Origin: Synechococcus sp. MU1642
GTDB taxonomy: Bacteria; Cyanobacteriota; Cyanobacteriia; PCC-6307; Cyanobiaceae
DNA length: 64,000 nt
Assembly (NCBI RefSeq): GCF_020514115.1
Contig: NZ_VTKZ01000001.1
Span: 248,001 to 312,000 of the forward strand
Direction: 5' to 3'
Position 1 is the stretch's first letter, and each line of letters opens with the position of its first letter. The translations under genes were made by a program, and so were the position numbers. Below, one piece after another: positions 1 to 64,000 of this stretch. The notes beneath the pieces are model-generated. The model did not search any database. It was not told the origin of the DNA and worked only from the letters and a program-made list of their open reading frames with translations.

Positions 1-2
1 GG

Positions 3-503
3 TTGGAAAACAGCCTGCCCCAGGACGACAGCGAGCATGTTCCCCTCACCCTGGAGGATTTGGTGGACAGTGCCTGGGGATCCATTGGCCCGATCGCGGA
101 GGAACGGCGGGTGATGCTGCAGCTGGACCGCAGCGAATCCGGGCCCCTGCGTGGTGATCGGCGCCGTTTACACCGTGCGGTGCTCAATCTTCTCGACAAT
201 GCCCTGCGCTACGCCCCGGAGGACAGCAGCGTTGATGTGAGTGTGCGCCAGAGCGGCGGTTGGTGGTTGCTCAGCATTCGTGACCATGGCCGTGGATTGA
301 GTGAGACCGATCTCACGCGCATGTTTCAACGCTTCTATCGAGGGGATCCTTCCCGCGCGCGCTCCAACCGCAGCGGTAGTGGCCTTGGACTGGCCATCGT
401 TCAGCAGATCGCTGTGAACCATGGCGGCCGCATCGAAGCCCGTAATCATCCCGTCGGCGGAGCCTGCATGGAGCTGCTGCTGCCCCGAGATCCCCTGGGA
501 TGA
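3..503 (+). CDS. Sensor histidine kinase, C-terminal part (cut by window edge)
   Basis: This is the ATP-binding end of a membrane or cytosolic sensor kinase of a two-component system. The HATPase signatures are visible in order in the 166-residue fragment: N box (NLLDNALRYAP, about residues 62-72), G1 (DHGRGL, 94-99), F box (MFQRFYRGD, 107-115) and G2 (GSGLGLAIV, 125-133). The phospho-accepting His domain must lie upstream of the window, so the true start is not seen. The next gene starts inside its stop codon (ATGA overlap). A PhoR-type kinase is possible, but only the generic catalytic domain is present, so the signal cannot be told. Confidence 0.9.
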   Translation: MENSLPQDDSEHVPLTLEDLVDSAWGSIGPIAEERRVMLQLDRSESGPLRGDRRRLHRAVLNLLDNALRYAPEDSSVDVSVRQSGGWWLLSIRDHGRGLSETDLTRMFQRFYRGDPSRARSNRSGSGLGLAIVQQIAVNHGGRIEARNHPVGGACMELLLPRDPLG

Positions 504-1252
504 CGCGCCAGCGCCTGCAGAAACTGATCGCTGCTGCCGGGCTCTGCTCCAGACGCCGGGCTGAGGAATGGCTGCAGGCCGGCCGTGTGACGGTGGACGG
601 CCAGGTTGCCCGCGTTGGCGACCAGGCCGATTCGCAGCAGCAAACGATTTGTGTGGATGGTCAGCCCTTGCCATGCCGTGGTGCGTCGCGGGTGCTGCTG
701 ATGAACAAGCCGGTGGGTGTGATCTGCAGCTGCGATGACCCGCAGGGTCGCCGCACGGTTCTTGACCTGCTGCCTCCGGAGCATCGGGCTGGTCTTCACC
801 CCGTTGGTCGCCTAGATGCCGACAGCCATGGCGCGCTTCTGCTCACCGATCTGGGTGAGCTCACCTTGAAACTCACCCACCCGCGTTACAGCCACGCAAA
901 GACATACAGGGTGTGGGTGAAAGGTGTGCCACCGGAGCCGGTTCTGGACCGTTGGCGTAGTGGTCTGCCCCTGGATGGGCGCTTGACCCGCCCCGCCAGG
1001 GTGCGTCGGTTGCGGGCTTGGGGCGACCGTTCGCTTCTGGAGATTGAGCTGCGGGAAGGTCGCAACCGACAGATCCGCCGGGTGGCGGAAGTCCTGGACC
1101 ATCCGGTGCTGGACCTCCAGCGCACGGCGATTGCCGGGTTGCGGCTCGGTGATCTTGCCGAGGGGTGCTGGATCTGGTTAAGCGAGGGAGAATGGAAGCC
1201 CCTGCTTGAGCGGGCTGATTCGATGGATCTGCCCAAAAGCCCATGCGACTGA
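500..1252 (+). CDS. rRNA pseudouridine synthase, RsuA/RluB family
   Basis: This enzyme isomerises a specific uridine in ribosomal RNA to pseudouridine. An N-terminal S4 RNA-binding domain (about residues 1-45, LQKLIAAAGLCSRRRAEEWL) is followed by the RsuA/RluB/E/F catalytic domain. The signature GRLDADSHG sits at 103-111, with the catalytic Asp at 106, and KPVGV sits at 70-74. The 250-residue length fits the family. The start overlaps the upstream kinase stop by 4 nt, and the end overlaps the next gene by 10 nt, so the three are probably cotranscribed. Which rRNA (16S or 23S) is modified cannot be decided from the sequence. Confidence 0.93.
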   Translation: MTRQRLQKLIAAAGLCSRRRAEEWLQAGRVTVDGQVARVGDQADSQQQTICVDGQPLPCRGASRVLLMNKPVGVICSCDDPQGRRTVLDLLPPEHRAGLHPVGRLDADSHGALLLTDLGELTLKLTHPRYSHAKTYRVWVKGVPPEPVLDRWRSGLPLDGRLTRPARVRRLRAWGDRSLLEIELREGRNRQIRRVAEVLDHPVLDLQRTAIAGLRLGDLAEGCWIWLSEGEWKPLLERADSMDLPKSPCD

Positions 1253-2163
1253 AGCGTCTAGGACTTTGGTTGCGACGTCCCCGTAAGGAGACCAGCCCTG
1301 ATGCCGGCACGGTTGAGGCCCAGGAGCAGCAGCGTCTTGATCTGGGGCTGATGCTGCGGCGGCGCCGTGAGGAACTTGGCCTCTCGCTTCGTGATCTGGC
1401 CAATGAGACCCGGATCACCACCACCGTGATTGAGGCCCTGGAACGGGGCTGGCGTGATCGCCTGCCAGAGCGGGCCTATCTCGCCTCGATGCTCCCTCAG
1501 ATCGAGCGTCGCCTGGCCCTGCCCGGTGGATGCCTCGACCCCCTGCTGCCCCCGCCGGTGTTGCTCCGCCGCGGACCCGCCAAAGTGGGTTTGGGTCGCT
1601 TCACCCTGGGCAATATCGATGTGTTCACCACCTGGCAGGGAACGGTCGTTTATGCGGTGGTGATCACCTTCAGCCTGCTGGCCATCAATCGTCAACAACA
1701 GGACTTGGCCCTGCGCAATAGCCTCAGCCTTGAGCCCTTGCGTGCTGACGTTGAGGCGATCACCCGAGGCCCGAACCTTGCGGGCTCAGACGAAGCCATC
1801 GCAGCCATGCGACCCCTGGAACAGGTCCGGCAACGCACGCCTCAGCAGTGGCTTGAGCTTGTGCGGGACGCCCTGCCGCAGTCCCAGGGTGTGCTGGAGG
1901 TTGTGGTGGCTGAGCCGAGAGAGCTGCAGCTCTCCAGCGGTGGGGGAGATCGGGTTCAATTTACGGCCAGTGCCGGCAGGTTGACGCTGAAGTTGCAGGC
2001 TCCTATTGAGATCCGCCTGGATCCCCCGGCTGGTGCTGAGGATCAGGTGCTCTGGAATGGTGAGCCTCTGCCTGTGGATCAAGAGCGGCCGGGGATCTAC
2101 CGGGTCAACAACTTGCCGGCTCCCGAGAGCGACCGTCCCCAGACCCTTCCCCTGCTCCCGTAG
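1243..2163 (+). CDS. RodZ-like HTH membrane protein
   Basis: The N-terminal helix-turn-helix of the Xre/RodZ type spans about residues 28-85 (LMLRRRREELGLSLRDLANE and following). A proline-rich linker comes next, then one membrane segment near residues 130-150 (VVYAVVITFSLLAI). The C-terminal beta-rich part (about 220-300, with the pattern ...ELQLSSGG...VQFTASAGRLTLKL...) resembles the periplasmic DUF4115 domain of RodZ. RodZ proteins couple MreB to cell-shape control, so the same role is inferred here. It starts inside the pseudouridine synthase gene and runs tail-to-tail into malQ with a 67-bp overlap. Confidence 0.75.
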   Translation: MRLKRLGLWLRRPRKETSPDAGTVEAQEQQRLDLGLMLRRRREELGLSLRDLANETRITTTVIEALERGWRDRLPERAYLASMLPQIERRLALPGGCLDPLLPPPVLLRRGPAKVGLGRFTLGNIDVFTTWQGTVVYAVVITFSLLAINRQQQDLALRNSLSLEPLRADVEAITRGPNLAGSDEAIAAMRPLEQVRQRTPQQWLELVRDALPQSQGVLEVVVAEPRELQLSSGGGDRVQFTASAGRLTLKLQAPIEIRLDPPAGAEDQVLWNGEPLPVDQERPGIYRVNNLPAPESDRPQTLPLLP

Positions 2164-3665
2164 CCGCCAAGAGCATTCCCTAGCGCGGAATCAAAGCTGC
2201 GAAGCCTCCAGCTCCAGTTGCCTGTGCTGGTACCGGGGGTGTTGAACCTGGCCCGGTCGTCCAGGTGCATCAGGTCCTGCAGTGGGGCGATCACCAGGCC
2301 TGCGGTCGTGGCAAAGGCCATGTCGAGCAGATGCCAGGCCGGAGCCGTGATCTCACCATTCACCCGAGCAGTGATGCGGCCCCGGCTGTCGGCATCCAAA
2401 GCGTTCCACCAGCCCAGGGTTGTGGGGTTGTCATGGGTGCCTGTGTAAACAACCCATCGATGCCCATCGGTGTTTTCCGGCAAATAGGGGTTGTCGCGCT
2501 CGCCGTCGAACGCGAACTGCAGCACTTTCATGCCCGGCAACCGGAAGGCATCGCGGAGTTCCTCCACATCCGGTGTGATCACGCCGAGATCCTCGGCAAT
2601 CAAGGGGAGGACACCACCGGCGTCCCTGCGTAATTTGCGGAGCAGGGCATGACCTGGGGAGGGCTGCCACTCCCCATTCTCAGCGGTGGCGTCACCACCG
2701 GGGACGGCCCAGAAGGCCGCGAGGGCCCGGAAGTGATCCAAGCGCAGCAGATCCACCATCTCCCGCTGGCGCGCAATTCTTCGCCGCCACCAACGGAAGC
2801 GCGTGATCAGATGCTGTCCCCAGCGGTACACCGGCGAGCCCCACAGCTGTCCGGTTTCAGAGAAGTAATCGGGCGGCACACCGCTCTGGGTGGTGAGTTG
2901 TCCGTTCTCTTTGACGGTGAATAAGGAACGGTTGCTCCAGACATCGGTGCTGTCACTGCTCACGTAGAAGGGCAGATCGCCAAACAGCTGGATGCCTAGG
3001 TTGGCCGCTTGATGGCGGATCGCCTGCCACTGGCGATCGAGGTGCCACTGGATCAGTTTTTCGCGAAGTAGCGCGTCATGGTGTTGCTCCGCCCAAGCCC
3101 GCAGGGCTTTGTTGTCATGCCGAGCCAGGGGCAGCGGCCACTCCCACCAAGCTTTGTGGTTTTGATCGTGTAGGACCTGGAAAAGGGCGTGGTCGTCCAG
3201 CCAGGAGCGCTGCTGTTGCGTCCAGCGCTTGAAGTCGGCATGTCGCGCTGAATCCTGATCAGGCCAGGCGTCAATCAGTGCATCCCCCAGGGCACCGGCC
3301 CGTTTCTGGGCGAGGTTGAACTCCACATGCTCTGCTCCCTCCAGGGGTGCATCAGCCCCTGGAGCGGCCCTGAGGGCTTCATCGCTGATGAACCCCTCGT
3401 TGGCCAGGTCCTGGCCGTCGAGGAACCAAGGGTTCAGGGCATTGCAGGAGGGAGAGCTGTAGGGCGAGCCGGTGGGATCTGGTGGGGCCAGAGGGAGCAT
3501 CTGCCAGACGCCGATGTCATGGTCGGCCAGCAGCTGGAGCCATCGGCGACAGGGCTCTCCGAAGCTTCCACAAACGGGGCTGCCCGGTAGGGCGGTGGGA
3601 TGCAGCAGCACTCCTGTACTGCGCCCAGGTCCAGCCTCGGCCGGGTCAACAGTGGACTGATCCAT
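2097..3665 (-). CDS. malQ: 4-alpha-glucanotransferase (amylomaltase)
   Basis: This enzyme transfers alpha-1,4-glucan segments between maltodextrins during glycogen turnover in the cytosol. GH77 signatures are present: SGVLLHPTALPG-like N-terminus, GDLPFYVSSDSTDVW, the nucleophile region LRLDHFRALAAFWAVP, the acid/base region IAEDLGVITPDVEELRD and THDNPTTLGWW. The chosen ATG gives 522 aa, close to the usual 500. An in-frame extension upstream to 3815 would overlap bciA by over 100 bp and has no family match, so it was dropped. The 3' end overlaps the RodZ-like gene. Confidence 0.95.
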   Translation of the reverse strand: MDQSTVDPAEAGPGRSTGVLLHPTALPGSPVCGSFGEPCRRWLQLLADHDIGVWQMLPLAPPDPTGSPYSSPSCNALNPWFLDGQDLANEGFISDEALRAAPGADAPLEGAEHVEFNLAQKRAGALGDALIDAWPDQDSARHADFKRWTQQQRSWLDDHALFQVLHDQNHKAWWEWPLPLARHDNKALRAWAEQHHDALLREKLIQWHLDRQWQAIRHQAANLGIQLFGDLPFYVSSDSTDVWSNRSLFTVKENGQLTTQSGVPPDYFSETGQLWGSPVYRWGQHLITRFRWWRRRIARQREMVDLLRLDHFRALAAFWAVPGGDATAENGEWQPSPGHALLRKLRRDAGGVLPLIAEDLGVITPDVEELRDAFRLPGMKVLQFAFDGERDNPYLPENTDGHRWVVYTGTHDNPTTLGWWNALDADSRGRITARVNGEITAPAWHLLDMAFATTAGLVIAPLQDLMHLDDRARFNTPGTSTGNWSWRLRSFDSALGNALGGYGSRGRVWGRSLSGAGKLLTR

Positions 3666-3697
3666 GAGGGCCTCTTCGTCTCCCAAGGATGGCTGCC

Positions 3698-4726
3698 TCA
3701 GAAAAGTGCGGCATCCCCTAGATCCTGCCCAGCCATGCCCTCCCGGGCCACGCGCTCGAAGAACTGTCCCAGCGTGTCGCTTCCATAGGACGGCGTGGCA
3801 TCCGCGTCGTAGCACTGCTTTTGCTCGTCCCAGACGAGCATCGATTCGCTGGCGTAGTAGCGGCCGATGCGTCCAAATTCCGCCGTGTCGTTGATGCCCG
3901 GGAACAGCCGACCCAGGGCGTCCAGTAGAGCGATCGGTGCGTCCATCAAGGCGATCGGCACCGACAGCATTCGTTCTGGCTTGTTCAGCGCGCGGAACAG
4001 CATCTCTCCCTGCTCCCGGGCGCTCAGTGCTGGACCCGGCCCCCCGATGGGGAGTACCTGGTTGCGTTTGGACTCGTCATGGATGCAGTCCGCCATGAAA
4101 CGGGCCAGATCGGCTTCGCTGATCGGCTTGCAGCTTGCAAGGGTTCCGCCTCCGAACATCACGTAAGGGCCACCCTTGCGGCAGCTTTCCACCTGACCCC
4201 CCAGGCTTTTGAAGAAGGCGGTGGGGCGAACGATGGAGTGGGTCATCTCCTTGTCCTCCTGCAACGCGGCTTCGAAGGCCAGCTTCGCCTTCTGAAACTC
4301 CAGAAGTGGTTTCTGCACGCAGATGGCTGAGAGCAGAACGAAATGGGCCGCTCCGGCAGCTCGTCCCTGCTCGTAGGTGTTGAGGGTCGCTGCGTGGTCG
4401 ATGGCCCAGGAATCTTTGCGGCCGCCCGTGCGCGAGGCCAGGCAGCTCACCACTACATCTGTGGGTTGATCGAAGGCCTCGGCCGAGATCGAGGCTGGAT
4501 CGGTGACATCCCCGAAGCGCACCTCAGCTCCTGGGAAATTGGCGATGACTTCGTCCCTGCTTTGGCGACCACCGATGCCGCTGCGCTCGCGGGCGAAGGC
4601 GATCACCTGGTAGCCCCGGTCCACCAGCTCGTTCACAACAAAGCGGCCGATGTAGCCCGTGGCTCCGAACACCACCACGCGCACCTGTTCGGGTGGTCGG
4701 CTTCGGTAGTCGTGGCGGAGGGACAT
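3698..4726 (-). CDS. bciA: Divinyl (proto)chlorophyllide a 8-vinyl reductase, plant/BciA type
   Basis: The enzyme reduces the 8-vinyl group of divinyl chlorophyllide in chlorophyll synthesis. It is an NAD(P)H-binding atypical SDR: GATGYIG near residue 22 is the dinucleotide loop. The family pattern continues with [42 protein letters not shown] and [14 protein letters not shown]. The ATG at 4726 gives 342 aa; longer in-frame starts run into the promoter of the divergent LCP gene. Marine Synechococcus use this plant-like enzyme, which Prochlorococcus lacks (family knowledge). malQ follows 32 bp downstream on the same strand. Confidence 0.92.
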
Positions 4727-4805
4727 CGATGACGGCTTCACGGAGTCCAGGCTAGGAACTAGAGATTTGGGCGAAACTAATCGCCATTTGGGTTGGTCCA
4801 GCGAA

Positions 4806-5738
4806 ATGAACTGGTTGTCGCCACCCCGAGTTCGCGGTGCGCTGCGTGTCGGTTCCGCCGTGCTGGGGATTGGTGTCACCGGGTGGTTGCTGGCGACGCT
4901 TTGGCCTGAACCCGATCGTGTTGCTGCGGGCGCTCCGCTGAGTGCGGATCAGCCTGAAACTCTGGCCCCCTACCCAGAGGTTCCCGTCACGGTCTTGGTG
5001 ATTGGTGTTGATGCGGATCGGCTGGGTGCGGCCTCCAATCAGGCTGCGCCCAAAGGGCCTGCCAATGCTGATGCACTTCTGTTGCTTCGCATTGCGGCCC
5101 AGGAGCCGCTTCAGGTGCTCCACATCCCAACGGAGCTCGGCGTTCAGCTTCCTGGTGAGAAGGATCCAGGCAGCCTTGGCCAGTTGTGGCGACGGGGTGG
5201 CGTCGGTCTTCTCAGCGATGCCATCCGCGACATTGTTGGCCTCCAGGAGGGTGATCCCAAGCGCTATGTGCTGATGCCCCGAGCCGCCCTACGCCGCCTG
5301 GTGGATGGACTGGGCGAGGTGGAGGTGGTGTTGAGCGACTCCTACAAGCGCCAGGACAAGACGCAGGGCTACACCGTCCTGCTCCAGGCGGGGCGACAGC
5401 GTCTGAATGGCGCCCAGGCGGAACAGCTGGTGCGCCACCTGCCCGATCCCAAGGCTGTCTCCCAGCGTCGCCAGCGCCAAAACATCCTCGTTGAGGGTCT
5501 GATCGCACAGGTCAAGAACCCCAGTGGAATCGTTGTTATTCCTGCACTGGTGAACCAACTGAACACCGAGGTGGAGACCAACCTCAGTCGTTCGGAACAG
5601 CTGAGCTTGGCCGCGGCGCTCATCTCCAGCCCTGAACCCTTACGGATCAGCCGCCTGCCCCTGGCCGACCGGGCCGGCGACCAGACCTTGCGCCAGATCA
5701 AAGCCGGTGCCAGCCGTCCCCTCTGGCCCCAGCCTTAA
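4806..5738 (+). CDS. LytR-CpsA-Psr (LCP) family protein
   Basis: LCP proteins attach glycopolymers to the cell wall from the outer face of the membrane. An N-terminal membrane anchor (about residues 8-30, [19 protein letters not shown]) precedes the LCP domain. Its landmarks are [32 protein letters not shown] and [14 protein letters not shown]. The ATG at 4806 is preferred over an upstream in-frame ATG at 4767 because it places the anchor directly at the N-terminus. The LCP catalytic Arg/Asp pattern is only partly recognisable, so activity is uncertain. The last 4 bp overlap the convergent gene that follows. Confidence 0.8.
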
Positions 5739-6244
5739 GCAAGGCTGCGGAGTTGCAGTCTCTGGGCGAGGGCGTCGATGTATTGGGCCTGATCCGGGTG
5801 ATGTTCATCGGGAATCCAGCCCAGCCAGCTGAGGCCATCACGGCGTCGTGCTGGGCCGTTCCAGGGCCCCTGGAGCTGCACCAGGCCGAGCAGTGGTACG
5901 TGCAGTTCCCGGCAGAGGGCGGCATAGGCCGCGGCTGCTCCAGGGATGGCGCCGTCGGGTTCTGCACTGGTCAGCAGCAGCACCGGCTTACGCCAGTCGG
6001 CTAGGGCCTGCAGCCAGCTGGCATCTCCTTCTGGGGTCGCTCTGGCTGCGTCACCGCTGAGCCGCACCAGCCCTGTGGCCGCCGGGTTGGTCTGCAGGAT
6101 TTCAGCGGGTGATGCACCACTGGCCACGGTGGTGAGAGGGCATCGGCAAGCTCGGGCCAGGGCTTCGCAGGCCTGACGCATTTTGAGTTCCGGAAGGGGG
6201 CCCGCACCCACCAACAGTGGGAAACCTGTGGACATGGGGGGCAC
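5735..6244 (-). CDS. Conserved hypothetical protein, possible P-loop-like fold
   Basis: This 169-residue protein has alternating hydrophobic strands (FPLLVGAGPLP, KPVLLLTSAEPDG, VPLLGLVQLQG) typical of a Rossmann-like or dethiobiotin-synthase-like fold, but no Walker motif is complete. No function is assigned. A GTG at 6244 has a good ribosome site (AGGTGAG) at normal spacing; an in-frame ATG at 6235 is the alternative. It is convergent with the LCP gene and divergent from prs. Confidence 0.7.
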   Translation of the reverse strand: MPPMSTGFPLLVGAGPLPELKMRQACEALARACRCPLTTVASGASPAEILQTNPAATGLVRLSGDAARATPEGDASWLQALADWRKPVLLLTSAEPDGAIPGAAAAYAALCRELHVPLLGLVQLQGPWNGPARRRDGLSWLGWIPDEHHPDQAQYIDALAQRLQLRSLA

Positions 6245-6292
6245 TGCTCACCTCTACCATCGGATTACAGCAGAATTCGTTCCGCGGGCGCC

Positions 6293-7288
6293 GTGACCAG
6301 TTTCCTGACAGCAGCCCGTTCCGATCAGGAGCAGTTAGCCCCTGACAGTCGCCGCCTGCGTCTTTTCAGCGGCACTTCGAACCCTGCTTTGGCCAAGGAG
6401 ATCTCCGCCTATCTCGGGGTGCCTGATGGTCCCCGCGTCTGCAAGCGTTTTGCGGACGGTGAGCTCTATGTGCAGATCCAGGAGTCGATCCGGGGTTGTG
6501 ATGTGTTCCTGATCCAGCCCACCTGCGCGCCAGTGAACGACCACCTGATGGAGCTGCTGATCATGGTGGATGCCTGCAGACGGGCCTCCGCACGGCAGAT
6601 CACCGCTGTGGTGCCCTACTACGGCTACGCCAGAGCGGATCGCAAGACCGCCGGTCGTGAATCAATCACCGCGAAACTCACGGCCAACCTGCTGGTGAAG
6701 TCCGGTGTTGACCGCGTGCTGGCGATGGATCTGCACTCCGCCCAGATTCAGGGCTACTTCGATATCCCCTGTGATCACATCTACGGATCCCCCGTGCTGG
6801 TTGACTACCTCTCCACGCAGGACCTTGGAGATGTGGTCGTGGTGTCTCCTGACGTGGGGGGTGTGGCGCGGGCCCGGGCGTTTGCCAAGCAGATGAACGA
6901 TGCTCCTCTGGCCATCATCGATAAGCGCCGCACCGGTCACAACATGGCCGAAAGCCTCACGGTGATTGGTGATGTGGCGGGGCGGACGGCGATCCTGATC
7001 GACGACATGATCGACACCGGCGGCACGATATGTGCGGGTGCACGGTTGCTGCGGGAGCAAGGGGCTAAACGGGTTCTGGCCTGCGCTACCCATGCCGTGT
7101 TTTCTCCCCCCGCCAGCGAACGTCTGTCCTCCGAGGGGCTGTTTGAGCAGGTGGTGGTGACCAACAGCATTCCGATCCCACAGGATCGGGTCTTCCCTCA
7201 GCTGAAGGTTCTCTCCGTTGCCAACATGCTGGGTGAGGCTATCTGGCGCATTCATGAAGAGAGCTCCGTGAGCTCGATGTTCCGTTAG
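6293..7288 (+). CDS. prs: Ribose-phosphate pyrophosphokinase
   Basis: The enzyme makes PRPP from ribose 5-phosphate and ATP for nucleotide, His and Trp synthesis. All family landmarks are present: FSGTSNPALAKEI, RFADGELYVQIQES, YYGYARADRKTAGRESITAK (ATP and flexible loop), VLAMDLHSAQIQGYFDIP and the PRPP loop ILIDDMIDTGGT. The length of 331 aa is normal for cyanobacteria. The start is a GTG; no better ATG exists before the conserved region. Confidence 0.98.
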   Translation: MTSFLTAARSDQEQLAPDSRRLRLFSGTSNPALAKEISAYLGVPDGPRVCKRFADGELYVQIQESIRGCDVFLIQPTCAPVNDHLMELLIMVDACRRASARQITAVVPYYGYARADRKTAGRESITAKLTANLLVKSGVDRVLAMDLHSAQIQGYFDIPCDHIYGSPVLVDYLSTQDLGDVVVVSPDVGGVARARAFAKQMNDAPLAIIDKRRTGHNMAESLTVIGDVAGRTAILIDDMIDTGGTICAGARLLREQGAKRVLACATHAVFSPPASERLSSEGLFEQVVVTNSIPIPQDRVFPQLKVLSVANMLGEAIWRIHEESSVSSMFR

Positions 7289-7309
7289 TCCATCCCATGA
7301 GCCAGATCC

Positions 7310-7759
7310 ATGCTCTTTCTCGCGAGTCTTAGCGGGCTACTTTTGGCCTCCGGCTCTTGTGAGTTCCTAACCCCAATTGGCGGGGACGGCAATACGACCG
7401 TGACCAAGCGAGTGGATAGACCGAGGATGCATCCTTTACGGCTGGCCCTTGGCCATACGAACTGGAACACGGATTTCGTCGTTAATCAGCCCTTTCGCAG
7501 TTACAAGCTGTTCTTCACGGCGCAATCATCAAAACAGGCCAGATACCCAATTGAGGCTTACCTCAAGTTTAGCGATGGCTCGAACCTCCAAGTGGTCAAT
7601 GAATCCGTGAAGCCGCTAATCGGTACCGGCATCATGTTTGGCCCTTTCAGACCACCAGGTGGCAAAGCGGTTAGCCAGGTGAACTTCAAAGTAGGCTCCA
7701 GTGCACACCCAGAAGCCTCAGGCTTCAGCTATCGCATTTCAGTGCAGGGCTGCCGGTAA
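7310..7759 (+). CDS. Putative lipoprotein of unknown function
   Basis: The first 17 residues form a hydrophobic signal ending in SGSC, a plausible lipoprotein cleavage site. The mature part of about 130 residues contains predicted beta strands and no recognised motif. It lies 21 bp after prs and might be read through from it. The ATG overlaps the annotated hydrophobic core closely, so a start slightly upstream is possible. Confidence 0.6.
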   Translation: MLFLASLSGLLLASGSCEFLTPIGGDGNTTVTKRVDRPRMHPLRLALGHTNWNTDFVVNQPFRSYKLFFTAQSSKQARYPIEAYLKFSDGSNLQVVNESVKPLIGTGIMFGPFRPPGGKAVSQVNFKVGSSAHPEASGFSYRISVQGCR

Positions 7760-7907
7760 AAAGTGATCACGCCCTTGACGCGGGCGTGCGTGTGGCTCTG
7801 GGTGTGTGCGTGTTTATCTGTTGGGTGGCCTTTTTGAGCCTCAGATCAGATGCATAACCATTGATCTTCCCTCCCTTCATTCAGCGACCCCACTAAGCCC
7901 ACCGTCG

Positions 7908-8078
7908 CTAAACCCAATCTCTGATATCCCTGTCGTCGTCAGTGAAGTGGGTGCTGTCGTTGAAATACTCAGCTGCCCCTGGAATGTCTCGTAGTGTTCC
8001 GCTGATCGCTGGCTTGCGGGCCATGGACTGTTGAATGAGCGGGCTTGCTTCGGCTTGATCATGGTTGATCCGAGTCAT
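7908..8078 (-). CDS. Small hypothetical protein
   Basis: This 56-residue reading frame has protein-like composition, ending in an acidic stretch (FTDDDRDIRDWV). It opens with an ATG at 8078, just ahead of the divergent glycoside-hydrolase-like gene. Nothing is recognised in it. A competing frame in the same place on the other strand looks less protein-like. Confidence 0.45.
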   Translation of the reverse strand: MTRINHDQAEASPLIQQSMARKPAISGTLRDIPGAAEYFNDSTHFTDDDRDIRDWV

Positions 8079-8104
8079 CCTTGGGGCCCGATGCTTCAAC
8101 GGCG

Positions 8105-9319
8105 TTGGTTCAGCGGTGGAGGCCTCTAATTGCGTGTGCTCTGGCCAGCCTGATGGCGGGGCTTCCAGCCCCTCTGATGGCCGAGTCTCGATTGGATCGC
8201 CTGCTCCGGAACCGCAGCACCATGGGGGTGTGGCTGATCAACAGCCCCACTCGATTGGATCGCCTGCTCCGGAACCGCAGCACCATGGGGGTGTGGCTGA
8301 CCAACAGCCCCAGTCCGCTCTATTACGACCGGAAGCGCATCAGCGCTGCGATGCAGCAACTGCAGGATGCAGGGTTCAATCGCGTGGTGCCCAATGTCTG
8401 GAGCCGCGGCACCACGTTTCATCGCAGCCGCTTCGCTCCAGTGGAGCCAACGCTGCAGAAGGCTGGGATCGGTCTTGACCCCATCTGCACCCTGGCCGCT
8501 GAAGGTCGGCGCCTCGGCATCAAGGTGATGCCCTGGTTTGAGTACGGCCTGATGGAGCCGGCCGATTCATCCGTTGTGCGCGATAACCCCAGCTGGGTCT
8601 TGGCCAAAGCCAATGGCCAGCGTTGGATGACGATGCACGGCAACCATCGAATGGCTTGGCTCAATCCGTCTCATCCGGAGGTTCGTGCCCGCTTCATCGG
8701 GTTGGTGGTGGAAACCTTGAAGCGCTGTCCAATGGACGGTCTGCAACTGGACGATCACTTCGCCTGGCCGGTTCAGTTCGGTTATGACCCCACCACCGTG
8801 GCGCTGTACGAGCAGGAGACGGGACTGGCACCTCCTCGGGATCACAGCAATCGGCAGTGGATGAAATGGCGCCGCAATCAACTCACGTCTCTTTTGCGTG
8901 AGTTGCGGCAACGTCTCAAGCTGGAGCGCCTCTCCACCAGAATTAGCCTGTCTCCAGGCCCCTTCCGTTCGGCCTACAACCTCTGGCTGCAGGATTGGGA
9001 GCTCTGGGCTTTTGGCGGGTTGATTGAAGAGTTGGTGGTGCAGAACTATGCCTATTCCGTTCGAGGATTCGCCAAGGACTTGGATCAGCCGGCTCTGCGC
9101 AAAGCCCGCGACTGGGGCATTCCTTCGCAGATTGGTGTGTTGGCGGGATTCGGAAAGCGCACTACCTCGATGGCTGTTTTGGAGCAAAAAGTTCGCCTGG
9201 CCCGCCAGCGCGGTCATGGCGTGATTTTTTTCTACTGGGAAGGGTTATGGGGCAAGCATGTGGTGGAGCGGTATCGAGATTCTCGTCGCGCAGCATTCAT
9301 CCGGCTTGCATCTGATTGA
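8105..9319 (+). CDS. Secreted glycoside-hydrolase-like protein (GHL10/DUF187 type) with internal duplication
   Basis: A signal peptide (PLIACALASLMAGLPAPLMA) is followed by a TIM-barrel protein of the family that contains YngK. Family features are GVWLTNS (first strand), LQDAGFNRVVPNVWSRG, GIKVMPWFEYG, WLNPSHPEVRA, DGLQLDDHFAWP and VVQNYAYS. These proteins are thought to act on extracellular or cell-wall polysaccharide. Codons for 21 residues (RLDRLLRNRSTMGVWL-NSP) occur twice in tandem, at 8188-8250 and 8251-8313, so the first barrel strand is present twice. The start is a TTG at 8105; an in-frame TTG at 8081 is the alternative. Confidence 0.85.
   Translation: MVQRWRPLIACALASLMAGLPAPLMAESRLDRLLRNRSTMGVWLINSPTRLDRLLRNRSTMGVWLTNSPSPLYYDRKRISAAMQQLQDAGFNRVVPNVWSRGTTFHRSRFAPVEPTLQKAGIGLDPICTLAAEGRRLGIKVMPWFEYGLMEPADSSVVRDNPSWVLAKANGQRWMTMHGNHRMAWLNPSHPEVRARFIGLVVETLKRCPMDGLQLDDHFAWPVQFGYDPTTVALYEQETGLAPPRDHSNRQWMKWRRNQLTSLLRELRQRLKLERLSTRISLSPGPFRSAYNLWLQDWELWAFGGLIEELVVQNYAYSVRGFAKDLDQPALRKARDWGIPSQIGVLAGFGKRTTSMAVLEQKVRLARQRGHGVIFFYWEGLWGKHVVERYRDSRRAAFIRLASD
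8188..8313 (+). repeat. 63-bp in-frame tandem duplication
   Basis: The segment starting TCGATTGGATCGCCTGCTCC at 8188 recurs at 8251. The copies differ by T/C at the Ile/Thr codon (8239 versus 8302) and by the last base. Because 63 is a multiple of three, the reading frame stays open. Confidence 0.97.
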
Positions 9320-9355
9320 CCAGCGGATTCTGCTTGACACTATTTTTTTGACTGC

Positions 9356-9547
9356 ATGAAACAGTTCACCGAAACCAGTTCCGAACCCTATGACCGTCAC
9401 CACTACCGCGTGTGGTTGAGCGATGGGTCGTTCAAGGATGTCGAGAGCTATGACGAAGCACAACGTGTTTGGTTTTCCAGTAAGACAAGGCCAAGGACGA
9501 TAGAAGTGATGCAACCGAAGCGAAGAAAGAGTTCCAAAGGCTTCTAG
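9356..9547 (+). CDS. Small conserved-looking hypothetical protein
   Basis: This 63-residue basic protein has pattern HHYRVWLSDGSFKDVESYDE and a Lys/Arg-rich tail (PKRRKSSKGF). It looks like a short single-domain cyanobacterial protein; no function is recognised. It follows the hydrolase-like gene by 36 bp on the same strand. Confidence 0.6.
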   Translation: MKQFTETSSEPYDRHHYRVWLSDGSFKDVESYDEAQRVWFSSKTRPRTIEVMQPKRRKSSKGF

Positions 9548-9693
9548 GGATTTTGATGAAATTGCTGTTAATCAATCAAGTTTCGATCGATTCACTTGGC
9601 TGCAGCAAGTTTTTTCCCAGGTGAACCGCATTAAAAATGCAACCTCGCTAGGATGATTGGCCTGTAATTTCTTGCTTGACTCTTTGGCTCATG

Positions 9694-9753
9694 ATTAATG
9701 TGTTCCACATTAATGTGTTCCACATTAATGTGTTCCACATTAATTTGTTCGGA
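9694..9753 (+). repeat. 15-bp tandem repeat, three perfect copies plus a fourth diverged copy
   Basis: ATTAATGTGTTCCAC is repeated at 9694, 9709 and 9724. A fourth unit at 9739 has changed to ATTAATTTGTTCGG. The array lies about 50-100 bp upstream of the next gene, where it could affect promoter spacing. Confidence 0.97.
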
Positions 9754-9801
9754 ACAGCTATTCAGTATTCGATAACCGTGAAGCTGTGGGATATTTGAAT
9801 A

Positions 9802-10035
9802 ATGAATCAGTTTGAGCTCAACCAGATTCGCTCCAAGCTTCGTCGGCTCGATCTCGATGATCAGTTTATCGAGCGGTACATCGATAAGCTAATCAGGAAC
9901 AAAGAACCATTCTGTATGGCATCGAAGACCATTGATCGTTGGGAAAAAAAAGATTCAGGCCAATTTGTTCTTCAAGCACTCGCCTGTGGCTTGATTGCAG
10001 CCTTGGTTGGTGGTTGGTTTGCCGTTGTTCAGTAG
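9802..10035 (+). CDS. Small protein with C-terminal membrane segment
   Basis: The 77-residue product has a charged helical N-terminal part (LRRLDLDDQFIERYIDKLIR) and one membrane segment at the C-terminus (ALACGLIAALVGGWFAVV). It is the first of two small genes on this strand downstream of the 15-bp repeat array. Function unknown. Confidence 0.65.
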   Translation: MNQFELNQIRSKLRRLDLDDQFIERYIDKLIRNKEPFCMASKTIDRWEKKDSGQFVLQALACGLIAALVGGWFAVVQ

Positions 10036-10051
10036 CGCGGTGGATGGAGCC

Positions 10052-10216
10052 ATGAGCGATGCAAGCTTGATTGCCCTGTTCAGCGTGGGGATGGCGTCGA
10101 CGTCGACAGTTTTGTTCCTGGCCTTTCGGCGTACCTACCACCTGGAGCAAGAGCGCACATTGATGCGGAGAATGAGGCGACGCCTTGATCGGATGTTCTT
10201 AAAGCAAACGCCATGA
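10052..10216 (+). CDS. Small single-span membrane protein
   Basis: The ATG at 10052 gives 54 residues with one membrane span (LIALFSVGMASTSTVLFLAF) and a very basic tail (RRMRRRLDRMFL), suggesting a cytosolic C-terminus. It starts 16 bp after the previous small gene. The frame is open further upstream, but there it overlaps the preceding gene. Function unknown. Confidence 0.6.
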   Translation: MSDASLIALFSVGMASTSTVLFLAFRRTYHLEQERTLMRRMRRRLDRMFLKQTP

Positions 10217-10229
10217 ATCAGCCTCTCAA

Positions 10230-11024
10230 TCACCTTTGCTCTGCGGTGTTGGCCTTGTAGGTGAACAGAAGTGCCAAGCACAGTGTTCCGATCAGTGGAC
10301 CCGGGGGTAGGTCAATAGCAATCGCCAGCATCATCCCGCCGCCACATAGAAGTAGGCCCGTGCTCGCGCTGCGCAGCATGAGTTCTTTCAGGCTTCGGCT
10401 GCGCTCTACGTGCATCAGCACTGGAGCGCAAAGCAGGCCAATTACCAGAATTACGCCCACGGCAGTGATGGCGCTGATCACCACGAGGGCAGTGATTAGG
10501 CTGCAGATCAGCCGAACCAAGAGCACCGGTCGTTTGGCGATGGCTGCTCCCTCGGGGTCGATGCCAACGAACACCAGGTCGCGGTAGCCCCACACCAACA
10601 TTGCCAACAGGGCACTGGCTGAGATGGTTGTACGCAGCAGATCTGTTGTGGTGGCAGCCAGCAGATCGCCGAATAGAATTGTCTCCAGGTCCACTCGTGC
10701 CTCCAGCAGGGGCACCAACAGCACGCCCAGGGCGGTGAAGCCTGCCAGCACGGTGTTCATAGCGCCCTCTTCCCTGCCCTTGAATCGCCGGTTCAAGCGT
10801 TCAGCCACCAGGGCGCCCAGCAGTCCACTGATCAGGCCGCCGATGCTTGGGTCGATGCTGAAAGCCAGGGCGACTACCAAACCGGGAAGAACGGAATGGG
10901 CCATCAGGTTGGCCAGCAACACCCGGCGTTGGGTGATCAGCAACGCTCCAGTTGCTGGACAGATTGCTCCGATCAACAGAGAGATCGTTAGAGGCAGAAG
11001 CCACCAGATGTCCGGTTCAGCCAC
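10230..11024 (-). CDS. znuB: Zinc (manganese) ABC transporter permease
   Basis: This integral membrane subunit belongs to the ABC-3 family. It has about eight hydrophobic spans, the conserved LAHSVLPGLVVAL-like loop early on, and the region LVVISAITAVGVILVIGLL near the end. It starts inside znuC (8-bp overlap), so the two are one operon. Zn rather than Mn specificity is inferred from the Zur-type site shared with znuA. Confidence 0.92.
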   Translation of the reverse strand: MAEPDIWWLLPLTISLLIGAICPATGALLITQRRVLLANLMAHSVLPGLVVALAFSIDPSIGGLISGLLGALVAERLNRRFKGREEGAMNTVLAGFTALGVLLVPLLEARVDLETILFGDLLAATTTDLLRTTISASALLAMLVWGYRDLVFVGIDPEGAAIAKRPVLLVRLICSLITALVVISAITAVGVILVIGLLCAPVLMHVERSRSLKELMLRSASTGLLLCGGGMMLAIAIDLPPGPLIGTLCLALLFTYKANTAEQR

Positions 11025-11706
11025 AGCAGTGGCTCCCCATCATGCAAGTCAGGTCGCTCAGTTTTTCTCGAACCATGTTGGGTGATCCGTTGGCCAGGAT
11101 TTGGCCGTCCATCACAACAACCTGGTCGTAGCTGTCGAGGGCGCTGCCCCAATCGTGGCTGCTCACCAGCAGCGTCTGACCTGCTTCCGCTTGATCCCGC
11201 ATCACCTTGAGTAGATGGCCTCGCGTCGGTGGATCGATGGCGCTGCAGGGTTCATCCAGCAGCAGGATGTCGGTTTGCTGCATCAATCCTCTGGCCAGCA
11301 GGACGCGTTGTTGCTGGCCGCCGGAGAGCTGGTTGAGGCGTCGTGATCCCATGGCTCCCATGCCGACGCGTTCCAGCAGCTGTTCGCAGTGGTCCGCTGC
11401 TGTGGCTTTGCCCTTCTTGGGCGTCCCCAGCTGCACCATGTCGCGGGCGGTGATCGGAAACGACCAATCAATGGCTGCCCGTTGGGGCATTAGGCCGATT
11501 GGCTTGCTGGTGTTGACCGTTCCTTGGCTGGGTTTCAGTCGCCCTTCGATCAGATGCAACAGCGTTGACTTGCCGGCTCCGTTGGGCCCCACTAGCGCCG
11601 TCAGTGTTCCCTCTTGGAGTTGCAGGTTGACGCGGTCGACGGTGTTGCGACCTCCGTAGCTGAAGCACAGCTCTGTTGTGCTCAGCACGCACGACGAATG
11701 GCTCAT
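11017..11706 (-). CDS. znuC: Zinc ABC transporter ATP-binding protein
   Basis: The ATPase subunit drives metal uptake on the cytosolic face. Walker A is GPNGAGKST, the ABC signature is LSGGQQQR, and Walker B is ILLLDEP followed by the switch His in SSHDWG. The ATG at 11706 gives 229 aa, normal for ZnuC; the frame remains open upstream into znuA but there is no family sequence there. The C-terminus CMMGSHCCG is Cys/His-rich and could bind metal. It is divergent from znuA across a shared Zur-type palindrome. Confidence 0.94.
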   Translation of the reverse strand: MSHSSCVLSTTELCFSYGGRNTVDRVNLQLQEGTLTALVGPNGAGKSTLLHLIEGRLKPSQGTVNTSKPIGLMPQRAAIDWSFPITARDMVQLGTPKKGKATAADHCEQLLERVGMGAMGSRRLNQLSGGQQQRVLLARGLMQQTDILLLDEPCSAIDPPTRGHLLKVMRDQAEAGQTLLVSSHDWGSALDSYDQVVVMDGQILANGSPNMVREKLSDLTCMMGSHCCG

Positions 11707-11785
11707 CAACTCTTCGGTGGCCGGACTTGGGCCTCTTGAGGCTTTGCACACCTCATGTTGGCGAGGGATCAAGTATTCGGCAAAA

Positions 11786-11800
11786 TGATAATCATTCTCA
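11786..11800. promoter_or_regulatory. Zur-type operator between znuCB and znuA
   Basis: TGATAATCATTCTCA is a 7-1-7 inverted repeat matching the Fur/Zur consensus. It lies 80 bp from the znuC start and 12 bp from the znuA start in the divergent intergenic region. Zinc-loaded Zur would be expected to repress both directions. Confidence 0.8.
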
Positions 11801-11811
11801 CAAAGTCGTCT

Positions 11812-12729
11812 ATGCGTCCTGTGTTGGCTCGATCGGCGGGGGTCAGTCTTGCGCTGGCCATTGGAGCTGCCCTTGTTCCGGCTCATGCGGCTCAACCTGT
11901 GGTGGTGGCCGTCGACGGCACGTTGTGTGATCTCACCAAGACCCTGGCTGCCGGTGCTGCCTCGGTCACTTGCCTGATCCCCCCTGGGGGTGATCCCCAC
12001 TCCTATCGCTTGAAGCCCAGTGATCGCAGCCAGATCGCCAAGAGTGATCTGGTTTTTCACATCGGTTTTGGGCTGACCCCTTCCGCCAAAAAGCTCAAGT
12101 CACCAGGAACGGTGGTGGCCGTCGGTGAAGTCGCCCTGCCGTCCTATGGCGGCAGCGACCCCCATGTCTGGCACGACCCGGCCAATTCCGCTGCGATGGT
12201 GCGGGTCATCTCAAGTTCTCTGGCCCCCGTTCTGCCGGCCAGTGATCGTGCGGCCTTGGAGCAACGCACGGCGCGTGCTTTGGAAGTTTTCCAAGCTCTC
12301 CAAGCCTGGGAAGCCAATCAGTTCAGCTCTTTGCCCTCCGCGCAGCGAGTCATGGTTACCGATCACAAGACCTACAGTCATCTCGCAGATCGATTCGGAA
12401 TGGTCGAGATTGCGATGTTGGATAGCCACACAACCGGTGGTGTTTTGCGGCCCTCCAGTCTCAAAACTATCACCAAAGAAGTTAAAGAATCAGGGGCCAA
12501 AACCATCTTTTCTCCTGCGGCATTTGCCAACAAAACTCTGAAGCGTATTAGCAAGAGCACTGGTTTGCCGATTTGGACAACGCCTCTCTACGGAGAAGGA
12601 ATTGCTGCTGGTCGCAATGCTGTTTCGACGGCGACGCTTAATGTTTGCACTATTGTCAATGGTCAGGGTGGTTCATGTGATATCTCAGGTGCCAACGCAT
12701 TGAACTCTCAATGGTCATCTATTCGTTGA
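11812..12729 (+). CDS. znuA: Zinc ABC transporter substrate-binding protein
   Basis: This periplasmic protein captures zinc for ZnuBC. A signal peptide ends at AHA (LALAIGAALVPAHA). The cluster-9 binding-protein landmarks with their metal-ligand histidines follow: PPGGDPHSYRLKPSD, DPHVWHDPANS and TDHKTYSHLADRFGM. The His-rich loop found in many ZnuA proteins is absent, as in several picocyanobacteria. The ATG at 11812 puts the signal peptide at the N-terminus; upstream in-frame starts would include the operator. Confidence 0.93.
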   Translation: MRPVLARSAGVSLALAIGAALVPAHAAQPVVVAVDGTLCDLTKTLAAGAASVTCLIPPGGDPHSYRLKPSDRSQIAKSDLVFHIGFGLTPSAKKLKSPGTVVAVGEVALPSYGGSDPHVWHDPANSAAMVRVISSSLAPVLPASDRAALEQRTARALEVFQALQAWEANQFSSLPSAQRVMVTDHKTYSHLADRFGMVEIAMLDSHTTGGVLRPSSLKTITKEVKESGAKTIFSPAAFANKTLKRISKSTGLPIWTTPLYGEGIAAGRNAVSTATLNVCTIVNGQGGSCDISGANALNSQWSSIR

Positions 12730-12770
12730 CCAAGTCTCAATTCAAATTCCACGTCTAATTTTTCTGTTTC

Positions 12771-13727
12771 ATGTTCCGTTCTCGTCTTCTTCTTCTGACT
12801 CTGTTTCTGAGTCCTTTTGCTTCTATGGCTCCAGTCCATGCGCACGGTTCACATGGAAGTGGTTCTGAATTGAAGGCTGGTGAATTCGATTTTACTCCCC
12901 TTATTACCGTTGAGGGCCATGCTGGATTTGACGATAATCTTGAAAATCCAGAAAAGCATTATGCGGCTGACTTTTTGATTGGTGGCGAATTTGCTTGGGG
13001 CCTTGGGGATGGAAAGCAATTTTCTTTGGCTGCTTTCGTAGGTCCAACTTTGACCAGAGGTGGCGCAGAGCATTTTTATGGAGAAATCCATGCGCACGCA
13101 GAGGAAGAGGGACACGAGCATGAGGAAAGCGAAGCTCATCCAACTCGTGAAAGAGTTGATTTCAAGGCTTTCTTTGAGGCTAGATATAAGCACTCAGATA
13201 GGTTTAATATTCAAGCCTATTGGAATCCATACATTGTCACAAGTGACGAGTTGGAATTCCATGCCGACGAAAATGAATGGGAAAAGTTTGAATCAAAAGG
13301 TATTAAGAATGAGTTGGGTGCCAAAGTAAATTATGCATTTGGAGATGGTGATGTTGACTTTGGCCTAGGCGATTCCCTGTCTGATTTGATTGATGGAGCA
13401 TATCTTTCAATAGATCATCGACAGGGTTGGGGTGTAGATGGTGTTTATATTGGGAACTACACTGATCCCCGCGTTGGAATTGGCTTTAATTATGGTGAAA
13501 CATCTTTTCGGGTAGAAGCTGGCCCTCGTTTTTACACCCCAGGAAGCTACGCAAATGATCTAGATTCGCGAACTGATTTTGCTAGTGAGATAATGATATC
13601 TAGGCCTGTTAGCGACAAAGTTGATTTCTTCGCGCATTGGAAGGTTGTGTATACATGGGAGGATGTTGAAGGCTGGGGAGATGGCTACCAGCACCATGTA
13701 GGTACTGGTATTACCTATAAGTTGTGA
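12771..13727 (+). CDS. His-rich outer-membrane beta-barrel protein, probable zinc-responsive porin/receptor
   Basis: A signal peptide (LLLLTLFLSPFASMAPVHA) is followed directly by HGSHGSGS. A second His/Glu cluster, HAHAEEEGHEHEESEAH, sits near residue 110. The rest alternates short amphipathic strands and ends in an aliphatic residue (GTGITYKL), as outer-membrane barrels do. It follows znuA by 41 bp and is closed by a strong terminator, so it is probably in the znuA transcript. Metal passage or capture at the outer membrane is inferred from the His clusters and context; no known family was recognised. Confidence 0.75.
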   Translation: MFRSRLLLLTLFLSPFASMAPVHAHGSHGSGSELKAGEFDFTPLITVEGHAGFDDNLENPEKHYAADFLIGGEFAWGLGDGKQFSLAAFVGPTLTRGGAEHFYGEIHAHAEEEGHEHEESEAHPTRERVDFKAFFEARYKHSDRFNIQAYWNPYIVTSDELEFHADENEWEKFESKGIKNELGAKVNYAFGDGDVDFGLGDSLSDLIDGAYLSIDHRQGWGVDGVYIGNYTDPRVGIGFNYGETSFRVEAGPRFYTPGSYANDLDSRTDFASEIMISRPVSDKVDFFAHWKVVYTWEDVEGWGDGYQHHVGTGITYKL

Positions 13728-13744
13728 GTTGATCGCAACTTTGG

Positions 13745-13773
13745 CCTCGCCGGTTGTACCGGCGAGGTTTTTT
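13745..13773 (+). terminator. Rho-independent terminator of the znuA operon
   Basis: CCTCGCCGG, loop TTGTA, CCGGCGAGG, then TTTTTT. Confidence 0.95.
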
Positions 13774-13807
13774 ATTGTCTTGCTTTTGACGGTGATAAGG
13801 CTGTTAT

Positions 13808-15130
13808 TCAGCCTGCAGAAAGCCACTGCGCTTCACTAACAGGCGTGTTGACCACCTTGATGAGCTTCAAGCTGTCGCCATCGATCAGGCCAGCTCGGGC
13901 ATGGGTTTGGTTCGGTCGCGTCAGCGTCATCAGCAGCTGCTTGGTCACAGGGTTCCACTGGATGGGGCTGCCCGCCTTAAGCGTCCATGGCTCTAGGGCC
14001 CTGCGTTGTGTCACATCTCCCGCGTCGCTAAAAAGCACCAGTTCGTGATTGCCCCGTTGCTGCTTCCAGCGCCCCAGCACGGCCCAGATTTGTGTACCGC
14101 GGTTGTTGCAGGCGACCCCCAGCACCGCCTGATCACCGAGGTGCAATTGCTTCGGCGCTTGCCCAGCAACCACTAGCTCGATCGAGCGCCTGTAATCCGG
14201 CCAGTGCCGGATCAGCACGGCCCGCCCTGAGGCACCGCAGAAGGCCCCAACCTCCCTGCTCCCCGGCAGCATCTGCGGCTTTTGCTCAGTTGCTTTCAGG
14301 GGCCGGATGCTCAGGCCGTTGTAGCTGGGCATCACCACGCCTCCTCCAGCCGGCAGCAACTGCATCGGCCCTGAGGGTTTCAGATCAAGAGCTTTCCGTT
14401 TGCCATCGGCCTGCAGCAAAAGGACCTGGTCGCTGCCCGGCTGAAACCCACCACTCTGTACCAGCAGATCACCGTTGAGATTGCTGCTGAGATGTGCGAA
14501 GAGCACCTCCCCTTTCAACAGGGGTTCTGTGCTGCTCAGCGTTGGTGGTCCCAAGGTCGCCAGGCGGTTGGCGGTGCTGATGGGCGTCAGTTGGTCCAAC
14601 CACACCCGTTCGGTGCCGTTCTGATCGCGTTCCACCAGCGCAATACCCCGTCCGTTGCCCAGGGGAACGACGCTGAGGATGGCGTGCCAGACCTGACTGA
14701 TCGGCATCCACTCTCCCGATCGCGTCTGCAGTTGAACCTGCTCGCCTCCCTGCACAGGCCGCGTCGCGATCAGCCAGGGCCTCGGGTCCCACCACCATTG
14801 CTGCTCTCCCAGCGGCAGACCGCGTTGGCCGTCCCCTGCGATCGATAGCTCGAGCGGAGTCGTGAGCACGACATCCGCATCGATCACCATCCGCAGCGGT
14901 GTCGTCTCCCCCAGCCACTGATGGGGCACGGCCGGAGTCATTCGGGTGGCTTCGATGACCCGGGGCCGATCCATCGGGCGACTGAACTGCAGGTCCAGAG
15001 CTGCGCTGCCGCTTTGCACCCTCTGGGGCACCAGGCGCAGCAGCCTCGGAGGCCGGCGCAACAGCAGCTGGTGCTGCGCCAGAACCGCAGCGCAGGCCAT
15101 GAGCATCAGTAGAAAGGGCCGTCGCGTCAT
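13808..15130 (-). CDS. Exported protein with Ig-like (Big_5) domain, unknown function
   Basis: The 440-residue protein starts with a short hydrophobic signal or anchor (FLLMLMACAAVLAQ). A bacterial Ig-like domain near residues 45-105 carries the pattern FSRPMDR...TRMTPAVP. The rest has repeated beta strands spaced like a beta-propeller (IWAVLGRW, HELVLFSD, QLLMTLTRP). It is last in an operon with a DUF318 permease and a TIGR03943 protein and overlaps the latter by 4 bp (ATGA). A role in metal handling is inferred from that company only. An upstream frame extension to 15736 has no protein-like sequence and was excluded. Confidence 0.75.
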   Translation of the reverse strand: MTRRPFLLMLMACAAVLAQHQLLLRRPPRLLRLVPQRVQSGSAALDLQFSRPMDRPRVIEATRMTPAVPHQWLGETTPLRMVIDADVVLTTPLELSIAGDGQRGLPLGEQQWWWDPRPWLIATRPVQGGEQVQLQTRSGEWMPISQVWHAILSVVPLGNGRGIALVERDQNGTERVWLDQLTPISTANRLATLGPPTLSSTEPLLKGEVLFAHLSSNLNGDLLVQSGGFQPGSDQVLLLQADGKRKALDLKPSGPMQLLPAGGGVVMPSYNGLSIRPLKATEQKPQMLPGSREVGAFCGASGRAVLIRHWPDYRRSIELVVAGQAPKQLHLGDQAVLGVACNNRGTQIWAVLGRWKQQRGNHELVLFSDAGDVTQRRALEPWTLKAGSPIQWNPVTKQLLMTLTRPNQTHARAGLIDGDSLKLIKVVNTPVSEAQWLSAG

Positions 15131-15783
15131 GGTTCGAGGGGCCGCTCGGGCCTGGCAATCGGCGTGATGTTTTGGGGAATCACGACGGGGATGCGCCGTT
15201 TGTTCCGGGATTGCACGCTCATCGTTCCGTTGATGGCCAACCACTGGTTGGTTTTGGGGGTAAACGACAACGGCCACTCCACCGCAAGGCCAGCGGGCGT
15301 GGCGTCGGCCAGGCAACAGCGCACCGTGAGCCTGGCAATTAGCGGTGGGCCCTGGGGCTGCCTCCAGACAAAACCGCTGATGCGAACAGGATTGCCCACC
15401 ACAAGATCGGGATCGGGTTGGCTTCGTAGCAAGCGCACCCATTCCGTGAGGCTGCGTTGTTCGGGGGGCAGAACAAAGGCCAACTCCGGTGGATTGGGCA
15501 AACCCTGGGGGCGATTGCTGGCCAGATCGCTGAAGGAGGGGCTCGGCGGAAGGATCACCACCAGCGCAGCCATCACGCCGCTGAGCAGCCAGGGCCAGCG
15601 CCAGCGTTCGTTTTGCTTCTCTCTTTTCAGCAGAATTGACACGCCCAGCATCAGCAAGACCAGGCCGGTGACCCCCACCAGGCCATGGAAGACTCCCCGC
15701 AGCAGCAGATCGAGCCGACCGCTGTGGAAGCTCCACAACAGCGTCAGGCCCCAGAGCAGTAGCAGGGTTCCGCGCTTCAACAC
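15127..15783 (-). CDS. TIGR03943 / UPF0703 family membrane protein
   Basis: Two membrane spans at the N-terminus (TLLLLWGLTLLWSF and VGVTGLVLLMLGVSIL) plus a third near residue 70 precede a soluble domain. The soluble part has ISGFVWRQPQG, RCCLADATPAGLAVEW and WLAINGTM, matching the family that pairs with DUF318 permeases. In firmicutes this pair is YcgQ/YcgR (UPF0703/UPF0718). The two conserved Cys in RCCLAD are potential metal ligands. It lies 10 bp after the permease and overlaps the next gene. Confidence 0.82.
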   Translation of the reverse strand: MLKRGTLLLLWGLTLLWSFHSGRLDLLLRGVFHGLVGVTGLVLLMLGVSILLKREKQNERWRWPWLLSGVMAALVVILPPSPSFSDLASNRPQGLPNPPELAFVLPPEQRSLTEWVRLLRSQPDPDLVVGNPVRISGFVWRQPQGPPLIARLTVRCCLADATPAGLAVEWPLSFTPKTNQWLAINGTMSVQSRNKRRIPVVIPQNITPIARPERPLEP

Positions 15784-15793
15784 GACCGGCCCC

Positions 15794-16750
15794 TCACAGC
15801 AGCCATAGGTTGATCCACTGACCGATCAGCAGCACGCCAAGACTGGCACCGACCGCCGTGATCAGGATCGCCCTTGGCCGCATTAGCACGGTGAATAAGC
15901 CAGCGAGTTTGAGATCCACAACGGGCCCCAGTAAGAGGAAGGCCAGCAGGGCCCCTGGGGTGATCTGAGCGGCAAACCCCAGAGCAAGAAAGGCATCCAC
16001 ACTGGAGCAGACCGACACCACTACCGCCAGCAGCATCAAGGCAAGGATCGATGCCGTCGGCGCGCCCCCCACGGCCAACAGCCAACTGCGCGGCAGCCAG
16101 GTTTGCACCAGGGCCGCAAGCACACATCCCAGCACCAGCAGAGCCAGCAGATCGAGAAATTCGCGGCAGCTCTGGTCCAGCACCTGCCAGGCCTTCGGGC
16201 GCCTGCCGCTGATGGATCGTGGGGTGCTGGGTGATCCGCCGATCACACCACTGTTGCGCTGCAGCAGCCCCAGATTGCTGAGCGGCTGGCTCATGCGGCG
16301 TTCCTCCAGAAGCGCAGTGGCCAGGAGCTGTGTCTCGGGCAGTTGCACCAGCAACAGACTCAGCAGGATCGCCAGCAGAAAGGCCCCCAATGGCCGGGCC
16401 ACCAGCAGCCAGGGCTGATCAGGAAACGCGGCCCAGGTGCTGGCCAGGACGATGGGATTCAGCACCGGGGCTGCAAACAGAAAGCCGAAGGCTGTGCCCA
16501 TCGGTGCCCCGCTGGCCAGCAGTCGGCGGGCAACAGGAACGTTGCCGCATTCACAGGCCGGAAGGGCAAAGCCCATCAGGGCCCCAATGATTGGTGCCAG
16601 CACCGGGTTTTTTGGGAGCCGCTCGATCCAGGTACCCGGTGGCACGGTCCATCGGGCCAGCCCTGCGATGGCAACGCCGAGCAGCAGAAACGGAACGGCT
16701 TCCAGCAGTAACCCCTGAAAGATCGCCCAGGCCGTGGCGAGCTTGTCCAA
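15794..16750 (-). CDS. DUF318 / UPF0718 (YraQ/ArsP-like) permease
   Basis: This integral membrane protein has about eight spans. The family hallmark FALPACECGNVPVARRL occurs in the first half and VVSVCSSVDAFLALGFA in the second, each with a conserved Cys. Members export or handle metals or metalloids and are the partner of TIGR03943 proteins. The start is a TTG at 16750. It heads a three-gene operon, divergent from the oxoprolinase gene and close to znuABC. Confidence 0.88.
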   Translation of the reverse strand: MDKLATAWAIFQGLLLEAVPFLLLGVAIAGLARWTVPPGTWIERLPKNPVLAPIIGALMGFALPACECGNVPVARRLLASGAPMGTAFGFLFAAPVLNPIVLASTWAAFPDQPWLLVARPLGAFLLAILLSLLLVQLPETQLLATALLEERRMSQPLSNLGLLQRNSGVIGGSPSTPRSISGRRPKAWQVLDQSCREFLDLLALLVLGCVLAALVQTWLPRSWLLAVGGAPTASILALMLLAVVVSVCSSVDAFLALGFAAQITPGALLAFLLLGPVVDLKLAGLFTVLMRPRAILITAVGASLGVLLIGQWINLWLL

Positions 16751-16869
16751 GCGTTCAGGCGGCAGTTACTTTTCAACGTTCTCAGTTCAGCTCGCCCATC
16801 GGGGGGTGTCGACATGGTTTGTTGATCGACCTGCGCGGCAGGCTGGGGCGACGTTGACCAGAGCCTGAG

Positions 16870-19800
16870 ATGGGGTGGTGCTTCTGGATTGATCGCGGTG
16901 GCACCTTCACCGATCTGATCGGTCGCGATCCAGAAGGGCGGCTGCACGTGCGCAAGGTGCTCTCGAAGCAGGCCGGTGCTGGAGACCCTGCTGTGTCGGC
17001 CATGGAAGCGATGTTGGCGTCGGCTTCTCCACCCGTGGAGTTGGGGGACGTCGACGATGTGCGTCTTGGCACCACCGTGGCCACCAATGCGCTGCTCGAG
17101 GGGGCTGGTGCGCCGTTGCTGTTGCTCACCAATGCCGGGCTGAGGGATCAGCTGTGGATCGGCGATCAACATCGCGACGATCTGTTCGCGCTTGAGCAGC
17201 CCCAGCGCCCCTTCCTGGCGCAAACGGTGCTGGAGCTGGCCGGTCGGCTCGATGCCCGGGGTGAGGAGGTGGAACCCTTGGTGCTGGATCAGCCGCTGCG
17301 GTCACGTCTCGAGGAGCTGCGCCGTTCCGGCCTGGATGTCGCCGTGGTCGCGTTATTGCATGCCCAGCGCAACGCAGCCCATGAGCAGCGCTGCGCTGCA
17401 GTCTTGCGGGAGCTTGGCTTTCGCACCGTGGTCTGCTCCCATCAGGTGAGCGTGATGCCCCGCTTGGTGCCGCGCGGGCAGACGGCGTTGGTTGAGGGGG
17501 CTGTGCATCCGGTGTTGTATGGCTACCTGCAGCAGGTGCAAGGGGCGCTCGGCGCCGCCACACCACTGCGGGTGATGACCTCCAGCGGAGCGTTGCAGGC
17601 TCCAGACAGACTGCAAGCGAAAGACACCATCCTTTCGGGGCCAGCGGCCGGGATGGTCGGGGCGATCGCAGCGGCGCGGATGGCCGGCTTTGACGGGGTA
17701 CCGGTGCTGGGCTTTGACATGGGCGGCACGTCGACGGATGTGTTCTGTGTGGCTTCCGCCGATGAGCAGGCCTTGCGGCAAGTGAAGGAGCAGACCGAGA
17801 TCGCCGGCTTGCAGTTGCTGGCCCCACGTTTGCCGATTGAAACCGTGGCGGCCGGAGGCGGATCGGTGCTGGAGCTGCAGGGGGAGCGGCTGCGGGTTGG
17901 GCCCCGCTCCGCCGGAGCTCAACCGGGCCCGGCCTGTTATCGCGCCGGCGGACCGCTCACCGTCACCGACGCCAACCTGCTGCTGGGGAGGCTTCAGGTG
18001 GACTGCTTCCCGGCGGTGTTCGGCCTATCCGGAGATCTGCCACCGGATGTGGAGGTGGTGCGGCATCGCTTCGCCAATCTCGCGGCAGCGCTGGGGCAGA
18101 CCCCGGAGCGGGTGGCATCTGGGGCGTTGCAACTGGCGGTAGAAATCATGGCCGCTGCGATTCGGCGGGTGTCGCTGCATCGCGGTGAGGACATTCGCGG
18201 CGGGGTGTTGTTGGCCTACGGAGGTGCTGGTGGTCAGCACGCCTGTCGCCTGGCGGATGAACTGGGGCTGAACACGGTGCTGTTGCATCCAATGGCCGGA
18301 GTTCTCTCCGCCTTTGGCATGGGCCAGGCCCGCCAGCGCTGCCGGCGGCAGGTGCATCTCGGTGCTGCCCTCTCGCCTGATCTGTTAGCGGCTCTGCCCG
18401 ATCAAATTGAGCAGCTGACGTGTGAAGCGCAGGAGACCTTGCGTCGCCAGGGGGATGGCACCGACACCAACGCTGATGCGCCGGAGGTTTGGGTCAGCTT
18501 GGCCCTTCGTTATCCATCTGCCGAGCAGACCCTGGTGCTTCCCTGGATCGCCGAGCAAGGCGTTGATGCCGTGATCTCGGCTTTCCAGGCGAGCCATCAG
18601 CAACGCTACGGCTACTGCATTGATGCCGACCAGGCCCTACTCGTCGAACAGCTCAATGTTGAGGTCACAGCACCCCAACAGTTTGATGCCACAGCCACAG
18701 CCACAGCTGAGATGGTCGAACCAACGCCAGGGGTGGAGACATCCCCGAAGGTGTCGATGCACCTGGAGTCGAGTGGTTGGATGCAGGTTCCGTTGCTGGA
18801 CCGCAGTGCCCTGCGGCTGAATCAGCGGATTGAAGGCCCTGCGCTGATCGCTGAAGCCACTGGCTGCACGGTGCTGGAGCCGGGCTGGCAGGCCCGGGTG
18901 GCGGAGGAGGGCACGCTGTTGCTGGAGCGCCGGCAACCCGCGGTCGGATCACCTGTGCTGGAACATGCTGATGCCCACGACCCGTTGCAGGCGGAACTGT
19001 TTCGCCACCGCTTCATGGCGATCGCTGAACAGATGGGGGAACAGCTGCGGCAGAGCAGTCGCTCCGTGAACATCCGCGAGCGCCTGGATTTCTCCTGTGC
19101 GTTGTTCGATGCCTCGGGTGCCCTGATGGCTAATGCCCCCCACATTCCGGTGCACCTCGGATCGATGGGCGACAGCGTGCGCGACCTGCTGGCCCAGGTG
19201 GCGACCGGTGATGTCGTATCGCTGCAGCCCGGCGACACGCTGCTCAGCAACGACCCTTTCCATGGCGGCACTCACCTGCCCGACATCACCGCCATCTCGC
19301 CGGTGTTCTGCAACGGGGATCATCCCAATTTCTTTGTAGCCAGCCGTGGCCATCACGCCGATGTGGGTGGCATCGCTCCTGGGTCGATGCCGTCCTTCAG
19401 TCAGACCATTGCCGATGAGGGCCTGCTGCTTCGCAACCAGCTGTTCGTGCGCCAGGGCCGGGTTCTCGCCGCTGATTTGGAAGCGGTGTGGAGCGGCATG
19501 GCGACGCCCCCCCGCAACCCTCCGGAACTGCTGGCCGACCTGCAGGCGCAGGTGGCGGCCAATCAGGCGGGGATTGTGGCGCTGCAATCTCTCGTGGAGC
19601 GGGAGGGGCAGACCCTGGTGCAACGGCAGATGACCCTGCTGCAGAAGGATGCAGCCCGCAGTGTTCAGCGGCTGCTGTTGCGCCTACCGGACGCCCGGCA
19701 TCAGTTGGCGCTGGATGACGGCTCCTGCCTGGTGGTGCAGGTGAGCCTCGACCCGCAACGCCAACGCTTGCGTTTGGATTTCAGCGGAACATCGCCGCAA

Positions 19801-20511
19801 CGGCCGGGCAATTTCAATGCCCCCTTGGCGGTGACGCGGGCGGCCGTGCTCTACGTGATTCGTTGTCTTCTCGACAGCGACATCCCTTTAAACGCGGGCT
19901 GTTTCGCACCGCTTGATCTGGTCGTACCAGCGGGCTGTTTGTTGAATCCGCGGCCCCCTGCCGCTGTGGTGGCCGGCAACGTCGAGGTTTCTCAGGCCCT
20001 CTGCAATCTGCTGTTCGCTGCTTTCGGTGCCCAGGCGGCCGGCCAGGGAACGATGAACAACGTCAGCTTCGGAAATGGCCGCTGTCAGTACTACGAAACG
20101 GTGGCCGGTGGTGGCGGCGCTGGTGAGGGCTTTCCCGGATCGGTGGGGCTGCAGTCGCACATGACCAACTCGAGGCTGACGGATCCCGAGGTGCTGGAGA
20201 GCCGTTATCCGGTGCGGTTGGAATCCTTCGCGGTGCGCTCCGGCAGTGGCGGCCAGGGCCGATGGCCTGGGGGCGACGGGTTGGAGCGCACGATCCGTTT
20301 CCTCGAGCCAATGAGTGTCTCGTTGATCAGTGGCTCGCGGCAGGTGGCCCCGATCGGTCTCAACGGCGGAGCCAGTGGTGCTTGTGGCCAGAACCTGCTG
20401 CTGGACCGTGAGGGTGTGGCCCATCCCCTGCCCGGTGCCGTGCAGCTGGAGCTCCAAGCGGGCGAGGCCATTCGCATGCTCACCCCAGGGGGAGGCGGCA
20501 TGGGACGTTGA
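16870..20511 (+). CDS. 5-oxoprolinase / hydantoinase, A and B halves fused
   Basis: ATP-dependent opening of 5-oxoproline to glutamate, part of glutathione turnover, is the likely reaction. HyuA comes first: DRGGTFTDLIGRDPEG near residue 8, LGTTVATNALLEG near 66 and GFDMGGTSTDVF near 280 form the actin-like ATPase. HyuB begins near residue 690 with ISRERLDFSCALFD-like sequence, NDPFHGGTHLPD and SRGHHADVGGIAPG. The 1213-residue single chain matches the fused form of eukaryotes and many cyanobacteria. The ggt gene at 49-51 kb is the logical upstream step. Hydantoinase specificity cannot be excluded. Confidence 0.93.
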   Translation: MGWCFWIDRGGTFTDLIGRDPEGRLHVRKVLSKQAGAGDPAVSAMEAMLASASPPVELGDVDDVRLGTTVATNALLEGAGAPLLLLTNAGLRDQLWIGDQHRDDLFALEQPQRPFLAQTVLELAGRLDARGEEVEPLVLDQPLRSRLEELRRSGLDVAVVALLHAQRNAAHEQRCAAVLRELGFRTVVCSHQVSVMPRLVPRGQTALVEGAVHPVLYGYLQQVQGALGAATPLRVMTSSGALQAPDRLQAKDTILSGPAAGMVGAIAAARMAGFDGVPVLGFDMGGTSTDVFCVASADEQALRQVKEQTEIAGLQLLAPRLPIETVAAGGGSVLELQGERLRVGPRSAGAQPGPACYRAGGPLTVTDANLLLGRLQVDCFPAVFGLSGDLPPDVEVVRHRFANLAAALGQTPERVASGALQLAVEIMAAAIRRVSLHRGEDIRGGVLLAYGGAGGQHACRLADELGLNTVLLHPMAGVLSAFGMGQARQRCRRQVHLGAALSPDLLAALPDQIEQLTCEAQETLRRQGDGTDTNADAPEVWVSLALRYPSAEQTLVLPWIAEQGVDAVISAFQASHQQRYGYCIDADQALLVEQLNVEVTAPQQFDATATATAEMVEPTPGVETSPKVSMHLESSGWMQVPLLDRSALRLNQRIEGPALIAEATGCTVLEPGWQARVAEEGTLLLERRQPAVGSPVLEHADAHDPLQAELFRHRFMAIAEQMGEQLRQSSRSVNIRERLDFSCALFDASGALMANAPHIPVHLGSMGDSVRDLLAQVATGDVVSLQPGDTLLSNDPFHGGTHLPDITAISPVFCNGDHPNFFVASRGHHADVGGIAPGSMPSFSQTIADEGLLLRNQLFVRQGRVLAADLEAVWSGMATPPRNPPELLADLQAQVAANQAGIVALQSLVEREGQTLVQRQMTLLQKDAARSVQRLLLRLPDARHQLALDDGSCLVVQVSLDPQRQRLRLDFSGTSPQRPGNFNAPLAVTRAAVLYVIRCLLDSDIPLNAGCFAPLDLVVPAGCLLNPRPPAAVVAGNVEVSQALCNLLFAAFGAQAAGQGTMNNVSFGNGRCQYYETVAGGGGAGEGFPGSVGLQSHMTNSRLTDPEVLESRYPVRLESFAVRSGSGGQGRWPGGDGLERTIRFLEPMSVSLISGSRQVAPIGLNGGASGACGQNLLLDREGVAHPLPGAVQLELQAGEAIRMLTPGGGGMGR

Positions 20512-20518
20512 GGGGGAG

Positions 20519-20821
20519 ATGCCTTCTGGTGGTGTGATGCCGATGCGATCACAGGGTTGGTGGTTGGGCGTGCTGCTTGGCTGCAGCCTCAGCGGGGCTG
20601 CCCACGCCAAAAGCCTCGACCAGAAGGTGTTCCAGTTGCAGCTGGTGATGGATCAGATCCATCTGGCCCGTTCCCTGGGGGATCGCGTTGGCGTTTGCGT
20701 TGAATCCCGCCGGGCCAACAATCTCGTGCTTGATCTTCTCCCGGCCCTGCAATTGCACCGTCCTGGCCTGAATCACGCTGCCTTCCAAGACAGGATCCTG
20801 TTGGGATTTGATCAGTGTTGA
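20519..20821 (+). CDS. Small exported protein, unknown function
   Basis: Up to 100 residues with a clear signal peptide (WWLGVLLGCSLSGAAHA) followed by a helical mature part of about 70 residues with Cys residues near its middle and end. Three in-frame ATGs (20519, 20537, 20543) are possible; the last two place the signal closest to the N-terminus. It follows the oxoprolinase stop by 7 bp. No family recognised. Confidence 0.6.
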   Translation: MPSGGVMPMRSQGWWLGVLLGCSLSGAAHAKSLDQKVFQLQLVMDQIHLARSLGDRVGVCVESRRANNLVLDLLPALQLHRPGLNHAAFQDRILLGFDQC

Positions 20822-20952
20822 TTACTTCTACAGGTCGCGCCTTTGATCGCTCTATCCTGATCGACCTTGGGGCTGCTGTTTGAAAACCAGCATGACGCCC
20901 CATTGTCGAACGGCATTTGCGGATTCAATCTGAATGCAGCAAAGGTGATGGC

Positions 20953-21258
20953 ATGGGTTTGCTTCAAACGATCCAGGGACGGTTGCTTCAGTACGACTCA
21001 CCGTCGCGGCAGTTGCAACAGGCCCATTTCGACGCAGCCCGACGCCTGGCCCAGGCTCAATTTCAGCTGGCTGATGCCGAATTAAGCCAACGCCTCTGGC
21101 AGGACGTGGCTGATCGTGATCTCGATGTTGATCGGATCCTGAATCTTCTCTATGGCTGCTGGTTTCAGGATGAACCTGCAGAGCTGCGTGCTGCTGACGC
21201 TGAGTTTCAGGCGCGCCGCGAGCGGGAGTTGATCCCCGGGGTGTTCGAACACTGCTGA
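20953..21258 (+). CDS. Conserved-looking small protein
   Basis: The 101-residue product is helical and Gln-rich (LQTIQGRLLQYDSPSRQLQQ) with LNLLYGCWFQDEPAELRAA near its centre. The ATG at 20953 has AAAGGTGA ahead of it as ribosome site. No function recognised. Confidence 0.65.
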   Translation: MGLLQTIQGRLLQYDSPSRQLQQAHFDAARRLAQAQFQLADAELSQRLWQDVADRDLDVDRILNLLYGCWFQDEPAELRAADAEFQARRERELIPGVFEHC

Positions 21259-21339
21259 GGATTGTGGGCCTGGGAAATTGTTGTGCTGAACTGACGGATT
21301 TGTTGGCGGTGGCGTGCTGTTGATCCCAGGGATCCAGCC

Positions 21340-22044
21340 ATGAACATCCTTGTCCTCAACCCCTCGGACTGGCTGGATGAACGGAATGTTCGTCTTGTAG
21401 ATCGGAGGGCCGATCACATCCGTTCGGTGCTTCGGGCTGCGGTGGGCGACAGCCTCAGGGTTGGTGAGCTGAACGGCGATCTGGGTCAGGGCTGCATCCG
21501 TGCGCTGGATGCAGAAGCCGTGGTACTTGAGGTGGACCTGAAGCAGCCACCGCCGCCCCGCCATCGGTTCGACATTGTTCTGGCTTTGCCGAGGCCCAAG
21601 GTGCTGCGCCGTTTGTTCCGCACCGTGGCCGAATACGGGGTGGCCAACCTTCACCTGATCAACTGCGCCCGGGTTGAAAAGAGCTATTGGCAGTCGCCTT
21701 TGCTCGCACCAGAGAAGGTGAACGACGCGCTGCTTGCGGGGATGGAACGCGCCAGTGACACGTTGATGCCCAGGGTTCATCAGCACCGGCGCTTTCGACC
21801 CTTTGTTGAAGATCAGCTCAAGGATCTTTGTGCCGGACGGCCCTGCTGGATGGCCCAGATGGGGGCATCCCTCCCGTTACGCGACACTCCACCGGGGTCT
21901 GCCGTGGTGATGGTTGGGCCGGAGGGCGGTTTTGTGCCTTTTGAACTGGAGTTGGCCCAGGCGGTGATCGCGCAGCCCGTTCGTCTGGGATCGCGCACCT
22001 TGAGCGTGGACACGGCCCTCACCACCGCTCTGGCCCAGGGATGA
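21340..22044 (+). CDS. rsmE: 16S rRNA (uracil-1498-N3)-methyltransferase
   Basis: This SPOUT-class enzyme methylates U1498 of 16S rRNA using S-adenosylmethionine. The C-terminal knot is visible in VVMVGPEGGFVPFELELA and LGSRTLSVDTALTTAL; HHIRSVLR-like sequence (DHIRSVLRAAVGD) marks the N-terminal RNA-binding part. Length of 234 aa is normal. Confidence 0.93.
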   Translation: MNILVLNPSDWLDERNVRLVDRRADHIRSVLRAAVGDSLRVGELNGDLGQGCIRALDAEAVVLEVDLKQPPPPRHRFDIVLALPRPKVLRRLFRTVAEYGVANLHLINCARVEKSYWQSPLLAPEKVNDALLAGMERASDTLMPRVHQHRRFRPFVEDQLKDLCAGRPCWMAQMGASLPLRDTPPGSAVVMVGPEGGFVPFELELAQAVIAQPVRLGSRTLSVDTALTTALAQG

Positions 22045-22078
22045 TGGGGATGCGTGTGTTGCTTCAACAGCGACGGCA

Positions 22079-22387
22079 ATGAACGATCTGGCTGGATTGC
22101 AAGCTCTTGTGGAGGACGTCGGGTCCGGCAACGTCATCGATGCCGAACTGCTCGATGGGTGTCCGGTGGAAGCCCACGAACTGGATGAAATGGATGCGTC
22201 CCAGGCCGCGCAGGTCGCCGCCCATTGCTTCGGCCTGCTCTTTGATCACAAGGTGGAGCAGCTGGATGGGATCGAGGCGGATCTCGATGCAGGCCTGTGG
22301 ACCGGCACCGTTGATGGCTTCGGGTTCCAGATCAGCCGTAATGACGTCGGCGATCTGGTGCTCGATTTCTCGAACCAGCAGGCGTGA
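22079..22387 (+). CDS. Acidic conserved hypothetical protein
   Basis: This 102-residue acidic protein contains the pattern AAHCFGLLFDHKVEQLDGIEADL and FGFQISRNDVGDLVLDF. It overlaps the next small gene by 4 bp (ATGA-like coupling), so the two are probably cotranslated. Function unknown. Confidence 0.65.
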   Translation: MNDLAGLQALVEDVGSGNVIDAELLDGCPVEAHELDEMDASQAAQVAAHCFGLLFDHKVEQLDGIEADLDAGLWTGTVDGFGFQISRNDVGDLVLDFSNQQA

Positions 22388-22635
22388 CGGTCGATGAGCT
22401 GCGCAGCGATCTGACGGCCCGGCTTGGCGAGCAGGTGGAGCAGGTGTTCACCCGGGATGGAGCCCTTGTTGACGACATCACCGAGCTTTATCAGCCGTCT
22501 CCGGCTGGTTTTGGCGGCCAGCTGCGACTGAAACGGAGCCGCCGCCGCCTGGCCTGGGAGCTCTGGTTTGAAGACGGTGATCGCTGGAACTTTCACGCCA
22601 CCGACCTTGCCGATGCATCACCACAGGCTGAATAA
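22384..22635 (+). CDS. Small hypothetical protein, coupled to the preceding gene
   Basis: The product is 83 residues: an acidic N-terminal part and a basic strand-rich middle (FGGQLRLKRSRRRLAWELWF). The 4-bp overlap with the preceding gene points to translational coupling. Function unknown. Confidence 0.65.
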   Translation: MTVDELRSDLTARLGEQVEQVFTRDGALVDDITELYQPSPAGFGGQLRLKRSRRRLAWELWFEDGDRWNFHATDLADASPQAE

Positions 22636-22661
22636 GTCCTGGTCTGACGGGATGAACGGGC

Positions 22662-22796
22662 CTCGGTAGGGTGGAGTTCTGGTTTCAGCGGGGAACAGCC
22701 GCTGGAGGAAACGGGGAAAGAGCAGTGAAAATCTGCCGCTGTCCCGCAGCTGTGAAACGTCGGCCCTCCGCCTACGTCAGTCAGAACGCCCGCCAG
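22662..22796 (+). ncRNA. Cobalamin (B12) riboswitch
   Basis: The conserved core is present: ACGGGGAAAGAG, then GCAGTGAAAATCTGC (hairpin), then the B12 box-like GCTGTCCCGCAGCTGTGAA, and finally GTCAGTCAGAACGCCCGCC. It lies directly in front of a HupE-type permease and ends about 25 nt before its start, so it probably masks translation or terminates transcription when cobalamin is plentiful. Confidence 0.93.
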
Positions 22797-22819
22797 ATCA
22801 AACCGACGAGGATCGACTT

Positions 22820-23452
22820 TTGCATTCTTTGCCACTGGCCCTGCGCAGGCCGCTTCAGATCGCCGGCCCTTCGTTTCTGGCGGTTCTTCTTCTGGCCAGT
22901 CCGGCGTTCGCTCACCATCCCTTTGGCATGGGCGACAGCGTTGCTCTCACCCCCCTGCAGGGATTGCTCAGTGGCATTGGTCACCCGCTGCTGGGTCCTG
23001 ACCACCTCCTGTTTCTGCTGGCCATCGCATTCATCGGCCTGCAACGTCCCCGCGCCTGGGTAATTCCTCTGGTGGCTGCTGGCCTTGGCGGGAGTGTTTT
23101 GTCGCAGTTCATTCCCCTGCCGGATTCCATGGCTCCCTGGGCGGAAGCACTGGTGTCCCTCAGCCTCGTTGTGGAGGGGTTGATGGCTCTCACGCTGGCC
23201 TCCACCAGTTGGTTGCTGCCGCTGGTAGCCCTGCATGGTTTTCTGCTGGGCAGCACCATCGTTGGAGCGGAACCCACCCCTCTGTTCACCTATTTCCTGG
23301 GTCTTCTGATCGGCCAAGGCGTACTGCTGCTGGTGGTGAGCAACTGGTCCAAGACCCTGGTTGAGCGCCTTGGCTACCAGGGGCAACGGCTTGGTGCCGG
23401 CATTTGGATGGGCATCGGCATGGCCTTTGCCTGGGTGGCTCTGATCGATTGA
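22820..23452 (+). CDS. hupE: HupE/UreJ-type permease, probable cobalt importer
   Basis: A signal peptide ends at FA before HHPFGMGD, the conserved His-containing N-terminal metal motif of HupE/UreJ proteins. About six membrane spans follow, including GIGHPLLGPDHLLFLLAIAF with its HPLLGPDH signature. Members move nickel or cobalt; a cobalamin riboswitch in front strongly favours cobalt for B12 synthesis. The start is a TTG with GAGG eight bases upstream. A strong terminator closes the single-gene unit. Confidence 0.9.
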   Translation: MHSLPLALRRPLQIAGPSFLAVLLLASPAFAHHPFGMGDSVALTPLQGLLSGIGHPLLGPDHLLFLLAIAFIGLQRPRAWVIPLVAAGLGGSVLSQFIPLPDSMAPWAEALVSLSLVVEGLMALTLASTSWLLPLVALHGFLLGSTIVGAEPTPLFTYFLGLLIGQGVLLLVVSNWSKTLVERLGYQGQRLGAGIWMGIGMAFAWVALID

Positions 23453-23481
23453 TCACGACCACGTCGTTTCTCGGCTTCTGA

Positions 23482-23509
23482 CCCCAGAGATCACCTCTGG
23501 GGTTTTTTT
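23482..23509 (+). terminator. Rho-independent terminator after hupE
   Basis: CCCCAGAG, loop ATCAC, CTCTGGGG, then seven T. Confidence 0.95.
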
Positions 23510-23523
23510 ATCTCTTCCAAGCC

Positions 23524-24112
23524 ATGAAGTTTGTTCAGCAACCGCTGGTGGCACCCGCCGCCATTGGGCTTTCTGGCCACTGGCGCCAATGCCGCCGAGC
23601 TGAACATCAACGGCGTTGCTGCCCCCTTATTCGAAGGTTCAGAACGGTCAAGACCTGATTGTGTATGCCTCGCCCTTCTTCACGGATCGTTTCAGTGATC
23701 GGGGCGTGACCCACGCCTATGCCCTTGGTGGGTTCTGGCATTCGCTGGAGAGTGGTTGGCTTCCTTCGCTGTCGCTGGGTGGGGCATCAATCAATCCGAC
23801 AACCAGCGTGAAGGCCAGGTGAGCACCAGTCAGTCCTGGAGAGCTGGCCTGGAGTGAAATTATGTATTGATGGCTGGGAACAACGCTGGAATGGCTGTGG
23901 GCCAGCCTGTGTTCGCGTCGGGTCTGCGTGGTGTCGACACCCCTGCTGATGGTCAGTTCATCTGGGAGTGGTGGCATCAGTTCCAAGTGACCGACAACAT
24001 CAGGATCACCCAGGCGCTGTTCTATCTGCCGAGACCAATGGGTGAGCTCACACCGGGGGGTTCAAGCTTTCTGCAACTGGGCGGTCTGATCAAGACCACA
24101 TTTGTGTTCTGA
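23524..24112 (+). pseudogene. Decayed S-layer-homology porin
   Basis: The first 100 bp translate, across a one-base shift, into the same leader as the intact porin at 37.7-39.3 kb (MKFVQQPLVAPAAIG, then AELNING). The last 60 codons match a porin C-terminus (WHQFQVTDNIRITQALFY ... LGGLIKTTFVF). Nearly all of the SLH domain, coiled coil and most of the barrel are missing, and the middle has stops. An internal deletion plus frameshift has removed function. Confidence 0.85.
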
Positions 24113-24296
24113 GCTGAGGGTCCTTTTGTTAGATCCGAGCTCAATCGAGGCTGACCGCTGCCATCGGCTTGTTTGTCTGCGCTCCTTTGCCGTTTTTTGT
24201 CTGTGCTGATGTGGATGATATTGCCGGAATGACGAAACAAAGAATGAACCCCCCCACCTGATTGAGATGAGGGGTATATCAGAAATAGCAGATCAA

Positions 24297-25334
24297 TCAG
24301 GCACTGATCTTGGCATTCCCCATGTTGTCAAGCGCATCAGAAACACGCTTGAAGTTAAAGCCCATGCCGCGCAAGGCATGCCAAAAATGTCCTTGCAGGA
24401 AGAAGAATGCAAGGTAGAAGTGCGTATTGGCCAGCCAAGCCCGGGCTGAGTGGGCACCACCCTCAAGAGTAGTTGCGTCGCTGAAGTAGGGAGAGAAAGC
24501 GAAATTCAACTTCAATGGATCGCCATACAGCTCAACGGGGTAAATCGTTGTGTTTTGAGCACACCAAATGGCGGTCACAAAACCCATCAGAGCTATACCT
24601 GCAAGCGAGTAGGACAAGATCGACTCGCCGTTGTAGATCAAGACCTTTTTGAAGGGACCGAAAGGGGTGGAGATGATATGCCAAACACCACCAATCGTGA
24701 GAATGAAGGCCAAAACAGCATGGCCACCCATCACGTCCTCCAGACTGCTGATGGAAAGGAAATTAGCCTGATAACCCCACACCATGCCGAGGTCAATGTT
24801 TGGTTCAACCCGTCGAACAGCTCCGATTGCGCTGTCGTAAATGCCATGACGCTTTGCCCATTCGACGAAGGCGATCACTCCTAGGCCGAGAAAAATCAGA
24901 TGATGACCCAGGATGAAAGTGAGCTTTTTGCTATCACTCCATTCAAAATGAAACTTTTGGGCGCGGCCCTCAGCTTCTGAAAGGTCTTTGGGAGCTCGAA
25001 GCGTATGCCAGATTCCAGCTGCTCCAAGTACAGCAGATGAAACCAAATGGAAAGCTGCGATCGCGATGAGGGGTTGCTGGTCAACGATTACAGCACCTTC
25101 TCCTACGCCGAAACCAAGGCCGGCGAGATGTGGAATCAAAATCAGCCCTTGTTCTCCCATTGGCAGTGTTCCGTCATAACGGGCCAACTCAAACAAGGTG
25201 AATGCACCTGCCCAAAACATGATTAAACCTGCATGGGCAGCGTGGGCTGCAATGAAAGAACCGCTGCGCTTCGCGACTCCTGCATTTCCAGCCCACCAGT
25301 CATAACTGACTGACGAACTTCCGTAAGACTGCAT
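24297..25334 (-). CDS. isiA: Chlorophyll-binding antenna of the IsiA/Pcb family
   Basis: This CP43-like thylakoid protein forms antenna rings around photosystem I under iron stress. It has six membrane spans with chlorophyll-ligand histidines (AAHAAHAGLIMFWAG, HLAGLGFGVG, GHHLIFLGLGVIAF, GGHAVLAFILTIGGVWHI, ANTHFYLAFFFLQGHFWHAL). It lacks the large lumenal loop of CP43, and its 345-residue length is right for IsiA/Pcb. The neighbourhood of flavodoxin, ferritin and an iron transporter protein favours IsiA over constitutive Pcb. Two copies of TGGAATCATTTGATT lie 100-165 bp upstream. Confidence 0.93.
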   Translation of the reverse strand: MQSYGSSSVSYDWWAGNAGVAKRSGSFIAAHAAHAGLIMFWAGAFTLFELARYDGTLPMGEQGLILIPHLAGLGFGVGEGAVIVDQQPLIAIAAFHLVSSAVLGAAGIWHTLRAPKDLSEAEGRAQKFHFEWSDSKKLTFILGHHLIFLGLGVIAFVEWAKRHGIYDSAIGAVRRVEPNIDLGMVWGYQANFLSISSLEDVMGGHAVLAFILTIGGVWHIISTPFGPFKKVLIYNGESILSYSLAGIALMGFVTAIWCAQNTTIYPVELYGDPLKLNFAFSPYFSDATTLEGGAHSARAWLANTHFYLAFFFLQGHFWHALRGMGFNFKRVSDALDNMGNAKISA

Positions 25335-25901
25335 TTTCAGAAAGATGCGGCATAAGAAACATAATGAGTGCTCTCTGTCGAATAAATCTGCTTTTACATA
25401 GCTTTGCAGGCGTCAATCATATTTAACTGGTCATGGAATCATTTGATTGAAACATTTTTTGTTTAATCCTTTGAGTTATCGATTGGAATCATTTGATTCT
25501 CTGGCTTAAATGCTTTGAGCTGCATAATGAATTTTTTGCTCTGGCAAGGGTATCAATTTGATGCTTAATTGCAGCCAATTGATAGCAGATGTCGTATCAA
25601 ACATTCTCACCACAATAATGTAGTACCAACTGGATTACTCTTGAGTGCGCATGCTTTGCAGGCTTGGGCAAACCATGTTTCAGTCATACATGGCTTGTTC
25701 TTTATAAATCTATGAAAAAAATCTATCTCCCGAAATCGCTTACGAGAGATAGATACTTTTATTTATGCCGAAACCCGTCCAAGGCCGACAAGAGAATTAT
25801 CTTGCTCTGTATTGCCTTGGATGTTGGCAACGCATCAAGTGAGTGTTAAATTCTGAACATCTTTGAAGTCAAATGATAAAGGATCAGAGTAGCTGTCTTG
25901 C
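25335..25901. other. AT-rich intergenic region upstream of isiA
   Basis: Apart from the direct repeats described separately, this region has no convincing gene. A 61-codon frame on the + strand (25664-25849) lacks a ribosome site and protein-like composition. Confidence 0.6.
25434..25499. promoter_or_regulatory. Paired palindromic sites upstream of isiA
   Basis: TGGAATCATTTGATT occurs at 25434-25448 and 25484-25498, exactly 50 bp apart. The second is within a perfect palindrome GAATCATTTGATTC (25486-25499). The sites are 100-165 bp upstream of the isiA start; five-helical-turn spacing would put two dimers on one face. The regulator is unknown. Confidence 0.55.
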
Positions 25902-26600
25902 TCATAGTGTTGCCCACTCAGAAGGCAACAAACTAGCGATGAGCTTGAAGCCCTTTCCCTCATCGGGCTGAATGATGTATGCGATTCCTTGTGGTTCAGG
26001 ATAAATTCCTGTTGCGGCCTCAAAAGGATCATCATGTCCGATAATGACTGTATTGGTTCCTGGTAGTGGTGGGCGGGTTAATAAAGGCATCACATTCTTT
26101 TTCATCAGTTCAATGTGATCTTCAGTGTAATTCTCATAAGGCAAAAAGTTTAATCGGGAATCTTTTTGGGTCCATTCTCCAAATGCGAGGTTTGCTGTTT
26201 TCCAAGACCTGCAATACTCACTAACAATAATTTCACCGACCGGAATTTCTTTTGAAGCAAATGACATGCCAATATCGTTAGATTCTTTGATGCCTTGAGT
26301 GCTCAGCTTTCGCTGAGAACTGCAATCATCAAGGCGCATCAGAGGATCAGCTTGGTCTGCATAATCCCTCTCAGTCGTTGCATGACGGAAATAAATAACA
26401 TAGCCTCCATCCTTGATGGAATCAAGTAACGTTGATTTGTTAATATTCGCTTCTGGAGACAGAGCAACGTCTAGTTTTTTAGTTTTTTGGTCTGCTGGGG
26501 TTACAGCCTGACCACCCTTTGAGGAGGCACCATTTTCTCTATTGAGTCCACATGCACTCAATAGTAATGCAGTAAACAATGGAACAAGGATCTTAGACAT
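25902..26600 (-). CDS. Lipoprotein of the histidine phosphatase superfamily
   Basis: The N-terminus is a lipoprotein signal with lipobox LLSAC (Cys 17). The phosphatase domain starts near residue 65 with the catalytic signature FRHATTE (Arg-His nucleophile) and has the second His in VIIGHDDPFEAATG. It probably removes phosphate from a small molecule or surface polymer outside the inner membrane. The target is unknown. It lies alone between isiA and small unknown genes. Confidence 0.82.
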   Translation of the reverse strand: MSKILVPLFTALLLSACGLNRENGASSKGGQAVTPADQKTKKLDVALSPEANINKSTLLDSIKDGGYVIYFRHATTERDYADQADPLMRLDDCSSQRKLSTQGIKESNDIGMSFASKEIPVGEIIVSEYCRSWKTANLAFGEWTQKDSRLNFLPYENYTEDHIELMKKNVMPLLTRPPLPGTNTVIIGHDDPFEAATGIYPEPQGIAYIIQPDEGKGFKLIASLLPSEWATL

Positions 26601-26851
26601 GAGATTAGTGATTGAAATGCTTACTTTGCTTTCAGTGAAGCTGGGATTTTGTTGTCACCTTTTTCTTTTTTTTAGGAGTTGACGGCATGGCTTTGGCTTC
26701 TACTTTTTGATCTTAAATTTTACTCGCGTCCAGTCATTTTCACCAAATGTTTTGTAAAGATGTAGAGCCAAGCTGTTTGTTGATGGAATAGATGTTATTC
26801 CACTTGCAGAAATTTTGAATCCTCAAAAGGACATGGAGAAACTGAAGTAAT

Positions 26852-27052
26852 CTAAAAATAAATGTTTAATTTATGATTATGTGTTTCTATTGACCTCAAT
26901 ATACGTTGGCGCTCAATGACATTTTGAACTGTGGTCCGATGGGCTTCTGCAATTGCATCAACAAGGCCTATCGGCCATTTCGTTCCGCAGCGCATTTGCG
27001 CTTCTAATACCGATGCGTCAAGTTTTGACAACCGGCTTGTTTTTCGAGTCAT
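26852..27052 (-). CDS. Small hypothetical protein, possible HTH
   Basis: The 66-residue basic protein has a helix pattern (LDASVLEAQMRCG, IGLVDAIAEAHRTTVQNVIE) that could be a small DNA-binding fold. It is divergent from a small gene at 27060. Function unknown. Confidence 0.5.
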   Translation of the reverse strand: MTRKTSRLSKLDASVLEAQMRCGTKWPIGLVDAIAEAHRTTVQNVIERQRILRSIETHNHKLNIYF

Positions 27053-27059
27053 TGTGTTG

Positions 27060-27221
27060 ATGGTGAGAAGTAGAAAGCATCAACGCCAGTTATTGATGGG
27101 CAAAGATAAGCCCAAACAATTGTCCTGGTTTGGTTTAAATGCCACTCTGGCTCTTGAACCTGGACGGAAGAAGAGCCAGTTAACGCCCAATGAAACTGAC
27201 ATCGTCAGATTCATTGTTTGA
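27060..27221 (+). CDS. Small basic hypothetical protein
   Basis: The frame from ATG 27060 gives 53 residues with a basic N-terminus and protein-like tail (SQLTPNETDIVRFIV). An internal ATG at 27096 is an alternative start. Its start lies 7 bp from that of the divergent minus-strand gene. Function unknown. Confidence 0.45.
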   Translation: MVRSRKHQRQLLMGKDKPKQLSWFGLNATLALEPGRKKSQLTPNETDIVRFIV

Positions 27222-27531
27222 ACAGCTCCGGCTGGAGTGAACTGACCAATATAATTTTCGCGTTGTGCATTAGTACGTGTCTTTCACATGCCGCAGTACC
27301 ACGTTTCAATTGATGCACTCCCATGTAGTGATGCCAAATTAGTATTTTTTTTCAAGTTTACGCTTCATGAGCAGGCTATTACTCTTTGCAAGCCTTTGAT
27401 TTTTTGTTTGCCATTGGTGTCTTGTATGAATTTTGTTTTGTTGAACTATCACTCTGTATAATTCGAATGCTTATAGCCGTATTTATCAGTTGCAAAAAAA
27501 CTAATATTGATTGATGTTACTCGTCCTTCAC
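27222..27531. other. Intergenic region without recognised features
   Basis: The region is AT-rich with frequent stops in all frames. No terminator hairpin with a T-run was seen. Confidence 0.5.
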
Positions 27532-27738
27532 TTATTTGCTGCCTTGTTCTTTCGCTTTGACTGTTTGATTCTCAAGTCGCTCTGTTACGAGTTGCCTAAA
27601 ATCGCAATAATCAATATCTCCTGTCTTTTTGTCGAGCATGATTTCCTGCGCCTCCCTCATTAAATACTCGTAAGTGGCTGCATCATTTGTTCTATTAGCG
27701 AGATCAATAATGTGCGCGAATGCTTCGATGTTAGTCAA
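27532..27738 (-). CDS. Small helical hypothetical protein
   Basis: The 68-residue product is helical and charged (AFAHIIDLANRTNDAATYEY, LMREAQEIMLDKK). The start is TTG. It resembles short stress-type cyanobacterial proteins in composition only; no function recognised. Confidence 0.5.
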   Translation of the reverse strand: MTNIEAFAHIIDLANRTNDAATYEYLMREAQEIMLDKKTGDIDYCDFRQLVTERLENQTVKAKEQGSK

Positions 27739-28255
27739 GATTTGATTGCTGATCCTTGTAGTATATATTCAGTCAAGCCGAGTTCTGTTGTAAATTCTAC
27801 CAATCGATGGTTGCATTGATCGATTTGCATTTATTACCAATGCTTCGGTAATCTGCATCAGTCTTTCAGCCCTATCTGCCAGTCAGTTATTCGTGCTAAA
27901 GACTACACTTGTTTATCAAGAGATGATTTTCTTTGTTGTCTGGCCAAATAAAAGTTGGATCTTTTGAGTCCAATATGAAAAGGGATTGATTGTTGGGGCC
28001 GGTATTTCTAATGATCTTTTTACCTCGTCTCCTATTTTATTTCGCGATTAAGGGTCATCCTTTTGAGTTGAGGGCAGAATTTCATCAATTCGAGCCTTTC
28101 CGGATTGTTTCTTCGGTTTTTTGTTGTTGTATATCGAGATACCCCAGGGCAGCATTTTTCAGCAAAGGTCGCTGTTCTACATTCGGTGCATTGGTGTGAC
28201 AACGATTCGTACGCCTTTGCTTTTGGCCATAATAATTCAATGCAATTCTGGGAAT
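27739..28255. other. AT-rich intergenic region
   Basis: No convincing gene was found. A 69-codon + frame at 27990-28199 has unlikely composition. The region leads into the structured repeat array. Confidence 0.5.
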
Positions 28256-28261
28256 AAGTAA

Positions 28262-28425
28262 CCGGACTGACTCCTCTGTTTGAGCAGAGGAGTCAGTTGT
28301 AACCCCAGCGTGATGACCCGGATAAGCCATCGGATGAAGGTGCCTCGTAAGAACCTTCAATTCCATATTGACTGGTTTTCCTCAGAGCACGAGTACAAAA
28401 CACCTATTCTCAGCCATCAAATGAA
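28262..28425 (+). ncRNA. Structured repeat element, copy A
   Basis: Hairpin 1 is a perfect 12-bp stem, CTGACTCCTCTG (28267-28278) and CAGAGGAGTCAG (28285-28296). Hairpin 2 is a weaker CCGGAT/ATCGG. Hairpin 3 is GAAGG (28336-28340) with CCTTC (28354-28358), a compensatory version of the GGAGG/CCTCC stem in other copies. The 3' box survives as ATCAAATGA near 28415. Confidence 0.7.
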
Positions 28426-28464
28426 TCGATGATTGGTTTTCTTCTCCTCTGCGCCCTTGGTCTC

Positions 28465-28622
28465 TCCCTCTGTCCACTAATTGGAGAGGAGTCAGTGTTG
28501 TTACCCGCGTGAAATGGATCTGGATAAAACCCCTTAAGCCGATGTTACGAGTGAATATCTCTGAGTAGTTTCAATCCATTTCATGGGGATACCAGACAAT
28601 ATCAGTGCGTGCGTCAAATCAG
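28465..28622 (+). ncRNA. Structured repeat element, copy B (diverged)
   Basis: It aligns with copy A around GAGGAGTCAG and TTACCC-GCGTGA. The first stem is CTCTCC/GGAGAG, ATGGAT/ATCCAT forms a longer second stem, and the 3' box is CAGTG-TCAAAT-AG near 28603-28622. It is the most diverged member. Confidence 0.5.
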
Positions 28623-28650
28623 ATTTGGCAATTTTCTGTATTGAAACTAC

Positions 28651-28815
28651 GCTGATTTGACTCCCCGCATCGTCAGAGAGGGAGTCAGTGGTGTTATCAG
28701 CGCCCAATGGTCATGCAGGGGCCATTGGATGGAGGTGGGCCTCCAAAGTCACAGTCGCACTGTCCATGGCTATTGCTTGTTCTTAAGAGGAGATGGCAGT
28801 GATCAAATGAGCCGA
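28651..28815 (+). ncRNA. Structured repeat element, copy C
   Basis: Stem 1 is GACTCCC (28659-28665) with GGGAGTC (28680-28686). Stem 2 is CCAATGG (28704-28710) with CCATTGG (28722-28728). Stem 3 is GGAGG (28731-28735) with CCTCC (28740-28744). The 3' box GGCAGTGATCAAATGAGCC ends at about 28813. Confidence 0.75.
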
Positions 28816-28833
28816 GTCAATGTCCATAGCTGC

Positions 28834-29007
28834 TCACCTAAATACTGGACCAGCTGCGTTCTCAGGTTGAGCTGGAGGTGCTGGAGCTTGAATCCTGTTG
28901 TCTATCCGCAATGGTGAGAACAGCAGAAGGTTTCCGCCAACCAGCCCTGCCGTGACGACAATCGCGGTGACTACTTCCAGCAACTCAGTCGTTTTTCCTG
29001 AGATCAA
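28834..29007 (-). CDS. Small membrane protein between repeat copies C and D
   Basis: The minus-strand frame encodes a membrane span (VVTAIVVTAGLVGGNLLLFS) followed by a Pro-rich tail (APAPPAQPENAAGPVFR). Start candidates are TTG at 29007 (57 aa, GAAGGGTG ribosome site) and TTG at 28983 (49 aa). The composition is clearly protein-like. Function unknown. Confidence 0.45.
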   Translation of the reverse strand: MISGKTTELLEVVTAIVVTAGLVGGNLLLFSPLRIDNRIQAPAPPAQPENAAGPVFR

Positions 29008-29025
29008 GTCACCCTTCAGTTAACG

Positions 29026-29192
29026 CTGAACTGACTCCCCGCATCGTCAGAGAGGGAGCCAGGTCGCTCCAGCGCCCAATGGCATGGGTTTAGAGCCATT
29101 GGGTGGAGGTTTGGGGACTCCGAAGACACAATCACCCCTGTTAAGGGTTCGATTCGATACAAATGAGTCGGTGGCAGTGGCTAAATGAGTCA
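29026..29192 (+). ncRNA. Structured repeat element, copy D
   Basis: Stem 1 is CTGACTCCC (29031-29039) with GGGAGCCAG (29054-29062). Stem 2 is CCAATGG (29076-29082) with CCATTGG (29096-29102). Stem 3 is GGAG within 29105-29109 with CTCC (29118-29121). The 3' box is GGCAGTGGCTAAATGAG (29173-29189). Confidence 0.75.
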
Positions 29193-29218
29193 CCCGAATG
29201 TTGTGGCCAATCAAAACG

Positions 29219-29385
29219 CTGAGCTGACACCACCGGTTTAGAAAAGGAGTCAGAACCTGAATCAGCGCCCAATGTTCACTGCAGGAACCATTGGATGGAG
29301 GACTCGATGCTCCATGGGTAGCTTCTCCCTGGTTATTGGCTGTGTGCTGTGTTGATGTGACGGTAGTGGTGAATTTATGAGAGGT
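29219..29385 (+). ncRNA. Structured repeat element, copy E
   Basis: Stem 1 is CTGAC (29224-29228) with GTCAG (29249-29253). Stem 2 is CCAATG (29269-29274) with CATTGG (29289-29294). Stem 3 is GGAG within 29297-29301 with CTCC (29310-29313). The 3' box is GGTAGTGGTGAATTTATGAG at 29362-29381. Confidence 0.72.
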
Positions 29386-29502
29386 AGCAAGGTATCAGTG
29401 GGTGAATCCCATTCGCACCAGACAGTTCTGATTGCTGGAGCAGGAGTTGAGGTTCCGTTCTTTCCTGGCAAAATCCAGTTATAGAACGGGGTTAGTTTGT
29501 TG

Positions 29503-29601
29503 ATGCGATGGATCTATGTGCTGCTGATACACCTGGTTGCTTACGCAACTAGCCACGTGTTGGTCCCGTTCATGGCGACAGAAAGCATCAGCGTTGTCTA
29601 G
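29503..29601 (+). CDS. Possible 32-residue membrane peptide
   Basis: An ATG frame encodes one hydrophobic helix (WIYVLLIHLVAYATSHVLV) and a short tail. No ribosome site is obvious, so this may be chance. Function unknown. Confidence 0.3.
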   Translation: MRWIYVLLIHLVAYATSHVLVPFMATESISVV

Positions 29602-29877
29602 GTCTGCTTTTTTCACTAATTACTTTTTTGAGTTCTCTCCCGTTTGAGCTAGAGGGTGGGTTGATCAAAACCGTAGTTGTGTGCCTTCTGGTTACGACAA
29701 GGAAATACAGAGAAAACGCTCAATAAGAACACCTCAGAGTTGAATGCGATCCACTGGTCTCTCAGCGGCTGAGGTGTACTAGGCCTACATACATAAGGGC
29801 AATGCTTCGAATTCAGGGAGATGCGCAGCTGCTCCGATCACTTCTTCTGTGTGCGGAGGGAGCCTCCTCGCAGCGTA

Positions 29878-29894
29878 TTGAGAAAGAATCTCAA
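29878..29894. promoter_or_regulatory. Fur-like palindrome upstream of the Crp/Fnr-like regulator
   Basis: TTGAGA-AAGAA-TCTCAA is a 17-bp inverted repeat 82 bp upstream of the start codon; its core TGAGAAA-G-AATCTCA loosely fits a 7-1-7 Fur box. A second partial site, TGAGAATG, follows at 29909. Confidence 0.45.
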
Positions 29895-29975
29895 TTTAAG
29901 GGCCCTATTGAGAATGACTTGCAATATCGACAGGAAGTCTGTACTCTTGCGATTAATTCTCAATCGCGATAGTTC

Positions 29976-30578
29976 GTGACGACGTCTGCCTACCGTTTCC
30001 TGCCGGAAGATCCAGCGGCACCTTTGTCGATGCCCAGGCTTCAGACCGTTCTGCTGGACCCTGCTGGTCGAGACCAGGCCACCGTTCTGGAAGTGTTAGA
30101 GGGTGTCTGCCGGGTGTATTGCCCTTGCGAGGAGACCGAGGGAATGACCTTGGCGTTTTTGCAGTCAGGCGACAGGCTTCGCACTGATCGCATGTGCAGT
30201 GACGGGGCCTGTGTTGAGGCACTCACGGCGCTTAAGTTTCGCCGTGATTCCGTCTCCACGGATGAATTCGGCATCGACGCAGTCAATGAGTGGACGTTGC
30301 AGCTCTTGAGAGTCCGTCATTTGGGTCAGGCAGAACAGCGGCTTCACGCTCTTCTGGCGCTTTTGGTCAACCGGCTTGGACTTCGTTGCAGCGATGCTTA
30401 TCAGCTTCCTTTCCGTCTAACCCATGATCGTTTTGGCGAGTTGATTGGTGCTACCCGGGTGACTACAACCCGTCTTCTTTCGAAATGGCGTCAAGCGGAT
30501 TTGATTGCCATGTCGTCTGGTGATGTGACGATGCGTATTGCACCTGACCTCATCAACTCTTCACCTCTCCAATTCTGA
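29976..30578 (+). CDS. Crp/Fnr-family transcription regulator
   Basis: An N-terminal cyclic-nucleotide-type beta roll (about residues 20-110, LEVLEGVCRVYCPCEETEGM) and a long dimer helix (about 115-140) lead to a winged helix. The recognition region is LTHDRFGELIGATRVTTTRLLSKWRQ. The residues that bind cAMP in Crp are not evident, so the effector is unknown; several Cys residues could sense redox or iron. Start is GTG. It sits at one side of the iron-stress genes, with a second family member at the other side (39.7 kb). Confidence 0.85.
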   Translation: MTTSAYRFLPEDPAAPLSMPRLQTVLLDPAGRDQATVLEVLEGVCRVYCPCEETEGMTLAFLQSGDRLRTDRMCSDGACVEALTALKFRRDSVSTDEFGIDAVNEWTLQLLRVRHLGQAEQRLHALLALLVNRLGLRCSDAYQLPFRLTHDRFGELIGATRVTTTRLLSKWRQADLIAMSSGDVTMRIAPDLINSSPLQF

Positions 30579-30583
30579 GGATC

Positions 30584-30865
30584 GTGAATTCCTTTGGTGT
30601 ACTTGGCGATCTCTGCAGAGAGGCTGAATGGATTCAGCGGCGAATTCAATGTGCCAGTCGTTCAATACAGGATTGCCAGCACGAGCAGCTAAAAAATCGC
30701 CTCGTTGCGGAGATATCTTTTTACCGTCATAGATGTTTAGCGATACAAACAACTCTGGCAGAGCTCAACAGTTATCTTGATTCTCAATCTATACAGAAAA
30801 ATTTATTAGAAGAATTGCTTTGCCGTTGTCTATTGGCGATTCGGCTACAACATCGCGTTTTTTGA
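30584..30865 (+). CDS. Helical hypothetical protein
   Basis: The 93-residue helical protein has several Cys and ends in LLCRCLLAIRLQHRVF. It starts with GTG 5 bp after the Crp-like gene, so the two are probably one transcript. Function unknown. Confidence 0.55.
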   Translation: MNSFGVLGDLCREAEWIQRRIQCASRSIQDCQHEQLKNRLVAEISFYRHRCLAIQTTLAELNSYLDSQSIQKNLLEELLCRCLLAIRLQHRVF

Positions 30866-31170
30866 ACTTATATTCCTATCTTGCTGTTCAGCCCATAAAA
30901 CTATCTTATTGGATTTTTCTATAACAATAATGCCTAATTTTAAAAGGTATGCTTGTAATTTCAAGCTTTTTTGTTATTAGATTGACTTATCAGGCATTCT
31001 TATTTTAAAAGTAGTTAAACAAAAAAACCTAGGCTTAGCCTGTTCTAAGGTATGATTTTGTTATAAATTGCTCAAATGGAGTATCACTTAAGATCAAGCG
31101 CAAAGCATCATTTGCCTCATTGCACTTTGAAGCATTCTTTAAAGTTCTAAATTACTCTTCAGAGTTTAAC

Positions 31171-31326
31171 ATGCTTGTTGGTTCAGAAATCCTCGAAGAA
31201 TTTATTGATCACATAGAACGTGATGACCTGGTTCGTTTCCGTTGGCTCAAGCGCATCCGTAAGACAGGATTTGATCAAGCACTCTCTGAATATCGCGAGT
31301 CTTTGAATATTCTGAGACATTCTTAG
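31171..31326 (+). CDS. Small hypothetical protein
   Basis: The ATG at 31171 gives 51 residues, acidic then basic (EILEEFIDHIERDDLVRF). A TTG at 31120 would add 17 residues. It precedes flavodoxin by about 130 bp. Function unknown. Confidence 0.5.
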   Translation: MLVGSEILEEFIDHIERDDLVRFRWLKRIRKTGFDQALSEYRESLNILRHS

Positions 31327-31453
31327 ATAAAAATTCTTATGGCGGACCTAGGTGAATGAGTTCTTCTGATGTGACTGATCTCACCTGCAGTTGAAACAAG
31401 CTTTAATCGGGAATAAAGAGTATTTGCGATTCTTGTGGGGTGATTTCTTTTGC

Positions 31454-31963
31454 ATGACTTTCACCATTTTCTTTGCCACCTCTACGGGCAAAACTGAAGA
31501 CGTGGCTGATCGACTGAAGGAGCTTCTTCCTGGTACAGAAGCGAAGGATGTCGACAACATTGATTCAATCGAAGAGTTGGTTTCAGCTGAGTCGTTGATT
31601 TGTTGTGTTCCAACCTGGAATACCGGTGCTGATGAGGCAAGATCCGGAACAGCATGGGATGATCTAGTTCAGGAAATTCCAGATAAGGATTTTGCCGGAA
31701 AATCAGTTGCTATCGTTGGACTAGGCGATTCCTCCGGTTATTCCGATTTTTTCTGTGATGCTATGGAGGAATTGTATACGTCCTTCCTTCAATCTGGTGC
31801 CAAGTTGATTGGTAAGGTCTCCACAGAAGGGTACACCTATGATGAATCAAAGAGCGTTATTGACGGTAAGTTCTGCGGACTCGCAATCGATGAAGATAAC
31901 GAGTCGGAATTAACAGATCAACGATTGCAAGCCTGGGTTCAGCAAATAAATGCGGAGTCTTGA
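31454..31963 (+). CDS. isiB: Flavodoxin
   Basis: This FMN electron carrier replaces ferredoxin at photosystem I when iron is scarce. The phosphate loop is FFATSTGKTEDVADRL; the flanking aromatic loops are PTWNTGADEARSGTAWDD and GLGDSSGYSDFFCDAMEEL. Length of 169 aa is typical of long-chain flavodoxins. The ATG at 31454 is chosen because the conserved strand begins immediately after it. A terminator follows directly. Confidence 0.96.
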   Translation: MTFTIFFATSTGKTEDVADRLKELLPGTEAKDVDNIDSIEELVSAESLICCVPTWNTGADEARSGTAWDDLVQEIPDKDFAGKSVAIVGLGDSSGYSDFFCDAMEELYTSFLQSGAKLIGKVSTEGYTYDESKSVIDGKFCGLAIDEDNESELTDQRLQAWVQQINAES

Positions 31964-31985
31964 ACCAAGTTCATTACTGAACCAT

Positions 31986-32009
31986 AAGCGCCCGAAAGGG
32001 CGCTTTTTT
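31986..32009 (+). terminator. Rho-independent terminator after flavodoxin
   Basis: AAGCGCCC, loop GAAA, GGGCGCTT, then six T. It sits at the 3' junction with the convergent thioredoxin-reductase-like gene. Confidence 0.95.
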
Positions 32010-32968
32010 CATCGATGGACCCAATCCACTCGAATGTCTTTACGCTTGTTCAGATATTTATCAATTGCCATCGCTGCTATGCATCCATCCGAACAAGCAA
32101 CAACAGCTTGTTTAAAGGGTGTATTGAGGATATCACCGATTGCCCAGACTCCTCCAAGATCCGTCATCATATCGTTGTTAACTCGAATTCCACCATTCTT
32201 GTTGACCGGGATTTGTTCTTGTAGATAATCAGTGATAGGGAGTGAACCTGTGGAGTAGACAAAAGCACCTTGAACTTTAATTATTTCCTCTTCACTTTTT
32301 CCGGATGATTGCACTTTGACACTATTCACTCCTTGATCATCCCCTTGTATGGAGTTGACTCTTGTTCGCTTCCAGTGTTTTACTTTCTCTGATTCGAGAA
32401 GAATTTGTACTTCTGGAGAGCTGGGACTTGGCTTACTGTTAGTAATCCAATGAACTGTTGATGCAAATTTTGTGAGTACAAGTGCCTCATCGATTGCTTC
32501 CTGATTTGAACCATAGACGGCTACTTCTTGGTTCTTATAAAATGCACCGTCACATGTTGCACAATAACTAACGCCTCTACCAAGAAACTCGTTCTCACCG
32601 GGAAGTGTTGATGCTCTTCCCATTGCGCCCGTTGCTAGTACCAATGTCTTTCCGACGAACGTACCTTCTGGCGTGTAGACCGTCTTCTCAGAATCAGTCA
32701 TGCTGATTCCATATACTTGAGCTTGCTTGTATTCCGCTCCATAGTTAATTGCTTGATTTCTCATTGTTTTTAATAGCTGTTCACCTGAAGTGTCTCCTTC
32801 TACTCCTGGATAGTTTGCAATTTTGTGAGTTATTGCAAGTGCACCGACTGCTGGATTTTTATCTAGGATAACTGTTGATATATTTGATCTTGCTGTATAC
32901 AGCGCACACGAGCATCCTGCGGGCCCACCACCAATGATAATCACGTCGAAGTTATTCATTTGATTCAT
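32009..32968 (-). CDS. Thioredoxin-reductase-like flavoprotein
   Basis: The low-molecular-weight TrxR fold is clear: FAD loop IIGGGPAGCSCALYTARS, the redox-active CATC in SYCATCDGAFY, an NADPH region near VAVYGSNQEAIDEAL and the C-terminal FAD motif WAIGDILNTPFKQAVVACSDG. It would reduce a thioredoxin or related disulfide partner in the cytosol. The NADPH loop is not the usual GGGDSA, so cofactor choice is uncertain. Its start overlaps the stop of the hydrolase gene (ATGA). It is an AT-rich, diverged member and may not be the main housekeeping enzyme. Confidence 0.88.
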   Translation of the reverse strand: MNQMNNFDVIIIGGGPAGCSCALYTARSNISTVILDKNPAVGALAITHKIANYPGVEGDTSGEQLLKTMRNQAINYGAEYKQAQVYGISMTDSEKTVYTPEGTFVGKTLVLATGAMGRASTLPGENEFLGRGVSYCATCDGAFYKNQEVAVYGSNQEAIDEALVLTKFASTVHWITNSKPSPSSPEVQILLESEKVKHWKRTRVNSIQGDDQGVNSVKVQSSGKSEEEIIKVQGAFVYSTGSLPITDYLQEQIPVNKNGGIRVNNDMMTDLGGVWAIGDILNTPFKQAVVACSDGCIAAMAIDKYLNKRKDIRVDWVHR

Positions 32969-33741
32969 GAATTGGTTTTGCTAACACTTAGATCCTTGTA
33001 GTAATCAGGTACAAGTTTGCGACTTTTGTCTGGCACCATTTTGATAAATGATTCGATCATATTTGAGGTTTGACTCCATTCTGTAAATGGGAAGAAATGG
33101 CGTCCATTGGCAATTTTCTGGTAGCAGTCTCCAGGCTTTAGACAGTGTCTCCATCTGTCGCAACTCTGTTCATCAATCACGAAATCTTTTTCTCCGTTTA
33201 TTACGAGTATGGGAACGTTGGCTTTATTTATATTCTCAATTATTTGGCTTTTAACGATAGACCCATATACAAAATCATTGTCTAGACATCTTGCTAATAG
33301 CCTCGTCACAGCACTTCTAATCTGCTCTGAATTTCCATTTACCAAAAGACTGCTTAGATGGCTTAAAATATGAAATCTCGAGCAGGGTAATTGGCTGCGC
33401 ATGCTCTGATAGTGACTAGTCCATTGATTTGTTGAATGAGTATCTACTGATAATGCTGAAACCGAGGATATATTATTTGGATATTTTTGAGCGTATAAAT
33501 ATGCAATTGTTCCGCTTATTCCGTGGCCAACGAGATGAACTGGTCTTGAAGAGTTATCTATTGTTTGCCTCAGTAGCCTGGTGACTGTATTAATATCACA
33601 TGATTCGTCAAGATCATGTTCGAAAGCCCATCTTTTGACTTCAAAATTCTTACTTAAGCTTTGTGCTGTTCGTTTGAATAGGCAGTACAGTGACGGCTGA
33701 AGATCAATCCATAGTATATAGCTGGTTTTCATCTGATTCAA
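32965..33741 (-). CDS. Alpha/beta-hydrolase
   Basis: The fold is shown by PVHLVGHGISGTIAYLYAQKYP (nucleophile elbow), VPILVINGEKDFVIDEQ (catalytic Asp) and IANGRHFFPFTEW (catalytic His). The elbow reads GHGISGT rather than the usual GHSxGG, so the Ser is shifted and activity is uncertain. It lies directly upstream of the TrxR-like gene with a 4-bp overlap. Substrate unknown. Confidence 0.72.
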   Translation of the reverse strand: MNQMKTSYILWIDLQPSLYCLFKRTAQSLSKNFEVKRWAFEHDLDESCDINTVTRLLRQTIDNSSRPVHLVGHGISGTIAYLYAQKYPNNISSVSALSVDTHSTNQWTSHYQSMRSQLPCSRFHILSHLSSLLVNGNSEQIRSAVTRLLARCLDNDFVYGSIVKSQIIENINKANVPILVINGEKDFVIDEQSCDRWRHCLKPGDCYQKIANGRHFFPFTEWSQTSNMIESFIKMVPDKSRKLVPDYYKDLSVSKTNS

Positions 33742-33841
33742 TTTTTCTTATCTTCTTATGCTTTTTATTATGTCCCCTTTCAGAGTAGACGTCCTGCTGT
33801 ATTCTTTATCACATCTAAGTCGATCAGCTTTTATCTTTTGA

Positions 33842-34033
33842 TCAAGAAGAAAGCACAACTTTTCCATGTCTGACTTGTTCTTTGATCCTTGTAATCAATT
33901 TCTTTTCGATTGGGTCGGCTTTTGATTCGTAATTCAGCATGCTCTGATATGTTGTATCGCTTATTTTGTTGAAGCATGATGCATTCAGATACTGATCCAC
34001 CAAGCTAATATCCTTTTTCTTGTGTGCTTTCAT
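33842..34033 (-). CDS. Small charged hypothetical protein
   Basis: The 63-residue basic protein starts MKAHKKKDISLVDQYL. It lies between ferredoxin and the hydrolase on the same strand, 30 bp downstream of ferredoxin, so it may share that transcript. Function unknown. Confidence 0.5.
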   Translation of the reverse strand: MKAHKKKDISLVDQYLNASCFNKISDTTYQSMLNYESKADPIEKKLITRIKEQVRHGKVVLSS

Positions 34034-34063
34034 TAGTCGTGGACCCTTTCGCCTTATCTATTG

Positions 34064-34357
34064 TCACCAAAGCTCTTCTTCGCAATCAGTCTTTACGATC
34101 AAATTCGATGTTGCATAAGTTACGCATAGAAGTGAATAGCCCTCTTCCATTTGCTCATCATCGAGAAAACTTTGATCAGACTGGTCTACTGTTCCTTCAA
34201 TAATTTTGCCCACACATGTGCTGCATGCCCCTGCTCTACATGAATAACTCATATCAATTCCAGCTTGCTCTGCCGCTTCTAGAACGTATTCATCATCAGG
34301 ACAATCGAAGTACTTGATTCCATCAGGCATCCTTAATTCGACCTTGAATGTGTGCAT
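34064..34357 (-). CDS. Plant-type [2Fe-2S] ferredoxin
   Basis: The cluster ligands are all present: Cys 40, 45 and 48 in [14 protein letters not shown] and Cys 78 in SLLCVTYA. Length of 97 aa is standard for photosynthetic ferredoxin. It probably takes electrons from photosystem I or serves the nearby TrxR-like enzyme. The ATG at 34357 matches the family start. A perfect palindrome lies 84 bp upstream. Confidence 0.95.
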
Positions 34358-34440
34358 CACGCCAACTAAAAACCTACAATAAACTTTACTATTTGTCACC
34401 GCGAATATTTGTATCTTATACGTGCTTCATTGACTACAGT

Positions 34441-34454
34441 TGAGATTGATCTCA
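34441..34454. promoter_or_regulatory. Palindrome upstream of ferredoxin
   Basis: TGAGAT-TG-ATCTCA is a perfect 14-bp inverted repeat about 85 bp upstream of the ferredoxin start. Its half-site resembles TTGAGA...TCTCAA at 29878. The regulator is unknown. Confidence 0.45.
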
Positions 34455-34561
34455 GGCATGTATTGGCCATCCTTTCGTCATCATCGCTAGTTACATCTAA
34501 TCGATGACTTCCTTGAATATATGATTAAATTTAAAATATCATGAATTAAATTCTAATTCTT

Positions 34562-34765
34562 ATGAATTCTAGTTCAACCTCTAGGGTCTCGCACTATTTA
34601 GGGAGTCCAAATGGTTGGCGTAAAAAGCGTCTGAAGATTGCGTTGGCATTGCGGAACCAGGGGTGGTCCCACCGACTAATTGCTGAATATTTGGAGGTGT
34701 CACCTAAATCCCTGATGCGGGATATAAAATGTTTCGCAATTGATCCGCTAGGATTAAATATCTGA
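34562..34765 (+). CDS. Small HTH-like protein
   Basis: The 67-residue protein has a likely helix-turn-helix, IALALRNQGWSHRLIAEYLE followed by VSPKSLMRDI, and a basic start. It could bind DNA near the ferredoxin and ferritin genes. It is divergent from ferredoxin. Function unproven. Confidence 0.55.
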   Translation: MNSSSTSRVSHYLGSPNGWRKKRLKIALALRNQGWSHRLIAEYLEVSPKSLMRDIKCFAIDPLGLNI

Positions 34766-34814
34766 GTTCGCAAAGTTTATACGTATTGATAAACTTATGA
34801 CCATTTTTTTAGCT

Positions 34815-35399
34815 CTACCCTTGTAGGGACGCGGGTTTATTTTTGCCTTGTTCCAATTCGTTGTCGATGATCAACAAGGCTGTTGCTTGATTGTCTGCAA
34901 ACTTCACCCGTCCCAGCAGGTGAGCAAATTCGTGCTCTGACTGAGTTTGCATTTCTACCATTGGGTCGAGAAATACTGTTGTACGTGTATCACTCACTCG
35001 TTCTGCCATTGAATAGAGCTGCTGCAACGAGGTTGTGACATCAACTTCCATCTGGAATGCCGTACCCATTACATCTGCAGGAGATGTCCAGTTTTGGAAT
35101 GGAGCATCGACTGCTTTTAGAGCAACACTTTGTCCCCTCGCAATGATGTATTCCGCGAACTTTGCAGCATGCTTTTGCTCGCTACTGGATTCATCTCGGA
35201 AGAAACTTGAAAATCCTCTTAACTCACGTTCTGCAAACCAGATTGCTGCGGCGAAATAGGAGGCATGGGCTTGCCTCTCCATGTTGAGATGGTCTTGGAT
35301 GGCGTTCAGTAGTTCAGAGTCGATCCCTTCTGCAATTGCCCGACCTGATGGACCGCAAGCGATAGACGATGCGGGAGTTGAGTTGGTTGTGCTCAGCAT
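34815..35399 (-). CDS. Ferritin
   Basis: This cytosolic iron-storage protein has the four-helix ferroxidase fold. Iron-ligand signatures are NMERQAHASYFAAAIWFAE (helix A, Glu), SSEQKHAAKFAEY (ExxH) and later Glu residues in VEMQTQSEHEFAHL. It resembles the ferritin of marine Synechococcus in length (194 aa) and in segments such as SDTRTTVFLDP and LLGRVKFA. A Fur-type box lies about 80 bp upstream. Confidence 0.93.
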   Translation of the reverse strand: MLSTTNSTPASSIACGPSGRAIAEGIDSELLNAIQDHLNMERQAHASYFAAAIWFAERELRGFSSFFRDESSSEQKHAAKFAEYIIARGQSVALKAVDAPFQNWTSPADVMGTAFQMEVDVTTSLQQLYSMAERVSDTRTTVFLDPMVEMQTQSEHEFAHLLGRVKFADNQATALLIIDNELEQGKNKPASLQG

Positions 35400-35478
35400 T
35401 TTTTACCTGACGTTGTCCAAATGATACGCATAGACACATCGGTGCGCTTGATTGGTGTGTTGTTTGCACCAAGTTAAA

Positions 35479-35493
35479 TGAGAGTCATTATCA
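35479..35493. promoter_or_regulatory. Fur-type box upstream of ferritin
   Basis: TGAGAGTCATTATCA fits the 7-1-7 Fur consensus (TGATAAT-N-ATTATCA) at 12 of 14 half-site positions. It lies 80-94 bp upstream of the ferritin start and downstream of the iron-binding protein gene. Confidence 0.65.
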
Positions 35494-35541
35494 AAAACTT
35501 TCATTCCGTATTTTGTTCAACTCATTGTTAATCCCTGTAGA

Positions 35542-36546
35542 TCAACGCCAGCCAGCATTTGCCATCACTTGGATTGCGGTTTTCTGCGTTGCACCTAGAG
35601 CACTAATAGAAATATTGTCTGGCGTAAATTTCCCAAATGCTTTCAATTCCTTTGATTTTCCAAGGTTTTTTAGCGGATATTCAAAGGTTGGGTCTGCAAT
35701 TAGACGACTACCTTTTGGTGACGAAATGAACTCAATGAATTTGATCGCCTCCTCTTTGTTTTTGGCTGACTTGGCAACTCCTGCGGCACTGATATTCACA
35801 TGAGCCGGATTAGGCATGATCAATTTGATGTTTGATGTCACATTCTGATCGTCTATCCCACTCGAACCTGCCTGCATTCGTGCAAGATAATAATGATTGA
35901 CTAGCCCGACTCCACACCTACCTTGTCCAACTGCACGAATTAGTGATACATCACCACCGAAGTAAGGCTGACTTACATTTTTGACCATATCTTTTACCCA
36001 AGCTGAGGCAGCAGTTTCACCCTTCAATAAGATTTGATCGGCTACAAGTGATTGGTTGTAGACGTTTTTCCTTTTGCGCAAACAGAGTTTTCCTTTGAGA
36101 GCTGGATTTGCAAGATCGGAATAGGTTTTAATCGTATTTAGATCAACGACATTAGGGTTTACAATGATTGCCCTAACTCGCCGCGTAAAGCCAAACCACC
36201 GATTTAATGGATCCCTATAACGTGAGGGTACATTCGACTGAAGTTCTTTCGAGGGTACGGGTTGGAGAAGACCAGCCTCTGCAGCGTTGTTGATTCTTGC
36301 TGCATCAACCAATAAGATCACGTCCGCATTTGAATTCTTTCCCTCTCGTTTAAGACGTTCAACAAGTGATATCCCAGTGGCCTCGATCAGTCTTACTTTG
36401 ATTCCAGTCTCTTTACTGAATTGTTTGTAGGCTGCCCGATCAGTGTTGTAATGCCGTCCTGAGTAAACCCTTACTTCCTTTGCCTCTACTGAAGGTATGG
36501 CAGCGAATGGTGCCACCAAACTCAGTGCTACAAGGAACCTAAGCAT
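35542..36546 (-). CDS. futA: Iron(III) ABC transporter substrate-binding protein
   Basis: This periplasmic Fe(III)-binding protein of the FutA/IdiA/SfuA type delivers iron to an ABC permease. A signal peptide ends near VEA. Tyrosine iron ligands are expected in SGRHYNTD and in the conserved LVNHYYLARM. Length of 334 aa is normal. The permease and ATPase genes are not in this window. Confidence 0.93.
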   Translation of the reverse strand: MLRFLVALSLVAPFAAIPSVEAKEVRVYSGRHYNTDRAAYKQFSKETGIKVRLIEATGISLVERLKREGKNSNADVILLVDAARINNAAEAGLLQPVPSKELQSNVPSRYRDPLNRWFGFTRRVRAIIVNPNVVDLNTIKTYSDLANPALKGKLCLRKRKNVYNQSLVADQILLKGETAASAWVKDMVKNVSQPYFGGDVSLIRAVGQGRCGVGLVNHYYLARMQAGSSGIDDQNVTSNIKLIMPNPAHVNISAAGVAKSAKNKEEAIKFIEFISSPKGSRLIADPTFEYPLKNLGKSKELKAFGKFTPDNISISALGATQKTAIQVMANAGWR

Positions 36547-36660
36547 GTCTCTAAACTAAGTCTTATTTATACTAATCCAGTGATTCCACCCGTCAGCTGT
36601 TTTTGATGGTTCGTTTTGTAGCATTTGTTAAGGGCTTTCATCCTTGAGACTCTTTGAACG

Positions 36661-37329
36661 ATGGATTTTCTGACGCATTCTCTTTTGCCTCTCCCTGCAG
36701 TTCGTGACTTTCAGCAGCGCCTTAGTGCTCCCAACCTTCCCTGGAGAGATGGTCGATTGACCGCAGGTGACCACGCTGCACTGGTGAAGAATAATCATCA
36801 ACTTGATCCAAATGCTGAGCTCACTCTTGCGATTAGCAACAGCATTACTTCAGCAGTTACTAGCGATCCCCTGATCAAAAGTTTTTCACTTGTTCGCAAG
36901 GTCCACAGCTTGTTGGTTTCTAGATCCAGTGCTGGAGATTCTTATGGATGGCACGTTGATAACCCTTTCTCTCGTCATGGTCGTCGGGATTTATCTTTTA
37001 CCTGCTTTTTGAGTGATGAAGACACCTATCAGGGTGGATCTTTAATGATCCAGAGCGGTGGGGAGGAAACAAAGCAATTTCGATTGCCTCCTGGTCAAAT
37101 CGTCATTTATCCGTCCTCTACGCTCCATTGTGTTGAACCGGTTTTGAGCGGTGTCCGTTATGTTTGTGTTGGCTGGATTGAGAGCTATGTCAAGGCTCCT
37201 GATGACCGCTCGATCTTGTTCAACATAGATGCCGGAGCACGTGGTTTGTTGGCCCGCCATGGCCGATCCAATGAACTTGATTTGATTTTCCAGAGTTATT
37301 CGAATGCTGTTCGCCGTCTTTCGAACTGA
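36661..37329 (+). CDS. piuC: PKHD-type Fe(II)/2-oxoglutarate dioxygenase (PiuC family)
   Basis: The iron ligands are His 98 and Asp 100 in GWHVD and His 156 in STLHCVEPV; Arg 166 would bind 2-oxoglutarate. The length of 222 aa and the sequence YQGGSLMIQ fit the PiuC/YbiX family, often linked to TonB-type or iron-uptake genes. The substrate is not known. It is divergent from futA with 114 bp between starts. Confidence 0.9.
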   Translation: MDFLTHSLLPLPAVRDFQQRLSAPNLPWRDGRLTAGDHAALVKNNHQLDPNAELTLAISNSITSAVTSDPLIKSFSLVRKVHSLLVSRSSAGDSYGWHVDNPFSRHGRRDLSFTCFLSDEDTYQGGSLMIQSGGEETKQFRLPPGQIVIYPSSTLHCVEPVLSGVRYVCVGWIESYVKAPDDRSILFNIDAGARGLLARHGRSNELDLIFQSYSNAVRRLSN

Positions 37330-37409
37330 TTTGTATATTTTGATATAGCCGTTATTTGTATTTCCTGGCTACATCTTTCCTACAATCGGATTAGTTCAGC
37401 TTTATTTCA

Positions 37410-37634
37410 ATGCCAAAGCCCTCTGCTATCTCAGTTTTCGTCGCTGCGACCTCGCTTCTTGTTGCATCTGCACCAGCCTTGCATGCTCAGGATGCCGGAG
37501 GTCTTAAGGAATGGACTACAGATCAAGCTGTTGATGAGGAAAGTGTTTTGGACGCTGATGCTGCTGCTCTAAAGAAAAAGGCAGAGCAAGAAGATATCTG
37601 CGTTCCTATTGGTGAGGGCGAGAACTGTTGGTGA
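37410..37634 (+). CDS. Small secreted protein with two cysteines
   Basis: A signal peptide (FVAATSLLVASAPALHA) precedes an acidic mature part of about 48 residues ending in DICVPIGEGENCW, where two Cys could form a disulfide. It follows piuC by 80 bp and has its own strong terminator. Function unknown. Confidence 0.68.
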   Translation: MPKPSAISVFVAATSLLVASAPALHAQDAGGLKEWTTDQAVDEESVLDADAAALKKKAEQEDICVPIGEGENCW

Positions 37635-37654
37635 CTTCAATCCTTTTTTAGATT

Positions 37655-37677
37655 AAGGGGGCATTTGCCCCCTTTCT
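37655..37677 (+). terminator. Rho-independent terminator
   Basis: AAGGGGGC, loop ATTT, GCCCCCTT, then a T-rich run. Confidence 0.93.
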
Positions 37678-37683
37678 TTTGCC

Positions 37684-37710
37684 AAAAAAAAGGCGCCCTG
37701 AAAGGCGCCT
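37684..37710 (-). terminator. Rho-independent terminator of the porin gene (minus strand)
   Basis: On the minus strand AGGCGCC pairs with GGCGCCT, followed by seven T. It lies just after the porin stop codon. Confidence 0.93.
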
Positions 37711-37730
37711 GTTCTTTGTTCACTGAAGGA

Positions 37731-39260
37731 TCAGAACTTGAAGGTGGTTTTGATCAAGCCGCCAAGGCGATTTGAACCATCAACAGCTGCTGCACCATCA
37801 GCATCTTCAATCCAAAAGATTGCAGGAGTTACAGTGATGTTGTCAGAGACCTGGTAGTCATAGTAGGCCTCGATGGCGAAGTTTTCGTCATCGGGGTCAC
37901 TGTCACCTTTCATTTCTGTTGCATAGCTGGAGTAGCTGCCGAAAGCTACACCCAGTTTGTTTCCATCAATGAAGGCATTCTTCCAATTGAGGCCAACCAT
38001 CCAGCCGAAGCTTTCTTCGACTTGGCCATCGGCCTCAGCATCATTGAAACCGAAATCGATGCCTGCACTGACAGTAGGCATCAGGCCCGAATCTTCAGGA
38101 GACCAGTAGCCGCGAATGGCGAATGCATTCAGTGCCGCATCATCCTTGTTAACAGCGGGAGTTGAGTAGCCCTCTGCAGGATCTGAACCTTGCTCACCTT
38201 GTTTGTGAGCGTATAGACCTGAGATGTACCACTTCCTGTTTCCGTAGCCTATTTGGCTCAGGAACAGGCCGTCGGTATCTTCACCAAACAGCCCTTTCTT
38301 GGAAGATGAGCTAGCACCCTCGTTTCCATCAGCTACGTAGCTGATGGCAGCATTCCAAGCTGCTTCTCCAGGAGCGACATTTTGACGCCATTGGATACCA
38401 GCACCTTGACCAGTACTTGCGCCCATTGCGATGCCATAACCACCCAGCTTGAAGGCCTTGAGGATTGGCTTATAGCGAGTAGGTGTTTCCACCATGTAGT
38501 AGTTCTCGACCAAGGCACCTACCGTGACCTTGAACTCGTCACCAACAGGGAAGGTATACCAAAGTTTATCAATTTTGAGTGCATTTGTGCCTGACTTTGC
38601 GTCTGACAAGTAAGAGTTGTCCTGCGTCCACACATTGGACATGTTGCCCGTACGAATACGGGTGTACAGCAGATCCTTACCGCTAAACGTTGTGTTCAGA
38701 TTCAGGGTGTAGCGATATGAGAACGAAGTGGCGTCGTCTTCGCACTCACCCGCCTTCGCTGCATTGCAGTCATCCCGATCTTCATAGGAGACAGCACCAA
38801 TGAAGAAATCGGCTTGACCCTTGAGCTTGGTGGTAGTGGAGAACTGGGTTGCTTCCAGCTCGCCGACACGGGCCTCGAGGCCGTCAACGCGACCCTTGAT
38901 GATGGCCAGCTCGGTTTCGAACTCAGCCATGAGGCGACGCAGCTCGTCGGTCACTTCGGTGACGCGGTCGAGACAGGCGTTCAGCAGGGCAGCCGCTTCG
39001 TAGCGGGTCATGGCCCGGTTGCCACGGAAGGTGCCGTTGGGGTAGCCGGCGACGCAGCCGTAGGTCTCAACCAAACCAGCCAAAGCCTGATAGGCCCAGT
39101 CGGTGGGATAAACGTCGGAGAATTGGGTGACGCTGGTGACCTGATCAGCGGAAGCCGCGTAATCAGACACACCGTTGATGTTCAGCTCGGCGGCATTGGC
39201 GCCAGTGGCCAGAAGGCCAAGGGCGGCGGGAGCCACCAGCAGTTGCTGGAAAAGCTTCAT
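37731..39260 (-). CDS. Outer-membrane porin with S-layer homology domain (Som/OprB type)
   Basis: Order of parts in 509 aa: signal peptide ending at NAA (residues 1-23), an SLH domain (about 48-110, VYPTDWAYQALAGLVETYGC), a coiled coil (about 98-145, with LEARVGELE) and an OprB-like beta-barrel to the C-terminal Phe (GGLIKTTFKF). SLH domains anchor cyanobacterial porins to peptidoglycan. The barrel lets small solutes pass. A decayed relative lies at 23.5 kb. Its place next to iron genes may be coincidental. Confidence 0.93.
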   Translation of the reverse strand: MKLFQQLLVAPAALGLLATGANAAELNINGVSDYAASADQVTSVTQFSDVYPTDWAYQALAGLVETYGCVAGYPNGTFRGNRAMTRYEAAALLNACLDRVTEVTDELRRLMAEFETELAIIKGRVDGLEARVGELEATQFSTTTKLKGQADFFIGAVSYEDRDDCNAAKAGECEDDATSFSYRYTLNLNTTFSGKDLLYTRIRTGNMSNVWTQDNSYLSDAKSGTNALKIDKLWYTFPVGDEFKVTVGALVENYYMVETPTRYKPILKAFKLGGYGIAMGASTGQGAGIQWRQNVAPGEAAWNAAISYVADGNEGASSSSKKGLFGEDTDGLFLSQIGYGNRKWYISGLYAHKQGEQGSDPAEGYSTPAVNKDDAALNAFAIRGYWSPEDSGLMPTVSAGIDFGFNDAEADGQVEESFGWMVGLNWKNAFIDGNKLGVAFGSYSSYATEMKGDSDPDDENFAIEAYYDYQVSDNITVTPAIFWIEDADGAAAVDGSNRLGGLIKTTFKF

Positions 39261-39535
39261 TTGAATTCCTCACACAGGAAAGCCCAAAACGGGCATTCCT
39301 ATTTTGCTCTTCCGCTGTGTTGCTTGCTACTCCTTTACTTCATACTGGTGTAGCTTTCTATACACCTCGAAGTTCTTTTGATTCGCGATTTACCTAATAC
39401 CTATGATGCCGGTAAACGCTCTTTGCAGGCTGTAGACCCTCTTGATTGGGATCAGATGAGTTGCAAGCTTGTGCTTTTTGCTACTCCTGAAAGGTGGTTG
39501 TATTTCCTAGTGAAGCAGTATTGTTACTGTCTTGA

Positions 39536-39652
39536 TTGGGTAGGATTTTGGCCGAATCTTCCGAAAAGCGTCTTTCAGTAAATAAGAAAAAGGGTTGTAA
39601 GAAATCAAAGTGCTCTAAGTGGAAGGGTGGGACATGCCGATGCGGACGTTAA
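39536..39652 (+). CDS. Possible Cys/Lys-rich 38-residue peptide
   Basis: A TTG-started frame ends in CKKSKCSKWKGGTCRCGR, with five Cys including CxC and a basic composition. This looks like a small metal-binding or nucleic-acid-binding peptide. A TTG at 39548 is an alternative start. No clear ribosome site is seen, and the end meets the convergent Crp-like gene. Function unproven. Confidence 0.4.
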   Translation: MGRILAESSEKRLSVNKKKGCKKSKCSKWKGGTCRCGR

Positions 39653-40228
39653 TTAGTCAACAGGCATGATCACTTGTTCCTTTAATTCATCAATATAAAT
39701 TTTTTGCTTCTTTCGAAGGTTACTGATTGTTCTTGATACTGTTGATCTAGTTGATCCAATGATTTCAGCAATGCGTGCATGAGGCAGTGTGTGCTCCAGC
39801 AATAATCCTTCCGATGTTCTCTTGCCTAGTTTGGTCATCAATAACTCAAAAAATTTCATAAGTCGGCTTTCCATATTTGCTTCATGCCTCACGATATGTA
39901 GTTGTATCAACCAGTCCAAGATGTCGTCGCTTTTATTGGAGTCTTTTGTTTTTGTCCATTCAACAAAATAAGTTGTATCTGTTATTGATTCTATTGTGAT
40001 CTCTAGATCTGTTGGATAGTGAAACTTGAAAATATCTGCTCTGCATGCAAAAGCCAATGTTATGTCTTCTGCATTCTTGGATTGGTTGGCTGCGATTCTT
40101 ATAACTCCCATCTTTACTGTTATTTCTATTTCTTCTCCGCTGTGAGGTTTTTCTAGGCGAACTGTTTCGGACGAATTCAGGGATATCGGCCTCCCTATTC
40201 CACCTGAGTGGTTGTGCAGAGTATTCAT
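39653..40228 (-). CDS. Crp/Fnr-family transcription regulator (second copy)
   Basis: The 191-residue protein has an N-terminal beta roll, a long dimer helix (about 105-135) and a winged helix whose recognition part is ARIAEIIGSTRSTVSRTISNL. It shares layout with the regulator at 30 kb but is diverged. No cAMP-binding signature is evident. It ends the iron-themed region, divergent from the gene at 40335. Targets unknown; the palindromes upstream of isiA and ferredoxin are candidates. Confidence 0.85.
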   Translation of the reverse strand: MNTLHNHSGGIGRPISLNSSETVRLEKPHSGEEIEITVKMGVIRIAANQSKNAEDITLAFACRADIFKFHYPTDLEITIESITDTTYFVEWTKTKDSNKSDDILDWLIQLHIVRHEANMESRLMKFFELLMTKLGKRTSEGLLLEHTLPHARIAEIIGSTRSTVSRTISNLRKKQKIYIDELKEQVIMPVD

Positions 40229-40334
40229 TGACGTATTGACTTGTATTTTTTATCACATCGACTGGTGTCTAATTTTTTTGTTGAAATTTTTTCGCTATGT
40301 ATGAAAAGATATTCCATTGTTTCGTGCGTATTTA

Positions 40335-40481
40335 ATGTCTTTTATAGCACGATGCGGCTTTTTGGTTTTGTCTCTGCTTGTGATATTTGCTTTCTTTGAG
40401 GTCAGGTACGACACAATTCGTCGGCGCGATAAAGGCGCTGTGTCTGTTAATGCCCGACCCACAGCATATTTTCGGCGTTAA
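40335..40481 (+). CDS. Small single-span membrane protein
   Basis: The 48-residue frame has one membrane span (CGFLVLSLLVIFAFFEV) and a basic tail (YDTIRRRDKG). It overlaps the 3' end of the convergent gene at 40447 by 35 bp. Function unknown. Confidence 0.45.
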   Translation: MSFIARCGFLVLSLLVIFAFFEVRYDTIRRRDKGAVSVNARPTAYFRR

Positions 40482-40626
40482 CGTTCTGGAGTGATTCCAT
40501 GTGCTCTTCCGTCAGGGCTTGTGCGGCCTTGTCGTGACCAGTAGTTGAAAGGTGTGACGCTCGTTGGTAGCACCATGTATTGATTTCTTGAAGCGTTTTG
40601 TTTCTTCTTTGATTAATTTTATCCAT
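40447..40626 (-). CDS. Small helical hypothetical protein
   Basis: The 59-residue protein opens MDKINQRRNKTLQEINTW and continues with TGHDKAAQALTEEHMESL. The composition is clearly protein-like, although the gene is very short. Function unknown. Confidence 0.6.
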   Translation of the reverse strand: MDKINQRRNKTLQEINTWCYQRASHLSTTGHDKAAQALTEEHMESLQNVNAENMLWVGH

Positions 40627-40806
40627 GGGCTTTTGGATACTGTTCTCTTAATTTTTTCATTACACGGTTGATTCCTGGCTGATTTGATTGCTTTTGTCTG
40701 TGTCATATTGTTTGTTGCGCTGTGATTATTGACCTTTCTCTTTTAGGTCCTATTGCTCATTCTTGCTGATTGAGTCATCTCTTCGCCGCTAAATATCTTC
40801 CTGCGA

Positions 40807-40821
40807 TGAAAGCCGTTATCA
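40807..40821. promoter_or_regulatory. Possible Zur site upstream of the metallothionein
   Basis: TGAAAGC-C-GTTATCA partly fits the 7-1-7 Zur pattern, 79 bp upstream of the metallothionein start. Only the outer half-site bases match well. Confidence 0.3.
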
Positions 40822-40899
40822 ATATTCCTGCGAGAATTGTATGTTCTTTCTGGAATTTTCTGTTTTTCGTCCTATACAATAGTGAGTTGATTGCTTGCA

Positions 40900-41070
40900 A
40901 TGGTTCCCGCTACTCCCTGTGCCTGTGTGCCTTGCACCTGCGAGGTTCAGATGTCTCAGGCTGTTGTTCGCGACGGTCAGACTTTCTGTTCAGAGGCTTG
41001 TGCCACTGGTCACCCCAATCATCTACCTTGCCATTGCAGTGGCTCATGCGGCTGCACTTGCGCGGAGTGA
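40900..41070 (+). CDS. bmtA: Bacterial metallothionein (SmtA/BmtA type)
   Basis: This cytosolic zinc buffer has 56 residues with eleven Cys: CACVPCTC at 7-14, CSEAC at 30-34, CHC at 44-46 and CGCTC at 50-54, plus His 38, 41 and 45. The TFCSEACATGHPNH segment matches the zinc-finger-like core of SmtA. It is too short for most gene callers. A weak Zur-like site lies upstream. Confidence 0.95.
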   Translation: MVPATPCACVPCTCEVQMSQAVVRDGQTFCSEACATGHPNHLPCHCSGSCGCTCAE

Positions 41071-41085
41071 GGTCGTTGGGTGATC

Positions 41086-41370
41086 TCAACCCCCTTTCGC
41101 TCGGGCTTGCCTGAGCAGCATCGTCAGCCCAGACACAGTCACAACAATTGTCAGACCTCCCAGCAGGATTGGGTACACGGGCTGAAGGTTGAGCCAGCCG
41201 AACTGTCCTGTGTGCAGCTTGAGCAGCCAGAAGGCGTCAATGTTCTGCTCCAGCAGCAGGCTGTAGAGGGAGCCGGTTCCAGCGGTTATCAGCAGCGGTG
41301 CTGCGGCGATCGGCACCAGCCAGCGATGGATGCGCCGCGCCTGTCGGCTGGTTGTTCTGGAGGCTTTCAT
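41086..41370 (-). CDS. Small PepSY-associated-type membrane protein
   Basis: The 94-residue protein has two membrane spans (WLVPIAAAPLLITAGTGSLY and PVYPILLGGLTIVVTVSGL) joined by KLHTGQFGWLNLQPVYP. The RRIHRWL start and the LHTG loop resemble PepSY-associated membrane proteins near iron or copper genes. It is translationally coupled to the DUF3721 gene (4-bp overlap). Function inferred only. Confidence 0.65.
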   Translation of the reverse strand: MKASRTTSRQARRIHRWLVPIAAAPLLITAGTGSLYSLLLEQNIDAFWLLKLHTGQFGWLNLQPVYPILLGGLTIVVTVSGLTMLLRQARAKGG

Positions 41371-41588
41371 TGCTTGCGCAGCTGTTGGTGGAGTTCCCGT
41401 TCATCAGTGCAAGGCATCCAGCGACCGTTGTTCTTATGAATCCTGCGGCAACCGATTTCAGCCGCCCGCTGCTGGGCTTCGATTTTCGTCGTGTACATCC
41501 CCTTGCCGTGGGCCATCCCTGGCTTTTGGTTTACCAACAGGGCCAAAATCCCGAAGCTGAGAGCCGATAAATGGTGGATGGCGCGCAT
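41367..41588 (-). CDS. Exported DUF3721-family protein
   Basis: A signal peptide (LSFGILALLVNQKPGMA) precedes the short DUF3721 domain: HGKGMYTTKIEAQQRAAEIGC, then HKNNGRWMPC. Two Cys and the His residues are conserved in this family; the role is unknown but periplasmic metal contact is possible. It overlaps the next gene by 4 bp. Confidence 0.78.
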   Translation of the reverse strand: MRAIHHLSALSFGILALLVNQKPGMAHGKGMYTTKIEAQQRAAEIGCRRIHKNNGRWMPCTDERELHQQLRKQ

Positions 41589-41592
41589 CGGT

Positions 41593-41850
41593 TCAGAAGC
41601 CTTCGCAGTGTTCGACGGCTTTGAGGTAATTCAGTTTGCCGGGAGCAGTGTCCCCCTTGGGATTGATGCTGGCCCGCATGGCGATTTGCGCATAGATGCA
41701 GCGGTTGTAGCGATGGGTTTTGACGGTTTGTGGAATCAGCAGAATCGCGATGCTGAGCAGGCTGAGGCTGCTGACAGTCGCCAGTACTGGGTAGGCGTGG
41801 GCTCGCACCATCTGGCGAGCTGTGAGCTTTCGTTGGCTGTGGTCAACCAA
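41593..41850 (-). CDS. Small membrane protein
   Basis: The 85-residue frame has one membrane span (VLATVSSLSLLSIAILLIP), a Cys before and after, and no family. The start is TTG; an internal ATG (MVRAHAYP) is an alternative. It lies 4 bp upstream of the DUF3721 gene. Function unknown. Confidence 0.55.
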   Translation of the reverse strand: MVDHSQRKLTARQMVRAHAYPVLATVSSLSLLSIAILLIPQTVKTHRYNRCIYAQIAMRASINPKGDTAPGKLNYLKAVEHCEGF

Positions 41851-42560
41851 GCGTCGCTTGTGTTTTGTTCCAGCGTATGGACAGCCTTACGCGTTGATTG
41901 AGCTCGAGCACCGTGGTTATCAGCCAAAGCCCCGGCCGCAGCATGGGAGGGTTCTCCCGCAATTCGAAACTCGATGTGATCCGTGGCGGGATCGTAGAGG
42001 GTGTAGTGCTTCCCCCCACCAATGCCGATCACGCTTCGTTTGGGTACAGCCTGTTCGCTCTGCTGTTCACCGGCATGGTCTTTGACGTGGGATTGGATCG
42101 ATCCTCCGGAAAGCTCCAGTCGGAACTGACGACGACATCGCGCCGTAAACAGTCGGTTCACATCCAGCCGCGTTAGCCGATCCAGCAGCACCAGGGCTGA
42201 AGTGTCTTCTGTCAGCCGGTCGCCGACGTCAGCGGAGCTGCCATGAATCAATGCGCAGTCGAGTTCGATGAAGCCGAACTGCAGCGATGCCAGCCAGTTG
42301 AGATGGTCGGCGTCTACCGCAGCCAGAAGTTCTCCGACCGCCGCCTCGCCTTGCTCTGCTCTGAGGCCTTCAGCCTTGCGTTCTCCGCGGTAACCACACT
42401 CCGCCAAAAGCTGCTCTTCCCACCAGCCATAAATGCACTCGGGCTGAAGATCACCGCGTTTCGGCTGCCTCAAACGCTCGAGCAGTGCATTGCACTTGCG
42501 TTCTGATCCGACTACATCACCGAGAACAAAGAGGCTGGCAACACCCCGCTGTTGCTTCAA
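41736..42560 (-). pseudogene. Metallophosphatase-like gene lacking its N-terminus
   Basis: Residues from FVLGDVVGSERKCNALLERL through ALIHGSS and KRSVIGIGGGKHYTLYDP match the calcineurin-like phosphoesterase fold. The essential N-terminal DxH metal motif and its strand are missing: the frame is closed by TGA just before SNYEEIQKEL. Past residue 205 the frame becomes non-family sequence overlapping the next gene. Hence a truncated, probably inactive copy, although a Zur-like palindrome still precedes it. Confidence 0.65.
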
Positions 42561-42584
42561 CTCCTTCTGAATCTCCTCGTAATT

Positions 42585-42599
42585 CGAGAATCATTCTCA
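42585..42599. promoter_or_regulatory. Zur/Fur-type palindrome
   Basis: CGAGAATCATTCTCA is an almost perfect 7-1-7 inverted repeat. Its right side (AATCATTCTCA) is identical to the site between znuC and znuA. It sits directly in front of the truncated metallophosphatase-like gene. Confidence 0.7.
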
Positions 42600-42716
42600 T
42601 TATGGGCTGTCGTCGCTGCCCTGTCTCGTCCTCTTCGTGCCTTTGGACGCTTGGTATCGCTTGCTATGACACCACCTGCTTCTCTCGCTAGTGTCGTCGG
42701 AACTCGGTTTTGATTT

Positions 42717-42986
42717 ATGCAGGCCTTGGAGTTCCTCGCCCTGGTGCTGGTGAACTTGGCTCTGGCGGTTTACCTGGTTGAAAAGGGATACAAGTACTGG
42801 AAAGAGAATCGCCGGCTGAAGCGACTCGTCAATCAGCATCCCGAAATGCAGGGCGTTCATCCAGATGAGGATGGGCTGTTTGTGTTTGAGAGCGATGATT
42901 CGCTCAAGGTGCTCGTGCTGGAGAACGATCAGCCCGGTGCCGATGAACCCTTTCACGTCAGAGAAGAGGATCTCGAAGAGGAGTGA
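42717..42986 (+). CDS. Small acidic membrane-anchored protein
   Basis: An N-terminal membrane span (FLALVLVNLALAVYLV) precedes a charged region and an acidic tail (VREEDLEEE) in 89 residues. It overlaps the next gene by 4 bp. Function unknown. Confidence 0.65.
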   Translation: MQALEFLALVLVNLALAVYLVEKGYKYWKENRRLKRLVNQHPEMQGVHPDEDGLFVFESDDSLKVLVLENDQPGADEPFHVREEDLEEE

Positions 42987-43171
42987 GTGGATTGGTGCAG
43001 GAATGGGACGATGAATTCATCACCCAGGCTCAGCATGAGCTCAGGGGGATTGTTGCTGACTGGAAATATGACTACGGCGTGAGTGACAGAGATTGTTCGG
43101 CCATGTTGCTTTGGATGCTGATCAGGCTCAATCCCGATGTCAAGATTGATGCCGGCCTGTTGGATTGCTGA
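42983..43171 (+). CDS. Small soluble hypothetical protein
   Basis: The 62-residue helical protein contains WDDEFITQAQHELRGIVADW and AMLLWMLIRLNPDVKI. It is coupled to the preceding membrane protein by a 4-bp overlap. Function unknown. Confidence 0.62.
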   Translation: MSGLVQEWDDEFITQAQHELRGIVADWKYDYGVSDRDCSAMLLWMLIRLNPDVKIDAGLLDC

Positions 43172-43277
43172 GCTGACCGCTGGCTAGGTGCAATCACTGA
43201 TGCCCTGAGGTTCTCATAGATACACAATGAATGAGTAACCTCCAGCTCAGAACAGGGGGGGGACTGCGTCGAACAGT

Positions 43278-43303
43278 GGAGGGATTGGGACCCCTCCCTT
43301 TTT
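43278..43303 (+). terminator. Probable terminator
   Basis: GGAGGG pairs with CCCTCC, followed by a run of five T. Confidence 0.75.
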
Positions 43304-43560
43304 GTGAACCGCCTGCAGTGCGTTGGTCCGGCGCTAGATCTGGTGTCTTGCTACAAAAAGCCTCGCCGAAGTGGCGGGCCGGGTGATGAGGTCTCGCAAT
43401 ATAACGACCATGGCCACCATATGAAGCGTCTGTTTGTGCTCAAGGGCGCTGCATAAGTGATATCGCTTCTCTTGGATCTGGGGCTGGTTGAGTAATATCA
43501 GGCCATCGCTTCAACATCTGGCGCTATCGGCTGGGTGATGGGGATTGCCCCGGCTTGATG

Positions 43561-43590
43561 ATTCGCTCCATGGCTGGAGCGAATTTTTTT
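43561..43590 (+). terminator. Rho-independent terminator without an obvious gene before it
   Basis: ATTCGCTCC, loop ATGGCT, GGAGCGAAT, then seven T. The T-run is only on the + strand side. Confidence 0.92.
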
Positions 43591-43591
43591 G

Positions 43592-43870
43592 TCATCGATT
43601 TGAGCGGTGTTTGTGTTCCACTTCAGGCACGTTGCGGCTCAGGTAGAGGGCGTTGCTGAGCCCCATCACAGCGGTGCACACGGCTGGTCTGCAGACCCGA
43701 TAGAGGTGATTGCCGATCGATTCCACGGTTCCGTTGCCTTGAACGGAGTAGGGCAGACGCAGGGTCTCGGCTATGGGATCTCGCTTGAAACTGGAGCTGT
43801 CATACGGATTCGTGATTGGACTGGGCTGCGACAGCCGATACGGGCTTGCTTTCTTTGCGTCTCTAGTCAT
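43592..43870 (-). CDS. Hypothetical protein
   Basis: The 92-residue basic protein has two Cys (YRVCRPAVCTAVMGLSNALY). It starts 3 bp after the stop of the upstream gene at 43874, so they form a pair. A long + strand frame over both is read as a shadow. Function unknown. Confidence 0.55.
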   Translation of the reverse strand: MTRDAKKASPYRLSQPSPITNPYDSSSFKRDPIAETLRLPYSVQGNGTVESIGNHLYRVCRPAVCTAVMGLSNALYLSRNVPEVEHKHRSNR

Positions 43871-43873
43871 TTC

Positions 43874-44071
43874 TTATGGATTGCACTCCCGTGTCCTGTG
43901 GCCTCTGGTGCCTGGCAAATGGCTTGCCCTGAGGCGATCGAGGTGGTTTCGCACCGGCATGCCCATCACCGGTTTTATCAGGTTCTGCCGATTGGCGTAG
44001 ATCCCTTTGCATCCCTTCAGCGGTTCGATCAGCAGATCGAGCAGTTGAGCTTTCGCAGTTGTGTTGGTCAT
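43874..44071 (-). CDS. Hypothetical protein
   Basis: The ATG at 44071 gives 65 residues: TNTTAKAQLLDLLIEPLKGC then a basic tail. It is the first gene of a two-gene unit. Function unknown. Confidence 0.55.
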   Translation of the reverse strand: MTNTTAKAQLLDLLIEPLKGCKGIYANRQNLIKPVMGMPVRNHLDRLRASHLPGTRGHRTRECNP

Positions 44072-44198
44072 GCTCTTGGGTGGTCCACACATCACCCACT
44101 CGAGGGGGTGTGGTCGCGGATCCAAGGCAATGTCTCCCTTGTTTGAGGGGACGTCGTCTCATTACTCCCTTTAACGTGACATGTCTTCTGAGGTTCCG

Positions 44199-44618
44199 AT
44201 GAAGGTTCTGCAGTCCGTTCTGGCGTTGCTCTTGGTGCTGGCGCTGGGTTGTGCAGCAACCTCGACGGTGTCTGCTGCACCGATTGAGGAGTCGGCCAGT
44301 GTTGAGCTGATTGCAACGCTGGAAAAGGCTCGGGATGTACGCGAGCAGGCAGACCTCAAGATTCGGGAAAACCTTAAATTGATGGCGGCGAGTTGTCTGT
44401 ATATGAGTGATTCGTTGAAGGAATTGATGGCTCTGGAGAATCAGTTTGAAGACCGCCAGATCGAAGATTTCACCGTGGGAATGGCGGACGCGGTTGAGCT
44501 TGAGTTGCTCGATGAGGAGTCGCGCAAGATCAAAGCCCTCTACCGCAGATCCCACTGTGATGATCCGATCATCCTGCGGGAGCAACTTCGGCAGGCTGAT
44601 CAAAAGCGCAAGGCCTGA
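44199..44618 (+). CDS. Exported helical protein
   Basis: A signal peptide (LLLVLALGCAATSTVSA) may be cleaved after VSA or processed as a lipoprotein at LGC. The mature part of about 110 residues is helical and charged, with a Cys pair spaced far apart. An ATG at 44181 would add six residues. Function unknown. Confidence 0.65.
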   Translation: MKVLQSVLALLLVLALGCAATSTVSAAPIEESASVELIATLEKARDVREQADLKIRENLKLMAASCLYMSDSLKELMALENQFEDRQIEDFTVGMADAVELELLDEESRKIKALYRRSHCDDPIILREQLRQADQKRKA

Positions 44619-44706
44619 TTCAACAGCAGACCCCCGGTCCTTGTGACGGAGGGGGGCTGAAAGTCAGTTTGCTTCTGACATCTGCTCGGTTGGGCCGTCG
44701 TCTCGC

Positions 44707-44832
44707 ATGGACGCCTCCGATCTCAATGAACAAAGTCTTGGGGCTGGGCCAAGCCCTGACAATCCGCACGAACACGCATTGCCTTTCAGGGGAGAACTTG
44801 CTGGAAGTGGGGCTGGGGTGGCTCCGATCTAA
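44707..44832 (+). CDS. Possible 41-residue protein
   Basis: The ATG frame is acidic then Gly-rich (SLGAGPSPDNPHEHALPFRG). The composition is plausible, but no ribosome site or homologue is recognised. Confidence 0.35.
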   Translation: MDASDLNEQSLGAGPSPDNPHEHALPFRGELAGSGAGVAPI

Positions 44833-44858
44833 TTAATCTGATCCACTCTGCTCGGCTG

Positions 44859-45023
44859 ATGACCATTCCCTTCGGCACGCCTGAGACTTCGGATGGTCTG
44901 CGGAACATGTCGGTGTCGTCCACCCGACTGCGCACCTGGTTGAACACTCGTCTCCGTCAGCTCGCGCTGGAGCAGCGGATTCAGGATTCGCGGGCCCTGC
45001 GTAGTGAATTTCTGGTGGAGTGA
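44859..45023 (+). CDS. Small basic protein
   Basis: The 54-residue frame encodes SSTRLRTWLNTRLRQLALEQ and an acidic end, an amphipathic helical protein. It lies 26 bp after the previous tiny gene on the same strand. Function unknown. Confidence 0.5.
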   Translation: MTIPFGTPETSDGLRNMSVSSTRLRTWLNTRLRQLALEQRIQDSRALRSEFLVE

Positions 45024-45051
45024 TGTTTATCGCGTGCTGCTTTGGTGAAAG

Positions 45052-45315
45052 TCAGAGCTCGGCCTGCTCACCCTCAAGACGGTTTCGATCGATCCAGGCA
45101 CACATTTGCCGCAGTGCGGCGTCATCCATCTCCACAAGATGATCGGCCCACTCCTGCATGATCAGTTGGAGGTGATCGGGATTGTGGATGGTGAGCTCTG
45201 GGCCCATCAGTACGTATTTAATGCTGAGCAGTTTCCAGGCCTGGGCCTCGAGCAACCAGGGGTGAGCTGCCAGTAGCCGTTCCACTCGACTGATCGGCTG
45301 ATATTCATTGTCCAT
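45052..45315 (-). CDS. Hypothetical protein
   Basis: The 87-residue Trp-rich helical protein contains AAHPWLLEAQAWKLLSIKY and LIMQEWADHLVEMDDAAL. It follows the 45339 gene by 23 bp on the same strand and probably shares its promoter. Function unknown. Confidence 0.6.
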   Translation of the reverse strand: MDNEYQPISRVERLLAAHPWLLEAQAWKLLSIKYVLMGPELTIHNPDHLQLIMQEWADHLVEMDDAALRQMCAWIDRNRLEGEQAEL

Positions 45316-45338
45316 GGTCTGATTCAGTGCCGAGACAA

Positions 45339-45578
45339 CTAGGCCGCTTTCTGGCTTCGCTGATGCGCCTGAAGTGAAAGGAAGAGCGCGCGCGGATTGC
45401 CGTAACGGTCTGGCAGGGCCTGATGCAGTCGGTTCAGTTGTCGCCAGCAGACGCTCTCTCTGGCCTCCCCTTCTTTCACGCCATCTGCCACCAGGTATTC
45501 CATGGCGCGGGTGTACACCGTTTCTGTTTCACGCAATTCTGCGAGGGATGGTTCATGGGTGAAGGTGATTGCTGCCAT
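45339..45578 (-). CDS. Small protein, paralogue of the 46776 gene
   Basis: The 79-residue product shares the C-terminal pattern CW-RL-LH-LP-RY--P--L-L--Q with the protein at 46776-47003 (here VCWRQLNRLHQALPDRYGNP). A CCCCCAT-TT-GGGG palindrome lies 59 bp upstream of its ATG, as in the paralogue. Function unknown; joint control with the neighbouring LuxR-type regulator is inferred. Confidence 0.62.
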   Translation of the reverse strand: MAAITFTHEPSLAELRETETVYTRAMEYLVADGVKEGEARESVCWRQLNRLHQALPDRYGNPRALFLSLQAHQRSQKAA

Positions 45579-45636
45579 CTCTTCGTGATATCACTTATCG
45601 CCACCCATTGATGCCTGGCTGGGGACTTGAGCTCTA

Positions 45637-45649
45637 CCCCCATTTGGGG
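45637..45649. promoter_or_regulatory. CCCCCAT-NN-GGGG palindrome, site 1
   Basis: CCCCCATTTGGGG, 59 bp upstream of the 45578 start codon on the minus strand. Confidence 0.7.
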
Positions 45650-45661
45650 TGATTTGTTGGC

Positions 45662-46348
45662 TCAGATCTGAACCATGCCGCACCGCATTCCCTTCAACAC
45701 CGCCTGAACCCGGTTGTTCACTTCCAGGGTGCGCAACAGCCGCTTGGTGTAGGTGCGTGCGGTCTCTTCGGTGACGATCAGATCTTCGGCAATTTCTCGA
45801 TCAGACATGCCGCGGGCGAGGCGGTCGAGAACTTCGTATTCCCGTGGTGTGAGCCGCGGGCAACTGAGATATGGAAGTTCATCCGAGCGCAGTGATGGGC
45901 TGCGGTAGAAGTGATGTCCCATCACCGCCAGCACAGCTGCCTCAAGTGGTTTGCGGTCTTCGATGATGTCGGCTTCGGCAACAACGGCTTCCAGCCATGG
46001 CGCGTTGTCGTATTCCACCGGAATGGCATCGCTTAATGCCAGCACTACTACTTTAAGGCCGGGTTGAAGCTCTTGGGCTTTTCGCACCAACTCAAAGCCA
46101 TTGCCTTTTTCAAGCAGATCCGTGCAGAGAAGTAGCTCAAATGAATCCTTTTTGAGATAATTTAGGCAGGACTCTTCATCCGTAACAGCACAGCCGATAC
46201 GAGATCTTTCGCTGAAACTTTCGCAGAAGCAGCGCAGGAAGAATCGACCCTTCATTGCCAAGGCAATGCTCCCGTTGATGGCAACGGAAAGCAGGGGCTC
46301 TTCGTCGGCAGACTTGGGTTCGCTCTGCAGGTATGGGGTCAGATCCAT
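45662..46348 (-). CDS. LuxR/NarL-type transcription regulator with degenerate receiver
   Basis: The C-terminal LuxR helix-turn-helix is clear: LTPREYEVLDRLARGMSDRE, then IAEDLIVTEETARTYTKRLL. The N-terminal 130 residues look like a response-regulator fold (FELLLCTDLL, LKVVVLALSD), but the phospho-acceptor context is altered, so activation may be unusual. It is located among small genes that carry the CCCCCAT-NN-GGGG sites and is a candidate for binding them. Confidence 0.82.
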   Translation of the reverse strand: MDLTPYLQSEPKSADEEPLLSVAINGSIALAMKGRFFLRCFCESFSERSRIGCAVTDEESCLNYLKKDSFELLLCTDLLEKGNGFELVRKAQELQPGLKVVVLALSDAIPVEYDNAPWLEAVVAEADIIEDRKPLEAAVLAVMGHHFYRSPSLRSDELPYLSCPRLTPREYEVLDRLARGMSDREIAEDLIVTEETARTYTKRLLRTLEVNNRVQAVLKGMRCGMVQI

Positions 46349-46411
46349 GCGCTTCCCTGCCTCTTCTATCCATCCTTGCGGGCCAACCGGCCCATATGGT
46401 TTCGTCCTTCG

Positions 46412-46654
46412 TCAGTCGTCATAGACGCGGCATTCCGGAGCTTCGGGGTTGAGGTCGCAATGCACTTCGAGGGAGGTGGGGTCTTTGTGTTCCCCAGGAT
46501 GGTGGCTCCGATACGTCTCGAGCCCCTCGAGCTCGGTGGCGTAGTGACGCACCTTGGCCTCATCTCCGCTGGCCTCCGCCCTTGCCAGTTCCTCACGGTC
46601 TTTAGCGATGTGGGTTTCAATTGATTCCACGCTCAAGATTGCAACCGAAACCAT
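46412..46654 (-). CDS. CP12-like protein (C-terminal motif only)
   Basis: CP12 links GAPDH and phosphoribulokinase in the dark. The C-terminus SLEVHCDLNPEAPECRVYDD is the CP12 C-terminal motif with its Cys pair. The usual N-terminal Cys pair and AWD-VEEL motif are replaced by THIAKDREELARAEASGDEA and ELEGLETYRSHH. Such variants may bind only GAPDH. Possible starts are ATG 46654 or GTG 46630; a longer start at 46714 would run through the promoter palindromes. Confidence 0.75.
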   Translation of the reverse strand: MVSVAILSVESIETHIAKDREELARAEASGDEAKVRHYATELEGLETYRSHHPGEHKDPTSLEVHCDLNPEAPECRVYDD

Positions 46655-46682
46655 CAAACATGGTTGCTGCATCGTTGAGCTA

Positions 46683-46720
46683 CCCCCATCCGGGGACAGA
46701 ACGATTGTCCCCATATGGGA
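46683..46720. promoter_or_regulatory. CCCCCAT-NN-GGGG palindromes, sites 2a and 2b
   Basis: CCCCCATCCGGGG (46683-46695) and TCCCCATATGGGA (46708-46720) lie between the CP12-like gene and the divergent 46776 gene, within 30-100 bp of both starts. Confidence 0.7.
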
Positions 46721-46775
46721 GGCGATGCAATGGCCTCATTTGTTCCATAGTTCTGCCCGGCGGAGTGACGAATCC

Positions 46776-47003
46776 ATGAGTACATCCAGTATCAGCATCG
46801 GAGAGCTTGAGGCCAAATATCCGCTGTACTGCAAGGCCCTGAAGATGCTGATCAAGCAGGGCAAAACAAGCGCTGAACTTCAAAGAACACTCTGTTGGGA
46901 TCGTTTATGCTTGTTGCACCGTTCCTTGCCGAGACAATACAAATCTCCTGAACGTTTGATGTTGATGATTCAGGCAGAGTTCTCGTCAATTCAAGATGCT
47001 TAA
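46776..47003 (+). CDS. Small protein, paralogue of the 45339 gene
   Basis: The 75-residue protein contains LCWDRLCLLHRSLPRQYKSP, matching the pattern of the 45339-45578 product. The ATG at 46776 follows CGGAGTGACGA. It is first of two genes; the palindromes at 46683-46720 lie upstream. Function unknown. Confidence 0.65.
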   Translation: MSTSSISIGELEAKYPLYCKALKMLIKQGKTSAELQRTLCWDRLCLLHRSLPRQYKSPERLMLMIQAEFSSIQDA

Positions 47004-47012
47004 GGGGGGGGG

Positions 47013-47186
47013 ATGTCGATTGAAGCTGATGTCATTAGGGCTCAAGTTGTTATCGAGGTGATTCGCAGGATTGCCGTGCTTGATCAAATGCAACGCTATG
47101 AAGACAGCTATGCGTTGACTCAGGAATTCAGGGAGTGGTTGCTTGATCCTCGGATTCAGCCGAGCTCGAGGCAGGCCAAGCCATAA
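47013..47186 (+). CDS. Small helical protein
   Basis: The 57-residue frame (IEADVIRAQVVIEVIRRIAV, ALTQEFREWLLDP) starts 9 bp after the preceding gene with AAGGGGGGGG as a ribosome site. Its end overlaps the convergent GNAT gene by 31 bp. Function unknown. Confidence 0.58.
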   Translation: MSIEADVIRAQVVIEVIRRIAVLDQMQRYEDSYALTQEFREWLLDPRIQPSSRQAKP

Positions 47187-48040
47187 ACGTTGCGGTCGTG
47201 GCCTTGTGGCATCACGCCCTTGTACATGCGCACGGTTGAGCCCATGGGTTTGAAGCCCTTCGTCGTAGTGATCGTTTTGGCAGCCGGGTTATGCCCCGGG
47301 GTGTCGATCAGAACAACTCCCTTGTGGCGATCGATGGCGTTTCTCAGCAACAGCGATGCCATGCCGGGATCTTCCGCCAACCAGGGCCCCACCCGCCAAC
47401 CTTCACCGATGGGGAGAAGGCAGGGCCGAATGCGCACGTAGCCGTGGCACTCCCCCTGGGCATCCCTTGTTACAAAGACGTCTCCTGCCCTGTGGCGTAA
47501 CCACATTTCAAGAAAATGGGGCCTTGGGCTGATTTCGTGGCGTTCGTCGTAGCGCTGAATCGCCTCGAGAGAGATCTCACGCAGTGGCACAACGGTGATA
47601 TCGCTGCGGTCGAGCAGGGTGGTGTTCGGGTGTAGTGATTGATCGCTGCGGCAGAGCATCTGCCGGCGTGTGGTGACGCAGTCCTTCTGAAATCCGGCTT
47701 TCTCGTAGAAGCCCACCATCTGGACTGCGGCTTCCAGGCCGATGCACTCCACACTGCTGAGGGTTTTCAAGGCGTGTTGCCAGAGGCGACGGCCGATTCC
47801 CTGACCCCGATGCTCCGGCTTCACCACAAACAGGCCGATGAAGGCGTAGCTGGGGGTGTAGGTGACGGCGGCGATGCAGCCCACTGGCAGGTTGTCTTGC
47901 CAGGCCAACCAGATTCCTTGGCGATCGGTGTTGGCATAGATCTCGATGTCGCCCACTCCTGGAGCGAAATCCTGTTCACGGGCCATCCCAATGACGACGT
48001 CGAGATCGGTTGGCGTGAACGGTTTGATCTCAAGCATCAA
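47156..48040 (-). CDS. GNAT acetyltransferase with two domains
   Basis: The N-terminal GNAT domain (about residues 1-140) contains the acetyl-CoA loop VVKPEHRGQGIGRRLWQHAL. The second half (about 150-290) is a second, diverged GNAT-like domain (RIRPCLLPIGEGWRVGPWLA) of the kind annotated with DUF in such proteins. It acetylates an unknown amine. The start is one of two adjacent ATG codons (48037 or 48040). Confidence 0.88.
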   Translation of the reverse strand: MMLEIKPFTPTDLDVVIGMAREQDFAPGVGDIEIYANTDRQGIWLAWQDNLPVGCIAAVTYTPSYAFIGLFVVKPEHRGQGIGRRLWQHALKTLSSVECIGLEAAVQMVGFYEKAGFQKDCVTTRRQMLCRSDQSLHPNTTLLDRSDITVVPLREISLEAIQRYDERHEISPRPHFLEMWLRHRAGDVFVTRDAQGECHGYVRIRPCLLPIGEGWRVGPWLAEDPGMASLLLRNAIDRHKGVVLIDTPGHNPAAKTITTTKGFKPMGSTVRMYKGVMPQGHDRNVYGLACLELG

Positions 48041-48053
48041 TATTCAGGTGGCG

Positions 48054-48227
48054 TCAGGCGGCCTGAAGAATCGAATCCACACTGGTTGGATATAGACGCA
48101 CGTAGGCGTCGGTTTCCATGGCGACAATGCGCGCTTCTTGGCGATTGGCCGCGTGGAGTTGGAGCGAGTGTTGGCTGCCGTCGTTCTTCTTGTATCGAAC
48201 GCCAAAACGTGGTGATGGGGTTGTCAT
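48054..48227 (-). CDS. Small hypothetical protein
   Basis: The 57-residue product (RFGVRYKKNDGSQHSLQLHA, AANRQEARIVAMETDAYVRL) has protein-like composition. It overlaps the upstream 48224 gene by 4 bp (ATGA) and precedes the GNAT gene by 13 bp, suggesting one operon. Function unknown. Confidence 0.6.
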   Translation of the reverse strand: MTTPSPRFGVRYKKNDGSQHSLQLHAANRQEARIVAMETDAYVRLYPTSVDSILQAA

Positions 48228-48358
48228 CGTGCTGAGACCTTCCGTCCGATGCGCAGTGCTGCCGGCCTGAGGGCGCAGGCAAGGGCGTGGAATGGGCGGT
48301 GGGTTCCCTCAACAATGAGGCTTCCCATGGGTTGTGCTTGGGCAAGGTCGAGCTTCAT
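48224..48358 (-). CDS. Small hypothetical protein, first of an operon
   Basis: The 44-residue frame (MKLDLAQAQPMGSLIVEGTH) is coupled to the next gene by a 4-bp overlap. A CCCCCAT-CT-GGGG palindrome lies 52 bp upstream of its ATG. Function unknown. Confidence 0.5.
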   Translation of the reverse strand: MKLDLAQAQPMGSLIVEGTHRPFHALACALRPAALRIGRKVSAR

Positions 48359-48409
48359 GGCTTTGCCTCGAATGGAACCTTCTTAGTTCCTTTGAACGCA
48401 GCGATCCAT

Positions 48410-48422
48410 CCCCCATCTGGGG
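48410..48422. promoter_or_regulatory. CCCCCAT-NN-GGGG palindrome, site 3
   Basis: CCCCCATCTGGGG, 52 bp upstream of the 48358 start codon on the minus strand. Confidence 0.7.
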
Positions 48423-48672
48423 ACAATGCGCGGGCGCATCAAGCGGTGCCTTAGACGGGGCTTCAAATGGTGCATTTGAGATCCGAACTGTTGCGGGCGG
48501 TTCTCCTCTCCGCACTGTTCAGGCTTCCCGGCGATGGTGATGTCGGACGGAAGTTAATGAGGGCATCAATCCCTGAGGCTCACTCCTCGGGGGGGCATGA
48601 CTGTTCCCAGTGAAGAGTTGCTCTCTAGGGTGCTTTTCACGACCCACTTGCCCCTGCGGGCTTTCGATCCAC

Positions 48673-49065
48673 ATGACTGCTTCGAAGCTGTTCGATTTCC
48701 TCGGCCGGGTGCTGATGGCGGCGGTGTTTGTGAATGCCCTGCCGGCCAAGTTCACCAACTTCGCTGAAACCGTAGGCTTCATCGCCTCCAAGGGCATCCC
48801 CGAATCCTTGGCCTCGGTGCTGTTGGTGGCGGCAATTGTGGTGCTGATCGCTGGATCGATCCTGCTGGTGTTCGGCAGCAACACGGTGCTGGGGGCATCG
48901 CTGCTGCTGCTGTTCCTGGTGCCAACCACACTGATCTTCCACACATTCCCTGTGGACAGCGGCTTTGCGATGAACCTGGCCCTGATTGGCGCATTGATCC
49001 TGGCCATCACTCGCGCCTGGGGCAATGGCGTGCCCAGCTTCACTCACCTTCGCTACAAGGGTTGA
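48673..49065 (+). CDS. DoxX-family membrane protein
   Basis: Four membrane spans in 130 aa match DoxX: FLGRVLMAAVFVNALPAKF, SVLLVAAIVVLIAGSILLVF, LGASLLLLFLVPTTLIFH and a final helix. DoxX proteins are redox- or quinone-linked membrane proteins of unclear function. The ATG at 48673 starts the first span. Confidence 0.85.
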   Translation: MTASKLFDFLGRVLMAAVFVNALPAKFTNFAETVGFIASKGIPESLASVLLVAAIVVLIAGSILLVFGSNTVLGASLLLLFLVPTTLIFHTFPVDSGFAMNLALIGALILAITRAWGNGVPSFTHLRYKG

Positions 49066-49081
49066 TCGCCGGATGGCTAGA

Positions 49082-50845
49082 TCAGGGTAGGGCCAGAGCC
49101 GTTCCTTCACGACGCGGATCCGCGGCCCCCTGCCAGCCAGTATCGACTTTTTGCAGCAAAGCGGTGCCGCTGCCGATGTCCTGACGTCGCAGGCTTGCCT
49201 CGCTCTTGAGCTGCTCTAGCGGAAACGGCCAGGGCAGCGGGGGATCGCTTTCCAGCACCAGCGCTTTGCCTCGGCGGGAGAGATGGGGAAGGGCTACCGC
49301 CCGCGCCGGCGGTTCGTTCCAGACCAATGACGCCAGCAACACCCGGCTGAGTAGGTGGGGAATGCTGCGGCCGCCGGGGCTGCCCAGGGCCAGCACCGCC
49401 TCGCCGTTGCGGAACACCAGCGTCGGTGCCATCGACGACATCGGCCGCCGTCCCGGCAGACGGCGGTTGGCGACCGGTTTGCCGCCAAGGCTGGGCTTGA
49501 AGGCGAAATCGGTGAGCTGATTGTTCATCACCATTCCTCCCACCAGGTGCCGACTCCCGAAAATCGTCTCCACCGAGGAGGTGTATGAGGCGATGTTGCC
49601 GCCCAAGTCCACGATCGTGATCTGGCTGGTGCCTTGTTCGATGCCTCGATCCGGCCTGCCGTAGGGATAACGATCGATGCCTGGGGGTAGCCCCGGTGTT
49701 GGTCTTAAGCCGTTAGCGCGCTGCATGGCTCTGGCCCGGCTGGCGATGTAGGCCGGATCCAGCAGGGCTGGGCTGGGGACCGCTCCATTGATGGGATCGT
49801 GCACCCAGTAGAGGCGGTCGGCATCGGCCCAGGCCTGGGCGCGGGCCAGCTCTCGCCACACCTGCGGCTCATCTACGCTGGAGCTGGCCAGGTCAGTGTT
49901 CTGGTTCAGCAGCGCCAGGGTTTGCAGCAGCGCCAAGCCACCGCTGCTGGGGGGCGGCATCGTGCAGATGCGGTGCTGCAGCTGCTGGCTGCAGAGGGGG
50001 GTGCGCCGGATCACGGCATAGCTGCTCAGATCGGCGGAGCTCCAGCCGCGGAAGTTCGGCTCGCTGGCCTGTAGGGCGTTGACCCCTTCCAGGATCTGCT
50101 GCGCTAAGGGCCCTTGATAAAAGGCTGAGCCCCCTCTCCTGGCCAGCAGCCTCAGGGTGCGTGCCAGGGCTGGGTTGCGGAAGGGTTGATCCGCTGCTGG
50201 TGGCTGGCCGCCAGGCAGGTAGAGCGCTTGAAATGCAGGGCTGTGGGCGACACCGAAACGCTGAGCCAGGCGAATGGAGCGCAACAACCGCGGGCTCGGT
50301 AGGAAGCCAGCACTGGCCAGGTGGATCGCTGGTTGCAGAGTCTGTGCCCAGGACAGACGGCCGTGGTTTTGATGGGCCTCCCAGAGCAGAGCCATGGTGC
50401 CGGGGATGCCGATAGCGTTGGCTTGGCTGGTGGCCTGTCGCCAGGGGAGGGGATTCCCCGCGGCGTCGAGCAGGTCGCCGGGGCGGCTGCGTTCCGGGGC
50501 TACTTCACGGCCATCCAGCACTGAAAGATGGCGTTGTTTGGCATCCCAGTGCAGCAGAAAACCGCCACCCGCCAAGCCGGAGCTCTGGGGTTCAACCACC
50601 GCCAGCAATGCTTGTGCTGTGATCAGAGCATCGATGGCGCTGCCTCCGTCGCTCAACGCAGCCAGTGCTGCCTCGCTAGCGAGGGGATTGGCGGTCACCA
50701 CCACGGCTGATCCGCTAGCGCTTGAGATGCCCTTGTGGCCAGGGTCGGTGGATTCCGGATCGTCGCGGCTGATCGGGGTTGCAGCTGCGGGGAGGATGCT
50801 CCAAAGGCTCAGCGCCAGCAGCAACGCTTTGAGCTGGGGGAGCAT
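49082..50845 (-). CDS. ggt: Gamma-glutamyltransferase
   Basis: This exported enzyme splits glutathione and transfers its gamma-glutamyl group. A signal peptide (LKALLLALSLWSILPAAA) precedes the large subunit (VVVTANPLASEAAL, SSGLAGGGFLLHWD). The autocleavage nucleophile is the Thr in GTSQITIVD, and GSPGGRSIPHLLSRVLL marks the small subunit. The ATG at 50845 gives 587 aa. It could feed oxoproline metabolism with the oxoprolinase at 17-20 kb. Confidence 0.95.
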   Translation of the reverse strand: MLPQLKALLLALSLWSILPAAATPISRDDPESTDPGHKGISSASGSAVVVTANPLASEAALAALSDGGSAIDALITAQALLAVVEPQSSGLAGGGFLLHWDAKQRHLSVLDGREVAPERSRPGDLLDAAGNPLPWRQATSQANAIGIPGTMALLWEAHQNHGRLSWAQTLQPAIHLASAGFLPSPRLLRSIRLAQRFGVAHSPAFQALYLPGGQPPAADQPFRNPALARTLRLLARRGGSAFYQGPLAQQILEGVNALQASEPNFRGWSSADLSSYAVIRRTPLCSQQLQHRICTMPPPSSGGLALLQTLALLNQNTDLASSSVDEPQVWRELARAQAWADADRLYWVHDPINGAVPSPALLDPAYIASRARAMQRANGLRPTPGLPPGIDRYPYGRPDRGIEQGTSQITIVDLGGNIASYTSSVETIFGSRHLVGGMVMNNQLTDFAFKPSLGGKPVANRRLPGRRPMSSMAPTLVFRNGEAVLALGSPGGRSIPHLLSRVLLASLVWNEPPARAVALPHLSRRGKALVLESDPPLPWPFPLEQLKSEASLRRQDIGSGTALLQKVDTGWQGAADPRREGTALALP

Positions 50846-50906
50846 GGCGGTGGATCGGCTGCTTTCAGTCTTGTGGCTGGTGAAGCGGACTTCTGACCTT
50901 CCGATC

Positions 50907-50936
50907 AAAAAAAGAGCCGGCCCCTCAGCCTGCTCT
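50907..50936 (-). terminator. Terminator of the small gene at 50925 (minus strand)
   Basis: On the minus strand AGAGC-A-GGC pairs with GCC-G-GCTCT, one mismatch, then seven T. The stop codon of the small gene lies in the loop. Confidence 0.8.
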
Positions 50937-51050
50937 TGCTTGCCGCATTGAAGGCACCACAGACTTCATCTCAAGAGTGGATCTGTGGAGCTCTGCTTGC
51001 GACACGAGTGGAGCGTTTTTCAGAGAACTCTCAGGAGACGAAATTGGCAT
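50925..51050 (-). CDS. Possible 41-residue protein
   Basis: The ATG frame (PISSPESSLKNAPLVSQAEL) ends inside a strong terminator hairpin, which supports a real short transcript. TGAGAATCATTCCCG, a Zur/Fur-like sequence, lies 11 bp upstream of the ATG. Function unknown. Confidence 0.45.
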   Translation of the reverse strand: MPISSPESSLKNAPLVSQAELHRSTLEMKSVVPSMRQARAG

Positions 51051-51424
51051 CACTGCTCAATGAGAATCATTCCCGCCTGATCGTTTTTTGCGTTGGCGCG
51101 AACATCACGGCAATCGCCTTTGGAGGGAATAGGGAGCATGCTCCCTAGCTTGCTCCTCCCCGCTTTTAGAGAGAAGCGGACTTTCAGCAGGAAGAGATGT
51201 ATCCGCAGGCCCACCTACGGGATACATCGCAGTCCTGGTTTGAACTTACCTAAAAAAAGTTCCCAAAGAGCCCACTCCTCGGGAACGACTCGTGCATGCG
51301 TCGAGAACTTAATGCTGCGCAATCTCCCTTAACAATGAGCAATTGTGCTCAGTCTGGGGGTGCTGGGTCTCGTTTTGGCTGCTCTTTCGCCTGTGTCGCG
51401 TTTGACGCGTTGCCAGCCCCCAAT

Positions 51425-51449
51425 AAAAAACCCCTGCCATGGGCAGGGG
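51425..51449 (-). terminator. Rho-independent terminator (minus strand)
   Basis: On the minus strand CCCCTGCC pairs with GGCAGGGG around a three-base loop, then six T. It terminates the small gene at 51482-51661. Confidence 0.93.
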
Positions 51450-51481
51450 TTGAAGAACGTTGTTGTTCTTGGCTGATCGGT

Positions 51482-51661
51482 TCAGAGGCCGAGGAATTTG
51501 GCCGGAATTCCATCCAGGCTGTTGTTGCCCATCATCTGGAAGATGACGTTGATCAGCATTCCTCCGATGTGGAAGGCTCCCACCAGAGCCAGGCCTCTCC
51601 AGAGTTTTTCAGCTGCTGCTGGGGGCTGATTGTTGGTCCAGGTGCCGGATCCATTGGTCAT
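51482..51661 (-). CDS. Small membrane protein
   Basis: The 59-residue protein has a hydrophilic start and one membrane span (LALVGAFHIGGMLINVIFQM). Its AEKLWRGLALVG segment loosely recalls the high-light-inducible protein pattern AEKLNGR, but the chlorophyll-binding ExxNGR motif is not present. A terminator follows directly. Function unknown. Confidence 0.68.
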   Translation of the reverse strand: MTNGSGTWTNNQPPAAAEKLWRGLALVGAFHIGGMLINVIFQMMGNNSLDGIPAKFLGL

Positions 51662-52900
51662 CGGTTGATCGCAACTTCGATCACGTTGGCGAAAGAACTT
51701 GTAGGGGTCCAGCAGTCGTCACTGACATTCACCAGCGCAAGGATGGAGAGCATTGGCGAGCACCAAGGCAAGTAGGTATTGCTGCTCTGGCATTACTCGA
51801 TCAACCCGTCGTAGAGATCGAATCATCAGCCCAAAAGAGGCTGTCATGTTTGAGGTCCTCAAGGGTCATACCGGTAGCTGCCAGCGGAGAACCTGTCTCA
51901 AGTGGGAAATCAACGGTTAGTTGTCAGCTCTTGATCGAAAAAACCTGATGCAGCTGTTGTGCCAAGCCGACAAACAAGCCTGCATCGACGATGTCGGCCT
52001 CGATCCCGATGCCGGCCTGGATGGAAATTGATTGACGCTTCTATCTCCACTTCTGATGGCCCTTTCGTCAAGGCGCCATGGCGCTCAGGCTTCCCCTCTT
52101 GCACCCAAGCCATAACTGTGGGGTCCAACGGAAAGGGCCAAGACCAAGCCAAATGTTTTTGATGTCATCAGCGCACGGGTGGTGAACAGCTCCGCCATCC
52201 TGTTTTGAACATCGTGTTCCAGGCTTCTATCGCGTTGTGCCGCAGCATCCGCCGCCGGGTCTGGGGCACCGGTGGATTGGGCGGAATCTATCTGTAGGTG
52301 TGCACCGCCACAGATTGAGCATGATCTTTGGCTGCGTCCGGTTTGAACTGCACCACCTTCTGCTGCTCTGGGTTTACCAGCCAGCCTTCTCCTCCAGGCT
52401 GTTGCGGTGGTTCATGGGTTGCGCGGTTACGGGGCAAGACGGCTGGGGCGACGGCAAAAGAGGACACCTCTGCAAAACACTGCTGCAGGAGCGACGCCCC
52501 GGCTTCACGATGGCGAATTCGCAGCTTGGACGGTGGCCCGATTCGAGCAGGAAGCCTTTCGGGCCTCAAGGGCGCTGGCGAGTCCAACGGAACATTGATG
52601 GATGCGTTGTTGTTGTGCTCGAGAAAAAGAAGCTTGTCTCAGTCAAAACGAGGCTTGAGAAAAGCTTCTGGTGACCTTGGCTTGCGACCACAGTCCAACC
52701 AAGGCGAGGCACCTTTGCACTGGTTGATGCGTGAGTCCAGGTTCTCGAGCAAGATCTCGAGCATCTTTTTGTTTCTCAAAGAAAAACATAAAGTTTTGTA
52801 GTTGATCGATAAGCAAGAATACGAAATTAAACTTATTGGTTCAAAAAGTTATTAGGGCTTCATTCTTTTTTCGCATACATTCTGGCAAATCCAGAAAGCG
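51662..52900. other. Long region without a convincing gene
   Basis: Frames of 60-157 codons exist on both strands but overlap each other, lack ribosome sites and have unlikely composition (many Cys, Arg, Pro). Decayed coding sequence is the likeliest content. Confidence 0.5.
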
Positions 52901-53188
52901 ATGTCCTGCCGTCAGGTTGAAGATTTTTCCCAGAAAATTGCCTCGGACTTTGCCGCAGCCTGCAGGACTGATGAGGAGAGTGAGGATTGTTTTGGTACTG
53001 CCTACAACTACGGTCGCGACCATGTGACCCGTCTGACCCACGAAATCATTCGGCTTCAGCGGGAGAGTGGTTTATCGCGAAAGGAGATTGTTGAATCGAT
53101 TAAAGACTTGGCCAGTCATATGAATGCACTTTCTTATGTGTTTCTTGTGGCGGCCGATATTGCCGAGAAAGCCCTGGTTCATGATTGA
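52901..53188 (+). CDS. Small helical hypothetical protein
   Basis: The 95-residue helical protein contains DFAAACRTDEESEDCFGTAY and RKEIVESIKDLASHM. It overlaps the next gene by 8 bp. Function unknown. Confidence 0.68.
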   Translation: MSCRQVEDFSQKIASDFAAACRTDEESEDCFGTAYNYGRDHVTRLTHEIIRLQRESGLSRKEIVESIKDLASHMNALSYVFLVAADIAEKALVHD

Positions 53189-53435
53189 TCCCGATAACGC
53201 GACCGCACACAACGAGTCAGCTGAAGATGCTCCTTGTTACGCTCCGCGCGGCGATTTTCTGATCGGTCTTGCTCAGGAAGCGCTTTCCTTCACGAGGATA
53301 CGGAAGCTTGAGAAGGAGATCGCTGTGATCAAATCAGCGCTGCAGGGCTGTGACAACAAACCAACAACGCGTCGCGCTAAGCAGCTCACGACGCGTCTTG
53401 AAAAGCTCAAGGATGAACTGAATAGCACTTCGTAG
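53181..53435 (+). CDS. Small coiled-coil protein
   Basis: The 84-residue product has a likely coiled coil toward its C-terminus (IRKLEKEIAVIKSALQGC, LTTRLEKLKDELNS). It starts inside the preceding gene. Function unknown. Confidence 0.63.
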   Translation: MIDPDNATAHNESAEDAPCYAPRGDFLIGLAQEALSFTRIRKLEKEIAVIKSALQGCDNKPTTRRAKQLTTRLEKLKDELNSTS

Positions 53436-53477
53436 GCATCACTGCCACAACTCGAGCGATGTTTTCCGCCAGGTTGT

Positions 53478-53867
53478 TCAGACCCTGCTGTAACCGAGCT
53501 TGGTTTCAAAGATCTTGAGTGGAAGTCCAAAGGACTCCATAAGCTGCCGGCATTCATCGCCAACCGTTCCGTAAACCTCAACGCTGAAGCCATCGCCAAG
53601 CTCCGCATGCTTCTTCAGATACTTCTGAACAGGAGGGTTGGAGACATGGGCGCTGAACGCCTCGTCGTTGGCGTAGACCTCTGACCACACGAACGACTGA
53701 GGATCGTCTGGGTCTTGATCAAAGGTGTGATGAATCATGCCGGGCTCAGAAGCCTGAACTGCTTCATCGGTGACGCGGGCGAGCTCCAGGTACTGGTCAA
53801 CACAACCGGGCTTGACGTGGATTCGTGCCAGCAACATGAAGGGTGTGGACTTGTCGAAGCTGGCCAT
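53478..53867 (-). CDS. Antibiotic-biosynthesis-monooxygenase-domain protein (YgiN-like)
   Basis: The 129-residue ABM fold is seen in FMLLARIHVKPGCVDQYLEL, EPGMIHHTFDQDPDDP, SFVWSEVYANDEAFSAHVSN and VQKYLKK. Such small dimeric proteins act on quinones or other small aromatics, or as heme-degrading relatives. The actual substrate is unknown. Confidence 0.85.
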   Translation of the reverse strand: MASFDKSTPFMLLARIHVKPGCVDQYLELARVTDEAVQASEPGMIHHTFDQDPDDPQSFVWSEVYANDEAFSAHVSNPPVQKYLKKHAELGDGFSVEVYGTVGDECRQLMESFGLPLKIFETKLGYSRV

Positions 53868-53909
53868 TGGCTCTCAGGCGGTGCCCAAGTGTTCCATGGA
53901 TTCAGGTTG

Positions 53910-53937
53910 AAAAAAACCTGGAGGTGCACTCTCCAGG
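53910..53937 (-). terminator. Rho-independent terminator (minus strand)
   Basis: On the minus strand CCTGGAG pairs with CTCCAGG, then seven T. It serves the 53980 gene. Confidence 0.9.
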
Positions 53938-53979
53938 GGAACCCATGCTTCTGTTCAAATCACGTTCAAATGGAGCTGA

Positions 53980-54225
53980 TCAGGCAGCTAGAGGCTGTTG
54001 TTTCAGTGATAAGCGACCGCCAGCCATCGAGTTGTGAACCAAGTCTTCGGCGTAGCGGCGGCCTGCTTGTTGGGCTTCTCGAACACTTTTGAAATTGCCA
54101 ACAAAGTCGTATTGCTTTCCATCAACCGTTGCCGCAACTGCATAGAGCCTGTCAGCAACCTTGCTCACAGACCAGCGCAAAAAGCAGGCCGGGGAGTTCT
54201 TCTGACTGTGCATACTGTCCTCCAT
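53980..54225 (-). CDS. Small basic protein, possible DNA/RNA-binding fold
   Basis: The protein has the pattern LYAVAATVDGKQYDFVGNFK, then SVREAQQAGRRYAEDLV. ATG 54225 gives 81 residues; an in-frame ATG 12 bp downstream (54213) is the alternative. A terminator follows 42 bp downstream. Function unknown. Confidence 0.62.
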   Translation of the reverse strand: MEDSMHSQKNSPACFLRWSVSKVADRLYAVAATVDGKQYDFVGNFKSVREAQQAGRRYAEDLVHNSMAGGRLSLKQQPLAA

Positions 54226-54986
54226 GAATCAACGGGACGACTTAAGCACTTGCTTTCTAGTTTGCTTATAAACCTTTAAATATCGCAAATAGGTAATTAT
54301 ATTTCTTTCATTATCTTCTGATTAAGGTCTCATCGGATCGAATGTTGCTGAGGGCGTGACCGGCGTTTTCGAGCAGCTCCCTCTGCCGCGATGGCTGACC
54401 TTCAACCAAGCTGCGACCTAACGATGTGGAGCCACGAAACCGCGAGGAGAAACGAGTCCTCCTCGAGCGATGCGGTATCCGTACAAGTACGTTCGCCACT
54501 TCAAACAGATTTGCGCCTGACGCACTGAATTTCTAAAGCTTTAAGGCGCAGAGAGATTTCCCCGTTGATCGCTCTCAAAGGGGAAATTCTTCTGCCAGCA
54601 CCAGGGTCGCTCGCCCCGTGCTGCTCAGCACTACATCTGGTCTGCAGGCAACTGTGGGTTTAATGATGAGGCCATACAGCAGGCTTGTCCGGAAATTTCT
54701 GAAGTTGTTCTGATACGCCAAAAATTTCGGCAGATCCAGATGATGGTTGCGATTGATACGGACTCGTCGAATGCTCGATTGCCCCCGCCTTGTGAAGAGT
54801 TTCTCCCAGGCCTTTTGATCGATGGGGCACGGGAGAAAGGCTGGATTCGCTAGACAAACGGACCCAGCAGTTGCCGCTGACTTGGGTCCGCGTCCCGGGC
54901 TAGGCGCATGAGACCAGGACGCAGTACACATAAGCCATTGGAGCCAGTGGATTCAGCGAAATTCGCTACTCAAATGGCTCCACTGG
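54226..54986. other. Region with only doubtful reading frames
   Basis: Minus frames at 54311-54499 (62 aa) and 54575-54931 (118 aa, with NRNHHLDLPKFLAYQNNFRN) may be remnants of genes. Neither has a recognisable family or ribosome site. Confidence 0.35.
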
Positions 54987-55187
54987 TCAGGTGCGTGCTT
55001 TGCAGAAATTGGTTGAATATGGGAATCGGTAGCCAAGCTCCATCTCCTCCAGCTGCTCTTCGGCGAGGTAGAGGCTGCGCGTGAAAAAGCACACGTTCTC
55101 GCTATCGCAAACCAGAAACTTGCCGGCTTCGATTTTTTGGATGGATGAACCGCGAGGTGTCTGAGCAATCAAGTCTGCTTGAGCCAT
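54987..55187 (-). CDS. Small hypothetical protein
   Basis: The ATG at 55187 gives 66 residues with IQKIEAGKFLVCDSENVCFF then SLYLAEEQLEEMELGYRF. An earlier ATG at 55202 is possible. Function unknown. Confidence 0.55.
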   Translation of the reverse strand: MAQADLIAQTPRGSSIQKIEAGKFLVCDSENVCFFTRSLYLAEEQLEEMELGYRFPYSTNFCKART

Positions 55188-55377
55188 TGAGCGTGCTGGC
55201 AAATCTCCCCTGTCATGGCTTTCATCGTTTTCGTTTGGTCGTTACAACGCTCACACATTCGACAATGTCATTGCTCAAGCTTCTTGGTAACAACAGATAC
55301 TCAGGTTAAGCGTTAAAAAGAATCTCACTCACCAGCCCAAAAATGGGCTATTTACGGTCTTGTTTGAAAACGATGTG

Positions 55378-55872
55378 ATGAAATGGCTGCTCTCAAAGCT
55401 CGGTTTACTCAAGCAGGACAACAAGCCCCAGAACCGTAAGGAAGATTTCTCGTTTTTTAAGACCTCGGTTCACTCCAATGCCATTGCATGTCAATGGCTT
55501 ATAAGGAAGCAAACTCAGCTCTTCCTCAGGCAAAGCAAGGGGTCAGCATTAATGATCAGAATGAGGGATGCATCCGGTGACGGCACTGTTGCGAGCAAGT
55601 TGGTGGAGCTCAGCCTCAAGGCAACGCAAGCACATATTGAAGCTCCATCTGCAAGTGGCCAGATGCTCCTTGAGCTTGGTTATCGAACTATTGGAGGTGA
55701 CTTTATTACGCTTGAGTATTCATTCGTTGATCTGGGTCCCAAAAAATTTGTGCAGCCAGAGTTGTCCAATTGGTTCAACAAGGAATCAGATGATATTCAC
55801 CAGGAAATGTATGACTTGGCGATCAAAGGAAGAGCCCTTGGAGGATCAGAAGTCATGCCCATGGGCCGGTAG
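55378..55872 (+). CDS. DUF4912-like protein
   Basis: The core (SALMIRMRDASGD, then MLLELGYRTIGGDFITLEYS) follows the strand pattern of DUF4912 (L-LR--D--G ... ELGY--GDF--L--S). The 164 residues have a charged start. The ATG at 55378 is chosen; a TTG at 55360 would add six residues. Function of the family is not established. Confidence 0.58.
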   Translation: MKWLLSKLGLLKQDNKPQNRKEDFSFFKTSVHSNAIACQWLIRKQTQLFLRQSKGSALMIRMRDASGDGTVASKLVELSLKATQAHIEAPSASGQMLLELGYRTIGGDFITLEYSFVDLGPKKFVQPELSNWFNKESDDIHQEMYDLAIKGRALGGSEVMPMGR

Positions 55873-56135
55873 CTCAGGTCGTTATACGGAATGGTTCTTG
55901 TATGGTGAATATAACGGTGTGAATGATGTAAAAATCACCGACCCACCTTGCGAGTCTCAAACAATGTCCATCGATTTGCTTCAGGCTAGGTCTCATTTTT
56001 TTTGAGCTTTTCGAAAGCTGCCATCACGTTTGCAGTGGCTACCGCTTGAGACTCTCCAGTGTTTTGCATCCGTCTCTCTACAAGCTTTTCTATCAGTCTC
56101 TGCGTGGAGTCCATTCAGTCGTCGGTGCTTAGAAC

Positions 56136-56318
56136 TCAACGGTGAGCCAGGAACGCCAGGACGTACCCGATTACTAGACCTTTGCCGAAGGTGAGCCAGA
56201 GCATTTGGTACTTGCTCAGACCAAACCGCTGCCTTATCCGCTTGATAAAAGTCTGATGCCAGAGAAGGACCGAGTTGGTCGCTTTGGCCTTTTTTGATTT
56301 TTTGGTTTTCTTGCCCAT
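56136..56318 (-). CDS. Small membrane protein with Lys-rich start
   Basis: The ATG at 56318 gives 60 residues: MGKKTKKSKKAKATNSVLLW, then RFGLSKYQMLWL and a membrane span (FGKGLVIGYVLAFLAH). Function unknown. Confidence 0.6.
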   Translation of the reverse strand: MGKKTKKSKKAKATNSVLLWHQTFIKRIRQRFGLSKYQMLWLTFGKGLVIGYVLAFLAHR

Positions 56319-56667
56319 TCGCCAAGGATGGCAGCGATTCTCTGGAACGCCCAATCTGCTCGAAGGGTTGATGAGACAACAAAAAGAGGGTAGCCCCTTA
56401 GCCATCCCTCTAGACGCATTCGGAGGCAACACTTCCACATGAATCAGTCCGGTTCAGTTTGGTGTGCAATGTGCAGCCTTTCGAACTGAATTGCAGATGA
56501 ATTAGGCGTTTCTTCTTAGTGAGATTCGTTATCGAGGCGTTGTGGTAATGGACTATGCGCGCGCACCACTGCTTTTGCGCGAATGGGAGATGAACGATGC
56601 ACGTTGCCTCGCCCGCGTCCCCCTGACTCTTCATCGACTTAGCAGAGCGCAGCGTCGCAACCTTGCT
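56319..56667. other. Intergenic region
   Basis: A minus frame (56410-56676) starts inside the 3' box of the repeat element; its composition is doubtful. No other feature is recognised. Confidence 0.4.
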
Positions 56668-56837
56668 GCGGCTCATTTGGTCACTGCCATTGCCTCATTG
56701 GGTCGTCATTGAACCTATGGGCTCGGCGACGGTGTCGTTGGAGCGTCCATAACCTCCATCCAATCGAACCTGCATAACCATTGGGAGCTGACAAGGAAGC
56801 TGGCTTCTCTCTGACCAGGGGGGAGTCAGTTCAGCGT
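56668..56837 (-). ncRNA. Structured repeat element, copy F (minus strand)
   Basis: Read on the minus strand, stem 1 is CTGACT with AGCCAG, stem 2 is CCAAT (56784-56780) with ATTGG (56764-56760), and stem 3 is GGAG with CTCC (56757-56740). The 3' box GGCAGTGACCAAATGAGCC (56688-56670) is nearly identical to that of copy C, 28 kb away. Confidence 0.75.
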
Positions 56838-56925
56838 GATTGGCGTCTGAACAGCGCCAAGTGATATTTGCAAGTGCGATTTGCTCATGGCGTGGTCTCG
56901 TGGAATCAATAGTGGATCTTGTGAC

Positions 56926-57024
56926 ATGACTCCTCTTGTGCTGCCCCTCGCTGGCCTGGTGCTGGTTTTGGCTCAAATTATCTACGGGTCTCAAACGCAG
57001 AGCCAAGACCGAGAACTCCATTAA
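56926..57024 (+). CDS. Possible 32-residue membrane peptide
   Basis: An ATG frame gives one hydrophobic helix (PLVLPLAGLVLVLAQIIYG) and a polar tail. It is divergent from repeat copy F. Function unknown. Confidence 0.4.
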   Translation: MTPLVLPLAGLVLVLAQIIYGSQTQSQDRELH

Positions 57025-57322
57025 TCAGGCATCCACTGCGACGTTGCTTTGGCTCAAGGGATACTGTCGCTATTTCGTCTCAATCGCTCTCAACCCATAG
57101 CTGGGATGTTGAAAGTTCTGCGGCAACGGAGTCTCAATCCAAAGGGCACCAAGTCCACTGCACGCTCACAACACCACTGACACCTCTGCTAGTGAAATGT
57201 CCTGGGAATCAGCTCAGTGTTGTGGGACGGGTGCTGAAAAGCATCAAGCATTTCTAGTGATTCAACTAGCAGTTGAAACGAACGACCACTTGAGCCACAA
57301 CTGGTTTGTCGCAACAACTCAG
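57025..57322. other. Intergenic region
   Basis: Nothing is recognised before the duplicated segment, which begins near 57269. Confidence 0.45.
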
Positions 57323-57511
57323 ATGGGTTTCAATGCTGAGCAACGCAAAGTAGAAACCACGAGCTCCATTCGTATTGCAGCTGGACTCATTCTCGGGTTG
57401 AGTTGTTTCACTGTGGTGCTGACCGGTGGGATCTTTGTTGGACAGTCCATCGGTGAGGCGTTGAACACGCTTCAGACCATCGCTCCGGTTGAGGTTGACC
57501 CTCTTCGCTGA
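57323..57511 (+). CDS. Small membrane protein (intact copy of a duplicated gene)
   Basis: The 62-residue product has one membrane span (IRIAAGLILGLSCFTVVLTG) and an acidic-then-basic tail. A decayed copy lies at 62751-62940, so this one is the likely functional member. It is convergent with the small gene at 57526. Function unknown. Confidence 0.62.
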   Translation: MGFNAEQRKVETTSSIRIAAGLILGLSCFTVVLTGGIFVGQSIGEALNTLQTIAPVEVDPLR

Positions 57512-57525
57512 ATCGTCTGATCAGA

Positions 57526-57693
57526 TCAGGCCCTAACTTCCGCCTTGACATCGGACTTGTGATGTACCTCCACTGAGGTTGCTTCAGCAGACTTGCTGCG
57601 GGGGCATTTACCAGTGTTGGCGGCGTTTGCAAAAGCGGCCATAACCATGATCACAGTGCCTACCAAAAAGGCCAGATTCGGATGGGGATTCAC
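57526..57693 (-). CDS. Small membrane protein (copy of a duplicated gene)
   Basis: The GTG at 57693 gives 55 residues with a span (NLAFLVGTVIMVMAAFANAA) and tail NTGKCPRSKSAEATSVEVHH. A related but start-less copy lies at 62955-63117. Function unknown. Confidence 0.55.
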   Translation of the reverse strand: MNPHPNLAFLVGTVIMVMAAFANAANTGKCPRSKSAEATSVEVHHKSDVKAEVRA

Positions 57694-57838
57694 ATGAGGC
57701 TGATCTGAGATCTCCGGGCCCTACTGGCTAAATCTTGTGGTTTATCCGAAGGCGCATTGCGTTGATCCTCTAGACAGTGGTTGTCAAAATATTGGACACC
57801 TGGAGGCATCATGAGACAGCGCAATACAACTCATAATT

Positions 57839-58038
57839 GTGAGTGCCGCTACGAGGCACCTTGGGTATAAAAGTCGTTCGCAGCTCTACACGCTGATCAA
57901 TGACGGCTTGCCGGATCACATGTGCATGTCCAGACGCCGAGTGGGCAGCGTTTGAAGGATCTTGATGGATTGCAGAAGACACTGGAGGGCTTATGTCAAA
58001 GGGGTGTCGATGGTATTTTTCTTTGGAAGACTCTTTGA
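57839..58038 (+). pseudogene. Frameshifted AlpA/excisionase-like HTH gene
   Basis: Starting at GTG 57839 the frame reads LGYKSRSQLYTLINDGLPDH and CMSRRRVGS, the layout of small HTH proteins that bind DNA. A stop follows at 57953, but the +1 frame continues with QRLKDLDGLQKTLEGLCQRG to 58038. A single-base change therefore splits a protein of about 65 residues. Confidence 0.55.
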
Positions 58039-58049
58039 TATTGGCTGCT

Positions 58050-58256
58050 TTATTTCTTGCTCTTTCGGCACAAGTCTTCTAGGTCAAACTCTTGGGGCGG
58101 AAGCCTGTAGGACCGTGAGTAAGTTCTCTTCGCGATCCTTCTGAGTAGAAGGAAAGCAAGTGCCAGCACAAGCAGCAGAAGAGCTTCGATAGCAACAGTG
58201 TGGCCCTTACCGTCGTCATCCCAGATGAGGAAGATGGCGCTGTCACCATCACTCAT
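58050..58256 (-). CDS. Small membrane protein
   Basis: The 68-residue protein has a Asp-rich start, one span (ALLLLVLALAFLLLRRI) and a basic tail (RTYSRSYRLPPQEF). It overlaps the upstream paralogue gene by 4 bp and is last in a three-gene unit. Function unknown. Confidence 0.58.
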   Translation of the reverse strand: MSDGDSAIFLIWDDDGKGHTVAIEALLLLVLALAFLLLRRIAKRTYSRSYRLPPQEFDLEDLCRKSKK

Positions 58257-58441
58257 GCAATAAGGGGTCTGCCATGACGAACGATCGAGGTTACTCGGTT
58301 GGTGGTTGCGTCAACCACCATGTAAGTGCACATCAGCGCTTTCGACTTTGTGCGGGCACACAAGTAGGCCCTGAATTCAGTTTGGAAGTAGAGCTCCTTG
58401 ACCCAACGGTCGGGAGCTTCTTGCTTAACGACGTTGTACAC
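58253..58441 (-). CDS. Small paralogous protein, member 2
   Basis: With GTG 58441 as start the 62-residue protein aligns end to end with those at 58526-58744 and 59392-59580: DRWVKELYFQTEFRAYLCAR, then YMVVDATTNRVTSIVRHGRP. The frame is open upstream to 58525. Second in a three-gene unit. Function unknown. Confidence 0.62.
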   Translation of the reverse strand: MYNVVKQEAPDRWVKELYFQTEFRAYLCARTKSKALMCTYMVVDATTNRVTSIVRHGRPLIA

Positions 58442-58525
58442 GACTATTGCCTGGTTCCTTGCTCTAGCAATGCCTTTGATGTGCCAGCCCAAACTACGGA
58501 ATTTCCGCTGTTTGGGCACCAGCAC

Positions 58526-58744
58526 TTATCCAACGAGTCGGTCATCTTCAGCCAGGATCGCTTTTCCTTTTGAAACCCTCAGCACCTCACCTGAGTTGCC
58601 AGAGCTTTCGTACACGACTCGATAGAGTCCGAAAGTATTTAGCGATTTGGCTCGGGCGTTGGTGAAAGCTTTGAACTCAGTTTCGAAGCACTGCTCCTGA
58701 AACCAAATGTCGGGACCATCGCTTCGTTCAACACAGAACATCAT
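58526..58744 (-). CDS. Small paralogous protein, member 1
   Basis: The 72-residue protein contains DIWFQEQCFETEFKAFTNAR and LYRVVYESSGNSGEVLRVSK, matching the family pattern F-TE-KA--AR ... Y-VV--. First gene of a three-gene unit. Function unknown. Confidence 0.62.
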   Translation of the reverse strand: MMFCVERSDGPDIWFQEQCFETEFKAFTNARAKSLNTFGLYRVVYESSGNSGEVLRVSKGKAILAEDDRLVG

Positions 58745-58887
58745 CCGTATCCCTTGATGTACTCAGCTTGGTCAGGGCAGAGCTGCTTGCTTGCTATCTC
58801 CAAATGAGCTTCGGGATCATGTCTTCAGTTGGCGACCAGTGAGCAAGGGGCCCAGTCAGCTTTAGGAGGCCAGCTCGTCAATGGCAC

Positions 58888-59052
58888 ATGATGCTCTTGG
58901 CCCGAGAATTTGTGTTGATCACCCTTACGAAATCACTGTTCAGCTGGAAGACCGCAGGAATCCTTGCGGGGATGAAGCTGGTAACACTTGCTGTTGTACT
59001 TGGCCTGGCCCGTGCAGGGCTTCTTCCCCAGTGGTTTCCGCACTGGGGTTAG
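58888..59052 (+). CDS. Possible small membrane protein
   Basis: The ATG frame encodes a hydrophobic protein of 54 residues (AGILAGMKLVTLAVVLGLAR). A ribosome site (AGGAGG, 58864-58869) is better placed for an ATG at 58881 in another frame, so the real reading is uncertain. Confidence 0.4.
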   Translation: MMLLAREFVLITLTKSLFSWKTAGILAGMKLVTLAVVLGLARAGLLPQWFPHWG

Positions 59053-59391
59053 CCCCTTCAGGAGCCCAGCTCATCTCCTTCTGTCATGTGGGATCCCAGC
59101 GCTTGCAATTCTTCCTCAGGTCCTGGCCCTGCTGTTTTTGCAGGGTCGGCCACTCTCTTCAACTTGGGCCACATCGCTTTCTCAAGTGCCGTCAGCTTTG
59201 GAGATGTCTCATGCAATCCAGCTTCAGCCCCGTCTCCTCGCGGCAATGATGAAGCGGTCTGTCTTGTCGACACCGTCGAATCACATCCTTAAAGAGAACG
59301 ACGGTTGCAACGTAGACATACGAAATGGGCGTGCATCGAATGCCAGTTAGACCTCACTTCAAACGAGAGCAGGAGCTAATTGGGACTCCAT

Positions 59392-59580
59392 TCACCCCAC
59401 AAAATCTTGGCCGTCGCGAACGATTGCTTTCAAAGCGTTAGTGGTCTGGTCGACAACTCTGTAAATGCACGCCTTGACCTTCGATATGTCACGTGCTCGG
59501 AGATAGGCCTTTACATCAGTTTTAATGCACAAGTCCTTAATACAATGGTCAGAAGTGTTCTCTTGATGGATGCAGTACAA
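59392..59580 (-). CDS. Small paralogous protein, member 3
   Basis: The 62-residue protein (CIKDLCIKTDVKAYLRARDI, IYRVVDQTTNALKAIVRDGQ) belongs to the same family as the two proteins at 58.25-58.74 kb but stands alone. Function unknown. Confidence 0.62.
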   Translation of the reverse strand: MYCIHQENTSDHCIKDLCIKTDVKAYLRARDISKVKACIYRVVDQTTNALKAIVRDGQDFVG

Positions 59581-59642
59581 GGGTTGTCATTACTCACTCC
59601 TATTGGTTCTAAAGCAGTCCGGCAGTCCTGTTCGAGAACTGA

Positions 59643-59804
59643 TTAAGCAGTTCTCTCGTCTGCTAGAGCGGTAATACGCAGTGCACGGCATTGGGCGGGT
59701 CGCAAGTTGAACTCATCGATCAGCAGGCGCTGAATTGCGCCATTTGTCCTTCGTCCCTTCGCCAGCTCACGGGAACGTTGGATTTGTTCTGAGGAAAAAG
59801 TCAT
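59643..59804 (-). CDS. Small basic protein, third of a tiny-gene operon
   Basis: The 53-residue protein has SEQIQRSRELAKGRRTNGAI and LLIDEFNLRPAQCRAL. It follows the 59867 gene by 62 bp. Function unknown. Confidence 0.6.
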   Translation of the reverse strand: MTFSSEQIQRSRELAKGRRTNGAIQRLLIDEFNLRPAQCRALRITALADERTA

Positions 59805-59866
59805 TCGCCCCTTGAAGCAAGTGAACGGTAGTGATTGACAAGCCCTTTAGAGCTTGGTGGCTTTAA

Positions 59867-60019
59867 TCAAGGAATCTTGGTGACAGTCAGGTCAGGCCTC
59901 TTATGAAGAAGTCGCTGAACTTCACGCATTCCTCTGACCACATGGCAGATGCCTTGATGATCGCAAACTCTGTAGTACTCAAAGCCTTCTGGCGCGTTGG
60001 TTAGCTTGGTAGGACTCAT
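59867..60019 (-). CDS. Small protein, second of a tiny-gene operon
   Basis: The 50-residue protein contains GFEYYRVCDHQGICHVVRGM, which recalls the Y-VVD--T--V--IVR-G core of the three paralogues nearby. It starts 5 bp after the upstream stop. Function unknown. Confidence 0.6.
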   Translation of the reverse strand: MSPTKLTNAPEGFEYYRVCDHQGICHVVRGMREVQRLLHKRPDLTVTKIP

Positions 60020-60024
60020 CTCAT

Positions 60025-60198
60025 TCATCCCGCTTCGGCTTGTGTTTCCTCTTCTGCCTCGGCACGAAGGAAACGCTGATGTTGAGGTGACTCAAGCCCA
60101 GCCATCTGAGGGTCAGGCCTTTCCAACGGTTTGTCCTCGACTTTGTGGTCTGGCTTGTCCAACTCCATCAACAGGGGTTGCATTACTCTTCTCCTCAT
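60025..60198 (-). CDS. Small charged protein, first of a tiny-gene operon
   Basis: The 57-residue charged protein (ELDKPDHKVEDKPLERPDPQ, ending AEAEEETQAEAG) has a good ribosome site (GGAGGT) before ATG 60198. A palindrome ATACCCCCATTCGGGGGTAT lies about 90 bp upstream. Function unknown. Confidence 0.6.
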   Translation of the reverse strand: MRRRVMQPLLMELDKPDHKVEDKPLERPDPQMAGLESPQHQRFLRAEAEEETQAEAG

Positions 60199-60284
60199 TG
60201 TTCAGACCTCCTATGCAGATCTAGCGTTGTGGTCTTTTGGCCCTTCCGCGTTAGATAAATTTCTCATCCATACGAGATGCTTGA

Positions 60285-60304
60285 TACCCCCATTCGGGGG
60301 TATT
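60285..60304. promoter_or_regulatory. CCCCCAT-NN-GGGG palindrome, site 4
   Basis: ATACCCCCATTCGGGGGTAT is the longest and most symmetric of the sites. It lies between the tiny-gene operon (minus) and a possible 25-codon + frame. Confidence 0.72.
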
Positions 60305-60342
60305 GGCGGATGTCAAACAGGAGTTGATTCAACAAGTCGGTT

Positions 60343-60420
60343 GTGTCGTTCGAAGCTCCGCTTGGTCCTCGAACAAAAAAACTGGACCTGAGACGACTAG
60401 TGCTTTCTCTTCGTGTCTGA
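60343..60420 (+). CDS. Possible 25-residue peptide or small RNA
   Basis: A GTG frame (SFEAPLGPRTKKLDLRRLVL) starts 39 bp after the palindrome and ends just before a terminator. It may be a peptide or the body of a small RNA. Confidence 0.3.
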   Translation: MSFEAPLGPRTKKLDLRRLVLSLRV

Positions 60421-60426
60421 AGTAAT

Positions 60427-60453
60427 TCCTGGAGCCGTCACTCCTGGATTTTT
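60427..60453 (+). terminator. Probable terminator
   Basis: TCCTGGAG pairs with CTCCTGGA (one T-T mismatch), loop CCGTCA, then five T. Confidence 0.7.
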
Positions 60454-60726
60454 CTCTGGAACTAACGTTCGATAATGTTGAGCGTTAGTTGTCCCCTCAT
60501 CTCTATCTCACCAAGTTTTTTCCGAAGGTGAAGAAGGAGTCTTGATTTTGAGCGGTAACCATCTTCAGAGCAGATAAAGCCCGTCACCCATTCGCCAATC
60601 GAGTACTAATGCTTAGTACGTGCAGGTACTAATAAACCTAGGCTTGGCCCAGGTCTTTTCAGCGCCTCGTTTTGAAGCTGACCTGATCTGTTGGGGGCCG
60701 CCGCCAAGCTCGCCCCCTCCCAACCA
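60454..60726. other. Intergenic region
   Basis: No gene is supported; a 67-codon + frame at 60620-60823 is opposite a more likely tiny minus gene. Confidence 0.4.
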
Positions 60727-60810
60727 TCAGGCCTTCGAAGGCTTGTTGCTTAAAGCTGCGGACATGGCAGTGGCCAACAGCATGCAGCCGGCGACAGCGA
60801 GAAAACCCAT
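60727..60810 (-). CDS. Possible 27-residue membrane peptide
   Basis: The ATG frame encodes GFLAVAGCMLLATAMSAALS and a basic end. AGAATCATTCCCG lies 18 bp upstream, as in front of the 51050 gene. Function unknown. Confidence 0.35.
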   Translation of the reverse strand: MGFLAVAGCMLLATAMSAALSNKPSKA

Positions 60811-60964
60811 GGGTGTGCATTAACTTCAAGAATCATTCCCGTTCACCTGCCCCCCTGCCTGTCGCCGTTGCGACAGAACCACGAGGGCGCTCAGCTAGAG
60901 GGACAAGCAATAGGCTGTCCATGAAAGGCTTCCCGATTTCTCATCCCCCAGGCATGATTAATCT

Positions 60965-61050
60965 GTGAGAAAACACCTCATGGGTTGGAAACAAGGTCGC
61001 ATCCCTGAGATTGTCTCAAGAGTTCTACCTTTGGCGGAGGTATTTTTTTG
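60965..61050 (+). ncRNA. Yfr2-like small RNA
   Basis: The segment has GGGTTGGAAACAAGG, carrying the TTGGAAACA loop typical of the Yfr2 family of marine cyanobacteria. A TGAGA/TCTCA hairpin follows at 61006-61018, then a terminator TACCT/AGGTA with seven T (61026-61049). The 5' end is approximate. No coding frame overlaps it. Confidence 0.65.
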
Positions 61051-61186
61051 ACTGCCCAATTGGGATGAGAGCGAAATGCCTTTTGTAGAGCATCAGTTAT
61101 CAGCAGCTATTGCGCCCTGTGTCACCCCTGCCATTATCATTAAATGCATAAATTAGGTGAAGCTTGAAGAGTAGAACATCACTCTA

Positions 61187-61318
61187 ATGGATGTAGCTGG
61201 GAGGGTTTCGGACGAATGGTGTCGGGAAATGTTTTTTCAGGAAGTAGACAAAGTTTTGATGCACATCAATGCTCAAGTTTTTAAAAACAGGCAAGAGTTC
61301 AACGCTATGTCTGCATAA
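61187..61318 (+). CDS. Small helical protein
   Basis: The 43-residue frame (DVAGRVSDEWCREMFFQEVD) is followed 30 bp later by a strong terminator, which supports a real transcript. Function unknown. Confidence 0.5.
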   Translation: MDVAGRVSDEWCREMFFQEVDKVLMHINAQVFKNRQEFNAMSA

Positions 61319-61348
61319 GTCGGCAGTTTGTAAAGGACTGACATTCAC

Positions 61349-61369
61349 CCCGTCGCAAGACGGGTTTTT
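61349..61369 (+). terminator. Rho-independent terminator
   Basis: CCCGTC, loop GCAA, GACGGG, then five T. Confidence 0.93.
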
Positions 61370-61393
61370 AATTGCTTGTGCAGATGAATCTGT

Positions 61394-61498
61394 CTATCGA
61401 CTCACCAGTGCTTGGAAGACCAGAGCAGCTAAGAGCGACCAAAGCACTGTGCTTGCGAAGCGGTGCTCCAAGGCAAACCGACGGGACGTGCTCCTCAT
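61394..61498 (-). CDS. Tiny membrane protein
   Basis: The 34-residue protein has a basic start (STSRRFALEHRF) and one span (TVLWSLLAALVFQALV). Its ATG shares a base with the stop of the upstream gene (TGATG), so translation is coupled. Function unknown. Confidence 0.5.
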   Translation of the reverse strand: MRSTSRRFALEHRFASTVLWSLLAALVFQALVSR

Positions 61499-61653
61499 CA
61501 GTAGGTCCCGCGGAAAACCGTTGCGATGACTGAAGCAAGCGAGCACGTAAACAACGCAAGCAGTGCGAACTCCATGAAGGTTGTGTTGTGGCCTGCTTCT
61601 GTAATGCCTCGGGTTGAAGCAGAGCTGTCGTAGCGGTCGGCACAAGAGAGCAC
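61498..61653 (-). CDS. Tiny membrane protein, upstream partner
   Basis: From GTG 61653 the frame gives about 51 residues: STRGITEAGHNTTF then one span (EFALLALFTCSLASVIATVF). The RGITEAG segment resembles the N-terminus of high-light-inducible proteins, but the chlorophyll-binding helix motif is absent. ATG 61575 would give only 25 residues. Function unknown. Confidence 0.45.
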   Translation of the reverse strand: MLSCADRYDSSASTRGITEAGHNTTFMEFALLALFTCSLASVIATVFRGTY

Positions 61654-61807
61654 CGATAAGCGCTTTCACCAGTAGCGGCGAAGGAACCCTGTCTTTTTCT
61701 TGGGGTCTGAACCCATTCTTCGTTTTGTCGTGATGGCGACGACCAGTCGCTGAACCCCAAGTCATTATTCGAACGCTTCTTCGGTGAAGGGGCGATGCGT
61801 CAAATGA

Positions 61808-61840
61808 GGGGGTACTTAGGGAACGCCCCCCATTTTTTTT
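61808..61840 (+). terminator. Rho-independent terminator without an obvious gene
   Basis: GGGGG pairs with CCCCC, closed by ATG/CAT, then eight T. No + strand gene is evident in the preceding 400 bp. Confidence 0.8.
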
Positions 61841-62054
61841 GGCAGGTCGTAAACGATGCCCACGGCAGTGCTGACTGATTGAAGAAAGTGGTGTCGCTTG
61901 GACGCCAGCACCTTCAACGCATTCGTCCCCTTTTTGATGGGCGGCATTCCCTGACACCTTTTTTGCCTGTGGGCGACTAAAACGTGGCCGGTGTCCGCGA
62001 CCGGTTCCGACGGTTCTCCCACTTCCTTTCACGAGTCATCTGGAAGAAAGTGGA

Positions 62055-62258
62055 TTGGTCGTCAAACGAGGGACATGGGCCTCTGGAGGTGAGATCACCA
62101 GAGGTCTTTTTGTGTTCTCATCTGCCCTGGGTGGGGAATCTCCCGAAGAGGGCTACAGCACAGCCAATCAGGTGGTGGTTCAGCCCGATGTGCTCAGTTT
62201 GTTGTACGAAATGATGGCTATGCAGCGATGTCCTGATCGGTATAGCCCAGAAAATTAA
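62055..62258 (+). CDS. Possible small protein
   Basis: The TTG-started frame has a protein-like second half (GGESPEEGYSTANQVVVQPD, LLYEMMAMQRCPDRY). A terminator-like hairpin at 62080-62111 inside it argues against. It overlaps the convergent gene at 62218. Confidence 0.35.
   Translation: MVVKRGTWASGGEITRGLFVFSSALGGESPEEGYSTANQVVVQPDVLSLLYEMMAMQRCPDRYSPEN
62080..62111 (+). terminator. Possible terminator
   Basis: CCTCTGG pairs with CCAGAGG over an 11-base loop, followed by TCTTTTT. Confidence 0.6.
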
Positions 62259-62418
62259 TTACTTTTCTTTCCTTCTTCTCTTGCAAAGCCTCTTTGGCAA
62301 GAGTCAGCAGCTGATTCTCTCTTGCTTTGATGGCTGTTCTCCACCTTTTGGATTTGGGATTGGTCACACGGAAGGGCCCTGAGAGAGGAGAAGTCCTGCG
62401 AGGCACGAGTCTTTTCAA
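62218..62418 (-). CDS. Small basic protein
   Basis: The TTG-started 66-residue protein is basic then helical (NQLLTLAKEALQEKKERKVI) and ends FLGYTDQDIAA. Function unknown. Confidence 0.5.
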   Translation of the reverse strand: MKRLVPRRTSPLSGPFRVTNPKSKRWRTAIKARENQLLTLAKEALQEKKERKVINFLGYTDQDIAA

Positions 62419-62750
62419 GTCGCATGACCATACTGGTTACAAGTAAAAACCTCCCAGATGCGTGATAGTTGTTGATGCAGGTTCATGTAGATACCGTTTA
62501 TGTGTATCAAACTGAACTCGCAGTTCGGTTGTGTTAAATCAAGAAATAGCTTCAAAAGTGAAAATATTCGCCGATACCCTTTGCAGGGCACCGCATGAAA
62601 ACAGGGTTAACTGCAAAGACCTGGGGGTAGGTGTTGACCTTTCCTGAACTCAACGCTTGGGGGGCGTGGGCGCATCAAGTTGAGGAGTGATGCGATGTGC
62701 AGTTGTAACGAGGTACGGCTAGAGCCACAACTGGTTAGTCGCAGCAACTC
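62419..62750. other. Intergenic region
   Basis: Nothing is recognised until the duplicated segment, which begins near 62699. Confidence 0.45.
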
Positions 62751-62940
62751 AGATAGATTCCAGAACTGAGCTACGCACGCCAGAAACTTCGAGCTCCGCT
62801 CGCGTTGCGGCTGGCCTCATCCTTGGGCTCGGTTGCTTCGCTGCGGTGCTGACCGGTGGGTCTTTGTTGGTCAGTCCATCGGCGAGGCGTTGAGCACGCT
62901 CCATATGATCACTTCAGTGGAGGTTTACCCTCTTCGCTGA
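62751..62940 (+). pseudogene. Decayed copy of the 57323 membrane protein gene
   Basis: The sequence follows the 57323-57511 gene, but its start ATG has become ATA and a base is missing in GGTGGG-TCTTTG. The reading frame is thus lost at both places, while the final codons (CTCTTCGCTGA) remain. Confidence 0.8.
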
Positions 62941-62954
62941 ATGGTTTGAGCAGA

Positions 62955-63117
62955 TCAGGCTTTATCGATAGCCTTATAATCCGCTTTGTGGTGGGCCTCA
63001 ACTGAGGTCGCTTCAGCCTGCTTGCTGCGAGGGCAATGACCAGTGTTGCCGCCGCTAATAACAGCAACCACAGTCATTATACCCACTGTCACGGAGCCAC
63101 CTACAAATGCGACGTTT
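62955..63117 (-). pseudogene. Start-less copy of the 57526 membrane protein gene
   Basis: The frame reads PNVAFVGGSVTVGIMTVVAV and NTGHCPRSKQAEATSVEAHH, matching the 57526-57693 product. No ATG, GTG or TTG occurs at the expected start, so it is probably inactive, or uses a rare start. Confidence 0.55.
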
Positions 63118-63225
63118 GGACCTTTTATGCGAGGTGTGTGCCGATAGTTGAAAGAACCTAGTGATGGATTCAGGCCTTTGGTGCGATGTGGGTGGCAAGG
63201 TAATTATTCATCCACGTGATGACGT

Positions 63226-63351
63226 CTATTGATCCTTGTTTTCTTTGTATCTCGGCAGGTCAGTCGGCTGAGCCAGCACGTAAACGACGGCAGCAGATAT
63301 GACCACGGTGACCACGATGAGAGCGGTGATGGCTGCTGAATAGTCGGTCAT
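63226..63351 (-). CDS. Small single-span membrane protein
   Basis: The ATG at 63351 gives 41 residues: DYSAAITALIVVTVVISAAV as the span, then a basic tail (LPRYKENKDQ). The size and layout resemble minor photosystem subunits, but no specific one is recognised. Confidence 0.6.
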   Translation of the reverse strand: MTDYSAAITALIVVTVVISAAVVYVLAQPTDLPRYKENKDQ

Positions 63352-63460
63352 TGAGGTCTCTCCAAAGAGAAAGGTTAGGGCTGACGCTTCGCTTTCTGCG
63401 TCAATTGTATGTAAGCCACTGGCTCGGTAAGAGGCTTTGAGCCTCATAGACAAGCGACGT

Positions 63461-63721
63461 TCAGCTGCTTGGAAGGGCCTGGCTGTGAATCGTTGTCATT
63501 GTGTTGTTTAGATCGCCCACATCCCGAAGACCTTCGGCACTGAACCAGGGTGCGTTCTCCCAGCTGAAGCCTTCGCCATAGGTGTTGTCTGGTGCAGTGA
63601 CGTACCAGTGACAATCCACGTCCGGCGCATCAAGAGAGCACCGGGACCAATCTGGCTCCCACTGAGGCACCTGGACCCACATCACAGCTGCAAACACCAG
63701 GGAGAACAAGGCTTTCAGCAT
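63461..63721 (-). CDS. Small exported protein
   Basis: The ATG at 63721 gives 86 residues. A signal (LKALFSLVFAAVMWVQVP) precedes a Trp-rich part with two Cys (WSRCSLDAPDVDCHWYV). Function unknown. Confidence 0.6.
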   Translation of the reverse strand: MLKALFSLVFAAVMWVQVPQWEPDWSRCSLDAPDVDCHWYVTAPDNTYGEGFSWENAPWFSAEGLRDVGDLNNTMTTIHSQALPSS

Positions 63722-64000
63722 GGTCCTGGGGCTGCTTACGGAAACTTTACACGAATTAGTCTCAGGATTAGACCCGCGTAGCGATGTGAGCGGCAGGGTG
63801 AGCGTTGCTCTAGTTGATGACGCCGGTTCGACGTCAGTCACCTGAAACAGGATTGAAACCATTGATCGTAGTGACGATCACAATCTGAAGGCTCAAGCGA
63901 GAACGGTCATCGGTTGTAAGTGACTCGATCCGATCCGTTGAGTGGGGAAACAACCGGAGTGCCGTGCTGTGCGTTCAAGGGCACACCGGTGGCGGAATCG
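63722..64000. other. Window end; possible start of a gene
   Basis: A GTG frame from 63920 (TRSDPLSGETTGVPCCAFKG) is still open at the window edge. Too little is visible to judge it. Confidence 0.3.

Follow-up and report, generated by a model that had tools for sequence, protein, structure and literature searches.

A repeated structured element beside small genes in a marine Synechococcus genus: a candidate leader RNA

The genome of Synechococcus sp. MU1642 carries an array of a structured element of about 190 nt at positions 28262-29385 of the 64,000-nt stretch analyzed here (the window). Of the five copies in the array, A, C, D and E are good and B is a remnant; all lie on one strand. The element has no name and is absent from the public RNA-family library, and its four helices, P1 to P4, are supported by compensatory changes. 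The reading that we favor, with a probability of roughly 0.4, is that the element is a cis-acting leader RNA that spread together with small genes.

Copies of the element in the window and in the genus

A covariance model, R1, finds the element where a preliminary description of the window had placed it, with matches for copies A, C, D and E on the nominal plus strand and for a further copy, F, on the minus strand. Since the training copies of R1 include A, C, D, E and F, their bit scores are not independent. R1 detects the element in 21 of the 34 genomes of the genus, which indicates that it is not due to chance. The copies and the neighboring features are given below; for the copies scored by R1, the first strand is that of the likely RNA and the nominal strand is between brackets.

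26852-27052, minus: conserved gene of 66 aa, adjoining the weak candidate copy at 27132
27132-27333, likely minus (nominal plus): weak candidate copy, R1 26.5 bits, E 1.1e-4; about 80 nt before the 66-aa gene, whose start faces it
28032-28230, minus: second L33 gene, present as a remnant with its frame interrupted near codon 11; start codon 21 nt from copy A
28252-28444, likely minus (nominal plus): copy A, R1 102.3 bits
28464-28638 (about), minus: copy B, degenerate remnant, nhmmer 84.5 bits with an HMM trained on B itself; absent from the R1 matches
28642-28830, likely minus (nominal plus): copy C, complete, R1 162.7 bits
28650-28655 with 28697-28702, minus: P1 of copy C, CGCTGA/TCAGCG on plus, enclosing P2 (sequence and family covariation)
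28657-28665 with 28680-28688, minus: P2 of copy C, inside P1 (sequence and family covariation)
28704-28710 with 28722-28728, minus: P3 of copy C, CCAATGG/CCATTGG on plus (sequence and family covariation)
28731-28735 with 28740-28744, minus: P4 of copy C, GGAGG/CCTCC on plus (sequence and family covariation)
28795-28811, strand not assigned: conserved box of copy C, GGCAGTGATCAAATGAG (sequence and alignments)
28834-29007, minus: small ORF of 57 aa separating C from D, resembling a membrane protein when judged by eye
29016-29208, likely minus (nominal plus): copy D, complete, R1 162.5 bits
29209-29400, likely minus (nominal plus): copy E, with a degenerate box, R1 138.7 bits
56653-56844, likely plus (nominal minus): copy F, R1 154.7 bits
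57034-57227, likely plus (nominal minus): weak copy, R1 28.9 bits, E 2.7e-5

All the stems first described, and the box, are present in copies C and D. The third of these stems, P4, reads GGAGG/CCTCC in C but GAAGG/CCTTC in A, in agreement with the description; A belongs to the subtype that adjoins the L33 remnant and has a long P2. Other parts of the description had to be amended. Of the five tandem copies proposed, four are good, but B is a remnant and the array is not cleanly tandem: D is directly followed by E, A and C are separated by 197 nt holding B, and C and D by 185 nt holding the opposite-strand small ORF. The box, attributed to the 3' end of every copy, is found in C and D but is degenerate in E. 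Finally, the three stems listed are real, but P1, the outer helix around the first of them, had been overlooked.

The array is a real locus but not an isolated one, as it is one site of a family repeated throughout the genus. The 21 genomes with at least one R1 match, which include 13 of the 19 whose completeness reaches 90%, contain 1 to 27 copies each: 27 in G030, 21 in G020, 17 in G000, 14 in G014, 13 in G009, 11 in G005, 9 in both G001 and G003, 8 in G017, 7 in G012 and 1-3 in the remaining eleven. For the window's genome the count is 17-19, of which 17 were detected by R1 at E 0.01 and the rest added by nhmmer as remnants. Blastn against this genome, with a cut-off of E 10, likewise gave 17 matches, but the lowest-ranking few are likely due to chance. 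The genome's copies are distributed over the window's array, the region near 56653-57227, another array on contig C4 and, singly, contig C22.

The element was detected in this genus only. A second model, R2, was positive in 13 of 250 genomes of the order, all from this one of 34 genera, with stricter filters and 10 candidates scored per genome, so that weak distant forms could escape it. By blastn, 14 of 59 genomes matched, the own genome included, and none of these lay outside the genus. A pattern scan of genome contigs returned 44 stretches, 7 of which were confirmed by R1, all of them from Synechococcus. Weak R1 matches at L043 (E 0.03) and L049 (E 0.23) were taken as chance. A phage or plasmid carrier was rejected, as neither collection gave a match; R1 found the element in none of five IMG/VR pattern matches.

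Neighboring copies lie on the same strand in 73 pairs (copies longer than 150 nt) versus 2 pairs on opposite strands (all matches). It was also observed that 17 of the 73 inter-copy spacers measure 184-197 nt, about one unit, irrespective of whether their content is a remnant or a small gene. These spacers come from arrays in the window, L009, L090, L093, L107 and L118.

Secondary structure, covariation and strand

In the order of the nominal strand, the consensus consists of P1 (CGCTGA/TCAGCG) around P2 (CTGACTCCC/GGGAGTCAG), followed by P3 (CCAATGG/CCATTGG) and by P4, which is either GGAGG/CCTCC or GAAGG/CCTTC. Paired changes had been put forward as an argument for selection on RNA structure, and covariation was indeed recovered in a larger alignment. 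Among 111 aligned copies, 154 cells showed a double change versus 50.8 +/- 5.1 after shuffling, and none of 500 shuffles reached 154, this count being biased in favor of P1-P4 by an alignment fitted to them. Sliding one helix partner out of register left only 15-57 double-change cells. In the same copies, 89.9% of the P1-P4 cells are paired (86.3% when shuffled) and 17 of the 28 pairs changed on both sides (10.7 +/- 1.5 when shuffled), while the number of further pair types, 38 versus 35.8, was not in excess. Copies that have diverged remain about 90% paired, suggesting that many of them are under selection in place and arguing against dead repeats.

A blind scan for stacked helices was performed on a 58-copy alignment built without structure. 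P4, P3, P2 and P1 came out at ranks 1, 3, 6 and 8 of the 30 helices listed; the top single pairs were mostly outside the helices. The consensus base is kept in 65-71% of cases in unpaired columns versus 81-95% in helix columns, and the last 85-86 nt, which include the box GGCAGTG--CAAATGAG, have a near-constant length in 88 of 103 copies. A hairpin drawn by eye after P4 was rejected. So was a long reverse-strand helix proposed by RNAalifold in the last third of the element: it was 66.1% paired versus 63.4% when shuffled, and its 41 double changes were near the shuffled value (32.3 +/- 6.5) and mostly below those of slid versions (40-74). At L009 4574-4805 the element has an additional small hairpin after P2 (AACGCTGACACTCAGCG in L009), as though P1 had been doubled, and similar variants occur in L090, L097, L101 and L111.

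The absence of a name, claimed from the start, agrees with the database searches. An Rfam 15 covariance search of the window, for which a score at gathering level was the criterion, gave three matches, none of them on the element, and a permissive search of 27500-30000 returned one chance snoRNA match at 29760-29853. The openly accessible part of the PMC literature yielded no description of the element. A protein frame, raised early on as a possible cause of the conservation, does not account for it: in 103 copies, loop lengths fall into all three classes modulo 3 and the longest open stretch is 56.5 aa versus 54.2 aa when shuffled. A peptide at the 3' box was also discarded, its frame being broken by single-base length changes upstream.

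The stems had been described on the plus strand, for which the nominal orientation was retained above. However, three kinds of evidence lean towards the reverse strand. For 49 copies less than 85% identical, drawn from the 75 best full-length ones, the mean z of the folding energy was -2.58 on the reverse strand and -2.02 on the nominal one (p 1.9e-4), and the energy excess over shuffles favored the reverse strand in 35 of these 49 copies. In 54 of 74 copies, the same helices gained stability when read on the reverse strand (p 4.8e-6), a comparison weakened by the consensus itself, which is already 1.4 kcal/mol more stable in that direction. Lastly, stem mismatches on the nominal strand were A.C in 69 cases and G.U in 33 (78 copies, four end pairs excluded), or 105 and 63 when the end pairs were included. 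As A.C on the nominal strand is G.U on the other, these mismatches point to the reverse strand as the RNA. Counted by pairs, the lean is 18 versus 8, with the outermost P4 pair going the opposite way. The strand opposite to the one first described is therefore the more probable folded RNA, which is a lean and not a proof.

Small genes next to the element

Nine gene families on the P1 side were judged real, the coding strand being assigned by eye where there was no Pfam match. In eight of them the start codon faces P1, at about 5-80 nt. These eight include the second L33, DUF3104 (PF11302), a protein with a Cys-rich tail, and small proteins of the MKRSLK-, TTEMLEVV-, MTPLVLPL-, MIRLAVE- and MSRKST- types; the ninth, a conserved family of the MSNTNDPNAWHLG type, ends at P1 instead of starting there. 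Ambiguous ORF groups were excluded from this count, as were two plausible but more distant genes, the first with its start 138-191 nt from P1 and the second with its end about 230 nt away. A codon-based automatic gene caller, which is weak, revealed no trend on the P1 (5') side, where the nearest gene was on the opposite strand in 28 cases and on the same strand in 32. On the other (3') side it gave 39 opposite and 21 same, as expected if a reverse-strand element follows the stop codon of a gene.

The second L33 gene, intact or as a remnant, was found in all nine genomes with at least 8 copies of the element and in none of the 25 others, two of which gave no L33 match whatsoever and several of which are incomplete. 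Its start lies 21-23 nt from the element in eight aligned genomes. Six related genomes have an open frame at the corresponding array. In G017 the gene is reduced to a fragment, and in both G020 and the window's genome, which retain the element, the frame is broken. At this gene, identities over 28 pairs from eight genomes were 65-98% for copy A and 67-96% for the 260 nt beside it, gene included; copy A is about as conserved as this stretch.

The 57-aa ORF has relatives that likewise lie between copies; these were seen in L093, L107 and L118 and, within another array, in L090. A separate observation concerns two flavodoxin genes with 65% DNA identity, one by each array: window 31391-31963 (plus) and L009 at about 9040-9580 (minus).

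The leader RNA reading and its alternatives

If the element is a leader RNA, the reverse-strand transcript would present, from 5' to 3', the conserved segment of 85-86 nt, P4, P3, and P1 closed around P2. With the start of a small gene about 5-80 nt past P1, it would form part of the 5' leader or intercistronic RNA of this gene, and would control the translation of the gene or the stability of its message. Tandem copies would then be repeated leader units, spread by tandem duplication and by transfer jointly with the small gene. The evidence leans towards the reverse strand and towards a place before start codons, and together these favor a cis leader role. Several observations count against it. 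The second L33 gene is broken in two genomes while the element stays, the MSNTNDPNAWHLG-type family ends at P1, the weak gene caller showed no P1-side trend, and four abutting units without any intervening gene (L009 10327-11138) are hard to reconcile with a leader. Moreover, no conserved flanks were visible by eye at the element, and no promoter or terminator could be attributed to the unit. Promoter-like sites in the window's array numbered 0 for 2.0 expected, and terminator-like sites 3 for 1.7 expected, including a minus-strand site that falls within D. Arrays devoid of genes and the lack of a visible unit promoter leave some room for a mobile element or for sibling small RNAs. It seems rather unlikely that the element represents a leader-RNA cassette of a new kind, that is, a structured 5' leader multiplying head to tail and travelling with small accessory genes.

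The element might instead be a non-autonomous mobile or recombinogenic DNA, whose hairpins would be single-stranded folds or cruciforms recognized by a recombinase supplied elsewhere, recombination enlarging the arrays. This we consider doubtful, though well worth weighing. It would fit the variation in copy number within one genus, from 0 to 27, and the recurrence of several small genes with their adjoining element at non-orthologous places. Related stretches with and without the element exist in G020 and G001. At the DUF3104 flanks in G001, the element is present in L108 and absent from L176 and L191; compared with L100, 27 and 24 nt, respectively, separate the aligned flanks and 33 flank bases around the element are unaligned, the ends of the insertion not being placeable to the base. 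Genes for PF00589 recombinases adjoin copies in L010 and L094, the one in L010 being below the family cut-off, and three more lie within about 4 kb of copies, among 44 matches in seven genomes. However, any recombinase action on the element is putative. Of the two adjacent recombinases, one had no NCBIfam match and the other only weak matches far below the cut-off, among them a match with the model entitled tyrosine recombinase/integron integrase. The transposase search covered the Y1 family, which the host of an IS200/IS605 or REP/RAYT derivative should possess; it was absent from the nine copy-rich genomes and present in 4 of the 34 genus genomes. Reverse transcriptase (PF00078), which a retroelement such as a group II intron or a retron would call for, was found in none of these 34, versus 3 of 14 control genomes. 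ERIC and NEMIS are transcribed intergenic hairpin repeats of 100-200 nt, dispersed and with inverted ends. The element shares their size and their dispersed, intergenic and hairpin-forming nature but differs by its head-to-tail arrays and by its ends, as none of 109 copies had the terminal inverted repeats of a MITE with 12 of 14 positions matching (mean 8.26 versus 8.11 shuffled). Integron attC sites fold, are of comparable size and form same-strand arrays close to small genes; the element resembles them in these respects but lacks their core pair, RYYYAAC and GTTRRRY occurring together in 0 of 109 copies on either strand. Nor are diverged copies that keep 90% of their pairs what is expected from dead repeats. 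An exchange of modules between copies was rejected, as only 1 of 98 passed a strict mosaic test. The spacer between C and D in the window shares 96% identity with a spacer in the second array of G030, and 85% with its G030 counterpart in the same array.

Trans-acting sibling small RNAs, comparable to Yfr2-5 or Yfr103 and cut between units from array transcripts, are an unlikely explanation. The structure, the discrete size, the head-to-tail arrays and the box within a segment of near-fixed length would suit them, and marine Synechococcus possess abundant multi-copy ncRNAs: the accessible part of PMC5069720 describes 58 ncRNA start sites and seven Yfr103 paralogues in CC9605. On the other hand, a conserved promoter or terminator was seen at neither end of the element, and section 8 of PMC5069720 mentions no further paralogue family for CC9605. 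Like the element, Yfr2-5 exist as several related structured copies per genome, but the GGAAACA repeat in their 5' hairpin loop, described in the accessible part of PMC1242208, is not in the element consensus. Very unlikely, finally, is that the helices are DNA-level palindromes binding a regulator or a nucleoid protein, with no RNA function. They are by nature inverted repeats in the DNA, on both strands; however, loop lengths vary while double changes restore the pairs, and a strand asymmetry is not expected for duplex DNA.

Among known RNAs, Cyano-2 (RF01702), which we tentatively take to be Yfr103, resembles the element in being structured, about 200 nt long and present in several copies per genome (5 above the cut-off in G000 and as many in G030). 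The two differ in that the single Cyano-2 match in the window is off the element and G032, where R1 did not find the element, has three. Six Cyano-2 RNAs from four genomes lie 0.1-3 kb from the element, all on its nominal strand, including window 54427-54625 (minus) and G020:C1:504270-504470 (plus), the latter 80 nt from the element; four of the six places seem orthologous. The window also contains a cobalamin riboswitch at 22663-22811 (plus) and an IsrR antisense RNA at 24770-24941 (plus), opposite a gene recognized by eye as encoding a chlorophyll-binding protein. An IsrR-like antisense RNA to pcbD is reported for CC9605 in the accessible part of PMC5069720.

Altogether, many copies of the element seem to be kept in use, with matching mutations that preserve pairing. 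Marine Synechococcus are among the most abundant photosynthetic organisms, and strains with 9-27 copies are, we believe, in culture. A family this frequent and constrained, without an Rfam entry, points to a system of control or of mobility, for which strains and data sets that allow a test already exist. If the leader-cassette reading were true, unrelated small genes in one marine Synechococcus genus would share a single RNA control element.
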